A stretch of 42,432 bases of DNA from Helicobacter cetorum (GTDB lineage: Bacteria > Campylobacterota > Campylobacteria > Campylobacterales > UBA6016), in NCBI GenBank assembly GCA_022729705.1, contig DZAX01000018.1:1-42432 (forward strand), given 5' to 3'. Below, in pieces: positions 1 to 42,432 of this stretch (its first letter is position 1; each line of letters opens with the position of its first letter). Both the position numbers and the translations under genes were made by a program. Below the pieces are notes generated by a model. That model searched no databases and had not been told where the DNA came from. It worked only from the letters and a program-made list of their open reading frames with translations.

Positions 1-32
1 GTTTTATGCTATTGCTTTGAATGGAATGGTAC

Positions 33-51
33 AACGTGGTGAAACTTGACA
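33..51 (+). repeat. 19-bp dispersed repeat near the left edge
   Basis: This 19-base stretch matches positions 34711-34729 at 18 of 19 bases (core aacgtggtgaaact). Both copies lie outside genes. It could be the end of a lost insertion sequence, but there is no transposase next to either copy. The rest of positions 1-103 shows no gene. Confidence 0.4.
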
Positions 52-103
52 GCTATCCACAATAGGAGAGAGTTGGTGAAAAAATCCGCTCATCGTCAAC
101 TAC

Positions 104-562
104 TCAAATCTCCCAAAAAAACCATACCCACTCGCTTGTCAGATGCAGATATACGTCCGCTTTTATGATGGCTCTTTCGCGCTGAAATAGTGAAACGCTT
201 TTAAACTCTTTGTCCGGATACGCGTCTTGCAACTTTTTTAGGACGGCTTGAAGCGTTTCGCCTGTGTCCACTATCTCATCCACCACAAGAGCTTTTTTGA
301 TAAAACTAAGGTTTGGCGCCTCTTCTATGGCGGGCGTTCCTATCTTGATTTGTCCCTCATATGAGACGGCGTTTATGGAGTATATTTTGCGAATATCCAG
401 ATTTAGCGCCAAAAAATGCGCCATAGTAGCCCCGCCTCTAGCCACAAAAACTATAGCGTCCGCCTCAAAATCAGTCAGCTTTTGCGAGAGCTCTTTTATG
501 TCTCGTTCAAACTCTTCAAACTCATACTTTCTCAAAAACAGCCCCTTTTTAGTAAAATTCAT
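104..562 (-). CDS. Purine-type phosphoribosyltransferase
   Basis: This is a 152-aa type I phosphoribosyltransferase, which transfers a ribose-phosphate from PRPP to a nucleobase. The PRPP-binding motif VVDEIVDTGET, with the paired acidic residues before TGET, lies near residue 95. An upstream ARGG loop (residues 42-45) fits binding of pyrophosphate. The length suits the xanthine/hypoxanthine/guanine salvage group, but the base cannot be chosen from sequence alone. I start it at the ATG at 562; a TTG five codons upstream is possible. No Shine-Dalgarno is visible. The start lies only 2 bases from the GTG of the divergent transporter remnant, so each leader lies inside the other gene. Confidence 0.8.
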   Translation of the reverse strand: MNFTKKGLFLRKYEFEEFERDIKELSQKLTDFEADAIVFVARGGATMAHFLALNLDIRKIYSINAVSYEGQIKIGTPAIEEAPNLSFIKKALVVDEIVDTGETLQAVLKKLQDAYPDKEFKSVSLFQRERAIIKADVYLHLTSEWVWFFWEI

Positions 563-564
563 TT

Positions 565-1047
565 GTGATAATAACAAAAGAACAAAAAGCGATACTTTTT
601 ATGCTTACAGCCTCGCTCCTTTTCTCAGGAGTGGCGATGTTTGCAAAGCTAGTCGCTAGACTTGGAGCCGCGGAAATAACGTTTTTTAGAAATGCGGTCG
701 GTATTGTGATACTACTGTTTATTTTTAAATTTTCCCTACCGAAAAAATTTGACGCCTCAAAGCTTCATCTACTCCTCTTTAGAGGATTTATCGGTACGGT
801 CGCGCTTGTGGCGTTTTTTTATAATGTAAGTATGGTGAGTTTGGCGGACGCTGTTACGCTCTCAAAAACAGAGCCGCTTTTTAGCGCTATTTTGGGGTTT
901 GCCATATTTTCCGAAAAGCTAGACAAAGCCAAAATCGCCGCCCTCGTCATCGGCTTTTTGGGTGTATTTGTCATTGGTTTTGACACGCAAGAGCCGTCCG
1001 CTGAGGACCTAATTTTTGGCTTTGCTAAAAATTTGAGAATTAATTAA
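565..1047 (+). pseudogene. EamA-type drug/metabolite transporter, truncated
   Basis: The 160 codons encode about the first half of a DMT-superfamily permease, with hydrophobic helices such as LTASLLFSGVAMFAKL and FFRNAVGIVILLFIF. Full EamA proteins have two repeats in about 290-300 aa, so the second repeat is missing. From codon 142 (base 990) the reading frame runs into a 55-bp repeat that recurs at 11376-11430. The last residues (EPSAEDLIFGF and onward) are therefore repeat-derived and the stop comes just after the repeat. The start is a GTG without a clear ribosome-binding site; an ATG at 601 is an alternative. It is probably non-functional as a transporter. Confidence 0.7.
990..1044 (+). 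repeat. 55-bp hairpin repeat, copy 1
   Basis: It matches 11376-11430 over 55 bases at 48 positions. Its centre can fold around GGCTTTGC, and several differences between the copies fall on paired stem positions. It forms the 3' end of the truncated EamA gene and precedes mtaB by 15 bases. Confidence 0.65.
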
Positions 1048-1059
1048 AAATGATTAAAT

Positions 1060-2292
1060 ATGAAAAAAATTTATTTTAAAACATTTGGGTGTCGCACAAA
1101 TATGTTTGACACACAGGTGATGATAGAGCACATCGGAGAGTGTCAAAGCGTGCAAAACGAAGACGAGGCGGATATAGTCGTAGTCAACTCATGCACGGTG
1201 ACAAACGGCGCCGATGTGGGCGTAAGGCAGTATGTCGCAAGGCTAAAAAGCAAAAACAAAAACGTCAAAGTGCTTTTCACGGGATGCGGCGTAGAGACCG
1301 AGGGGAAAAAGCTTTTTGATGCGGGTAAGGTTGATTTGGTATTTGGACACTCTCTAAAAGGCGATGTAGCCTCTTTTGCCGTTGAGCCGCAAAGACTCTT
1401 TGTGCTTGGCGACAAAAACAGTGTAGAGAGCGGTGTAATTACAAATTTTGAGGGTAAAACTAAAGCGTTTATCAAAATCCAAGAGGGGTGTGATTTTTCG
1501 TGTAGCTACTGCATTATCCCATCGGTAAGAGGGCTTAGCAGAAGCGTGCCTATTCGCACCGTTTTGCGCCAGATTGAGGTGTTGGCGGATGCGGGGTTTA
1601 GCGAGTTTATTCTTACCGGCACAAATGTGGGAAGTTATAGAGACGGCGACGCAACACTAGAAAAACTCATAAAGAGCATAATCTCTCTTGGAGTCGCCAA
1701 AAGAGTGAGGCTTGGAAGCGTGGAGCCTTCTCAAATTACGGAGGAGTTTTTGGATGTTGTCTCAGACGCCATCTTTGCTAAACATCTGCATGTGGCGATT
1801 CAACACTCCTCAAATAGGATGCTCTCGAAGATGAATAGAGTAAATAGATTTGAAGATGATTTGGCTCTTTTTCTTAAGCTCTCAAAGCTTGGGTTTGCGA
1901 TAGGTACGGACTATATTGTGGGCTATCCGGGGGAGAACGAGGAGATATGGGCGGAGGCGGTGAGAAATCTTGAAGCGATGCCGCTAACCCATATACACCC
2001 GTTTGTCTACTCAAAAAGAGACGGCACGGAGGCGGCAAAGCTAAAAGCGGACACAAACGGAACCGTCGCAAAAGAGAGGCTTCATCTATTAAATGAGATA
2101 GTAAAACAAAAAAATTACGATTTTAGAAAAAATCTCAAAACGCCGCTTATGGTTCATGTCGAAGACTCAAAGCAAAGCGGGTTTGATCAGTATTTCAACA
2201 AAGTATCGTTTGATGCGCCGCAAAATGAGGAGTGGGTAAATGTGGATAAATTTGGAATAGAAAAAGAAAGGACTATAGCGAGGTCGGAGTAG
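1060..2292 (+). CDS. mtaB: tRNA t6A37 methylthiotransferase MtaB
   Basis: This 410-aa radical-SAM methylthiotransferase converts t6A at position 37 of ANN-decoding tRNAs to ms2t6A. The N-terminal UPF0004 domain carries its cluster cysteines at C11 (FGCRTN), C45 (NSCTV) and C76 (TGCGV). The radical-SAM CxxxCxxC is at C144, C148 and C151 (EGCDFSCSYC). The overall pattern, including RTNMFDTQ near the start and ILTGTNVGSY in the middle, fits the MtaB branch better than MiaB or RimO. The final TRAM-like domain is short. It is followed directly, with no gap, by a small Cys-rich gene and mltA, so it probably heads that transcript. The start has no obvious Shine-Dalgarno. Confidence 0.85.
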   Translation: MKKIYFKTFGCRTNMFDTQVMIEHIGECQSVQNEDEADIVVVNSCTVTNGADVGVRQYVARLKSKNKNVKVLFTGCGVETEGKKLFDAGKVDLVFGHSLKGDVASFAVEPQRLFVLGDKNSVESGVITNFEGKTKAFIKIQEGCDFSCSYCIIPSVRGLSRSVPIRTVLRQIEVLADAGFSEFILTGTNVGSYRDGDATLEKLIKSIISLGVAKRVRLGSVEPSQITEEFLDVVSDAIFAKHLHVAIQHSSNRMLSKMNRVNRFEDDLALFLKLSKLGFAIGTDYIVGYPGENEEIWAEAVRNLEAMPLTHIHPFVYSKRDGTEAAKLKADTNGTVAKERLHLLNEIVKQKNYDFRKNLKTPLMVHVEDSKQSGFDQYFNKVSFDAPQNEEWVNVDKFGIEKERTIARSE

Positions 2293-2466
2293 ATGCAGAA
2301 GATTAATTGTATTAAGTGTAAACACTTTTTTGTGACATACGAGCCGAGGCGACCCTATGGTTGCAGGGCGTATGGGTTTAAGGGTGCCAAAATGCCAAGC
2401 GTGATAGTCTATCAAAGCAGCGGTATGGAGTGCGAATCATTTGAATTAAAGGTTATAAAAAAATGA
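2293..2466 (+). CDS. Small Cys-rich zinc-ribbon-like protein
   Basis: This 57-aa gene begins at the base after the mtaB stop and overlaps the mltA start by 4 bases (ATGA). Such tight coupling supports it as real. The protein has a CxxC at C6/C9 and two more cysteines at C24 and C47, around PYGC and SSGMEC, as in a compact metal-binding fold. I recall similar short proteins in Campylobacterota that are sometimes mislabelled uracil-DNA glycosylase. It is far too short for that activity and no function is assigned. Confidence 0.7.
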   Translation: MQKINCIKCKHFFVTYEPRRPYGCRAYGFKGAKMPSVIVYQSSGMECESFELKVIKK

Positions 2467-3719
2467 AAATATGGATTTTTGCCGTCTTGTCGGTTTTGCT
2501 TGTCGGTTGTTCTGTAAAAGAGTCGCCAAAAGAGCCAAAAAAAGAGCCGCATTCTATAGTCTCACCTACGACAAAGCCGACTGTGGATGAAAAGCCAAAG
2601 GAAAAACCAAAGACGCCGCCGTTGGTAAAATCCACTACAAAACCATCTCTGGTGGCTTCAGTCAAGCCAAGCCGCGAGTTTTATAAAGCTTTAGGACTCT
2701 CTATCGGCTATTATGAAGCTCTCAACGGCTCAAATAAGAGCTTTAATTTTTATGACAAGAACTATAGTGCAAAAGAGATGGCGGACTCCTTGAAGCTATT
2801 TGAGAAGATTTCAAAGCTTTCCAAGAGTGAGTTTTTGGAGGCTTTGGATAAAAACTTTGATCTGTACGAGAGCAAAAATACGTCCGATTCGGCTCTGTTT
2901 ACAGGTTATTACGCCCCGATGCTTAAAGGTTCTTTTACAAAAACAGACAAATTTAATGCTCCATTGTATCCGCTTCCAAGAGATATAATAGAAGTAGAAC
3001 TCAAAAAATTCCCAACCGCAAACTCTGTAAGGAGCATATCGGGTAAGCTAAACGGTAAAACGCTGGAGCCTTATTACACAAGGGCGCAAATAGAAAAAGG
3101 CGCACTAAAAGAGAGACCACTTTTGTATCTAAACAATAAAGTTGACGCGTTTTTGCTTGAAGTGCAAGGCTCTGGCATTATAGAGATTGACGGCAAAAAA
3201 CACTATGTGGGATACGCTGGGAAAAATGGACGCCCATATACGTCTATCGGCAAAGTAATTAACGACGAAAAGCTGATAGACTCTGATAAACTCAATATGC
3301 AGACGATAAAAGAGTTTTTGGACGCAGATGAGGCGATGAGAGATTATATTCTCAACAAAAATGAGAGCTATGTGTTTTTTAAACTAAACAAGCAGGCTGG
3401 CGTATTTGGCAATATCAGCCTACCGCTAACCGCAAAAGAGAGCGTCGCCATGGATAGCGAGCTAATGCCAAGGGGTGCGTTAGCGTACATAAAGACGGTT
3501 ATTCCAAAAAAAGTCAACGGACTTGAAGTGGTCTCAAGGAGCGAAAGAGAGCCATTTGAGAAGTTTGTCATGGTGCAAGACACAGGCGGAGCCATCAGAG
3601 GCGGCGGCAGGGTCGATATATATTTTGGTGAGGGAGAAGAGGGGCTTTTTTATGCCGGACAGACTGCGTCAAAAGGCGAGGTGTATTTGCTTGTAGCTAA
3701 AAAGGAGAGTCTTAAGTAA
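2463..3719 (+). CDS. mltA: Membrane-bound lytic murein transglycosylase MltA
   Basis: This 418-aa lipoprotein cleaves peptidoglycan glycan strands, leaving 1,6-anhydro-muramyl ends. A signal peptide ends in the lipobox LLVGC with lipidated C16. A Pro/Lys/Thr-rich linker follows to about residue 65. The MltA domain covers roughly residues 130-300 (TGYYAPML, LLEVQGSG). The C-terminal 3D domain holds VQDTGGAIRGGGRVDIYFG with the catalytic aspartate of this family. It overlaps the preceding Cys-rich gene by 4 bases and its stop directly precedes the next lipoprotein ATG, so these genes are cotranscribed. The Lys/Pro linker probably lets the enzyme reach the wall from the outer membrane. Confidence 0.9.
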   Translation: MKIWIFAVLSVLLVGCSVKESPKEPKKEPHSIVSPTTKPTVDEKPKEKPKTPPLVKSTTKPSLVASVKPSREFYKALGLSIGYYEALNGSNKSFNFYDKNYSAKEMADSLKLFEKISKLSKSEFLEALDKNFDLYESKNTSDSALFTGYYAPMLKGSFTKTDKFNAPLYPLPRDIIEVELKKFPTANSVRSISGKLNGKTLEPYYTRAQIEKGALKERPLLYLNNKVDAFLLEVQGSGIIEIDGKKHYVGYAGKNGRPYTSIGKVINDEKLIDSDKLNMQTIKEFLDADEAMRDYILNKNESYVFFKLNKQAGVFGNISLPLTAKESVAMDSELMPRGALAYIKTVIPKKVNGLEVVSRSEREPFEKFVMVQDTGGAIRGGGRVDIYFGEGEEGLFYAGQTASKGEVYLLVAKKESLK

Positions 3720-4472
3720 ATGAAAAAAGTAGTTATTTATATTATTATGGCTTTTGTTTTTGTGGGGTGCGCGACGCAAGAACCGCCAAGAAACTGTTAT
3801 GATAGAACAAAACTTGAGCAAAAAGAGTTTATGGCGCTCAAAAATACAAAAGCCGCTTTGGCGATTTTTAGGAGCGAATATGCTGAAGTGTCGGCTTATA
3901 TCGGCTTTTTAAACGCCTTTGTGGCTGATTATACAAAATATATTAGCGCCGCCTCCAGTGCGTCGGCGGTTATCAACTATATGCCTATTCCGTATGCGGG
4001 ACAAATCTCTTCGGCGGCGAATTTTGGCGCAAAAATGACCGCTTTGGCTGGATCTGCATCAAGGTCGGCGGCTACGCTAAACGCCTCTATTAAAGAGTTT
4101 GAATCAAGATTAGCGCAATACGAATCCTCCGGCGACTCGCAAAAGCTCGCCTCCGCTCACATTTATGCTAACGGTGTATTGCAAAACGATATTCAAAAAG
4201 CAAGTGAGGATTTATCAAAACTAAAAGAGGGCGCCTCTGTACTTTTGTCGGTATCCAAATACTACTCTGAGGCGGGCGAAACATTTTCAAAAGCTACTTC
4301 TATGTTTAAAAACGGCGATAGCACCGACAAAAGAGCGCAAAACGACAAAGCTTTGAAGACAAAAAACGATAGTTTTGATAGGCGACTAGTCAGAACCCTG
4401 AATAGTTTTGAGAGCGTAAAAGACGGCGTAAGACATGCGGACGCAATCGAAAAACTGAAAAAAGAGATTTAA
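3720..4472 (+). CDS. Putative lipoprotein, helical
   Basis: The 250-aa product starts with a short signal peptide and a lipobox (VFVGC, C17). The mature part is Ala/Ser-rich, mostly helical and soluble in character, with a Gly/Ala-rich stretch around residues 80-115. I recognise no domain or catalytic motif. It begins on the base after the mltA stop and ends 1 base before the phosphatase gene, so it belongs to the same operon. A role in the envelope next to MltA is an inference from context only. Confidence 0.75.
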   Translation: MKKVVIYIIMAFVFVGCATQEPPRNCYDRTKLEQKEFMALKNTKAALAIFRSEYAEVSAYIGFLNAFVADYTKYISAASSASAVINYMPIPYAGQISSAANFGAKMTALAGSASRSAATLNASIKEFESRLAQYESSGDSQKLASAHIYANGVLQNDIQKASEDLSKLKEGASVLLSVSKYYSEAGETFSKATSMFKNGDSTDKRAQNDKALKTKNDSFDRRLVRTLNSFESVKDGVRHADAIEKLKKEI

Positions 4473-4473
4473 A

Positions 4474-5238
4474 ATGAAAGAGTTAAAAAATATAGTAAGA
4501 AAAAGCGGTGAACTCTTCAAAAAAGGGTTTTATGAAAACAAGCAGATAACATACAAAGGCGCCGTAGATCTTTTGACCGAATATGACGTGGCTATCGAAA
4601 AGGAGCTAACGGCGGCTTTTGCGGGATATGGTTACGAAATAGTCGGCGAAGAGAGTTGGGGCGGCGGTGAGATACCCAAAAACGCCATTATCATAGACCC
4701 GATAGACGGCACGACAAACTTTGTCCATCAGATACCTTTTTGCGCTATATCGGTCGGTATTTGGGAGGATGGAGAGCCAAAATACGCGGCGGTTTACAAT
4801 CCGATATTAGAAGAGTTTTTTTACGCCGAAAAAGGCGGCGGAGCATACCTAAACGACGCACAAATCTTTGTCTCAAAAGAAACCGAGCTTCAAAAATCGC
4901 TTATAGCTACGGGGTTTCCGTATACAAAAGTGGAGGCGGGCGAGGATTTTCTTTGGGTGATGTCAAAAATGGGAGTGATACTTCCGCGCACAAGAGACGT
5001 GCGTAGGCTAGGTGCGGCTTCGGTTGACCTTTGCTATACCGCCAAGGGCGTGTTTGACGCTTTTTATGAGATAAATCTAAAACCTTGGGATACGGCGGCG
5101 GGAGCCTTGATGGTCACAGAAGCGGGCGGCAAAATCTCAAATGAAAAAGGTGGGGCTTTTGAGCTAACATCAAAAGGCGTGGTTGCGAGTGGGGCGGCTA
5201 TACATGATAAATTTTTACATTTACTAAATGAAGCTTGA
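4474..5238 (+). CDS. Inositol-monophosphatase-family phosphatase
   Basis: This 254-aa Mg-dependent sugar/inositol phosphatase shows both family signatures. They are DPIDGTTNF near residues 75-83, with metal-binding acidic residues, and WDTAAGALMVTEAGG near residues 205-219. The substrate may be myo-inositol-1-phosphate, a sugar phosphate or PAP; the sequence does not decide. The start is 1 base after the lipoprotein gene and the 3' end overlaps the next gene by 11 bases, which suggests translational coupling. Confidence 0.85.
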   Translation: MKELKNIVRKSGELFKKGFYENKQITYKGAVDLLTEYDVAIEKELTAAFAGYGYEIVGEESWGGGEIPKNAIIIDPIDGTTNFVHQIPFCAISVGIWEDGEPKYAAVYNPILEEFFYAEKGGGAYLNDAQIFVSKETELQKSLIATGFPYTKVEAGEDFLWVMSKMGVILPRTRDVRRLGAASVDLCYTAKGVFDAFYEINLKPWDTAAGALMVTEAGGKISNEKGGAFELTSKGVVASGAAIHDKFLHLLNEA

Positions 5239-6106
5239 TAATTCACCTGTTACCGAACTATTTTTTATAGGCAAAAACTGGTTTGTCAAGCGAGACGACC
5301 TTTTGGATGAAGCGCTTAACGGCAATAAGGCAAGAAAGTTATATAAGTTTGCAAAAGAGGGTTTTGGCGGCGCAAAAAGCGTGATTAGCTACGGCGGCGC
5401 ACAGAGCAACGCCATGTACTCCATATCCGCTTTGGCAAGGGCGCAAGGCGTAGAGTTTGTCTATTACACCAAAAAACTCCCCTCGCTTCTTGCAAACTCC
5501 CCCTCCGGCAATCTCAAAGCGGCTCTTGCAAACGGTATGCGCTTAGTAGAGATAGAATACGCCGACTTTGACGCTACAGTAGACGCTCTTCTTTTATCTT
5601 CCGCACAAGAGTCGTTTGTGATAAGGCAGGGCGGGGCGGACGAATATGCGAGAGAGGGGCTAAAGCTACTCGCAGAAGAGTTAAACGAATTTGCAAAAAT
5701 AAATAAACTAAAAAATCCAATAGCCATCACAAGCTCCGGCACGGGTGCGGCAGCTGGGTATCTATCGGATTATCTCGATTTTGAGTGTCTAACCACACCC
5801 TCCATCTCCAACGCCGAATTTTTAGAAAAAGAGTTTGCGAGGCTTGGCGTACAAAAAAAGCCGACAATCCTAGAGACAAAAGACAAAATAGCATTTGCCG
5901 CACCTCATCCAAAACTGCTTAGCGTATACAAAAAGCTTTTGACGGCGGGAGTCGAATTTGACCTTATCTATGACGCCAAATGCTGGCTCACCGTCTGCGA
6001 AAATATAGAGTATTTCGACAAAAGAGACGCTATTTTTGTACACTCAGGCGGAGTTCTTGGTAATAAAACACAACTTGCTAGGTATGCGCATAAGGGGATT
6101 TTTTAG
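5228..6106 (+). CDS. PLP-dependent D-cysteine desulfhydrase / ACC deaminase family enzyme
   Basis: This 292-aa fold-type II PLP enzyme belongs to the family of D-cysteine desulfhydrase and 1-aminocyclopropane-1-carboxylate deaminase. The internal aldimine lysine is probably K34 in GNKARK. The substrate-carboxylate and PLP loop is YGGAQSNAM (about residues 55-63), and SSGTGAAAGY is the phosphate-binding loop. The family is usually about 330 aa, so this member is slightly short. It overlaps the upstream phosphatase by 11 bases and ends the operon that begins at mtaB. Which amino acid it acts on cannot be told from sequence. Confidence 0.75.
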   Translation: MKLDNSPVTELFFIGKNWFVKRDDLLDEALNGNKARKLYKFAKEGFGGAKSVISYGGAQSNAMYSISALARAQGVEFVYYTKKLPSLLANSPSGNLKAALANGMRLVEIEYADFDATVDALLLSSAQESFVIRQGGADEYAREGLKLLAEELNEFAKINKLKNPIAITSSGTGAAAGYLSDYLDFECLTTPSISNAEFLEKEFARLGVQKKPTILETKDKIAFAAPHPKLLSVYKKLLTAGVEFDLIYDAKCWLTVCENIEYFDKRDAIFVHSGGVLGNKTQLARYAHKGIF

Positions 6107-6298
6107 CCGCTTTTTTTGAGTCACAAGATGTATCTACAACTTCAACTATCAATCTCTTTTAAAAAGGAGTTAACCTCAAAAGACGTTTGTCTACGCAAAA
6201 AATGGCAAAAGAACTTTCACTCTGACGAAATACTATTTTTACACTTTAAATTGTAAGGATATTTTAGTGTAAAAGCTCTTTGAGGGTCTGTGGTTGCA

Positions 6299-6341
6299 GG
6301 GGTTTGCTGGGGGTTTGCTGGGGGTTTGGTTGTGTGGTGGG
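6299..6341 (+). repeat. G-rich 11-bp tandem repeat, possible G-quadruplex
   Basis: Three copies of an 11-bp unit (ggggtttgctg-like) put G-runs at 6299-6302, 6309-6313 and 6320-6324, with a fourth at 6339-6341. Four G-runs with short loops could fold into a quadruplex on the plus strand. It lies in the 465-base gap before argH. The rest of that gap holds a three-hairpin repeat and no convincing gene. Confidence 0.45.
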
Positions 6342-6404
6342 ATCCTCTTGCTTGGAGATGGTAGAATAACTTTTTATTATTCAACAGGTCGCACACCCAT
6401 TTCA

Positions 6405-6534
6405 CTCTCCCGTGAATGCGGGTAGCTAGAGCCACCCATCGCCTCTCGGTGATGGGATTCAGCGGGGGGATGCAAGGGGCATTCATGTCCTTTGTTGTTA
6501 ATACGGGCTTTACCCACATTAACGTATAACATCA
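6405..6534 (+). repeat. Three-hairpin palindromic repeat, copy A
   Basis: It begins with the CCCGTGAATGCGGG hairpin and ends with the AATACGGGCTTTACCC hairpin followed by taacatca. Between them an extra hairpin (cccatc...gatggg, 6435-6456) is inserted compared with copies B, D and F. The terminal stem is imperfect here. It lies directly upstream of argH. Confidence 0.7.
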
Positions 6535-6547
6535 GTGTTGCTATAAT
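6519..6547 (+). promoter_or_regulatory. Candidate argH promoter, partly inside repeat A
   Basis: TATAAT at 6542-6547 is 17 bases from a weak -35-like TTAACG at 6519-6524. The -35 candidate belongs to the conserved end of repeat copy A. The argH ATG follows 24 bases after the -10 box. Confidence 0.4.
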
Positions 6548-6571
6548 AAAGGAAAAAACCAAAGGTCTATT

Positions 6572-7948
6572 ATGAAACAAAAGATGTGGGATGGAAGATT
6601 TGAAGAGGGGAGCAGCGAGCTATTAGAGGAGTTTAACGCCTCTATATTTTTTGATAAAAAGCTTTATAAAGAAGATATAAAAGGCTCTCTAGCGCACGCA
6701 AAAATGCTTTGCTCTATCGGTATACTCGACAAAACAGAGCTTGGCGATATAGAAAGAGGGCTTCATCAAGTACTTGGCGAAATAGAGAGCGGCGCGTTTA
6801 TCTTTAGCGTAAAACAAGAAGATATACACATGGCGGTTGAGAGTAGACTTACAGAGCTTATCGGCGAGGCGGGCAAAAAGCTGCATACGGCTAGAAGCAG
6901 AAACGACCAAGTGGCGACTGATTTTAGACTTTATTGTCAAAACCAAAATAAAAACATCGGACGCCTCATAAAGACGCTTATAGAGACGCTGACAAACATC
7001 GCAAAAGAGCACACGCAAACGCTAATTCCGGGTATGACGCACCTTCAGCACGCGCAACCCGTTAGTTTTGCTTTTCAACTGCTAGCTTATTGCGCTATGT
7101 TTAAGCGCGATTACGAGAGATTTGAGAGCAGCTTTGAACGAAACAACTACTGCCCGCTTGGAAGTGCTGCTTTGGCGGGTACGCCGCATGCGATAGATAG
7201 AGAGATGAGTGCAAAAGAGCTTGGGTTTTATGCGCCTACGATAAACGCCATGGATAGCGTATCCGATAGGGATTTTGCGCTTGAAATACTTTTTAATATC
7301 TCCGTACTTTTTACGCATATCTCGCGACTCTCAGAGGAGCTGATACTCTGGAGTAGCTATGAGTTTAAGTGGATTACGATGAGTGATAAATTCTCCACCG
7401 GAAGCTCTATCATGCCGCAAAAGAAAAATCCGGACGTAGCAGAGCTATTAAGAGGCAAAACAGGTAGAGTATACGGCAACTTAATGGGTCTTCTCACGGT
7501 AATGAAAGGGTTGCCGCTGGCGTATAACAAAGATATGCAAGAGGATAAAGAGGGCGTGTTTGACTCCGTAGAGACGGCGACGGCTTCGCTTGTAATACTC
7601 TCAGAGATGCTCAAAACAATGAGGGTAGAAAAAGAAAATATGCTCAAAGCGTGCGAAACAGGACACTTGACGGCGACCGACCTAGCGGATTATCTCGTAA
7701 AAAAAGGTGTTCCTTTTAGAGAGACTCATCATATATCGGGAAGAGCGGTGTCGCTAGCGGAGAAAAAAGGTGCGGATCTTTCAAAGCTGACGCTTGAAGA
7801 GCTAAAAAGTATAGATGAGCGTATAGAAGAAGATGCGTTAGAAGTTATAAAACATATAAACTCTATGAACGCTAGAAATAGCTACGGAGGTGCTTCAAAA
7901 GAGCAGACATTGGAGCAGATAGCGTATTTTGTAGGGTTTTTAAAATAA
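6572..7948 (+). CDS. argH: Argininosuccinate lyase
   Basis: ArgH splits argininosuccinate into arginine and fumarate in the last step of arginine synthesis. The 458-aa length is normal for the family. The N-terminus [20 protein letters not shown] is typical. The superfamily signature [12 protein letters not shown] near residue 277 carries the catalytic serine loop, and [15 protein letters not shown] and [12 protein letters not shown] are the other conserved blocks. The gene stands alone and converges on psd across a 148-base gap with a hairpin. Confidence 0.95.
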
Positions 7949-8072
7949 AAAAGCTTCTATTGAGATAATATACTGAACTTTCGCACCTAATTTATTGCTA
8001 TCTTATTCGACAACAAGGGTATTTAAAGGTATTTGCCATACCTCTTGACAGATGTTTTTCTGTTTTTTAAAG

Positions 8073-8087
8073 CCCCTATTTTAGGGG
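8073..8087. terminator. Hairpin between convergent argH and psd
   Basis: CCCCTA and TAGGGG pair around a TTT loop. On the plus strand it follows a T-rich run and precedes only a short A-rich tail, so it may serve either or both convergent genes. Confidence 0.45.
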
Positions 8088-8096
8088 ACTAAACAA

Positions 8097-8903
8097 CTAA
8101 CTATCTATGCCAAATAGCTTCTCTCCAAACTTAACCTTCTCTCCGTCTTGCCTTAAAGACCTCACACACTCCGCCCCAAACAGCATAGCGATAGAGGAAC
8201 CCATCTCAAATCTGCCTATTTCTTCACCTTTTTTTAGACGCAACTCTTTATAAATATATTCGGAAATAAACGTTTTGTCGGCGTTTGTTTTAACCCGTTC
8301 GTCAAAATTTATCACTATTCTGCCGACATTCAAAGCCCCGACAAACACCATATAAAAGACGCCAAAAGACGCCTCAAGGGCAAGTATAACACGCTCATTT
8401 TTGGCAAAAAGCGCATCTATATTGTTTAGCGCACGGTCATTTACCGGATATAAAGCCCCAGGTATATGTAGAGCGTACAAAACTTTAGCGTCGCATGGAG
8501 CGTGGAATCTATGGTAATCTCTTGGGGACAAGTATAGGTTTGCAAAAACTCCGCCCTCTAAGTCGGCGGCTTTTTCATCGGAGTTTAAAAGCTCGCTTAT
8601 GGAGTAGCTTTTACCTTTTATTTGAAGTACTTGACCGTTTTGAACAACCCCTGTATTTGTGACTCTACAGTCAGCGGGCGAAACAAGCGTTTTTTCGTCT
8701 CCTTGCAACTCTCGCGGCTTTATGAGGACTCTTGTAAAAAGCTTATTTAAAGAAGCGTAGCTCTCTATTGGCGCATGTTCAGCCAGTGAAATATCGAATA
8801 TGCGAATATATGTTTTGTTGATAAAGTTTTGAATAGAAGGCGAAAACTCTTTGTCCGCTATAGCACCAAATTGCTCTGAGATAAGTTTTGAAAGCATTTG
8901 CAA
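8097..8903 (-). CDS. psd: Phosphatidylserine decarboxylase
   Basis: This 268-aa proenzyme makes phosphatidylethanolamine from phosphatidylserine at the inner membrane. The C-terminal FEMGSS motif near residue 230 is the self-cleavage site: the serine becomes the pyruvoyl cofactor of the small alpha chain. SPADCRV and RDYHRFHAPCD provide the conserved Asp and His blocks. It is the only complete Psd in the window, because the pssA-linked paralogue at 22928-23605 lacks the Gly-Ser site. The pssA gene lies about 13 kb away. Confidence 0.9.
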   Translation of the reverse strand: MQMLSKLISEQFGAIADKEFSPSIQNFINKTYIRIFDISLAEHAPIESYASLNKLFTRVLIKPRELQGDEKTLVSPADCRVTNTGVVQNGQVLQIKGKSYSISELLNSDEKAADLEGGVFANLYLSPRDYHRFHAPCDAKVLYALHIPGALYPVNDRALNNIDALFAKNERVILALEASFGVFYMVFVGALNVGRIVINFDERVKTNADKTFISEYIYKELRLKKGEEIGRFEMGSSIAMLFGAECVRSLRQDGEKVKFGEKLFGIDS

Positions 8904-9074
8904 GCCCTAAAATTAAAAATTAAACTCAAATCCTACCCGTTAAGGGCTAAAATTTCACAAAGTCATTTACTTAATTCTTTTGTAATAAATCGCATCGTCA
9001 TTGTTTTGAAATTTTTATCTCGTATCATTCTGTCCAAAAGCTTAACATCCAAAACTACAGGTGGCGCCTTTAAA

Positions 9075-10757
9075 ATGAACAGTGCAACACAGACTAATAC
9101 AAATGTTACCTTAGCGGGTCTTGGCAAGAGAATAGCCAATCTTAGCGTTAAGCAAAAGGTTGGCTTTATCGCCGTGATAGCACAAGGGTTGTCAATTATT
9201 GCGATAGGTGCTGGTATTATCGGAATGATTTTTACAAACAACTCGATTCGTTCTATGTATGCAGACTCAATTATGCCTCTTGAACATCTAAGAGAGCTCA
9301 AATACTCTCTTGAATATGATGTTATTCAGGTCACAAAAAACCTCAAAGAGGGCAAAATGAGCTCTAACGCCGCCAATGGCTCTCAAAGCGTAGACAACAT
9401 CTACAAAACAGCCTATACCCAAATAGAAGTCGCTGAAGGGGTCATTAAAAAAGATTGGCAAAAATACTCCTCCTCTTCAGAACTGACGCCGACTGAAAAA
9501 CAAAAACTACCAAAAATTAACGAATCTATGCAAAAGGCTCTTGTGTCAATAGCCGACCTTAAAGAGATTGTAAAGAAAAAAGATTTGCCAGCGCTAATTG
9601 ATTACGTTGAAAGCGAAATGCCTTTTTTGCTTTCAAATATGACACAACCACTCGACGAACTTATGCAGATTCAAGTCAAGAGGGCTCATGAGATGTACGG
9701 CGAATCGCAAATAAAATTTGACGCATCGCTTGTAATTACACTGCTAATCTATCTAATCGGCGCAGGGCTTGTGCTGTTTGTAGTTCGCTTGGTCATAAAA
9801 GATATACTTACGGCGTTGGAAAAACTGGTAAAACAATCAGAAGCCTTAGCGGCAAACAACCTAAGCGAACCTTTCGTATGGACAAGAGACGACGAACTTG
9901 GAACCCTAGGAGAGAGCTTTGAAAATACTAGAGTAGAGCTTTTCCTCTTAATTAGCGAGATAAACAGAAATAAAGAAGAGGTTGAAAGGGCGCATGAGAA
10001 TATCTGTAGCTCAATTAACTACGCAAGAAGAATACAGCTAGCATTTTTGCCAAACGAAGCCCACCTAAAAGAGAGCGTAAGCGACTACTCAATAGTATGG
10101 AGACCAAAAGACGTTATCGGTGGGGATTGTTACTGGATAGAGAGATTTGAGGGCGGATGCTTTGTTGCGGCAATCGACTGTACTGGGCATGGTGTGCCTG
10201 GCGCTCTTATGACTTTTGTTGTACTCTCTCTTTTGAGTAGAGTCATATCGCATGAAAATCTATACAAAGATCCAGCGGCACTTCTGATGAGATTAAATCA
10301 GTTAATCAAAAATGAACTTGGACAACATGACGAAACGTCAGAGAGCAACGATGGAATGGATGGGGCGTTTGTCTACATCAGCGGCAATACTGTAACATAC
10401 GCTGCGGCAAATATCCCACTTATATACCACGCAAAAGGCGCTGATGAGATGGAAGAACTTAGGGCTGATAAGTCAAGCATAGGATACGTCCACTCAGACC
10501 CTAACTTTACTTTTACAAACCAAACTATCACTCTTGAAAAAGGTAGTAGGGTATATCTTGTAACAGACGGTATCACAGACCAAATAGGCGGCTCAAAAAA
10601 ACTTTCTCACGGTAAAAAACGATTTAAAAAAGCTATGATGGAGAGCATGAATATGTGTATGCAGGAGCAAACAGAATTCTTTATGTCTGGGTTTTACGAA
10701 TACAAGGGCAACGAGATGCAACGCGACGACAACACGCTAATATGTATAGAAATTTAA
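9075..10757 (+). CDS. siaA: SiaA-like membrane PP2C phosphatase with HAMP domain
   Basis: This 560-aa protein is a sensor-linked SpoIIE/PP2C serine phosphatase. A first membrane helix (about residues 30-55) and a second (about residues 215-240) enclose a periplasmic four-helix sensor region. A HAMP-like segment follows (LEKLVKQSEALAANNLS), then a short coiled coil and the PP2C domain. Metal-binding aspartates are visible in VIGGDCYW, AAIDCTGHG, YLVTDGITDQ and QRDDNTLI. I start it at the ATG at 9075. An in-frame start at 8898 would overlap the divergent psd and adds a sequence unlike this family. One base separates it from the siaB-like gene. In the known SiaABCD system SiaA dephosphorylates SiaC. 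Confidence 0.8.
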   Translation: MNSATQTNTNVTLAGLGKRIANLSVKQKVGFIAVIAQGLSIIAIGAGIIGMIFTNNSIRSMYADSIMPLEHLRELKYSLEYDVIQVTKNLKEGKMSSNAANGSQSVDNIYKTAYTQIEVAEGVIKKDWQKYSSSSELTPTEKQKLPKINESMQKALVSIADLKEIVKKKDLPALIDYVESEMPFLLSNMTQPLDELMQIQVKRAHEMYGESQIKFDASLVITLLIYLIGAGLVLFVVRLVIKDILTALEKLVKQSEALAANNLSEPFVWTRDDELGTLGESFENTRVELFLLISEINRNKEEVERAHENICSSINYARRIQLAFLPNEAHLKESVSDYSIVWRPKDVIGGDCYWIERFEGGCFVAAIDCTGHGVPGALMTFVVLSLLSRVISHENLYKDPAALLMRLNQLIKNELGQHDETSESNDGMDGAFVYISGNTVTYAAANIPLIYHAKGADEMEELRADKSSIGYVHSDPNFTFTNQTITLEKGSRVYLVTDGITDQIGGSKKLSHGKKRFKKAMMESMNMCMQEQTEFFMSGFYEYKGNEMQRDDNTLICIEI

Positions 10758-10758
10758 T

Positions 10759-11319
10759 ATGAAAAAGGAATTAGAAATGAACGCAATGGAGTTTCACGAG
10801 TTTCAAAAGTTTTTAAGCGACAATGAAATCGTTTTTTGCTATAACGGCTACTTGTCGCAACAGATAGTGCTCTCAATGGGCGATATGCTGAAAAAAAAGG
10901 TAGCTGACACAGGACCTTCTACAGCTCCAAAAATATTTTATATTTTTGTTGAGCAAGCCCAAAATATCGTTAGATACTCCGCCCAAAGAATTGAGACGGA
11001 AGAGAGAGCAAATAGACTTGGCTATGGCTCGCTAGCAATAGGCATCAACAATGAAAAATACTTTTGTATGTGCGGAAATCTAGTCGATAAAGCTAAATCT
11101 GCCTTTCTAAAAGAGAAACTCGAAGAGATAAGAGGCATGAACAAAGACGCTCTTAAAGCGGCGTATAAAGAGAAGCTAAAAGCAGGTCCAGACGAGGGAA
11201 GCGAAGGAGCCAGTATAGGCTTTATCGAAATGGCTAGAAAATCATCCGAAGCCATTGAGTTTGACTTTGTCGACGTAGACACAGACTATGACTTTTTTTA
11301 TCTCAAAGTATATATTTAA
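10759..11319 (+). CDS. siaB: SiaB-family protein kinase
   Basis: The 186-aa protein matches what I know of the SiaB family (DUF6272), a distant GHKL-type kinase that phosphorylates SiaC. Visible family features are an N-terminal segment FCYNGYLSQQIVLSMGDML, a helix FVEQAQNIVRYS that would carry the N-box-like Asn, and a late GASIGFIEMARKS glycine segment. It starts 1 base after the siaA-like gene. The downstream siaC-like gene is separated by 133 bases that contain a hairpin repeat. Confidence 0.75.
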   Translation: MKKELEMNAMEFHEFQKFLSDNEIVFCYNGYLSQQIVLSMGDMLKKKVADTGPSTAPKIFYIFVEQAQNIVRYSAQRIETEERANRLGYGSLAIGINNEKYFCMCGNLVDKAKSAFLKEKLEEIRGMNKDALKAAYKEKLKAGPDEGSEGASIGFIEMARKSSEAIEFDFVDVDTDYDFFYLKVYI

Positions 11320-11375
11320 TCTTAATGTGCTTTACGCATATAAAACCATTGGTTAAATATGAGCGGCAAGCCGCG

Positions 11376-11430
11376 AGAGCCGTCTGCTGAAGACCTCATT
11401 TTGGGCTTTGCCCAAAATGTGAGAATTAAT
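11376..11430 (+). repeat. 55-bp hairpin repeat, copy 2
   Basis: This is the second copy of the unit at 990-1044. Here the stem is nearly perfect, with CATTTTGGGC pairing to GCCCAAAATG around a TTT loop. It lies between the siaB-like and siaC-like genes and could attenuate transcription between them. A 44-codon open frame starts at 11359 and reads through it, but I do not call it a gene. Confidence 0.65.
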
Positions 11431-11452
11431 CAAAACTTTTTAGGAGACATTT

Positions 11453-11839
11453 ATGCAAACAATAACAATACCAGCGGGTCAAGGCACGCCTGAGATAATT
11501 TTGGATTTTCAAAATATCTCTTTTAGCTTTAAGGGAGAGTCTTATCCAGAGGATGTAAATGCTTTTTACAATAAGATACTGGATACAATGAGAGGATTTG
11601 TTACAAATCTTAATGGAGATACGGTAAAAATTGTAATGCATCTTGTTTATTTCAACTCTGCTAGCACAAAAGTGTTTTACAATATATTCCAAATGCTAGA
11701 AACAGCCGTTGATGAAAATAGTATCGTCTTCGAGGTAGATTGGATTTACCACGAAGAGGACGATATGTCTTTGGAGTTTGTGGAGGGTTTTAAAGAGGAC
11801 TTTGAAACTATTAGGTTTAATTTGATTTCACACAGTTAA
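11453..11839 (+). CDS. siaC: SiaC-family regulatory phosphoprotein (DUF1987)
   Basis: This 128-aa protein has the DUF1987 pattern: an N-terminal PAGQGTPEIILDF, then GESYPEDV, then the segment LVYFNSASTKVFYNIF that holds the regulatory hydroxyl residue. In Pseudomonas SiaC the modified residue is a threonine in a similar LNTSS segment; by alignment S69 here is the likely equivalent, with S71/T72 as alternatives. A good Shine-Dalgarno (taggaga) precedes the ATG. Unphosphorylated SiaC activates the diguanylate cyclase SiaD in Pseudomonas, but no GGDEF gene is present in this window. Confidence 0.75.
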   Translation: MQTITIPAGQGTPEIILDFQNISFSFKGESYPEDVNAFYNKILDTMRGFVTNLNGDTVKIVMHLVYFNSASTKVFYNIFQMLETAVDENSIVFEVDWIYHEEDDMSLEFVEGFKEDFETIRFNLISHS

Positions 11840-11933
11840 TGTTACGCACAAATACGAGCAAAGCCCGTATTTGTGGCAGGGACATAAATGTCCCTTGCAT
11901 CCCCCTAAAGCTACCCGTATAAATACGGGAGAG
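11837..11933 (-). repeat. Three-hairpin palindromic repeat, copy B
   Basis: This is a full copy in reverse orientation that starts on the siaC stop codon. From its own strand it reads CCCGTATTTATACGGG, then a GGGACATTTATGTCCC hairpin, then a long terminal stem (11847-11875) around the GGGCTTTGC core. As the first structure after siaC it could act as a terminator. Confidence 0.8.
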
Positions 11934-12050
11934 TTTTTTGGATTTAGCTTTTTTGACTTTTTTTATCTCTTTCTTGCCCATCCCAACAACTTTTTTATCT
12001 TTTACGCAAAATACCCAAATAAAAAGTGCTACATTTTACGCTTTAGGGCT

Positions 12051-12056
12051 TATAAT
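12051..12056 (+). promoter_or_regulatory. Candidate -10 box for clpS-clpA-aat
   Basis: A perfect TATAAT lies 30 bases before the clpS ATG. It is preceded by AT-rich DNA without a strong -35 box, as is usual in Campylobacterota. Confidence 0.5.
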
Positions 12057-12086
12057 ACAAAAAACAAAAAATCGAAAGAAGATTGC

Positions 12087-12398
12087 ATGGGTTTTGACAC
12101 AGATAGACAATTGGAAGACGAGGATATAGCCGTCTTTAGGGTCGATGTACCAAAGCGGTATAAAGTCATTATGCACAACGATGATTATACAAGTATGGAG
12201 TTTGTTGTGGATGTATTGATGACTGTTTTTCGCAAAAGCGAGGCTGAAGCGGCGACGCTTATGCAAAGGATACACCAAGAAAACTACGCTGTTTGCGGCG
12301 TTTATACCAAGGAAATAGCGGAGACAAAAGCGGAAGAGACGATTAGGCTTGCAAGAGCCGAGGGTTTTCCGCTTAGATGCACGATGGAAGAAGAGTAA
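12087..12398 (+). CDS. clpS: ClpS adaptor protein
   Basis: The 103-aa ClpS delivers proteins with destabilising N-terminal residues to ClpAP. The core YKVIMHNDDYTSMEFVVDVL holds the Asn-Asp-Asp part of the N-degron pocket, and TLMQRIHQENYAVCGVYTKEIAETK is the conserved middle with the pocket histidine. I start it at the ATG at 12087, behind a gaaagaag ribosome-binding site. The open frame extends upstream into repeat DNA but has no family similarity there. Three bases separate it from clpA. Confidence 0.9.
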   Translation: MGFDTDRQLEDEDIAVFRVDVPKRYKVIMHNDDYTSMEFVVDVLMTVFRKSEAEAATLMQRIHQENYAVCGVYTKEIAETKAEETIRLARAEGFPLRCTMEEE

Positions 12399-12401
12399 AA
12401 G

Positions 12402-14597
12402 ATGATAAACAAAGAACTAAATATGATCCTAATAAACGCTTTTAGGGAGGCTAGAGCAAGAAGTCACGAATACATCATGGTTGAACATCTTATGCTAGCA
12501 CTGCTTGAAGATAGCGGTATTGAGAAGCTACTTTTGGAGGTTGGCGTCAATACGCTTGAAGCAAAAAGCGCTCTTTCTGAGTTTTTGGAGCGCGAAATAG
12601 AAAAAGCGCCAAAAGACGTAAAAGTAGAGCCAATTCAAACAGCGGCTTTTCAAAGAGTGATGCAGCTTATGCTTATGCACGTTCAAGGCTCTGGCAGACA
12701 AGAGGCGGGAAAAACAGATCTTTTGGCGGCTATGCTCGAAGAAGATAGCGGTTTTGGCGTGGCTCTTATCAAGTCTTACGGCGTGGAGAGAGTGGATATA
12801 TTAGAAATAATCGCGGAAGATGCGGTTGATGAGTCAAAAACGGAAACAAAAAAAGCTGAACGTAAAAAATCATATCTTGACGAGTTTGCCACCGAGCTTG
12901 TGGCACTGGCAAAAAATGGAGGCATAGACCCCGTAGTCGGCAGAGTCGATGAGATAGAGAGAACGACGCTAGCCCTCTGTCGGCGCAAAAAAAATAACCC
13001 TATACTCGTAGGCGAACCCGGGGTAGGCAAGACGGCCGTACTAGAGGGGCTAGCCCTAAAAATAGCGGACAACTCCGTACCCACTCCGCTTCAAAACGCA
13101 AAAATATTCGCTCTTGACGTGGGAGCTCTTGTAGCCGGCACAAAGTATAGGGGCGATTTTGAGAAAAGACTAAAAGGCGTGCTCTTTGAGATGGAAAAAG
13201 AGGAAAACGCCATGCTTTTTATCGACGAAATACACATGATAGTCGGAGCCGGAAGCGCAAGCGGCGGAAGCATGGATGCAGCAAACCTCCTCAAACCCGC
13301 CCTTGCAAACGGCAAACTACGATGCGTCGGCGCCACAACTTTTGCCGAATACAAAGCTAGTTTTGAAAAAGACCGCGCACTTGGCAGAAGATTTCAGAAA
13401 ATAGACGTAAACGAGCCAAGTATAGAGGATAGCTACAAGATAGTAGAGGGGCTAAAAAGCAGATACGAAGAGTTCCACAACGTAAGATACACCCCCGAGA
13501 GCCTAAAAGCCGCCGTAGATCTGACCGATAGATACATCAAAGACAAAAAACTACCCGATAAAGCGATAGATGCGATAGACGAAGCGGGTGCGGCGTTTCG
13601 CCTGCTAGCTCCCACAAAACAAAAAAGAGTCGTCAAAGATACCGACATAGAGAAGATAATCTCCAAAATCACAAAGATTCCCCAAAAAACAATGGAAAAA
13701 AACGAGCTGGAGAGCATAAGAGAGCTAGAAAACGACCTTAAAAAACAGGTGTTTGGGCAAGATAAAGCGATAGAGGAGCTAGTAAAAGCTATAAAGCGTT
13801 CAAAAGCGGGGCTTACAAGGGCTGATAAGCCGATTGGTTCTTTTTTGTTTACAGGTCCTACTGGGGTTGGTAAGACTGAGATTTGCAAACAGCTCTCATC
13901 TACGCTAAATATCCATTTTGAGCGTTTTGACATGAGCGAATACATGGAAAAACACGCCGTATCAAGGCTAGTCGGAGCGCCTCCCGGATATGTGGGGTTT
14001 GACCAAGGCGGACTGCTCACGGAGGCGGTGCGAAAAAATCCTTACTGTGTTGTGCTGCTAGACGAGATAGAAAAGGCACACCCTGACATCTCAAATATCC
14101 TACTCCAAATCATGGACAACGCCGCCCTCACAGACAATACGGGCATGAAAGCGGACTTTAGAAACGCGGTGATTATCATGACAAGCAACCTTGGAAGCGC
14201 CGACGCACCTGTGATGGGATTTGCGCCCGATGAGTCGACTAGAAGCGACGAGGCGGTCAAAAACTTCTTTGCGCCTGAGTTTCGCAACCGTATAACTGCG
14301 ATAATCAGCTTTGCGCCGCTCTCCAAAGAGACAATGATAAAAGTGGTCGAAAAGATGACGCTAGAGTTGCAAAGCTTTTTGAAGCAAAAAAATGTGGATA
14401 TATCAATAGACAAAAAAGCAAAAGAGTACCTAGCGGACAAAGGCTATGACCCAAAAATGGGTGCAAGACCGCTAGGCGGCGTAATCGAAAGAGAGATTAA
14501 AGATGCGCTAATTGACGAGCTGCTATTTGGCAAACTAAAAAATGGCGGCAAGGTCTTCGTAACGCATAAAAAGGGGAAGTTAGAGTTTAAGATATGA
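12402..14597 (+). CDS. clpA: ClpA unfoldase, ATPase subunit of ClpAP
   Basis: This 731-aa AAA+ protein unfolds substrates and feeds them to ClpP. It has an N-terminal Clp repeat domain (residues 1-140), a first ATPase domain with GEPGVGKTA and a Walker B LFIDEIH, and a second with GPTGVGKTE and VVLLDEIEKAH. There is no long ClpB-type coiled-coil insertion between them, which separates it from ClpB. An MGF segment before the FFAPEFRNRI block is a good candidate for the ClpP-docking loop. It lies between clpS and aat and overlaps aat by 4 bases. Confidence 0.93.
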   Translation: MINKELNMILINAFREARARSHEYIMVEHLMLALLEDSGIEKLLLEVGVNTLEAKSALSEFLEREIEKAPKDVKVEPIQTAAFQRVMQLMLMHVQGSGRQEAGKTDLLAAMLEEDSGFGVALIKSYGVERVDILEIIAEDAVDESKTETKKAERKKSYLDEFATELVALAKNGGIDPVVGRVDEIERTTLALCRRKKNNPILVGEPGVGKTAVLEGLALKIADNSVPTPLQNAKIFALDVGALVAGTKYRGDFEKRLKGVLFEMEKEENAMLFIDEIHMIVGAGSASGGSMDAANLLKPALANGKLRCVGATTFAEYKASFEKDRALGRRFQKIDVNEPSIEDSYKIVEGLKSRYEEFHNVRYTPESLKAAVDLTDRYIKDKKLPDKAIDAIDEAGAAFRLLAPTKQKRVVKDTDIEKIISKITKIPQKTMEKNELESIRELENDLKKQVFGQDKAIEELVKAIKRSKAGLTRADKPIGSFLFTGPTGVGKTEICKQLSSTLNIHFERFDMSEYMEKHAVSRLVGAPPGYVGFDQGGLLTEAVRKNPYCVVLLDEIEKAHPDISNILLQIMDNAALTDNTGMKADFRNAVIIMTSNLGSADAPVMGFAPDESTRSDEAVKNFFAPEFRNRITAIISFAPLSKETMIKVVEKMTLELQSFLKQKNVDISIDKKAKEYLADKGYDPKMGARPLGGVIEREIKDALIDELLFGKLKNGGKVFVTHKKGKLEFKI

Positions 14598-15346
14598 CTT
14601 TTTTGACAAGTCCGTTTGGTGCTTTTTGCTTCTCGGCATACGCTTTTCCACACGCTAGCACGGCGGACGAGGACGGACTTGTGGCTGTGGGCGGAGATTT
14701 GCACCCGCATAGACTGCTCTCCGCTTATTCTCGTGGTATATTTCCATGGTTTGTCGACAATGGATATGTCTTTTGGTATTCGCCAGACCCTAGAGCCGTA
14801 CTCTATCCGCAAGAGTTCAAACAAACCAAAAGTCTCTCAAAAACCATCAAAAAACAAAATTTTGAGTTTTGCATCAACAAAAACTTTTGCGGCGTAATGG
14901 AAGCGTGCAGGGATAGCAAACATAGAAAAGAGGGCGGCGGCTCATGGATAAGCTCCGCTTTTTTGGACGGCTACACAAAGCTTCATCAGATGGGCTTTGC
15001 TGATAGTTTTGAGTGCTATATGGACGGCGAGCTTGTCGGCGGATTTTATGGGGTGCGTCTTGGGCGGGTGTTTTTTGGAGAGTCGATGTTTTTTCATGTT
15101 GCGGACGCATCCAAGGCGGCTCTTTGGTTTTTATGCGCCAACGCCGCTAAGCTAAACATAGATGTAATAGACTGCCAACAAGAGACGCCGCACCTGCTCT
15201 CGCTTGGCGCCAAATGTATCGCAAGAGATGAATTTTTGAAAATACTTAGTCCCCCAATCTTACGGCATAATACATCATCTCAAAAAATGAACTTTCAGAA
15301 GGGGATGGTGAATGGTTACATGGGGGAGTTTTTGCCTGATATTTAG
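14594..15346 (+). CDS. aat: Leucyl/phenylalanyl-tRNA-protein transferase
   Basis: This 250-aa enzyme attaches Leu or Phe from tRNA to proteins with N-terminal Lys or Arg, creating primary destabilising N-termini. Conserved blocks are GLVAVGGDL, YSRGIFPWF, WYSPDPRAVL and GGFYGVRLGRVFFGESMF. The length is near the family norm of about 230-250. Its ATG overlaps the clpA stop, so the modifying enzyme, the N-degron adaptor and the unfoldase form one operon. Confidence 0.92.
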   Translation: MTFLTSPFGAFCFSAYAFPHASTADEDGLVAVGGDLHPHRLLSAYSRGIFPWFVDNGYVFWYSPDPRAVLYPQEFKQTKSLSKTIKKQNFEFCINKNFCGVMEACRDSKHRKEGGGSWISSAFLDGYTKLHQMGFADSFECYMDGELVGGFYGVRLGRVFFGESMFFHVADASKAALWFLCANAAKLNIDVIDCQQETPHLLSLGAKCIARDEFLKILSPPILRHNTSSQKMNFQKGMVNGYMGEFLPDI

Positions 15347-15420
15347 GAGTGTCGAGGTGGATTAGCTTCAAGTTTGCATAGAAGAGCTCAATATTTAGGG
15401 CTTTGTCGTAAATTTCAAAT

Positions 15421-15720
15421 CTATTTTAGCCTTTCGGCGGCGTTTTCGTATACGTCCATTCCGTCTCTTTCGCCTATGGCTACGACCTCGACGATTATTT
15501 TGTTTTCAAATATACGATAGACTATCCGGATACGCTTATTATCGACATACATTTTGCGGCATCCAGCTAGGTCAAAACTCGCTTTATTGCCGAGTAGTTC
15601 ACCTAGTTTGGGCGAGATAGCTATTTTTTGGAGTTGTTTTGCTATTAGCTTTTTAACTCTATTGTCAAATTCCCTCAAGTCTGCTTCAACGCCGTCTTTA
15701 AATCTAATCTCGTAAATCAT
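15421..15720 (-). CDS. RelE/ParE-type toxin
   Basis: This 99-aa protein has the compact RelE/ParE fold pattern: YEIRFKDGVEADLREFD at the start, CRKMYVDNKRIRIVYRI in the core strands and VVAIGERDGMDVYENAAERL at the end. The basic core suggests an mRNA interferase or gyrase-type toxin. The ATG at 15720 sits inside the antitoxin gene (17-base overlap), typical of translationally coupled pairs; five codons upstream are in frame but less likely. It is the second gene of the pair. Confidence 0.8.
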   Translation of the reverse strand: MIYEIRFKDGVEADLREFDNRVKKLIAKQLQKIAISPKLGELLGNKASFDLAGCRKMYVDNKRIRIVYRIFENKIIVEVVAIGERDGMDVYENAAERLK

Positions 15721-16000
15721 CTTCGGTAATCCCAAACTTTGCCATCATCTCTTCAAAAGAGATAGTCGGTTGATTTTCGCGCTCTTTGACTATTCTGTAG
15801 ATTTCCATATGCTCTAGCAAATCATACGCCGCCCGCATTCTCTCATACTCGTCTATGGGGAGCATCACTAGCTCTAGTTTGTTATTTTTGGAGACGGCGA
15901 TTTTTTCTTTTTTGTGTTCGACTAGGCTTTTGTATATAGCCGAAAAACTGTGAGCGAATTCGGTGGCGGGTACTATCTCGTCTCTTGCGTATGCAATCAT
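15704..16000 (-). CDS. Phd/RelB-type antitoxin
   Basis: The 98-aa protein has an N-terminal DNA-binding part (VPATEFAHSFSAIYKSLVEHKKEKIAVSKNNKLELVML, quoted here only as the region of residues 11-48) of the Phd/YefM kind. An acidic C-terminal tail (ISFEEMMAKFGITEDDLRD) would wrap the toxin. It precedes and overlaps the toxin gene and is expected to autoregulate the pair. A 41-base exact copy of its internal sequence is found at 16781-16821. Confidence 0.78.
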   Translation of the reverse strand: MIAYARDEIVPATEFAHSFSAIYKSLVEHKKEKIAVSKNNKLELVMLPIDEYERMRAAYDLLEHMEIYRIVKERENQPTISFEEMMAKFGITEDDLRD

Positions 16001-16098
16001 ATAAAATCCTTTTACAAAAACTTTGTATTATTTTGCGTATTATAGCCCGAAAAAGTTTTTTTAAGGTGGTGTTTTGCGCATAAAGTAATCGCCAAAAA

Positions 16099-16599
16099 TT
16101 AATACGACACACTTATATAAACATTAATATAACTCATCGGCATCTCGCTAAACTTTACTATCTCTTTACCTCTATACACCCCGTAGTTGTTGTATCCTGT
16201 CAAGACTTGTCTACTCTCAGACTCATACCTTGCTTTGCACTTTCTGACTACTTCTCTCTCGGGTCTTGACTCGTGACTAGTGGCGCTCTGTCCCGCCATT
16301 GAGCCTAGAATTGCTCCGCCGATGGTTGCCGCCGTCTTGCCGCTTCCGCGCCCCACTTGATTTCCAAGGACTCCGCCTATAGCGCCGCCGACGATACCGC
16401 CCACCACGTCGTTTGAGCCGCTATAAGAGCTTCTTCTCTCCACGCTCTCGTCCCAGCACTCTTTTATCGGTCTCTCTGTAACTATATTTTTGTATATTGG
16501 CTCGGAGCGCAATGTCTTGATGCTCTCGCTCATTATAAAGCTCTCCGAAAAAACGGCGGTCGCCGTAAACATAAGCACCGTTATAACTACTCTTTTCAT
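16099..16599 (-). CDS. Glycine-zipper 2TM envelope protein
   Basis: This 166-aa exported protein has a signal peptide (VVITVLMFTATAVFS) and a central glycine zipper at about residues 65-105, with GGIVGGAIGGVLGNQ and GGAILGSMAG. This is the Rickettsia 17-kDa/SlyB type that inserts as a small helical hairpin. A lipobox cysteine is absent after the signal peptide, so it is probably not a lipoprotein. Cysteines at about positions 48 and 120 could form a disulfide. It is a single gene with no clear partner. Confidence 0.75.
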   Translation of the reverse strand: MKRVVITVLMFTATAVFSESFIMSESIKTLRSEPIYKNIVTERPIKECWDESVERRSSYSGSNDVVGGIVGGAIGGVLGNQVGRGSGKTAATIGGAILGSMAGQSATSHESRPEREVVRKCKARYESESRQVLTGYNNYGVYRGKEIVKFSEMPMSYINVYISVSY

Positions 16600-16755
16600 A
16601 CTCTAATCCCCCTTTGTGTCGTCCAAAAAAATAATAGCAAAAGAGTAGCACCAAAAAGTGAAATAACGGTGAAAAGAGGACTCAATTAGAACTTCTTTTT
16701 TCTGACCTCGTCAACCAAATTATTTGCCATAGCTACGACTGTTTAGTTCCCTCAT

Positions 16756-16890
16756 AAAAGAGTGCCTGACACCCATTTAATTTTGTGTTCGACTAGGCTT
16801 TTGTATATAGCCGAAAAACTGCGAGCGCATAAAAGAGTGCCTGACACCCATTTCACGAGCGCATAAAAGAGTGCCTGACACCCATTTCAC
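16756..16890 (+). repeat. Cluster of three GTGCCTGACACC REP motifs
   Basis: The motif AAGAGTGCCTGACACCCATTT occurs at about 16758-16778, 16832-16852 and 16866-16886. The last two belong to a perfect 34-bp tandem duplication (16822-16855 and 16856-16889). The same motif with a TATTT end recurs at 19131-19153 and 19188-19208, and inverted at about 20463-20482. Such motifs resemble REP sequences served by Y1 (RAYT-type) transposases. The rest of 16600-17076 shows no gene. Confidence 0.75.
16781..16821 (-). pseudogene. 41-bp copied fragment of the nearby antitoxin gene
   Basis: These 41 bases are identical to 15910-15950 inside the Phd-like antitoxin gene, and similarity continues weakly for a few bases. 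The fragment is bordered on both sides by GTGCCTGACACC motifs. Confidence 0.75.
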
Positions 16891-17076
16891 ATTTTACTTA
16901 AGCAAAATTCCGTAAATTACATTGAAAATTTGAACTAAATTTACAATAACAGCTTATTGGCTTGATTTACGTTTGCGGTGAGGTTGTCAGGCTATGCACG
17001 TTAAATTAGTGCGTCAACGAGGCTAGGTGTGTACGAATAAAAAAGCTTAAGTAAGCACCATTCTAGCCTGTCCCTA

Positions 17077-17598
17077 TTAATCCGCCCCAAAACTCTCTAG
17101 CGTAGAGTAGAGGTGGTCTTGATACATATTGTCATGTTTTTTTACGATGTTTGTCATTTTTGTTTTTTCATCTCTTTTCTGCTCTTGTGAAAGTTCAAGA
17201 TTTTCAAGCAGTTTTAGCGCCTCCTCCAAGTGGGCATCACATCGATTTTCAATATCCTCATCACTAATGCCATACATATCTATCCAAACCACATATGCCT
17301 CAAATGCATAAAAGTGCATTTTATATAGCTCAGATGCTGATGCGCCCGATTTTTTTGCATGCGCAAAAAGTTCGCGCATCTTTTTTGCCTCTATAGATTT
17401 AGGTGGCATGCGATCAAACTGGAAATATGTAAGTTTTTCAAGCTTTTCCATATAAAAGTTAATATCCACTCCAAGTAGCCTATTTTCTAAAAATATTGTC
17501 ACATCTGCATTTAGTTTATAGATTTCACCCAATAACCTCTCTTGCGCCTTTTGTGGAAGTGCAAAAAAACTCTCTTTGACTGCTTTCAATTTACTCAT
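17077..17598 (-). CDS. Hypothetical protein paired with a pRiA4b-ORF3-like protein
   Basis: The 173-aa protein is highly charged and predicted to be helical and soluble, starting MSKLKAVKESFFALPQKAQERLLGEIYKL (described as residues 1-29). No catalytic motif is evident. It may belong to the DUF6155 group, but I am not certain. Its ATG overlaps the stop of the upstream gene by 4 bases, so the two are cotranslated. Its stop codon lies inside the left inverted repeat. Confidence 0.65.
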   Translation of the reverse strand: MSKLKAVKESFFALPQKAQERLLGEIYKLNADVTIFLENRLLGVDINFYMEKLEKLTYFQFDRMPPKSIEAKKMRELFAHAKKSGASASELYKMHFYAFEAYVVWIDMYGISDEDIENRCDAHLEEALKLLENLELSQEQKRDEKTKMTNIVKKHDNMYQDHLYSTLESFGAD

Positions 17599-18788
17599 TT
17601 TTTCCTCTTTTGCTTGAACTTCATATTTTTAAAGTATCTATTAACCTCTTCCTTGTCAAACCCTTTCTCCACAATATCCAGCAAATCAGGGTAGTATTCG
17701 CTAAACTCCTCATAATCTGGATGGTTTGGATCTTTTAGTATTTCAAGTAGCTCCACATATCCCCACATCCCACCACTATCTTCTTGTGGACATGCACCCT
17801 CTCCATCAAGACAGCAAGGAATTTGCCCCGACAACTCTTTTGGCGTAAGAAACTTATCAAGCTTTATTTCATGCTCCCAGTTGTCTCCAAAATCATAGAT
17901 ATAGCTAATTTTTTGTCCCTTTTTTGTAAAAAACTGATCGAGTGTTATCTTGTAAACATTTTGATTCTTTGGGGCGTCACCATAATCAGAAAAGTCACCC
18001 GTATCCTCCCCAATAGAGATATTTTTGCCCTCAAAACTGTACAAATGTGAATTAGTCCATCCCATGGCTATTTGAATAACCCTATGTAAATCTGCAAAAG
18101 AGATGAAGGCAGACACAACGACACTTCTCCATATTGGCGGATTCAACGAGAGGGTGATTTTTAGTTTTAGATATTCATTGGAGTCTGCTTGGACTTCGCT
18201 CTTTTTTTTACTCCCTACTTGCAACTCTAAAAGGCTTAGAGCGTGCCGATAAAGCTCACAATCCTTCAGACTTGCCACCAGCACATCTTTACTAAAAGCA
18301 CCCGATTGTCTATAGTCAAATAGTCCTTTTCCATTTTTCTCTAAGATCTGTGGATAACGCACTTTTGGCTCTGCCTCCCTAATCTCTTGGCAGGTGAGTG
18401 TAAAACATAACATTGCGCTTAAATCATAAAAAAAATATTTAGACCCCCCTCCATCAAAAAACTGCCCTGTCACTATATCTTTTGGTAAAGAGCTTCCATT
18501 TTTAACGGCATCCACGCTAAAAATATAGCCCTCTTTTGCATCTGTGAGCTTTGGTGTGTCTGCAAAAGCAAACTGCTGCTCAAATCTCAAATCAAAATTT
18601 TGGACAATCACTTTTGCCAACACCTCTAGAGATTGTGAACCACGAATGGCAATTTTTCTCCATGATTGAAAATCATCAAATCTTTTATCTTCCATTTGCA
18701 CCATAATGCAATAAAGCTTTTGATGATGTGCCTGCTGCTCTTTTTTGCCTAAAATAGGCTTATTTGCTTGATAGATATTTTTTGACAC
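17595..18788 (-). CDS. Plasmid pRiA4b ORF-3 family protein
   Basis: The C-terminal half (about residues 200-385) has the pRiA4b ORF-3 signature: LKITLSLNPPIWRSVVV, FADLHRVIQIAMGWTNSHLY, YIYDFGDNWEHEI and GEGACPQEDSGGMWGY. The N-terminal half (residues 20-190) repeats the same theme in weaker form (WRKIAIRGSQSLEVLAKVIVQ, YFFYDLSAML), so the protein may be an internal duplication with one degenerate copy. The biochemical function of the family is not established. It heads a two-gene unit flanked by inverted repeats. Confidence 0.78.
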   Translation of the reverse strand: MSKNIYQANKPILGKKEQQAHHQKLYCIMVQMEDKRFDDFQSWRKIAIRGSQSLEVLAKVIVQNFDLRFEQQFAFADTPKLTDAKEGYIFSVDAVKNGSSLPKDIVTGQFFDGGGSKYFFYDLSAMLCFTLTCQEIREAEPKVRYPQILEKNGKGLFDYRQSGAFSKDVLVASLKDCELYRHALSLLELQVGSKKKSEVQADSNEYLKLKITLSLNPPIWRSVVVSAFISFADLHRVIQIAMGWTNSHLYSFEGKNISIGEDTGDFSDYGDAPKNQNVYKITLDQFFTKKGQKISYIYDFGDNWEHEIKLDKFLTPKELSGQIPCCLDGEGACPQEDSGGMWGYVELLEILKDPNHPDYEEFSEYYPDLLDIVEKGFDKEEVNRYFKNMKFKQKRKK

Positions 18789-18992
18789 TCGCTCTCCTTA
18801 TGCGTATGAATTCTATTTCTATGAGAATAACAAAAGTGAGCTTTTTTTGTGAAGAGTTGATTAAGAGAGAATTAAAATTAATGGAAAATTAATGGGGACA
18901 GGCTACTTTTATTTTAAAAATGGTAACCCCCAAGTAAACCCCATCCAAAAAACCAAATAAATTCCCCTAATTTCAAAATTAAGTTATCTATT

Positions 18993-19024
18993 AAAGCCCC
19001 TATTTATAGGCTTTCTGGTATAAT
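18993..19024 (+). promoter_or_regulatory. Hairpin plus TATAAT before a 30-aa gene fragment
   Basis: AAAGCC and GGCTTT (18993-18998, 19009-19014) can pair. A perfect TATAAT follows at 19019-19024, only 7 bases before the ATG at 19032. A transcript from it would be leaderless or nearly so. Confidence 0.35.
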
Positions 19025-19031
19025 TTGCACT

Positions 19032-19124
19032 ATGAAACAAGAAGTAATAACAATAGAATCCTTAACTGAAATCATAGAGAACAAAGATATTATTATTGAG
19101 CAAAAAGATAAAGCTATTAAATAA
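19032..19124 (+). pseudogene. 30-codon N-terminal fragment, possibly of an IS66-type transposase
   Basis: The short frame MKQEVITIESLTEIIENKD and onward is acidic and coiled-coil-like and stops just before a GTGCCTGACACC motif. The start of IS66-family transposases often looks like this, but 30 residues are too few to be sure. It reads as a gene start cut off by REP insertion or deletion. Confidence 0.3.
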
Positions 19125-19130
19125 AAGAGT

Positions 19131-19210
19131 AAAAGAGTGCCTGACACCTATTTCTCTTTATTTAAGAAAAAAATAAGAAAATGCATAAAAGAGTGCCTGA
19201 CACCTATTTA
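19131..19210 (+). repeat. Pair of GTGCCTGACACC REP motifs
   Basis: Two direct copies of AAAAGAGTGCCTGACACCTATTT lie about 57 bases apart. A different motif, CACCTGACCCC, follows at about 19271-19281. Otherwise positions 19125-19380 contain no convincing gene. Confidence 0.65.
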
Positions 19211-19380
19211 TATAGCTAATTATTTTTGGTGAAATATGGTGGTTGTACTGTTGCGAAAAGTGAAGATTGAACACCTGACCCCATTTTTCGTTTTCCCCGT
19301 TTTTTGCAAGACAAAAACATGTTGCCGTTGAGATTGCAGAGTGGAGCCATGTGGCGGCGTAACTCTCATATGAAAGAGTT

Positions 19381-20316
19381 TTAATCGCTTTTTGCTTTCT
19401 CGTCTCCGAGTTCTTTCCCTTTTTTGCCGAGCTCCATAATCTTTTCAACTAAACCAAGCGCATCTTCTTTTGATTCTTTGTTAGAATATACTTTTGTGAG
19501 CGGGTCTTCTAACATCTTTTCAATAGTCGGCAAAATAAATGCTGTATCAATCTTATCGCCGATATAAGGCTTTAAAACCTCGTGACCGGTAAGTAAATTT
19601 TTAGCAAGCAAAGATTTTTGTCTATACTCTTGAGATAGTCTCTTGTATTCCGAATAAATCCTCAAACACACGCCAGCCATAGCTCCAAAGAAAATAATCA
19701 ATCCAATTTTTGCAAAAACAGGATTTAGGGCGTAAACGGAGAAAACGAAACTATTGCCAATTGAGCCGTTTATGTCAATAACGGCTTTCGGCAACTTTAC
19801 TTCATGAAAAAGCACACAAAAGATACAAATAAATGATACAACTGCAAGAATTTGCCACACAACACCAGTCCAAAAATACTTATTTTCTAGTGCTTCATAT
19901 TCTACATATAGTTTACTGGAAAACTTTATTGTTGTTGCTTTTTGCATATTATCCAACGCCTCTTTAGCTCTGGATAATGTTTTGTTAACATCTAATGTCT
20001 TTTTAATGCTTGCAATAGACTGCTCCAACTCGCCAATACGCTTGCCTAGGTCGCCCATATATTCTATCTCATACTGATGCTCGCAAAAATTATTTTTTAT
20101 TTTTAGAAGTTCACCTAATGTATTATCCAAGATTTTCTGTTCAATTGATTCGATCTTATCAATATCTATGTTTTCTAATTCATTCATAATTGCTTTTAGT
20201 TGCCTTGCGAAGTTTGGAAAAGCCTTGGCTACGGCGCCCAAATAATCGTCAAAGTCCTCTTGTATGGCTTTAACATTATTTTTTATATTTTCTACTACAC
20301 TACTGTTATCAGCCAT
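19381..20316 (-). CDS. Coiled-coil membrane protein of unknown function
   Basis: The 311-aa product has a long helical, coiled-coil N-terminal part (residues 5-145), two membrane helices (about 149-171 and 200-221) and a charged cytoplasmic tail ending in a Lys-rich GKKGKELGDEKAKSD. I choose the ATG at 20316; 22 further codons upstream are open but look non-coding. No enzyme motif is seen. REP motifs flank it on both sides, which fits an acquired accessory gene. Confidence 0.6.
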   Translation of the reverse strand: MADNSSVVENIKNNVKAIQEDFDDYLGAVAKAFPNFARQLKAIMNELENIDIDKIESIEQKILDNTLGELLKIKNNFCEHQYEIEYMGDLGKRIGELEQSIASIKKTLDVNKTLSRAKEALDNMQKATTIKFSSKLYVEYEALENKYFWTGVVWQILAVVSFICIFCVLFHEVKLPKAVIDINGSIGNSFVFSVYALNPVFAKIGLIIFFGAMAGVCLRIYSEYKRLSQEYRQKSLLAKNLLTGHEVLKPYIGDKIDTAFILPTIEKMLEDPLTKVYSNKESKEDALGLVEKIMELGKKGKELGDEKAKSD

Positions 20317-20431
20317 TTTCAGCCTTATTTTATAAAGTTGCCCATCATAACACAAAATCCCCATCATCACCAAGTGCCACAAGCCCTTCTAGCTCAGCAG
20401 TTGCCATGATAATACAATCAATAGAAAAAAA

Positions 20432-20482
20432 GGGGCAGGCTGCTTTTTTAAACACATGAAAAAATAGATGTCAGGCACTCTT
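20432..20482 (-). repeat. REP motifs in inverted orientation
   Basis: A ggggcaggct half-motif is followed by GATGTCAGGCACTCTTTT, the reverse of the motifs at 19131-19210. Together these bracket the membrane protein gene with inverted repeats. Confidence 0.55.
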
Positions 20483-20589
20483 TTGACTCTTTTGAAACAT
20501 TTCTTAATTTAACATAATAGACCGCTCCTAGCATTATCTAATTCATATTGAGACAAAATACGGTTTTCTTAAGTCGATGGTGATATTGC

Positions 20590-20629
20590 CGTTAAACACG
20601 GGCTTTGCCTGTGTTTAACGTGTAGCATT
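20590..20629 (+). repeat. Terminal hairpin of the palindromic repeat, copy C
   Basis: Only the last hairpin is present: GTTAAACACGGGC pairs with GCCTGTGTTTAAC around TTT, followed by gtgtagcatta. It lies 12 bases beyond the leuA stop and may end that long minus-strand operon, although there is no T-tract. Confidence 0.65.
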
Positions 20630-20641
20630 AGGTGTGCATTA

Positions 20642-22192
20642 TTACAAAAAATCGTCTTTGCAGTCTATTTTTCTAAGACCATCTTTCATCGATAGATAGG
20701 AGTTTAAAGCGCTTATGTATGCTTTTGCGCTTGAGGTCATCGTATCAATATCTAGTCCGTGTCCTAAAACAGCTGGCGTATCGTTTTGGAACACCACTTT
20801 TACTATGACGTTTGCAAGAGCATCTTTGCCTTTACTAACGGCCTCGACCCTGTAATCCATAAGCTGTCCGGATACGTCCGTAATTCTGTCTATGACTTTA
20901 AATACGGCGTCTATTGTGCCATCGCCTACAGCGGCGTCTGTTTTTTCGCCCTCTTTTGTAAGTAGCGTTGCCGCCGCCGTAGCTAAGCCGCCTTGAGAGT
21001 CTGCTATTTGCAAGTGGATAAGTTCAAAAACTTTTGGTATGTGCGTCGTTACATCAGCGATAATCATTCGCACGTCGTCGTCAAACATCTCTTTTTTCTT
21101 ATCAGAGATGATTTTGAATAGCTCAATAGCTTTATCAAGCTCCTCTTGCGTTAGCTCAAATCCAAGCTCTTTTGCTTTGTCTTTAAACGCTGCGCGTCCG
21201 GAGTGCTTGCCTAGTACAATTGCGTTTGTCTCTAAGCCTATATCTGCCGCACTTATTATCTCGTATGTAGATTTGTGTTTTAACACGCCGTCTTGATGGA
21301 TGCCGCTCTCATGGGCAAAAGCGTTTTTGCCGACTATCGCTTTATTTGGTTGCGGGGAGATGCCTGTAATGGCGGACACCATTCTGCTTGATGGGTAAAT
21401 CTCTTTTGTGTTGATATTTGTCTTATAGCCGCCAAAAATATCGCTTCTTGTCTTAAGAGTCATAACAATCTCTTCTAACGCCGCATTTCCGGCTCTCTCC
21501 CCAAGCCCGTTTATGGTGCACTCCACCTGTCTAGCTCCCGCCGTTATCGCCGAGAGTGAATTAGCTACGCCAAGCCCTAAATCGTTATGGCAGTGCACTG
21601 ATATTATAGCTCTGCCCTCTATTGTTTTTTTAATTTCGCTTACAAGGGCGTAATATTCATTTGGTGTCGTATAGCCGACAGTGTCAGGCAGATTGATTGT
21701 TTTTGCTCCAGCCTCAACCACTGCGGCGACTATCTCCTGTAAAAAACTTATATCGCTTCTAGTCGCATCTTCGCAACTAAACTCAACATCTTCTACAAAG
21801 CTTCTAGCATAATTAACAGCATGTACAGCTCGCTTTATCACCTCGTCGGGAGACATTTTCAGCTTATACTCCATGTGGATTGGGCTTGTCGCTATAAAGG
21901 TGTGTATTCGTTTAAATTTTGCCTGCCTAATCGCCTCGCCGGCATCTTTGATGTCGGCGTCTACGGCTCTTGCAAGAGAGCAAACAACGCTTTTATCCAC
22001 GACAGAAGAGATACGCTCTATAGCCTCAAAGTCGCCGGGGCTCGCCTTTGCAAAACCAGCCTCTATAATATCTACGCCAAGTTTTTGAAGCTGAAGAGCT
22101 ATTTTTATTTTTTCATCAGTATTCATAGATGCGCCGGGGCTTTGCTCGCCGTCTCTTAACGTTGTATCAAATATTTTAATTATGTCGCTCAT
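20642..22192 (-). CDS. leuA: 2-isopropylmalate synthase
   Basis: LeuA condenses acetyl-CoA with 2-oxoisovalerate, the first committed step of leucine synthesis. The 516-aa length matches the long bacterial form with the regulatory C-terminal domain that binds leucine. [13 protein letters not shown] (residues 8-20) and the metal-binding [15 protein letters not shown] are the family signatures, and [14 protein letters not shown] follows. Its ATG overlaps the pssA stop by 4 bases, so it is the last gene of the operon. Confidence 0.94.
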
Positions 22193-22941
22193 TGTTTCAC
22201 CTCTTGTGAATGTCTATTTTTTAGTTTAAAAATCGTCAAATTATACGCCGCCCTCACAATGCCGCTCAATACAAAAAAGGTGATAAGAGCCGTTAGCGTC
22301 TCCAAAAAGTACAAAAACATTACCGCCAAAATTGAGAGTATCAAAATAAACACTCTCATAAGCGCTCGCTTTGAAACAGGCATTTTTTTAAAGCTCGCAT
22401 ATCGTATATTGCTCACCATCAACAGCGCTACAAGAAAAGTAGACGCCATAACCAAATAACTATACTCTTTTAAAAGACCATATCCAAACAAAACAACGGT
22501 CCAGCAAGTTATAAACACGGCGGCGGATGGTATAGGCAGACCTATAAACGCATTTGGCTCTATGCATTCGCTTTGAACATTAAACCTAGCCAATCTTATC
22601 GCCCCAAAAACAACAAAAAACCCAGCCGCCAACACTCCTATTTTTCCAAACTCATGACCTACGGCAAAGTAAACAAGCATAGCCGGAGCGACCCCAAAAG
22701 CGACAAGATCAGCCAAGGAGTCAAACTCCACGCCAAACTTTGAACATGTGCCTGTCATTCTCGCAAGTCTTCCGTCCAGTCCGTCAAAGATTAGAGACAA
22801 AAATATATAGATTCCGGCATTCTCAAACTCTCCTTTTACGGAGGCAAAAACGCTTAGTATTCCCAAGAAAAGCGATACGGCCGTTATCAGGTTTGGAAGC
22901 AAGAATGCAAATTTATTTTTTTCTTCGTTAGTTTTTATCAT
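22189..22941 (-). CDS. pssA: Phosphatidylserine synthase
   Basis: This 250-aa integral membrane enzyme makes phosphatidylserine from CDP-diacylglycerol and serine. The CDP-alcohol phosphotransferase motif is complete: DG, two residues, AR, eight residues, G, three residues, D, three residues, D (within [15 protein letters not shown] and VEFDSLAD, about residues 52-74). Several hydrophobic helices follow. It overlaps the Psd-like gene by 14 bases and leuA by 4. Confidence 0.92.
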
Positions 22942-23605
22942 ATTGGCTCACAAAATATCCAAGCAGACTCTCTCCGGCTTTTACCTTATCGCCAACCGCT
23001 TTTTTAATACTCACATCCACTGGAAGATAGAGTGTGGTTTGAAACTCTGATTTTAAAAAAGCGATACGCTCCGCATTTCTTATCCTGGAGTCTTCTGGCT
23101 TATAAAGCGATATTTTTGTAGAGAGCGATCCGGCTATTATTGAAAGCATATAGTTTTTGCCGTTATCACCCTCAAAAAATGCCGCAAATCTTTCATTTAG
23201 ATATTTGGCTTTTTCACTTTTGACAGGCAAAAAAAGTCCGTGTAGAGAGCTTTTTTGTCTAAAAGTAGACGCAAACGGAGCCCTTACAAAGTGTGCATCT
23301 TGCAGGGAAGTGGCGATGGTCACGCTGACGCACTCCTCTTTTAGTAGTGTATCCTCATACTCTCTATCTATTGAGACAATAACGCCATCAGACGGAGACG
23401 TGATAGCGTCCCCTGAGTCGTCTTCGCTAATTCGTTCCGGATTTCTAAAAAAATATATCACGCACGCCGCCGCCAAGCAAAGTAAAAGCATACTAATCAT
23501 GCCAAAATTCCAATGAGCCGCCAACGCAAGAACGAGACAAGAGCCTATTAAATATTTATAGCTCTCTTTTGCGACTATCTGTGTTGTAGTGATTACTTTT
23601 TTCAC
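22928..23605 (-). CDS. Psd-like membrane protein lacking the pyruvoyl site
   Basis: The 225-aa protein has two N-terminal membrane helices (about residues 17-52) and a short-form (class II) phosphatidylserine decarboxylase domain. SPSDG (residues 70-74) and a conserved His in QDAHFVRAP (H105) remain. At the self-cleavage position, where active enzymes have FGS, it reads SEF (residues 186-188, in FLKSEFQTTLYLP). It should therefore not form the pyruvoyl group. It is nested between ftsH and pssA, as I recall for Campylobacter. The true decarboxylase is encoded at 8097-8903, so this copy may have a structural or partner role with PssA. Confidence 0.8.
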   Translation of the reverse strand: MKKVITTTQIVAKESYKYLIGSCLVLALAAHWNFGMISMLLLCLAAACVIYFFRNPERISEDDSGDAITSPSDGVIVSIDREYEDTLLKEECVSVTIATSLQDAHFVRAPFASTFRQKSSLHGLFLPVKSEKAKYLNERFAAFFEGDNGKNYMLSIIAGSLSTKISLYKPEDSRIRNAERIAFLKSEFQTTLYLPVDVSIKKAVGDKVKAGESLLGYFVSQYDKN

Positions 23606-23607
23606 GT

Positions 23608-25554
23608 CTACTCCTTGTTTGTTGCGGCCTTTTTGTAGTCAGGCGCATGCAACTCATTCTCATCAGACTCTCTTATTATTCCGTTCGCCTCTTCAAACTC
23701 TTTTATAATATCCTCAACTCTATCTTTTTCAAGCACTTCTGTCTCCAAAAGCTCAGCGGTCAATGATTCCATAGCGCCTCTATAGATTTCAAGCTTTATT
23801 TTTACAGCCTCATATCTCTCAGAAAGCGTTAGTTTTATATAAGCGTCAAGCTCTTCGCTCATTTTTTCGCTATAGTCTTTGCCTTGCGCCATACCGCCGC
23901 CAAGGAATGTGCTTCTCTGTTTTTCAAGCACCATAAGCCCAGCCACTTCGCTCATTCCATAGTACATTATCATGGATTTTATAATATCAGTCGCTCTTTC
24001 AAGGTCGTTTGCAGCTCCCGTGGAGATTTCGCCGATAAACAGCTCCTCGGCAGCCCTACCCCCAAGAAGCACATCGATTTCTGCTATAAGTTCATGCTTT
24101 TGAACAAGATATTTGTTTTCTTCAGGCGTATTTAGCGTATAGCCCAACGCCGCAAGACCTCTTGGGATAATAGAGACTTTGTTTACTTTTTTAGAGCCTC
24201 TCGTCGTTTGGCTAACTACGGCGTGTCCGCTCTCGTGATACGCTACTATTCTTTTTTCTTTTGGACTAATGCGTCTTGATTTTTTCTCTAACCCCGCTAT
24301 CGCTCTCTCAACCGCTTCTTTTAGGTTTTGTTGGCTTACAGACTCTTGATTTTCACGCCCCGCAAGAAGAGCCGCTTCATTGATGATATTTGCCAAATCA
24401 GCTCCCGCAAGTCCCGCAGTCAGCTTGGCTAACTCTTCTAGATCGCCATCTTTGCCAAGTTTAATATTTTTTGCGTGAACTTTAAGTATCTCTACCCTGC
24501 CCTTAAAGTCCGGCTTATCCACAAGCACCTGTCTATCAAATCTCCCCGGTCTAAGCAGAGCCGGGTCTAGTATCTCAGGTCTATTTGTCGCCGCAAGCAC
24601 GATTACCGGAGACTCCGCCCCAAAACCGTCCATTTCGGCTAGCATTTGGTTTAGCGTCTGCTCTCTTTCGTCATTGCCGCCTATGTGTCCTAGCGCCCTA
24701 CTCTTTCCGATAGCGTCAAGTTCGTCAATAAAAATAATAGAAGGAGACTCTTTTTTTGCCTGCTCAAAAAGATCTCTAACACGACTAGCCCCCACACCGA
24801 CAAACATCTCAATAAAACTAGAACCAGAAACAGAGAAAAAAGGCACTTCCGCCTCTCCCGCAACAGCCTTTGCAAGAAGAGTTTTACCAGTTCCCGGAGG
24901 CCCTACAAGAAGCACCCCTTTTGGAATTTTGGCTCCAAGCTTGATATATCTATCAGGACTTTTCAAAAACTCTATAAGCTCTTGAACCTCTTCTTTTGCT
25001 TCGTCGTTTCCAGCCACATCTGCAAATTTTACTTTTGGCTTTTCGGAGTTCATTAATTTTTTCATGCTACCCATGCCAAGAATTCCGCCGCCAATATTTT
25101 TTTGCATTCTATTTGTGAGAAACATCCAAATTGCAAAAAATATAAACACAGGAAGCACCCAGCCAAACACAAGGTCTGTAAGCCAATTTTTGTCGGTATA
25201 AGCGCCGTATTTGATATTTTGTTTTTCAAGAAGCGGCACAAGAGTACTATCGGGAATTACTCTTTTCGCGATAAATACCGTCTTTACCTCGCCTTTTGCA
25301 GTGGCTTTAATAGCGCTTTCGCCTATTGCGACGTATGAGACTTGCCCTGTTTCTATCAGTTTTTTCACGTCATAATAGCTTACGCTTTGCGCCTGAGTAC
25401 CGCTCGCCCCGGCACCGTCCAAGCCGCCGCCTTCGTCAAATAAGCTTTTAAACAAAAGCACGGTCACAATTGAAAAAATCGCAAATACTAAAAGTGGATT
25501 TTTATTAAAAAAATTATTGTTTTTTATAGGGTCGTTTGGTTGATTGTTGTTCAT
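23608..25554 (-). CDS. ftsH: ATP-dependent zinc metalloprotease FtsH
   Basis: This 648-aa membrane protease degrades misassembled membrane proteins and short-lived regulators. It has two N-terminal membrane helices (about residues 22-40 and 130-150) around a small periplasmic domain. An AAA+ domain follows with Walker A GPPGTGKT, Walker B IIFIDELDAIG, the SRH block NRPEILDPALLRPGRFDRQV and the pore FVG. The zinc site HESGH is near residue 440. Two bases separate it from the Psd-like gene. Confidence 0.95.
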   Translation of the reverse strand: MNNNQPNDPIKNNNFFNKNPLLVFAIFSIVTVLLFKSLFDEGGGLDGAGASGTQAQSVSYYDVKKLIETGQVSYVAIGESAIKATAKGEVKTVFIAKRVIPDSTLVPLLEKQNIKYGAYTDKNWLTDLVFGWVLPVFIFFAIWMFLTNRMQKNIGGGILGMGSMKKLMNSEKPKVKFADVAGNDEAKEEVQELIEFLKSPDRYIKLGAKIPKGVLLVGPPGTGKTLLAKAVAGEAEVPFFSVSGSSFIEMFVGVGASRVRDLFEQAKKESPSIIFIDELDAIGKSRALGHIGGNDEREQTLNQMLAEMDGFGAESPVIVLAATNRPEILDPALLRPGRFDRQVLVDKPDFKGRVEILKVHAKNIKLGKDGDLEELAKLTAGLAGADLANIINEAALLAGRENQESVSQQNLKEAVERAIAGLEKKSRRISPKEKRIVAYHESGHAVVSQTTRGSKKVNKVSIIPRGLAALGYTLNTPEENKYLVQKHELIAEIDVLLGGRAAEELFIGEISTGAANDLERATDIIKSMIMYYGMSEVAGLMVLEKQRSTFLGGGMAQGKDYSEKMSEELDAYIKLTLSERYEAVKIKLEIYRGAMESLTAELLETEVLEKDRVEDIIKEFEEANGIIRESDENELHAPDYKKAATNKE

Positions 25555-25568
25555 CTAAGTCTAAGTCC

Positions 25569-26393
25569 TTAATTTTTTTCGTAAACTAATGTTACCCATT
25601 CGCTCTCACACACTCTGTCCACTAGCGTCAACTCTTCATAATACGGTTTTAGTTTTTCTTCATTCTCTTCTAGTATCCCTGAGAGTATAAGTTTGCCGCC
25701 GTTTTTTATTGATTTTTTCAAGTCTTTACTTATTATGATAAGCACGTCTGTTATGATGTTGGCTAAGACAATATCATACTCAAAATTTGCTTGATTGGCG
25801 CTACCTGTCCATATAGTTTTGTATGATAGAGAGTTTTGTGCAAACACTTTTTTTGCGACCTCCACAGCCGCTTCGTCCGTATCGCACAAATCGACACTCG
25901 CACCCATATCCGCCGCCGTTAGAGCCAGTATGCCGCTTCCGGCTCCGACATCAAAAACATTGTCGCCGCTTTTTGTATATTTTTGGACAAAAAGCATAGC
26001 GTTTTTGGTTGTCGGATGATGCCCCGTACCAAACGCAAGAGACGGCTCTATGCAGAAGTTTCTAGCGCCCTCTCGCGGCTCATGCCAAGGAGCGTAAACG
26101 TAGTAGTCGCCTATGGCAATCGGCTCCACGCTTTTTTTGTAAGAGTCTATCCAATCTTCGTTTTTTTTCTCCACAATTTCGGCGCTCAAAACAAATTTGG
26201 AGCCAAACGCCTCCTCAAGCTCGGCTTTATAAGCAAAAAGAGCCTCTTGCACGTCTAAGGGCTCATGCTCATACGTCGTAATAAGTTTGCCGTCTTCTTC
26301 AATAACAGCGTCGCACCAATCGCCCAAAAAACTCTCAATCGCCTCAAAAAAATCACTTGTTTCTACCGTAAGCTCATAATAAAACTCTTTCAT
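25569..26393 (-). CDS. prmA: Ribosomal protein L11 methyltransferase
   Basis: PrmA trimethylates ribosomal protein L11. The 274-aa protein has the PrmA motifs [15 protein letters not shown] before the SAM-binding loop [13 protein letters not shown], and the late [11 protein letters not shown], which corresponds to motif IV. An N-terminal L11-recognition domain covers about residues 1-90. Its start overlaps the hisA stop by 4 bases; 14 bases separate it from ftsH. Confidence 0.92.
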
Positions 26394-27097
26394 TGCAACC
26401 TCAAAGCCTCCCTCAAATCTAGTCTTCCCTCATAATACGCTTTGCCGATTATAACTCCGTCGATAAACGGACTATTTTTGATAGCCTCAATATCGCCTAT
26501 ATCTTTGACGCCCCCTGACGCTATCGTCTCTACCCCTCCGGTTTTTGCGACCTCTTGCGTAAAAGGGATATTTACGCCGCTAAGCGTTCCGTCTCTTGAA
26601 ATATCAGTCGTAATAATAGCCTTTACGCCGCTCTCACAAAACATACGGGCAAGCTCTGTAGCCTTAAGAGAGCTAGTCTTCGCCCAGCCGTCCACCGCAA
26701 CATAGCCGTCTTTTGCGTCTATACCGACTACCACGTTGTATTTTGCGGCTACCGTTTTTACAAACTCCGGATTTTGCGTGGCTATTGTGCCTAGTATTAC
26801 ACGCTCTATTCCCAAATCTATATATTTTTTTATTGTCTCTTCATCTCTTATGCCGCCGCCAAGTTGCAGTTTTAGCGTTGTCGTTTCTCTGATTTTTTTG
26901 ATAGCGTCAAGATTCATTGGATTTCCGGCAAACGCACCGTTGAGGTCTACGATATGAACCCAATCAGATCCCATCTCCTCAAACGCCCTAGCAAGATGAT
27001 ACGGCTCGTCAGAGTACACCTTTGCGCTCTCCATTACGCCTTTTGTCAGGCGAACCGCCTTGCCGTCTTTGAGGTCTATTGCCGGATAGATTGTCAT
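26390..27097 (-). CDS. hisA: ProFAR isomerase HisA
   Basis: HisA catalyses the Amadori isomerisation of ProFAR in histidine synthesis. The 235-aa TIM barrel shows [18 protein letters not shown] with catalytic Asp at the start, [16 protein letters not shown], and the second-half [14 protein letters not shown] with the second catalytic Asp and [14 protein letters not shown] for phosphate binding. It overlaps hisH and prmA by 4 bases each. hisF is not in the window. Confidence 0.93.
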
Positions 27098-27714
27098 TTT
27101 TTCTCCAAAAAGTTTTTAAGTATTTTTAGCCCTGTATCGCCTGATTTTTCAGGGTGTGGCTGGATACCGCAGATGTTCTCTTTTTCCACCATACTCACAA
27201 ATGTCTCGCCATAATGCGACAAACACAACACCTCGTCCGCCGTAGCTTTGACGTGATAGGAGTGGACAAAATAGAGATAAAACCCGTCATCCACGCCGTC
27301 AAGCAAAACCGACTCTTTTTGCGCAAATAGTTTGTTCCACCCCATGTGCGGAATCTTGCGCTCGCTTGTTAGGGTCTCAGGGTCAAATCTAACGACGTCG
27401 CCTTTTAAAAGCCCAAGCCCCGCCGTCTCCTCATGCTCAAAACCTCTATCAAATAGTAGTTGCATTCCAAGACAAACGCCAAAAATAGGCTTATTTTTTG
27501 CCGCTTCCAAAACGGCTACGTCCATACCGCTCTCTCTTAAGTGTCTCATTGCGTCAGGAAAAGCGCCGACTCCCGGAAGTATCAGTTTGTCATATTCAGA
27601 CAACTTATCAACATCATCCACTATATCAGCTTCAAAACCGACTTTTGCGCAAGAGTTTTTGACGCTTGCGAGATTGCCCATCTGATAGTTTATTATCGCC
27701 GTCTTAGCTCTCAC
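27094..27714 (-). CDS. hisH: Imidazole glycerol phosphate synthase glutaminase subunit HisH
   Basis: HisH supplies ammonia from glutamine to HisF. The class I glutaminase triad is visible as the nucleophile Cys in [11 protein letters not shown] and His and Glu in [11 protein letters not shown] prefer the GTG at 27714 ([14 protein letters not shown]), which has a purine-rich aagagag ribosome-binding site and gives the usual 206 aa. A start at 27789 would add 25 residues unlike HisH and lie deep in the upstream gene. It overlaps the upstream gene by 11 bases. Confidence 0.9.
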
Positions 27715-28618
27715 TATTCTCTCTTTTTGTCGGACTCGTCCATTTGATATAAAACGCCAACGATACAAGCAGACCAGCGACGCCGCCAAGCAAAATAAGA
27801 GCGTAAGTCATTTTACTAGGATCGGTAAGCGCAAACTTAAACACAAGCATCAACGCCTCAATCGCCACAGCTATGATGATAGAGCCGATAAACCTTGTCA
27901 TCGTCTGGTGCGTCTCTCCGGCGCTTTCGCGTTTGTTTCGCCCCAGCACTTCCTCTTCAAATATCGCTTTCACAAGGTCAAAAATAGCCAAGGAGAGCGT
28001 AAAGAGGATGGTAGTCTCAAAAATGCCTTGTATCTCAACGTCACCCGGATTGGCAACCTCTGCAAGTAATCCAATAAGCCCTTTAAAAAATAGCACCGCC
28101 GCCACGGTAAAAAGTGCAAGCGAAAAAACAAAATAGGTGGCTTTGCTAACGTTTGTGGCAATAGAACTCCACACGGTCGGATGTAGAATTTTTACTATAT
28201 CTTTCAGTGGTATATCAATAACGGCGACAAATTTTAGATTGTTTTTGTCATCATAAATCGGCATGGAGGCGCTAACGCAAAGCTCTCCCGTTACGACGCT
28301 TGGATACGGGTCCGTCAAAATAGGTTTTTTTTCTCTAGCCGGTCTATAATAGTAAGCTCTTGAAGCCCTATTTATTCCCTTGCCTTTTCTAAACTCCGGC
28401 TTATTTGAGATATTGTCAATAAGCTGCACACCTTGAGAGTCTAACACATAGAGTACAGACAGGCTATCATTCTCTTTTTTTATTTTTTTAAAAGCCGCGA
28501 GTATTGTCTCTAGCGTAATATCTGGTATATGATTTGGGATATTGCGAGTCAAAAGATATGTAAGGTACGCCCTAGCCTCAACCCGAATGCCGCTAAACTG
28601 TTTTATCTCGTTTATCAT
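27704..28618 (-). CDS. PDC-type sensor protein with four membrane helices
   Basis: The first 150 of 304 residues resemble a PDC/Cache-like ligand-binding domain (LSVLYVLDSQGVQLIDNIS, then SASMPIYDDKNNLKFVAVIDI). About four membrane helices follow near residues 160-182, 203-225, 243-265 and 273-292. The sensor domain comes before, not between, the helices, and there is no kinase, GGDEF or methyl-accepting domain. Output is therefore unclear. It is the first gene of the his-prmA-ftsH block and overlaps hisH. Confidence 0.65.
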   Translation of the reverse strand: MINEIKQFSGIRVEARAYLTYLLTRNIPNHIPDITLETILAAFKKIKKENDSLSVLYVLDSQGVQLIDNISNKPEFRKGKGINRASRAYYYRPAREKKPILTDPYPSVVTGELCVSASMPIYDDKNNLKFVAVIDIPLKDIVKILHPTVWSSIATNVSKATYFVFSLALFTVAAVLFFKGLIGLLAEVANPGDVEIQGIFETTILFTLSLAIFDLVKAIFEEEVLGRNKRESAGETHQTMTRFIGSIIIAVAIEALMLVFKFALTDPSKMTYALILLGGVAGLLVSLAFYIKWTSPTKRENSES

Positions 28619-28634
28619 ACTTTATACCTTAAAG

Positions 28635-28671
28635 TTACCCGCTTGTGCGGGAGAATGGGGACTTCCCCCAT
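28635..28671 (-). repeat. Partial palindromic repeat copy G and second hairpin
   Basis: ACCCGCTTGTGCGGG at 28637-28651 is the first hairpin of the three-hairpin family in reverse orientation. A separate stem, ATGGGG with CCCCAT (28655-28671), follows. They lie between a 49-aa gene and the sensor gene and may end transcription of the small gene. Confidence 0.5.
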
Positions 28672-28716
28672 AGGATTTATATTTTAAGGCAAATTTTATC
28701 TAAATTGCTTTTAAGC

Positions 28717-28866
28717 CTATTGCCGTAAGCATTCTGCTGCATTTGCCGTTATGCGCCCTATGTCAAGATAGCTTTTGCCATCCTTGATAGTTACGGCATT
28801 TTCATATTCCTCAAACTCCGCCGCCATCTCATAGCAACACCCTCTAATATGCGTTCCGATATACAT
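28717..28866 (-). CDS. Possible 49-aa protein
   Basis: The frame MYIGTHIRGCCYEMAAEFEE and onward has balanced, protein-like composition (adjacent cysteines 10-11, a later C at 46, an acidic helix) and a ggtggtg element upstream of the ATG. It is divergent from waaC with 44 bases between the starts. I know no family for it. It could be a conserved small protein or chance. Confidence 0.4.
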   Translation of the reverse strand: MYIGTHIRGCCYEMAAEFEEYENAVTIKDGKSYLDIGRITANAAECLRQ

Positions 28867-28910
28867 TTTTTTAGTCACCACCCTGTAAAATCTCTCTCAA
28901 AGGAATTATA

Positions 28911-29834
28911 TTGAAAATAGCGATTATTAGACTCTCTGCCATTGGAGATATAGTGTTTAGCCTTACGGCGGCGGCTATGATTAAGCAAAAATATACAAAC
29001 GCAAATATTACCTGGATAGTAGACGAGAGGTTTGCGGAGGTTGTGCAAGATTCGCCGTTTGTAGATAAGATTGAGAGTTTAAAACTAAAACCTTTGAGCC
29101 TCAGTCTAATAAACCGCGAGGCGGCAAAGATAAAAGCTCTTGGTAGCTTCGACATCGCACTTGACTTGCAAGGACTCATTAAATCCGCTGTTGTGACAAG
29201 CTTTGTAAACGCCGAAAAAAAAGTTGGTTTTTCATATAAAAGTGCCAGAGAGGGCGCGGCAAGCTTGTTTTATACGCAAAGAGCCGTTAGCGACTATCAA
29301 AAAAATATTGTGGAAAGATATGTAGATCTTTTAAACACGGCGTTTGGCGGCGGCTTTAGCATAGAAGGCGTGTGCGCAAAACCCAAACTATTAGGATACA
29401 GCCAAGCGCATAACCCGATAGACAACGGCAAAAAAAACATTCTCATCAATATGTCCGCTTCAAAACCAAACAAAATATACACATGGGAGAAGATGAAAGA
29501 GGTAGCAAAAGCTTTTGAGGGCGAAAATCTAAAGATAATAGGCTTGAATGCACCAAATATGACACTAAACGACGTAAAAGCCCTCATAGACTCATCAGAT
29601 TTGGTCATCGGCGGAGACACAGGGGTAACACACATGGCGTGGGCTATGAACACCCCCAGCGTCACGATTTTTGGGGCGACTCCTCACGAAAGAAACGCTT
29701 TTGCGACAGAGAAAAATATAATGATAGGAGCCAAAAAAGAAGTGAACGCAAAAAAACTTGATTATGACGACTACTCCATAAACAATATCAAGCCGCAAGA
29801 GATTATAGAAGCCGCACGGAGAGTTATGTGCTAG
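28911..29834 (+). CDS. waaC: Lipopolysaccharide heptosyltransferase I
   Basis: This GT9 enzyme adds the first heptose to Kdo of the lipopolysaccharide inner core. The 307-aa protein starts KIAIIRLSAIGDIVFSL at a TTG behind a caaagga ribosome-binding site, with the usual GT9 first loop. DLQGLIKSAVV, INMSAS and VIGGDTGVTHMAWAMN plus VTIFGATPHERN give the nucleotide-sugar site. It overlaps the acyltransferase gene by 7 bases, as in Campylobacter core loci. Confidence 0.88.
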   Translation: MKIAIIRLSAIGDIVFSLTAAAMIKQKYTNANITWIVDERFAEVVQDSPFVDKIESLKLKPLSLSLINREAAKIKALGSFDIALDLQGLIKSAVVTSFVNAEKKVGFSYKSAREGAASLFYTQRAVSDYQKNIVERYVDLLNTAFGGGFSIEGVCAKPKLLGYSQAHNPIDNGKKNILINMSASKPNKIYTWEKMKEVAKAFEGENLKIIGLNAPNMTLNDVKALIDSSDLVIGGDTGVTHMAWAMNTPSVTIFGATPHERNAFATEKNIMIGAKKEVNAKKLDYDDYSINNIKPQEIIEAARRVMC

Positions 29835-30724
29835 ATACTATATATCTTTTTTTATTTAGAGGTTTTGCTTTTTTTGTCAAAACAACTCCATACTGGCTAT
29901 TATCGCTTATGTGTCGCTTTTTGGCGTTTTGTGGTGAGATAATCCTAAAAAAACACTCAAAAATTGTCAAAACAAATCTTGATTTTGCTTTTGGCGACGC
30001 TATGAGCGATAAAGAAAAAAGAGAGATAGTCAGCGACACCTTCAAAAACCTCTTTTTCTATCTTGCTGATTTTGTGCGAAATTTAAAAGCCGACAAAGAA
30101 AAACTACTCCAAAATATAACCTTTATGCGCGGTGAAATACTACAAAAACTGCTAGATGAAAACAAAAAAATAGTCTTTATAACAGCCCATTACGGTAATT
30201 GGGAGCTACTACCAAAAGCCATTACAGCGCATTTTGCAATTAAAATGGCGGTTGTAGGCAGAGAGCTTGACTCAAAAAGCCTAAACGAGTATGTGGAAGA
30301 GTCGAGAAATGCGCTAGGCGTATCGCTAATCAACAAGCACGGAGCGATGCGAAAACTGGTAAAAACCCTCAAAGAGGGCGACACAGTAGGCGTACTAGTG
30401 GATCAAAACACAGCCGACGACGAAGGGCTCATAATAGATTTTTTCGGCAAAGAGGCAAGACAAACCCATGTCGCCTCAATACTAGCAAGACGCTTTGACG
30501 CCGCCGTCCTACCAGTCTTCATAGTAAGTGACGATAGAAAAAACTTCAGAGTAGAATTTTATGAGCCAATATACCCAGCTAAAACCTCAGATAGCGACAA
30601 AGACATACTAGAATGCACACAAGCCCAATCAAACGCCATAGAGGAGCAAATAAAGAAAAAACCAAACGAATGGTTTTGGCTTCATAAGCGGTGGAAAAAT
30701 CGGTATGAGGGGATTTATAAGTAG
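29828..30724 (+). CDS. waaM: Lipid A late acyltransferase (HtrB/LpxL family)
   Basis: This 298-aa inner-membrane enzyme adds a secondary acyl chain to lipid A. An N-terminal hydrophobic anchor covers residues 3-35. The catalytic HX4E is HYGNWE near residue 117. GVLVDQNTADDEGLIIDFFG and the late NEWFWLHKRWKNR are family hallmarks. It starts at a GTG inside the last codons of waaC. Campylobacterota usually call this gene waaM/htrB; acyl chain specificity is not readable. Confidence 0.88.
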   Translation: MLDTIYLFLFRGFAFFVKTTPYWLLSLMCRFLAFCGEIILKKHSKIVKTNLDFAFGDAMSDKEKREIVSDTFKNLFFYLADFVRNLKADKEKLLQNITFMRGEILQKLLDENKKIVFITAHYGNWELLPKAITAHFAIKMAVVGRELDSKSLNEYVEESRNALGVSLINKHGAMRKLVKTLKEGDTVGVLVDQNTADDEGLIIDFFGKEARQTHVASILARRFDAAVLPVFIVSDDRKNFRVEFYEPIYPAKTSDSDKDILECTQAQSNAIEEQIKKKPNEWFWLHKRWKNRYEGIYK

Positions 30725-30876
30725 ATTGCAATTAAATAAAAATTGAGGACTATTGCATCTCTTTCTTGGATTGAGCACTTTTTTGTGCAATCTAAATTTG
30801 TTCATTTGTCATTCCTTTAGAATTTGTAATTCTATCAAGAGTGACACGGAAAATTTAATAACCAAATATCTGAAAT

Positions 30877-30899
30877 CCCAATCGTCTTTAGCGGTTGGG
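30877..30899 (+). repeat. Left-end hairpin of the IS605-type element
   Basis: CCCAATCG pairs with CGGTTGGG apart from one mismatch, loop TCTTTAG. It matches the right-end hairpin in arrangement, as expected for sites recognised by TnpA. Confidence 0.6.
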
Positions 30900-30915
30900 C
30901 TGAAAGCTATAGGTC

Positions 30916-31317
30916 TTAGCCTTGATTGATAATATAATTATAAATTGTTTCAGGACTAGCTTCGTCGATACTGCACACGAAGTACCCATCCGTTCAAAAA
31001 GTTTTTTCTTTCCAGAAATGCTTTTGCAAATAGTCTTGATGTAAATCCCAAATTCTTTTAGTTGTGATTGATTTTACCCGATTGGCAATCGACGAGATTG
31101 AGATTCTTGGAATATGCTGTAGCATTATATGGATATGGTCTTTGTCAGTTTCCATTTCGATTATATCAAAGTCACTATTGTTCTCGATGTCTCTGATGAT
31201 GTTTTTTATATCCACCTCTAAGCCGTATTGCAGTAACTTTTTTCTATATTTGCACACCAATATCAAATGCACTTTTAGATTGTGTTTTGCCCTGTTTGTA
31301 GTCTGATAGCCATACAA
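30916..31317 (-). pseudogene. tnpA: IS200/IS605 TnpA transposase, interrupted by TGA
   Basis: The first 107 codons encode a Y1 transposase with its HUH metal site at H61-I-H63 (DHIHIML). Codon 108 is TGA where the family has Trp (TFW-DGYFVCSI). The same frame then continues for 25 codons (TDGYFVCSIDEASPETI and onward) to a TAA at 30916. The likely catalytic tyrosine, Y128 in NYI, lies beyond the TGA. The simplest reading is a single TGG to TGA mutation. Other genes here use TGA as stop, so recoding is unlikely. Confidence 0.8.
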
Positions 31318-31628
31318 TTTTTGATTATTTTTCCAGCAATTCTAACTGATTTTTTTTATGCCCTATAAATAAGGGGTTCCGCAGTTGTCGCATAGCTAAA
31401 ATTAGATATTTTTTTTCACATAATTTTTATAATATTCTTATTGCCGCTCTTATCTAAAAGGCTCAATAAGGAGTTTACAGACGGGTGCTTCAAAGAAAAG
31501 CTATGTTTGGCAAAGTTGTGCTTTTGTTAAAAATATCGGTTAGAATTGCTGTTATTTTTCTTCATCTCTTGTCTTTTTTATAAAATATATATATAATTAT
31601 ATAAATTAAATTTGAAAAAGGAGCCAAA

Positions 31629-32765
31629 GTGTTAAAAGCGTATAAGTATCGTATCTATCCTACAAAGTCACAAATAACTCTTATTGAAAAACACTTTGGT
31701 TCTACAAGATTTCTTTATAATTATTTTTTAGACTATCGTCAAAAAGAGTATGCGAAAAGGAATAAAAAAGTAGGGTATATCGTTACGCAAGGTGAACTTA
31801 CAAAACTAAAACAACTTGAAGAGTATCAATGGCTTAATGAGTGTGGAAGTCAATCACTGCAAATGGCTCTAAGAGATTTAGATAGTGCATTTACGAAGTT
31901 CTTCAAAAAACAAGGTGGCTATCCAAAATTTCATTCTAAGAAAAATACACACCAAAGTTTCACGGCTCCTCAAAATATAAAAGTAGCCAATAACCGTGTC
32001 TATCTTCCAAAGTTCACTAAAGACGGTATCAAAACAAAACTACATAGAGAAATTCCAAGTGATGCTATTCTCAAGCAAGCAACTATTTCACGTCAAAATA
32101 ATCAGTATTTTATTTCGATACTTATAGATGATACTATTCCAATACCTAAGCCCATCAAAGCAAAAACAGCGGTTGGCTTAGATATGGGTATAGCCCATCA
32201 ACTTATCACAAGTGACGGAGTTAAATATCCAAACGAAAAACACTATGTAAAATCCCAAAAGAGATTACTACATCTTCAAAGAAGACTATCGAAAAAACAG
32301 AAAGGTTCAAACAATAGAAACAAAGCAAAACTAAAAGTTCAAAAACTTTATACCAAAGTTGCAAATCAAAGAAAAAACAATCTTCACAAAATATCCAATG
32401 AGATAACCAATCAATACGATATTATCTGTCTTGAAACTTTGAATGTAAAAGGTATGATTAAAAACAGAAGATTAAGTAAATCAATAGCTGATGTTGCGTG
32501 GGGTGAGCTTATGCGGCAATTAGAATATAAGGCAAGCTGGAGAGGTAAAACAATCATTAAGATTGACCAATGGTTTCCATCAAGTCAGATATGTTCTAAT
32601 TGTGGCGCTAGTACAGGTAAAAAACCTCTCAACATAAGAAAATTTGATTGCCCAGAATGTAAAAGAAAAGATATTGACCGTGATTACAATGCAGCTGTCA
32701 ATATTAGAAACTACGGTTTAGGACAATTAGACAACAGAAATACGGCAGGAACTGTCGAAGTATAA
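31629..32765 (+). CDS. tnpB: TnpB RNA-guided nuclease of IS605
   Basis: This intact 378-aa TnpB has the N-terminal helix-turn-helix region (YKYRIYPTKSQ), the RuvC-like catalytic residues D185 (VGLDMGI), E269 (CLETLNVKGM) and D352 (RDYNAAVNI), and the zinc ribbon cysteines C322, C325, C341 and C344. A gaaaaaggagcc ribosome-binding site precedes the GTG start. TnpB proteins are guided by an RNA from the element's right end. All key residues are present, although the partner transposase is broken. Confidence 0.92.
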   Translation: MLKAYKYRIYPTKSQITLIEKHFGSTRFLYNYFLDYRQKEYAKRNKKVGYIVTQGELTKLKQLEEYQWLNECGSQSLQMALRDLDSAFTKFFKKQGGYPKFHSKKNTHQSFTAPQNIKVANNRVYLPKFTKDGIKTKLHREIPSDAILKQATISRQNNQYFISILIDDTIPIPKPIKAKTAVGLDMGIAHQLITSDGVKYPNEKHYVKSQKRLLHLQRRLSKKQKGSNNRNKAKLKVQKLYTKVANQRKNNLHKISNEITNQYDIICLETLNVKGMIKNRRLSKSIADVAWGELMRQLEYKASWRGKTIIKIDQWFPSSQICSNCGASTGKKPLNIRKFDCPECKRKDIDRDYNAAVNIRNYGLGQLDNRNTAGTVEV

Positions 32766-32863
32766 GCTTGTGGAGTGTCACAGAGTTTTTAGCGCTTGCT
32801 AAAAATCACGGCACAGTGAAGCAAGAAGCCCAGCCCTCTTTAGGGGTTGGGTAGTTCACTGGA
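32700..32863 (+). ncRNA. Probable omega/re-RNA at the tnpB 3' end
   Basis: By analogy with other TnpB systems the scaffold should cover the tnpB 3' end and run to the right end. A hairpin TTTTTAGCGCTTGCTAAAAA (32785-32804) and the right-end hairpin (32829-32851) fit such a scaffold. Bases after about 32863 would then act as guide. Limits are estimates. Confidence 0.35.
32829..32851 (+). repeat. Right-end hairpin of the IS605-type element
   Basis: CCCAGCCCT can pair with AGGGGTTGGG around a short loop. The stem bases differ from the left-end hairpin while pairing is kept. Confidence 0.6.
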
Positions 32864-32921
32864 CTCCATTTCGCCAAACATACCCGACCTACACCCTACA
32901 ATACTACGCACAAAAACCTTA

Positions 32922-33016
32922 CACTCCTCCGCGTAAGCGGGTAACTTTAGGGGGTGCAGGGACATTTATGTCCTTGCCGCCAAGACGGGCTTTGCCCGTC
33001 TTGGCGCATAACATTA
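32922..33016 (+). repeat. Three-hairpin palindromic repeat, copy D
   Basis: A full copy with CCGCGTAAGCGG, then GGACATTTATGTCC, then a perfect 12-bp terminal stem (GCCAAGACGGGC with GCCCGTCTTGGC, 32979-33005), then gcataacatta. It ends 46 bases before cbiM. No cobalamin or metal riboswitch is recognisable in the 297-base gap. Confidence 0.8.
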
Positions 33017-33062
33017 AAGGTTAATAAAACTTTAACTACAATAATACTAAAAAGGAGGAAGT

Positions 33063-33728
33063 ATGCACATTCCAGACGGTTTTTTGGCGCCCGCTGTGTA
33101 TGGTTCGCTTTTGGTGGTTGAGGCTGGATTGGTTTATTATGCGATAAAAAAGACGCTTAGTATCGCCGGAGACGACAATGTGCTGCCTTTTTTGGCTTCG
33201 ATGTCCGCTTTTAGTTTTGTTGTTATGATGTTTAATATTCCAATCCCTGGCGGCACAAGCGGGCACGCTACGGGCGTGGCTATTTTGGCTTTGCTGTTTG
33301 GACCTTGGGTTGCGCTCTTTTCGCTTAGCGCTGTGCTTTTGCTTCAGGCTTTACTGTTTGGCGATGGCGGAGTGACGGCTTTTGGGGCAAACGCTCTTTG
33401 CATGGGGTTTTTTGGGGCTTTTTCGGCTTACTATATGCACAAGATAGTATCTAAATTTGCAAACGACAAAGTATCTTGGTTTGCGGCGGGCTATGCGTCC
33501 GCTGTTGTTTCGTCGCTGGCTGTAGCGGCGTTGCTTGGCGCTCAGCCTCTATTTTTTGTGGACGAGACTGGAAAACCCGCTTATTTTCCTTTTGGTTTGG
33601 AGGTGACGATTCCGGCGCTTGTCGGCTCTCATGCTTTATTTTTCGGAATACTTGAGGGTGCCGTCACGCTTGGTGCGCTCTCGCTATTACAAAAAGTCAA
33701 AATAGCTATGCCGGAGGTGCAAAAATGA
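33063..33728 (+). CDS. cbiM: Cobalt/nickel ECF transporter S component CbiM
   Basis: This 221-aa membrane protein binds Co2+ or Ni2+ for an ECF-type importer. The N-terminus MHIPDGFLAPAVYG is diagnostic: the mature N-terminal amine and His2 bind the metal. IPGGTSGHATGVAILALLFGPW is the conserved family block and holds further ligands (given as residues 62-83). A perfect aaaggagg ribosome-binding site precedes it. CbiM and NikM are hard to tell apart; Campylobacterota more often need nickel for hydrogenase. Confidence 0.88.
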   Translation: MHIPDGFLAPAVYGSLLVVEAGLVYYAIKKTLSIAGDDNVLPFLASMSAFSFVVMMFNIPIPGGTSGHATGVAILALLFGPWVALFSLSAVLLLQALLFGDGGVTAFGANALCMGFFGAFSAYYMHKIVSKFANDKVSWFAAGYASAVVSSLAVAALLGAQPLFFVDETGKPAYFPFGLEVTIPALVGSHALFFGILEGAVTLGALSLLQKVKIAMPEVQK

Positions 33729-34021
33729 GCGGGCACAAAAAAATTATCTTGGCACTGGCAGCGCTTATACTACTGACTCCACTTGGATTGATTACCCAAA
33801 ATCCTGCGTGGGGCGAGTGGGGCGAAGAGGAGCTAGTGAGCATGATAGGCTTTGTACCGCAAGGTATTAAGACCGGCGGATTATTTGAGGCGCCGTTTGC
33901 GGATTACTCATTTTTGCCCGTTGGGGAGATAGGCGGGTATATATTTAGTGCGACGCTTGGCTCAATGCTAATTATAGCTCTCTTTTATGCGCTCAAAAAA
34001 GCGGCTAATGTCAAGAAATAA
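33725..34021 (+). CDS. PDGLE-domain/CbiN-like transporter component
   Basis: This 98-aa protein has two membrane helices (about residues 7-24 and 71-90) around an extracytoplasmic segment with VPQGIKTGGLFEAPFADYSF. This suits the PDGLE/NikN/CbiN type that assists metal loading in CbiM-type transporters. It overlaps cbiM by 4 bases and the next gene begins inside it. Confidence 0.75.
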   Translation: MSGHKKIILALAALILLTPLGLITQNPAWGEWGEEELVSMIGFVPQGIKTGGLFEAPFADYSFLPVGEIGGYIFSATLGSMLIIALFYALKKAANVKK

Positions 34022-34586
34022 CAAGCTTTTACTATTTTTTTATACCGCATTTATAGTGCTTTTGAGCACTTCAAGCGATTTTTTACTATTTATTTTGGCG
34101 ACAATTATCGCTTTATTTGTCGCCCCAAAAGCCCGCAAACTTCTTTTGGCGCTAAGGGCGGTTAAGGCGACGCTTTTTTTTAGCGGTCTTACTTTTGCCG
34201 GAGCCCTCGCAGCTTCTCTATTTTTTGCAACCGCCGTTGACTATCCACACTTTGCCGCTCTATTTTGCAGAGCCGCCACCATCGCTTTTCTTACCCTCTC
34301 AGTGGTCGATAGAATCGGAATATTTACAATTTTTTCTTTCAAAAGCGACCTCTCTATGTTTTTTGTCCTACTCTTTACAAAAATAGAGAGCCTCCAAAAA
34401 GAGATGCAAGATTTCAAAGAGGCAGCGCAAAGCAGGGGCGTAAGAGCTAGCAGCATGAAAGAGTCGCTTTGGCTTTTATCCGTCATCGCTACAGCTTTAC
34501 TGCTTAAGAGCGTGGAAAGCTTTAGAGCAAGCGCAGAGGCTTTGAAATCAAGAGGCTATAAAGCTTATGTTCCTGCTGGGGGTTGA
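34008..34586 (+). CDS. cbiQ: ECF transporter transmembrane component CbiQ
   Basis: The 192-aa T component has several hydrophobic helices and the coupling motif AQSRGVRAS, with a second one late (EALKSRGYKAY) as in the Ala-Arg-Gly signatures that contact the ATPases. I start it at the ATG at 34008; a longer start at 33987 is possible. Typical CbiQ proteins are about 230-270 aa, so this one is short. No cbiO ATPase gene follows, and transport would need ATPases encoded elsewhere. Confidence 0.78.
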   Translation: MSRNNKLLLFFYTAFIVLLSTSSDFLLFILATIIALFVAPKARKLLLALRAVKATLFFSGLTFAGALAASLFFATAVDYPHFAALFCRAATIAFLTLSVVDRIGIFTIFSFKSDLSMFFVLLFTKIESLQKEMQDFKEAAQSRGVRASSMKESLWLLSVIATALLLKSVESFRASAEALKSRGYKAYVPAGG

Positions 34587-34710
34587 GTGGTGAATGATTA
34601 CGCATTAGAGTGATAGATTTGACACATCTTTTAAATCCTTTGTTTTGCAACTAAGATTTTACTTGATTGTTGTTTGTCTATTGCTTGTATTTATGAAACT
34701 AGGCAACTAT

Positions 34711-34729
34711 AACGTGGTGAAACTGGACA
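34711..34729 (+). repeat. 19-bp dispersed repeat, second copy
   Basis: It matches 33-51 at 18 of 19 bases (aacgtggtgaaactggaca) and lies between cbiQ and a small antitoxin gene. Confidence 0.4.
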
Positions 34730-34795
34730 CTTAAGAGATCGCCCTCGACTTCGTTTGCTCCGCATTTTAGGAGTCTTATTTTCGCCATTATTTTG

Positions 34796-34801
34796 TATAA
34801 T
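34796..34801 (+). promoter_or_regulatory. Candidate -10 box for the 34831 antitoxin gene
   Basis: TATAAT lies 29 bases before the ATG, in AT-rich DNA. Confidence 0.4.
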
Positions 34802-34830
34802 ACGGTTAACAATTTCTTAAGGATTTATCT

Positions 34831-35058
34831 ATGGAAACCATAACGCTAAGGGTCAATGAGTCCGTTTTTGACAAGTTTAGGCGGCTAATGAGCCATTTTG
34901 CAAAAAATGAAATTGAGATTGTCAATGAGATAGATGCGACAAAATTGCCGCAAAATAGTTTTGATTACATTTCAGAGTCTCAGATGAAAGAGTTGGAGCA
35001 AATTTCTAAAGATTATAAAAATGGAAAAAGAGACGACTTTGTCGAGTATATCATCTAA
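34831..35058 (+). CDS. Putative antitoxin
   Basis: This 75-aa protein (METITLRVNESVFDKFRRLM at the start) has a beta strand plus helix at the N-terminus, as in small DNA-binding antitoxins. Its C-terminus is acidic (ISKDYKNGKRDDFVEYII). The next ATG overlaps its stop by one base and begins MTYSLKLSK, which looks like the start of a RelE-type toxin that is cut off. It is therefore probably an orphaned antitoxin. The protein family is not certain. Confidence 0.6.
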   Translation: METITLRVNESVFDKFRRLMSHFAKNEIEIVNEIDATKLPQNSFDYISESQMKELEQISKDYKNGKRDDFVEYII

Positions 35059-35135
35059 TGACATACTCGTTAAAACTAAGCAAAATGGTAGAGGCGATAT
35101 TTACAGGCAATGCTAAAAGGACTAGAGGGCGATAA
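35058..35135 (+). pseudogene. RelE-type toxin start fused to an rpn gene tail
   Basis: About 9-14 codons of a toxin-like N-terminus are followed from 35106 by the sequence that ends the rpn fragment at 39500-39664 (ggcaatgctaaaaggacta), here in another frame. The frame stops at 35133-35135. A deletion has joined the toxin gene to the junction repeat. Confidence 0.55.
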
Positions 35136-35155
35136 AGCCCTCTAGTGAGGCGAAA
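35106..35155. repeat. Junction repeat copy 1 (rpn 3' end / flgE 3' flank)
   Basis: It contains the rpn gene tail, the hairpin GAGGGCGATAAAGCCCTC (35125-35142) and the flank TAGTGAGGCGAAAGAT. It is then cut off by palindromic repeat E before the flgE codons. Confidence 0.75.
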
Positions 35156-35159
35156 GATT

Positions 35160-35214
35160 GAGCTCTCAACTCTCCTGCGAATGCGGGCTTTGCTCGTGTT
35201 TGCGCATAACATCA
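35160..35214 (+). repeat. Palindromic repeat copy E, internally deleted
   Basis: It begins gagctctcaactctcc like copy F. A deletion then fuses the first stem to the terminal stem (GCGAATGCGGGC with GCTCGTGTTTGC), ending gcataacatca. It supplies the stop codon of the 31-aa gene on the minus strand. Confidence 0.7.
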
Positions 35215-35307
35215 GATAGAATGTTTGCCTCCGGCGTCATGCTTTGCCAAATACACCAAAACGCCAAAAGTAGCCGCCGCCAATACAAGGGCAAAAATCT
35301 CTATCAT
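35212..35307 (-). CDS. 31-aa hydrophobic peptide
   Basis: The frame MIEIFALVLAAATFGVLVYL and onward encodes one membrane helix and a short basic/His tail. The start is preceded by a strong Shine-Dalgarno (aggag) that overlaps the stop of the upstream 71-aa gene, so the two are probably cotranslated. The last codons and stop fall at the edge of palindromic repeat E, so the original C-terminus may have been longer. Confidence 0.55.
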   Translation of the reverse strand: MIEIFALVLAAATFGVLVYLAKHDAGGKHSI

Positions 35308-35311
35308 ACCG

Positions 35312-35527
35312 TCACTCCTCTTTTTCGAGTTCGTCTAATTTGTGTTCAATCTTATTTTCAATGCTTTTATAATAAAAAGCTATTAAAGCAAAAGCGACAA
35401 AACCAATAACCCCCAAGATGAGCATATAAAATGGCTTATCGCCGGATAATACCGAATAAACTAATACTACGATTGCGGAAGCTGTAGCAAACAAAATATT
35501 AAACCAGTCTTTCCTAGTTTCCCGCAA
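35312..35527 (-). CDS. Small two-helix membrane protein
   Basis: The 71-aa product has two membrane helices (about residues 8-26 and 32-52) and a charged tail (ENKIEHKLDELEKEE) that likely faces the cytoplasm. No family is recognised. It forms a pair with the 31-aa hydrophobic peptide 4 bases downstream. A small toxin or holin-like role is possible but unsupported. Confidence 0.55.
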   Translation of the reverse strand: MRETRKDWFNILFATASAIVVLVYSVLSGDKPFYMLILGVIGFVAFALIAFYYKSIENKIEHKLDELEKEE

Positions 35528-35574
35528 AGTACCAATTTCTTGTAATAATTTATCTTTTTTTGCCCATGCAATTA

Positions 35575-35799
35575 TTATATCAAACTATTTAGAAAAAAGA
35601 GTTGGCTATTGTTATCGCTCTTGTCGGTATTTGCTTTGGTTTGTCGTTGTGACGGGGGGATTATATTACCAACAATATCAGCGTTGAGATGTGTTCCGGT
35701 AAGGATTGTAGTATTTTTGATTAGTGAGATTAAGAAGGTTGTTTTTCCGGAGTCGTTTGGACCTGCAATTATAAATGCTGTTTTTTTATTTTCCAACAA
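35575..35799 (-). pseudogene. Zeta-toxin-like kinase, N-terminal fragment
   Basis: The 74 codons contain the P-loop AFIIAGPNDSGKTTFLISL and the following HLNADIVG typical of zeta/UDP-N-acetylglucosamine-kinase-type toxins or related small ATPases. Such proteins are usually about 200 aa or more, so the rest is missing. Its start overlaps the upstream partner gene by 14 bases, as in an antitoxin-toxin pair. The 3' end stops in AT-rich DNA. Confidence 0.6.
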
Positions 35800-36061
35800 T
35801 CCTTACCCCTTTTGGTAAAGCCCTATAAAACTTCTCGTCACTTTTGTAGGCTACGGTATTTTTATTTATATCTGTAAAGTCTAGGTTTAGAGCTTTTTTG
35901 GCGCCTGACACTACTGTTACTGCACTTCTTTTTTTCATAACAACTTTTGATATTTCACGCATAACAACATCCGAAAAACCACTTTTTTGTGTAAATCCAA
36001 GTCTTACAAGAGTGTTATATCGCTTAATAGCAAAGCCGCTATGGGCTGTTTTCTTTCTCAT
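35786..36061 (-). CDS. Putative antitoxin partner of the zeta-like fragment
   Basis: This 91-aa basic protein (MRKKTAHSGFAIKRYNTLV at the start) is followed by the zeta-like gene with a 14-base overlap. I start it at the ATG at 36061, which has an aaagga ribosome-binding site; a TTG nine codons upstream is less likely. It resembles small proteins upstream of zeta-type ATPases, but the family is not certain. Confidence 0.5.
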   Translation of the reverse strand: MRKKTAHSGFAIKRYNTLVRLGFTQKSGFSDVVMREISKVVMKKRSAVTVVSGAKKALNLDFTDINKNTVAYKSDEKFYRALPKGVRIVGK

Positions 36062-36227
36062 AGAATACAATCCTTTGTTGAGTTTCAAAGATTATGATAC
36101 ACAAGTTCGGATAAAATCGTATAAAATTAAACGGTAGTTACTTTGCAGTATCTTTCATACTTATTATTTATGGTAAAATCACTCATCAGCCTCCAAAGAC
36201 GAAAGACAAAGGAGAATACAAAAAAAA

Positions 36228-37064
36228 ATGAACTTCCTAGATGTAAAAACAGATTATGCTTTTAAAAAAGTATTCGGAAGCGAAAACAGCAAAGAGATAC
36301 TTATAAGCTTTCTAAACGCCATAATCTACGACGACTCTAAAAACAAAATAAAAGACCTAACCATAGTAGATCCATATAATATCCCAATGATAAAAGGGGT
36401 AAAAGATACATTTGTAGACGTAAAAGCCATACTTGACGACGACACAAAAGTCATTATAGAGATGCAGGTATTAAATCATAGCGGATTTGAAAAACGAGTT
36501 CTTTACAACGCCGCCAAAAACTACTCTATCCAGTTAGACAAAAGCAAAGCGTATCATCTGCTAAATCCCGTCATAGCTCTAAGCATTGTTGATTTTGAGA
36601 TGTTTAAAGAAAACCAAAATATCACTAATAGCTTTAAGCTCATAGAAAAAGAGCGGTTCATAAGCTATAACGACGATATAGAGCTTATTTTTGTAGAACT
36701 ACCAAAATTTCAAAAAGAGCTAGAAGAGCTAGAAAACATAAAAGAGCAGTGGATATATTTTGTCAAAAACGCCGGAAGTTTAGAATATATCCCAAATAGT
36801 CTTGACGAGAGAGTGCGGCAAGCCCTAGAAAACGCAAACGAAGCAAATCTAACAAAAGACGAATTAGAAGCGCAGTATAAAAGAAAAGAGTTTATCTCTA
36901 TTCAAAAGTTGGCTCTTTTGAAAGCGAAAGAAGACGGTTTGGCACAGGGTATGGAAAAAGCGAAGCTTGAAATAGCCAAAAATCTACTTGATATTCTGGA
37001 TAATGAGACTTTAGCGCTTAAGACGGGGCTGTCAATAGTTCAAATAGAAGAGTTAAGGCTCTAA
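36228..37064 (+). CDS. Rpn-family recombination-promoting nuclease / putative transposase
   Basis: This complete 278-aa protein has a PD-(D/E)XK nuclease core. MNFLDVKTDYAFKKVFG opens the family, and D64 (TFVDVKA) with E78 and Q80 (VIIEMQV) form the metal site. A charged helical tail ends it. Escherichia coli Rpn proteins promote RecA-independent recombination and show DNase activity. It lies at the centre of the cassette island. The C-terminal tail differs from the rpn fragment at 39500-39664, so at least two rpn alleles have been here. Confidence 0.85.
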   Translation: MNFLDVKTDYAFKKVFGSENSKEILISFLNAIIYDDSKNKIKDLTIVDPYNIPMIKGVKDTFVDVKAILDDDTKVIIEMQVLNHSGFEKRVLYNAAKNYSIQLDKSKAYHLLNPVIALSIVDFEMFKENQNITNSFKLIEKERFISYNDDIELIFVELPKFQKELEELENIKEQWIYFVKNAGSLEYIPNSLDERVRQALENANEANLTKDELEAQYKRKEFISIQKLALLKAKEDGLAQGMEKAKLEIAKNLLDILDNETLALKTGLSIVQIEELRL

Positions 37065-37086
37065 AAAACTAAAGCAAGGATTTACA

Positions 37087-37743
37087 ATGGGAGCTTATTA
37101 CCATATATTTGCGCCAATAAAAATATTAGTTGTGGTTTCAAAAGAAAAAATAGAAAATAACAATTTTTTATCATTTTTGCCAGAGAAATATAGGGATGAT
37201 TTTATATTGTCACATAGGCAAGATTACACGCAATCATCTCCTTCTCTGCCAAACGGAAATATTTTGAAATGGGAAAAATCGTTTTTAACTTTTTGCTTAA
37301 AGCCCGAACTATTAAAAGAGGTAAAAGAGTTTATATTGGATTGTTTGGATATGGCTAAACACAAACTATATACGTGTCAAAGCGATATTGACGGCATTAG
37401 CAATGTTATTAAAAATTTTGATAACATTGCTATAGATACAGATAGACTTGCCACAGATGATAATTATCCAAACCTATTAGACAAAGAGCTTAGCACTATA
37501 GCAAAAAATTACTATTTGCGTTATGAGAATAAAGTTATGAATAACGCAGTCTATACCGGAGTTCCAGAGGAGTTTCGAAGTGATAGTTTCGGCTATGGTT
37601 TTGGCGGTTTTATTGTTTGCTATAGTAAAAATAAATATATGGAATACTCGGAAGAAGCGTTATTGTTTGAAGAGTTAAAACAAAAAATACAAAACGATAA
37701 CAACTATAGCCTGAGCAAATTTATATTAAATTTGTGTTATTAG
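37087..37743 (+). CDS. Hypothetical protein downstream of rpn
   Basis: The 218-aa product is unknown to me. It begins with a hydrophobic strand-like segment (YHIFAPIKILVVVS), lacks membrane helices, and has a mixed alpha/beta composition with GFGGFIVCYSKNKYMEY late. It follows rpn by 22 bases. Its stop codon directly abuts a copy of the junction repeat (ccctctggcgaag), which may mean the true 3' end was replaced. It could be an effector of the cassette. Confidence 0.6.
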   Translation: MGAYYHIFAPIKILVVVSKEKIENNNFLSFLPEKYRDDFILSHRQDYTQSSPSLPNGNILKWEKSFLTFCLKPELLKEVKEFILDCLDMAKHKLYTCQSDIDGISNVIKNFDNIAIDTDRLATDDNYPNLLDKELSTIAKNYYLRYENKVMNNAVYTGVPEEFRSDSFGYGFGGFIVCYSKNKYMEYSEEALLFEELKQKIQNDNNYSLSKFILNLCY

Positions 37744-38012
37744 CCCTCTGGCGAAGCGAAAGATATTAGTTTTTTGATTTGAAGTATCTAGTCTGACGCT
37801 GTAATCGTCTTTGAGTTGGCTTTGTAGCTTTCTTTGGATTACTATCATATCCGTTAGAGTTTTTGAGAGGTCAACGGCGCTCATTTCAAGAGAGCTTGCA
37901 AAAAAGAGCTCCTCTTCCTCCGTGCCTATGGTTGGGTCGCCTGTTTACGCTTGGGGCAAATAGATTGCCGCCGTCTGATTCAAGACCTTTATTGTTGGCG
38001 AATTTTGCTAGG
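37742..38012 (-). pseudogene. flgE 3'-end fragment, junction repeat copy 2 (longest)
   Basis: The minus strand reads LAKFANNKGLES, GGNLFAPSVN, GDPTIGT, SLEMSAVDLSKTLTDMIVIQR in consecutive but shifted frames, which is the C-terminal region of a flagellar hook protein (FlgE/FlgG type). Indels near 37780-37830 and near 37945 break the frame. Its 3' flank (agccctctggcgaagcgaaagat) is the shared junction. This is the longest of the copies. Confidence 0.8.
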
Positions 38013-38151
38013 GATGTCTATAGATATTATTTTAGAAAAAGCAACCTCTTTATCCTCTTTTATAGAAATTTGCAGTTATATATTATGTCCTTTTTTTGTA
38101 TTGGTAGAAATCAGTTGTTTATTATAGTAAAAAAAATATCAGCGGATTTTT

Positions 38152-38179
38152 AAAGGAGGTTTTTGTGTTGTATTTATAA
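38152..38179 (+). other. Orphan ribosome-binding site with 4-codon remnant
   Basis: A perfect aaaggagg is followed by GTG TTG TAT TTA TAA, just before junction repeat copy 3. It looks like the start of a deleted gene. Nothing else is recognised in 38013-38186. Confidence 0.35.
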
Positions 38180-38186
38180 AAAAACA

Positions 38187-38237
38187 GAGGGCGATAAAGC
38201 CCTCTAGCGAAGCGGAAGATATTAGTTTTTGATTTGA
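38187..38237 (-). repeat. Junction repeat copy 3 (short)
   Basis: The hairpin GAGGGCGATAAAGCCCTC (38187-38204) is followed by TAGCGAAGCGGAAGATATTAG and only the last few flgE codons. It then diverges. Confidence 0.75.
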
Positions 38238-38347
38238 ACGATACTTAAAAAAAGCAGACCCAAATAGTGCGCCCAGATGAAAACTTTTCTTCCTGCAAAG
38301 TCCTCATTCGATAAAATAAAATATTGTGACTAAACCATGGAGATAAA

Positions 38348-38617
38348 ATGCCAACAATAAGTATGTTTTATGGAATTTTGGTGACGATTTTGTATGGCGA
38401 TAATGAGCGTCACCATACGCCGCACATTCATGTGCGTTATCAAGGAGCCAAAGCTTCGATTGCGATTGATGATGGAGATGTATTAGCCGGCAAGATTCCT
38501 GTAAAGTAATTAAAATTGGTTCAAGCATGGGTTGAAATACATCGTGAAGAGTTGCTTGCAGATTGGGAGTTAGCTCAAAATGGAGAAGAGCCGTTTCGTA
38601 TTGCGCCATTGCAGTAA
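38348..38617 (+). pseudogene. DUF4160 protein, interrupted by in-frame TAA
   Basis: The frame starts MPTISMFYGILVTILYGDNE with the family HHTPHIHVRYQGAKASIAI. Codon 54 is TAA (38507-38509), where the family usually has Gln (RKQLRLVQAW-like). The same frame continues LKLVQAWVEIHREELLADWE to a second TAA at 38615. A CAA to TAA change is the simplest cause. DUF4160 genes normally pair with DUF2442 genes, as here. Confidence 0.75.
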
Positions 38618-38631
38618 ATAGAGGAGTGGAT

Positions 38632-38871
38632 ATGGAACTGTTGGATGTTGTAGAAGTCTCGCCTGTGGAAGATTATAAGTTGGCATTAGTGTTTGAAAAT
38701 GGAGAACACAGGATGTTTGATATGTCTTATTTGATGGATAAAAAACCATTTTGCAGACTTAAAAATAAGACATTGTTTAATTTGGCAAATATTGACTATG
38801 GCACTGTTGTTTGGCCTGGAAATATTGATATAGCTCCTGAAATATTATATGATAAATCAGTGAAGATATAA
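38632..38871 (+). CDS. DUF2442 protein
   Basis: The 79-aa protein (MELLDVVEVSPVEDYKLALV, then FENGEHRMFDMSYLM) fits DUF2442, a small family often found beside DUF4160 in what may be toxin-antitoxin pairs. A gaggag ribosome-binding site precedes the ATG at 38632. The stop codon lies inside junction repeat copy 4 (ataaagccctc), so the C-terminus ends exactly where the repeat begins. Confidence 0.75.
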   Translation: MELLDVVEVSPVEDYKLALVFENGEHRMFDMSYLMDKKPFCRLKNKTLFNLANIDYGTVVWPGNIDIAPEILYDKSVKI

Positions 38872-38972
38872 AGCCCTCTAATGAAGCGAAAGATATTAGT
38901 TTTTGATTTGTAGCACTACTTGAAGCATTTGGTCTGACGTCGTAATCGTCTTTGAGTTGGGTCGCCTGTCTA
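38868..38972 (-). pseudogene. flgE 3'-end fragment, junction repeat copy 4
   Basis: The minus strand encodes the hook-protein end with its TAA stop. After NSK the sequence jumps from gagttgg to gtcgcctgt, skipping the part seen in copy 2. The breakpoint shares the short word gttgg with both sides, which suggests a microhomology deletion. Confidence 0.75.
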
Positions 38973-39031
38973 CAAAGATAGTCGCTTTTTCATTTATTGG
39001 CATTCTTTTTCCTTTGCCAGCTCTTTTAAAT

Positions 39032-39059
39032 AAAATATAGGGGTCAGACCCCTTTAGTA
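39032..39059 (+). repeat. 28-bp direct repeat, left (GGGGTCAGACCCC REP)
   Basis: It reads aaaatata then ggggtcagacccctttagta and matches 39473-39500 at 27 of 28 bases. The core is self-complementary. Confidence 0.7.
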
Positions 39060-39128
39060 ATTTCTGACGCTCCAAAGTGAAAGTTGTTTTGCTGATTTAG
39101 TGTTGAGCCGTCTGGTTTGTTTTGACTA

Positions 39129-39314
39129 TCAGTTTGACGCTGTGGCTGTTTGTTGGAGTTTTTGGGTAATTTGTTCATTTGTTTTGACCCTATACCTAGC
39201 GACTTTATTGTTAATTCTCTTTGTTGTTTCACCAAGTTTTCTAGTTTCCAAATAATCAACCGGAATAAACGCATTTGTAAAACCGATAACGAAAGCCTTA
39301 ATTCTTCTTCCCAC
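39129..39314 (-). CDS. 61-aa basic protein between REP repeats
   Basis: A GTG start is preceded by a perfect aaaggagg at ideal distance, the strongest reason to call it. The product (GRRIKAFVIGFTNAFIPVDY, then ETRKLGETTKRINNK) is basic with one hydrophobic stretch and a Gln/Thr-rich end. I recognise no family. It lies between two 28-bp direct repeats. Bases 39315-39472 and 38973-39031 hold no gene. Confidence 0.45.
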   Translation of the reverse strand: MGRRIKAFVIGFTNAFIPVDYLETRKLGETTKRINNKVARYRVKTNEQITQKLQQTATASN

Positions 39315-39472
39315 GATGCGCCTCCTTTAAAACTTATACATACCTATGCAAAAATCGTTCTTAAATTAAAAAAATTTAATAACGACCAAAATTGTACTTT
39401 TTATTATCTTATTTTTTGTATATTTCAAAAATTTTACACATCATAGCATATTATCGCCGTGTTAGAAATATA

Positions 39473-39500
39473 AAAATATAGAGGTCAGACCCCTTTAGTA
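39473..39500 (+). repeat. 28-bp direct repeat, right (GAGGTCAGACCCC REP)
   Basis: This is the partner of 39032-39059. The interrupted rpn fragment begins directly at its end. Confidence 0.7.
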
Positions 39501-39664
39501 TAGAGCAGGGGATAGAGCAGGGCAAAATCCAAGAAAAACTATCTATAGCGTCCAGAGCATACGAGGCGGGACTTCCTCTTGACTCCATAGCGACTTTGGT
39601 CGGCATAGACGAAGATAGGCTGATGGCAATGCTAAAAGGACTAGAGGGTGATAAAGCCCTCTAA
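39500..39664 (+). pseudogene. 3' fragment of a second rpn-family gene
   Basis: The frame IEQGIEQGKIQEKLSIASRA, then AGLPLDSIATLVGIDEDRL and AMLKGLEGDKAL with stop, is the charged helical tail of an Rpn/PD-(D/E)XK transposase. No start or nuclease core precedes it; the fragment begins where the REP ends. Its last codons (EGDKAL) form the GAGGGTGATAAAGCCCTC hairpin shared by all junction repeats, which shows that the plus-strand side of the repeat derives from rpn. Confidence 0.8.
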
Positions 39665-39698
39665 TGAAGCGAAAGATATTAGTTTTTGATTTGAAGTA
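39644..39698 (-). repeat. Junction repeat copy 5
   Basis: This copy keeps the rpn tail on the left. Its flgE side ends after a few codons (gtttttgatttgaagta). Confidence 0.75.
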
Positions 39699-39712
39699 GC
39701 GTTTTAATTTGT

Positions 39713-39718
39713 TATAAT
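39713..39718 (+). promoter_or_regulatory. Candidate -10 box for the 39741 toxin-antitoxin pair
   Basis: TATAAT lies 22 bases before the ATG, followed by an aggag ribosome-binding site. Confidence 0.45.
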
Positions 39719-39740
39719 CTAAAAAACTAGGAGTTAAAAT

Positions 39741-39971
39741 ATGTACTCTGTAAATATTGACATCGATAATTCTGAACTAGAAAACTTTATTAAAATGAGA
39801 TATGGGGATGATAAAAATTCTCTCATAAACGATTTTCTATCATTTATAAAGATCGAATCGCATATTCATAAAATCAAGAGAGCATTTGACGAAGTTGAAG
39901 ATTATAAGATGGGTAAAATAAAGTTATCGTCTGCGGAAGATTTTTTACAAGAGCTAAGAAGTGAAAATTGA
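39741..39971 (+). CDS. Antitoxin of a RelE-type pair
   Basis: This 76-aa acidic protein (MYSVNIDIDNSELENFIKMR at the start) has a strand-helix DNA-binding-like N-terminus and a helical acidic tail (SSAEDFLQELRSEN). The aggag ribosome-binding site lies 5 bases upstream. It precedes the toxin gene with an 11-base overlap, the usual order and coupling for RelBE-type pairs. Confidence 0.7.
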   Translation: MYSVNIDIDNSELENFIKMRYGDDKNSLINDFLSFIKIESHIHKIKRAFDEVEDYKMGKIKLSSAEDFLQELRSEN

Positions 39972-40287
39972 AGTTCTTAATAGCTTCAAAAAAGAGTTTA
40001 AAAATCTTTTAAAAAAAGATATATTTCTTATAGACGAGTATGAAAGCCTTATAAAACGACTCCACAAAAATCCTTATCTTGGCGTTTCGATAGGAGGCGG
40101 AAGATACAAAATTAGACTGCAAAACAGTTCAAACAACAAAGGCAAGAGCGGTGGTTATAGGGTTATAACATATACAAAGATCGAAGATACGGTAGTTTTA
40201 GTCTATATTTATTCAAAAAATGACTTAGAAAATTTGTCGATAGAAAAAATTGACACTATTATCAAAACGTATAAAAATAACCAATAA
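39961..40287 (+). CDS. RelE/HigB-type toxin
   Basis: The 108-aa protein starts at a GTG inside the antitoxin gene. It has the RelE fold pattern: KIEVLNSFKKEFKNLLKKD, GGGRYKIRLQNSS, GKSGGYRVITYTK and VVLVYIYSKNDLENLS. The basic and tyrosine-containing core strand suggests ribosome-dependent mRNA cleavage. Thirty-four bases after its stop a junction repeat begins. Confidence 0.8.
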   Translation: MKIEVLNSFKKEFKNLLKKDIFLIDEYESLIKRLHKNPYLGVSIGGGRYKIRLQNSSNNKGKSGGYRVITYTKIEDTVVLVYIYSKNDLENLSIEKIDTIIKTYKNNQ

Positions 40288-40321
40288 GTATACATAACTG
40301 CCAAAGTAGCCAGAAAACTTA

Positions 40322-40590
40322 GAGGGCGATAAAGCCCCCTGACGAAGCGAAAGATATGAGCTCTCAACTCTCCCGCGAATGCGGGTAGCTTTAGGGGGTG
40401 CAGGGACATTTATGTCCTTGCCGCTAATACGGGCTTTGCTCGTATTAGCGTGTAACATCAGTTTTTGATTTGTAGCAATACTTGAAGCATCTGGTCTGAG
40501 GTCGTAATCGTCTTTGAGTTGGCTTGGTAGCCTCTTTGGATTACTATCTATCCGTCATTATTGGCGAATTTTGCTAGGGGTATTTGACCG
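40322..40590 (-). pseudogene. flgE 3'-end fragment, junction repeat copy 6, split by repeat F
   Basis: The rpn-side hairpin and flank (40322-40357) are separated from the flgE codons (40460-40590) by palindromic repeat F. The minus strand reads [19 protein letters not shown] and on to QIKN, now ending in a TGA supplied by repeat F. An internal deletion joins AKFANN to IVIQR, with an in-frame TAG at the join. Confidence 0.78.
40358..40460 (+). repeat. Three-hairpin palindromic repeat, copy F
   Basis: A full copy inserted in a junction repeat at the flgE stop codon, which shows its ends: gagctctcaactctcccg at the left and gcgtgtaacatca at the right. Hairpins are CCCGCGAATGCGGG, GGACATTTATGTCC and GCTAATACGGGC with GCTCGTATTAGC (40423-40449). 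Confidence 0.85.
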
Positions 40591-40609
40591 TTTGAGCAAA
40601 CACTCCCGT

Positions 40610-41024
40610 TTAGTTCTCACCCTTGTAGGCGTTTTTGTGCCTAGTTCCATATATAAAAATACCGACAAGAGAGATAAGAATCCCGGTAACTAAAGATATT
40701 CCTGCTACCTCTTTATCGTGAATGACAAGATATATGCCGCCGACAATTCCGCCGCATGCGACTAAGCCGCCGATTGTTAGACCTGCTATAGACGTTATAG
40801 CGTCAAGCCAATAGTACCCTTTTTGAATAAAATGGGTATGTTTCAAGTCGTCTTCCGCCAATTCTATCGGCAAAGCCTGATTGTATATTTTCATATTGCC
40901 TCAAGTGATCGGGGTGGGGGATTGGTCTGCTAAAAGTCTCATCATTTTGTTCGGCTAACAATGTATTGGTCTTATTGACGCTTGCTTTGGTCTGTTGTCT
41001 TTGAAGGGCGCTTTTACCGCTCAT
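40610..41024 (-). pseudogene. DUF2335 membrane protein, frameshifted
   Basis: One frame encodes MSGKSALQ and onward to PHPDHLRQYENIQSGFADRI. The family continuation appears in another frame as LAEDDLKHTHFIQKG, then two membrane helices (GGLVACGGIVGGIYLVIHD and AGISLVTGILISLVGIFIYG) and GTRHK. The shift is near 40860 (gatagaattggcgg). A 1- or 2-base indel explains it. The intact family has this order of a PEHL-YE-GFADRI motif and two C-terminal helices. Confidence 0.7.
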
Positions 41025-41236
41025 TTTGTAGTTTGTGCGGAGTCTGAAGATTTTATTTTTTCAAAGCTTTTGCCTATTGCAAATCCTGTGTTGCTCCAGC
41101 TTTTGTATATATTGGCGTATTTTGGCGCCTCTGCTCTATTTCTATATGGGTATAGATTTGCGGCAACATCAATTGATTTGTATAAGCCTATGATTATATT
41201 TTTTGAGCTTCGTTTTGCTAGTTTTATCATTGTCAT
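41021..41236 (-). CDS. Hypothetical 71-aa protein upstream of DUF2335
   Basis: The basic protein (MTMIKLAKRSSKNIIIGLYK at the start) ends 4 bases into the DUF2335 start (ATGA overlap), which supports cotranslation. No domain is recognised. A second ATG two codons on is an alternative start; no strong ribosome-binding site is visible. Confidence 0.5.
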   Translation of the reverse strand: MTMIKLAKRSSKNIIIGLYKSIDVAANLYPYRNRAEAPKYANIYKSWSNTGFAIGKSFEKIKSSDSAQTTK

Positions 41237-41351
41237 TATCGACCATTTATATTTTTGAGTTATCGGGAGCCTTGTTTGCTGTTGTGGCGGAGGGATTATA
41301 CAGTCTGCATATAAAAACTTCTATAAAAATAGCCCAAAGGAGCCAAGAAGG

Positions 41352-41492
41352 CGATAAAGCCCTCTAGTGAAGCGAAAGATATTAGTTTTTGATTTGTAGC
41401 GCTACTTGAAGCATCCGATCTGAGGTCGTAATCGTCTTTGAGTTGGCTTGGTAGCCTCTTTGGGTTACTATCATATCCGTTAGGGCTTTTGA
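41352..41492 (-). pseudogene. flgE 3'-end fragment, junction repeat copy 7
   Basis: From 41492 to the TAA at 41382 the minus strand reads 36 codons without a break: [20 protein letters not shown], then [16 protein letters not shown]. It is the cleanest copy of the hook-protein end. The rpn-side flank GCGATAAAGCCCTCTAGTGA precedes it. Confidence 0.82.
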
Positions 41493-41528
41493 TATTTTAC
41501 TATGGCTATTTAATGCAATACTCAAAAG

Positions 41529-41924
41529 CTACCTTATCAGCCGTTCAATAAGTGCCTCAATAAGCAAAATAAAACTATCCGAATCATTAATATCATCGTT
41601 AATAATGGAATATCTACCTTCCACGGCATAATCGCCAAGCCCTATTAGCCTCTCGATATTATCAACCAATAAAATGTTGTTGCTTAGGCATAATTCTATC
41701 AGCAACTCTATATCATGACTTTTTGGAAATACAACTAAGTGTTTTGACAAAATGGACTTTAATATTTTTTCGGCGCTTTGTTGTAACTCAAAATAAATCT
41801 TATCAATATCTATCTCAACACTATCCGTTTTGAACCCGTCTAATAGATATTTTGCGCTATTTAAATCAATAAGCGCCTTATATAAAAACATATCAGAACT
41901 ATTTTTTATATCAGTTTTTTTCAT
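41529..41924 (-). CDS. HEPN-domain toxin of an MNT/HEPN pair
   Basis: This 131-aa helical protein has the HEPN pattern: ALIDLNSAKYLLDG, then YFELQQSAEKILKSILSKH and KSHDIELLIELC, then GDYAVEGRYSI. The canonical RX4-6H RNase motif is not visible, so activity is unsure. In type VII pairs the MNT protein AMPylates the HEPN toxin. It overlaps the MNT gene by 14 bases. Confidence 0.78.
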   Translation of the reverse strand: MKKTDIKNSSDMFLYKALIDLNSAKYLLDGFKTDSVEIDIDKIYFELQQSAEKILKSILSKHLVVFPKSHDIELLIELCLSNNILLVDNIERLIGLGDYAVEGRYSIINDDINDSDSFILLIEALIERLIR

Positions 41925-42234
41925 AAAGCAATAAGCCTTTGTGTGCTACGTCGTAAAGGGCGGTGTTAATCCAGTTTTCATCGCTATGTAGCGCAAAATA
42001 GTCGCTCTCTTCGACTATTATATCTTTTGAAATTTTTATATCTTTTAAGAGACTTCTTATCTTTGCCCTCTCTTTTGATTTGGATTGAATAGATTTCTCA
42101 ATGATACATAAATCAATATCGCTATCTTCGTTTGGAGTGCCGTAAGCGTAGCTACCAAAAAGAATAATCTTTTCCGGATTAAGCGGTTTAAGTCTTCTGA
42201 CAATTTCATTTTTTAATATTTCTATATCCAGCAT
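41911..42234 (-). CDS. MNT-domain nucleotidyltransferase antitoxin
   Basis: The 107-aa minimal nucleotidyltransferase carries an exact GSX10DXD motif: G27-S28, then D39 and D41 (FGSYAYGTPNEDSDIDL). This is the active-site form of MNT antitoxins that AMPylate their HEPN partner. It is the first gene of the pair. The 101 bases between it and junction repeat copy 8 hold no gene. Confidence 0.82.
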   Translation of the reverse strand: MLDIEILKNEIVRRLKPLNPEKIILFGSYAYGTPNEDSDIDLCIIEKSIQSKSKERAKIRSLLKDIKISKDIIVEESDYFALHSDENWINTALYDVAHKGLLLYEKN

Positions 42235-42335
42235 GGTGTGAAGTATCCAGTATTAAGCTAGGATTATTATACAAAAATATGAGTGAGTGTTTGTTTTTTT
42301 GGCGGTAGTTGTGGTTTTGCCAAGCAGAAAAAACA

Positions 42336-42432
42336 GAGGGTGATAAAGCCCTCGCAAGAAGCGAAAGATATTAGTTCTTGATTTGTAGCAATACTTGAAG
42401 CATCTGGTCTGAGGTCGTAATCGTCTTTGAGT
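42336..42432 (-). pseudogene. flgE 3' end, junction repeat copy 8, cut by the window edge
   Basis: The hairpin GAGGGTGATAAAGCCCTC (42336-42353) is followed on the minus strand by [19 protein letters not shown] with a TAA at 42371-42373. The frame is open to the window edge. This could be another fragment or the 3' end of the intact flgE gene. Confidence 0.7.

Follow-up and report, generated by a model that had tools for sequence, protein, structure and literature searches.

Outward-Facing REP-Type Repeats around a pRiA4b ORF-3-Like Gene Pair in a Repeat-Rich Accessory Region

In the window analysed here (the whole 42,432-nt stretch of contig DZAX01000018.1), a pair of overlapping genes is enclosed by an 18-bp inverted repeat, and this arrangement raises the question of whether the repeat marks the ends of a mobile two-gene unit or represents separate copies of a dispersed repeat family. 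An earlier note, made from the sequence alone, had proposed the former, with a REP-type transposase acting in trans. An inverted repeat placed neatly around an operon need not denote a mobile unit; it is the family of the repeat and the polarity of its arms that count.

The gene pair and its inverted repeat

The two genes lie on the minus strand with a 4-base overlap, namely a 173-aa partner gene (17077..17598), which had no Pfam, NCBIfam, or PADLOC match, and a 397-aa PRiA4_ORF3 (plasmid pRiA4b ORF-3-like) gene (17595..18788), whose product scored 205.1 bits against Pfam PF07929 (gathering cut-off, 26.6). Residues 42–159 of the latter protein resembled a second, diverged copy of the PRiA4_ORF3 domain, and because the same place in two related loci (L014 and L095) aligned both to this N-terminal part (about 43–159) and to the C-terminal domain, the protein looks like a tandem domain duplication. 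A single-sequence structure prediction for the 173-aa protein was all-helical at low confidence (pLDDT 61). PADLOC gave no defence match for either gene of the pair, and a literature search judged by titles found no paper on the function of pRiA4b ORF-3.

The 397-aa gene was present once in its own genome and at full length in none of 59 other genomes, and none of 2733 plasmid records covered 80% of the protein. A search of genome contigs seeded by six short peptide patterns, with more distant pRiA4b genes lying outside its sample, yielded 45 loci with relatives, of which one (L082) was full length and shared the left flank of the window. The remaining 44 loci contained no REP-A or REP-B repeat within the fetched flanks and no partner gene; the 173-aa partner was found in L082 alone, with no relatives in plasmids, viral contigs, or these 44 loci. 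In two genomes of the same genus (G001 and G002), no match to the 397-aa gene was detected, and an empty site could not be read because the flanking genes sit on different contigs there.

The inverted-repeat search of the window placed the arms at 17064–17081 and 18888–18905, each of 18 nt with 17 of 18 positions complementary (94%), confirming at the exact coordinates the repeats (17064–18905, 17/18 identical) that the earlier note had reported. The left arm (minus strand), which reads TAGCCTGTCCCTATTAAT, is composed of the core GGGACAGGCTA of a repeat family designated REP-A on that strand plus TATTAAT (the names REP-A to REP-D were coined in this analysis), and the right arm (plus strand), which reads ATTAATGGGGACAGGCTA, of ATTAAT plus the REP-A sequence GGGGACAGGCTA, followed by CTTTT. 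Both arms point away from the gene pair. The left arm covers the 3′ end of the 173-aa gene together with its stop codon, as had been noticed from the sequence, and the 397-aa gene starts 99 bp inward of the right arm. As to the further statement that the ends enclose the pair and nothing else, it held for the DNA between the arms, which contains the 173-aa and 397-aa genes and no other gene, but not for their outer edges, which are not clean: a miniature element adjoins the left arm and a dispersed repeat lies 17 bp to the right of the right arm.

If one mismatch at most and a spacing of up to 2.5 kb are allowed, three inverted 18-mer pairs are present in the window, two of them formed by REP-B, as against one in ten Markov-simulated windows taken together. 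Pure chance, i.e., an 18-bp inverted match with no family behind it, would thus be expected to furnish about 0.1 such pair per window (1 in 10 simulations). The match is moderately unlikely by length alone, and the stronger point is the genome-wide repeat family: with a core that is dispersed here and elsewhere and that also belongs to a transposase-flanking repeat, pure chance is hardly credible. The similarity of the two arms extends past the REP-A core by six A/T positions (ATTAAT), for which we estimate a probability of about 1 in 64 if A or T alone is allowed at these positions.

A transposase-associated repeat family and the polarity of its copies

Alignment of the genome sites gave a REP-A consensus of about AAAAGGGGACAGGCTACTTTT, with the core GGGACAGGCTA in both arms. 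In the 2.19-Mb genome to which the window belongs, this core was found at 8 exact sites and, with at most one mismatch, at 28 sites versus 8 for the reversed control; the 18-letter arm pattern with up to three mismatches gave 11 sites versus 0 for the control. Among 249 sampled genomes of the phylum, REP-A (AAGGGGACAGGCTACTTTT, at most one mismatch) was present in 15, own genome included, with 0 for the reversed-pattern control in the rows shown. Chance alone was rejected as the origin of the repeat on the basis of this dispersal in the own and other genomes. The pairing of REP-A copies around this particular operon may be a coincidence.

Of 12 Y1 (IS200-like/RAYT) transposase genes examined, three were accompanied by REP-A, four by REP-D, two by REP-B, and three by none of these repeats. 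In genomes G263, G190, and G220, REP-A formed exact inverted repeats of 17–21 bp just outside the transposase gene, arranged as A+ [tnp] A− in all three cases, and the encoded enzymes (215–222 aa) were 45–74% identical to each other. REP-D (AGGGGTCAGGGCTAAACTTTT) was likewise found as inverted repeats around four transposases of 252 aa that were 74–97% identical. The two REP-B-associated transposases (247 and 261 aa) comprised one on contig C17 of the own genome, beside which REP-B (AGTGCCTGACACC) runs in the same direction on both sides and hence forms no inverted pair, and one in G230, which was 51% identical to the former and had REP-B on one side. Across these loci (L066, L198, and L201–L210), repeat families were observed to go with transposase groups. 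Meanwhile, Y1_Tnp was detected in 13 of the 15 REP-A genomes (12 over the family cut-off) versus 7 of 21 REP-A-negative genomes, which were hand-picked rather than random, being mainly the first entries of the list together with four members of related families.

According to Di Nocera et al. (2013; PMC3733652), such repeats are the TIRs of TIRYT transposases (‘TIRtrons’); some TIRs carry a GGGGWSAS motif, and many are arranged in dimers or clusters. The right arm fits this motif with GGGGACAG and the left arm, with one mismatch, with AGGGACAG; the REP-D motif GGGGTCAG fits it as REP-A does. Because REP-A flanks Y1 transposases and both REP-A and REP-D fit the published TIR motif, the REP-type connection suggested in the earlier note turned out to be right, the repeats of the window belonging to a REP/RAYT-type family.

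The postulated transposase acting in trans, on the other hand, found no counterpart, as no REP-A-flanked transposase was detected in the own genome, in whose 75 contigs a gene may have been missed. Three Y1_Tnp hits were obtained there, one on C17 among REP-B copies and two, on C72 and C48, with no REP-A nearby. The RAYT-like gene on C17 scored 72.4 against an NCBIfam RAYT cut-off of 80. The C72 locus around 14442–15044 (L076) is a second RAYT-like gene, beside which a different repeat of the type GGAAGTGGGGCTTTAGCCCCGC was noted by eye. In the window itself, 30922–31317 and 31629–32765 constitute an IS200/IS605-type pair composed of a Y1 transposase frame, interrupted internally by a TGA stop, and a gene of the TnpB/OrfB-like type. 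A search of the literature on RAYT with Sulfurimonas, judged by titles, gave nothing relevant.

The usual REP-A element reads GGGGACAGGCTAC → [transposase, or some 30–100 bp] ← GTAGCCTGTCCCC, that is, inward, whereas the arms in the window are outward, A− [pair] A+, opposite to the transposase elements. In counts based on coordinates entered by hand from a list showing the first places per genome, with single-place contigs (G230, G233, G165, G242, and some in G252, G207, G263, G190, and G220) omitted, REP-A neighbours at most 150 bp apart (at most one mismatch) were inward (A+A−) in all 13 listed doublets; among intervals of 151–2500 bp, to which the left arm of the window, missing from the list owing to its differing flank, was added, 8 of 13 were outward (A− … A+), the window included, and both inward ones were transposase genes. 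In 11 loci of a hotspot in another genus, searched with up to two mismatches, six of seven close doublets were inward and the seventh was a same-direction pair, while the eight intervals of 151–2500 bp were outward in four cases, same-direction in three, and inward in one. We read most outward intervals as the spaces between inward elements; at least four of them (window, G021, C40, and G271) have no doublet on one side or both. Ordinary genes are held within such intervals, including a DUF4160 gene in G021, a DUF4238 gene in G271, and, in the own genome, a 272-aa gene on C40 (A−15039, 272-aa ORF, A+16087), and G263 provides a further gene interval with the REP-A polarity of the window.

Sister-strain contig, REP-B copies, and neighbouring elements

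The full-length relative L082 (98%) lies on DYOP01000084.1, a contig filed under a Bdellovibrio bin, with the partner gene also present. Since the repeats of the region matched nine times on this contig and twice on one other contig of the bin, it was probably misbinned and would come from a strain close to that of the window. It aligned with window 16876–19137 at 99.2% identity, unbroken through both arms, and both edges of this block fall in REP-B. On the left, where the window has three same-direction REP-B copies (AAAGAGTGCCTGACACCCATTT; 16757..16888, plus strand; cores at 16761, 16836, and 16870), the contig resumes as window 16693–16778 with the stretch between REP-B copies absent, the junction being 16778/16876. 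On the right, where two REP-B copies are located (19130..19211, plus strand; cores at 19136 and 19192), the match ends in REP-B at 19137, beyond which come, in the contig, a shortened form of a YgjP-like gene and genes for a DUF7149/Eco57I-type protein and a HigB toxin, and, in the window, a 333-aa gene. The far end of the contig again matches window 20418–20495 (plus strand), which consists of a REP-A-like variant (AAGGGGCAGGCTGCTTTTTT), from which the homology resumes, and an inverted REP-B-like copy. Judging from these alignments, the contig appears to represent this same location on the chromosome, occupied by other modules, with the reservation that it is a bin fragment in which misassembly or misjoins at repeats are possible.

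The YgjP piece of the contig was 97% identical to C17:8204–8538. In the corresponding locus (L138, 2862–3197), the shortened YgjP-like gene begins within a REP-B copy, and its first residues, MHKRVPDTHF, are therefore translated repeat. The Eco57I-type and HigB modules gave no match longer than 121 bp in the own genome among the matches listed (40 of 158 candidates scored); the contig was therefore treated as another strain, and the possibility of a second locus within the own genome was set aside. The changes in the gene pair between the window and the sister strain (7 synonymous, 6 non-synonymous) are too few to judge selection.

These comparisons bear directly on a non-autonomous two-gene element with TAGCCTGTCCC…GGGACAGGCTA as its ends, mobilised in trans by a REP-type transposase. 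Such an element would account for the exact enclosure of the operon by REP-A, which elsewhere borders transposase genes, and is in keeping with the single-gene intervals of the same polarity on C40, G021, G271, and G263 and with a gene pair lying within an inward REP-A pair in G273 (see below). Its polarity, however, would be opposite to that of 3/3 transposase elements and 13/13 listed close doublets. Inspection of other sites for the same ends revealed a single copy in the own genome and the near-identical copy of the sister strain, which runs on through the arms and ends in REP-B; neither an empty site nor a target duplication was found, G001 and G002 being non-contiguous across the site, and no REP-A-flanked transposase was detected among the 75 contigs. 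With ends of the wrong orientation, and with the sole comparison at hand running through the arms, the claim that the pair moves as a unit through these ends was not supported, and we regard it as very improbable.

The pair could instead be the cargo of a larger REP-B-bounded module that is gained, lost, or exchanged as a unit, either by the C17 transposase situated among REP-B copies or through recombination of direct repeats, which we consider possible but somewhat doubtful as a whole. Both sister-strain junctions (16778/16876 and 19137) lie in REP-B, of which the own genome has 74 sites (control, 0). Moreover, the 8.2 kb of C17 107–8224 (L066) are interspersed with 21 REP-B copies of one direction, among which lie small ORFs and the RAYT-like gene (7113–7856), and look like a REP-separated module array. 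Against this, the pair is present in both strains, and their comparison shows neither its gain nor its loss; the sister contig has a further edge at the 18923 repeat, outside REP-B; assembly errors at repeats may have occurred; and the C17 gene is below the NCBIfam RAYT cut-off. This scenario does not conflict with the explanation by separate REP-A copies that we prefer, of which it is a special form.

The dispersed repeat beside the right arm (18923..19106, plus strand) matched C42:56–235 and C22:52–180 and occurred twice in the sister contig. We suspect from its appearance that it may be the end of an insertion sequence; its 30-aa peptide gave nothing above the Pfam cut-off. Farther to the left, a ParE-type toxin gene and a Phd/YefM-like antitoxin gene lie beside the region (15421–16000), and a 50-nt stretch of the antitoxin gene (15910–15959) recurs at 16781–16830 with 96% identity.

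The miniature element (16890..17063, plus strand) directly abuts the left REP-A arm with its right terminal repeat GCTTAAGTAAGCACCATTC at 17045–17063, its left end being degenerate; the element has terminal inverted repeats, and the right junction alone is intact in this copy. The end pattern GCTTAAGTAAGCRCCATTC matched 18 times in the own genome versus 5 for the control, and on visual inspection alone most of 15 ends retrieved with flanks adjoin a REP-like 11-mer such as tagcctgtccc, gggtctgaccc, gcacctgacacc, or gtgcctgacccc. An identical 11-bp REP-A core borders the C10 copy on both sides in direct orientation and nearly equal direct repeats, with one base missing, border the C28 copy, while the other three of the five two-ended cases (C36, C74, and C17:14110–14151) have unequal flanks. 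The element seems to insert into REP-like repeats, and the most likely role of the left arm is that of the repeat targeted by one such event. At C17:14110–14151, two terminal repeats of the element were found 6 bp apart, constituting a minimal derivative of about 42 bp.

The above-mentioned hotspot in another genus lies beside a 713-aa gene whose family was present in 10 of the 11 loci, and the genes found there among REP-A and REP-D copies differ between species. When G230 (1 contig) was compared with G021 (2 contigs), a 3.1-kb gene block was absent in the former and present in the latter. One edge at which the homology breaks is a REP-D copy that is diverged in G230, and the second edge adjoins a REP-A copy. 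The few loci of this one hotspot (11) and the sister contig suggest that differences in gene content may preferentially coincide with REP copies. In G273 (L197, 7205–8182), an inward REP-A pair 958 bp apart encloses HepT-like and MntA-type nucleotidyltransferase genes, and in G151 the same pair (656 bp at 88.7%), likewise located in this hotspot, has REP-A-like sequences to its left and right; the window is therefore not alone in having a small operon in a REP-A setting. The G273 pair shows the polarity expected of a real unit and, as a candidate REP-A-bounded cassette, is preferable to the pair in the window.

Origin of the arrangement and relation to known systems

Taken together, we infer with reasonable confidence that the arms are debris of separate REP-A copies in a REP-rich accessory region, in which modules differ between close strains at repeat junctions. 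The identity and polarity of the repeats, the distribution of their family, the adjoining miniature element, and strain differences edged at REP copies are direct observations, whereas the debris status of the arms and the part played by recombination are inferred. In this proposal, the arms would be independent copies of an inverted-repeat/REP-type sequence from a clade of HUH tyrosine (Y1, RAYT/TIRYT) transposases, one immediately downstream of an accessory two-gene operon and the other, oppositely oriented, immediately upstream, and the operon between the outward repeats would be situated outside or between inward REP-A elements. The left copy would seem to have been hit by the miniature element. 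The whole of 16.7–20.5 kb would represent a repeat-rich accessory region, and the module differences between strains would be explained most simply by recombination or deletion at REP copies.

Several observations count against this proposal of separate copies. Debris does not require the sharing of ATTAAT by both arms. The REP-A intervals of 151–2500 bp are mostly of the outward kind seen in the window, at least four of them lacking a flanking doublet, and a wide inward interval with no transposase exists in G273 (958 bp). Direct repeats of the miniature element were clear in one and nearly so in another of the five two-ended cases. The sister contig, moreover, is a fragment from a bin to which it probably does not belong, and may contain misjoins at repeats.

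More broadly, the REP/TIR repeats of Y1 transposases might serve as module boundaries in this phylum, with cassettes, such as toxin-antitoxin, restriction-modification, and pRiA4b-type operons, being swapped between REP copies in an integron-like manner devoid of an integrase and accumulating in hotspots; REP-A pairs around small operons would then be one class of cassette. We regard this generalisation as unlikely. Of more interest than the original claim are the transposase-linked repeat families, the miniature element that appears to insert into REPs, and the gene differences edged at REPs, the last of which make a role of REPs in accessory-gene turnover testable.

Compared with known systems, the 397-aa protein is a member of the PF07929 family by score, and differs in its apparent second N-terminal domain copy and in a partner for which no relatives were found beyond the sister strain. 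REPINs are doublets of inverted REPs, tens of bases long and scattered through a genome, whereas the two copies in the window are 1.8 kb apart, face outward, and form no hairpin doublet. Insertion sequences that target REPs do exist (PMC1525189), and like them the element in the window abuts a REP-like target, with a REP-core direct repeat at one of its copies; it differs from those described there in being miniature, with no parent element identified, in the 11-bp length of the direct repeat at the C10 copy, and in the unequal flanks of three among its five two-ended cases. With respect to the TIRs of TIRYT/RAYT (PMC3733652), the copies in the window depart from the description in flanking a non-transposase operon in reverse polarity, with no cognate transposase found in the genome, but REP-A agrees with it in being short and dispersed, in forming inverted repeats around Y1 transposase genes, in occurring as doublets, and in carrying GGGGWSAS.
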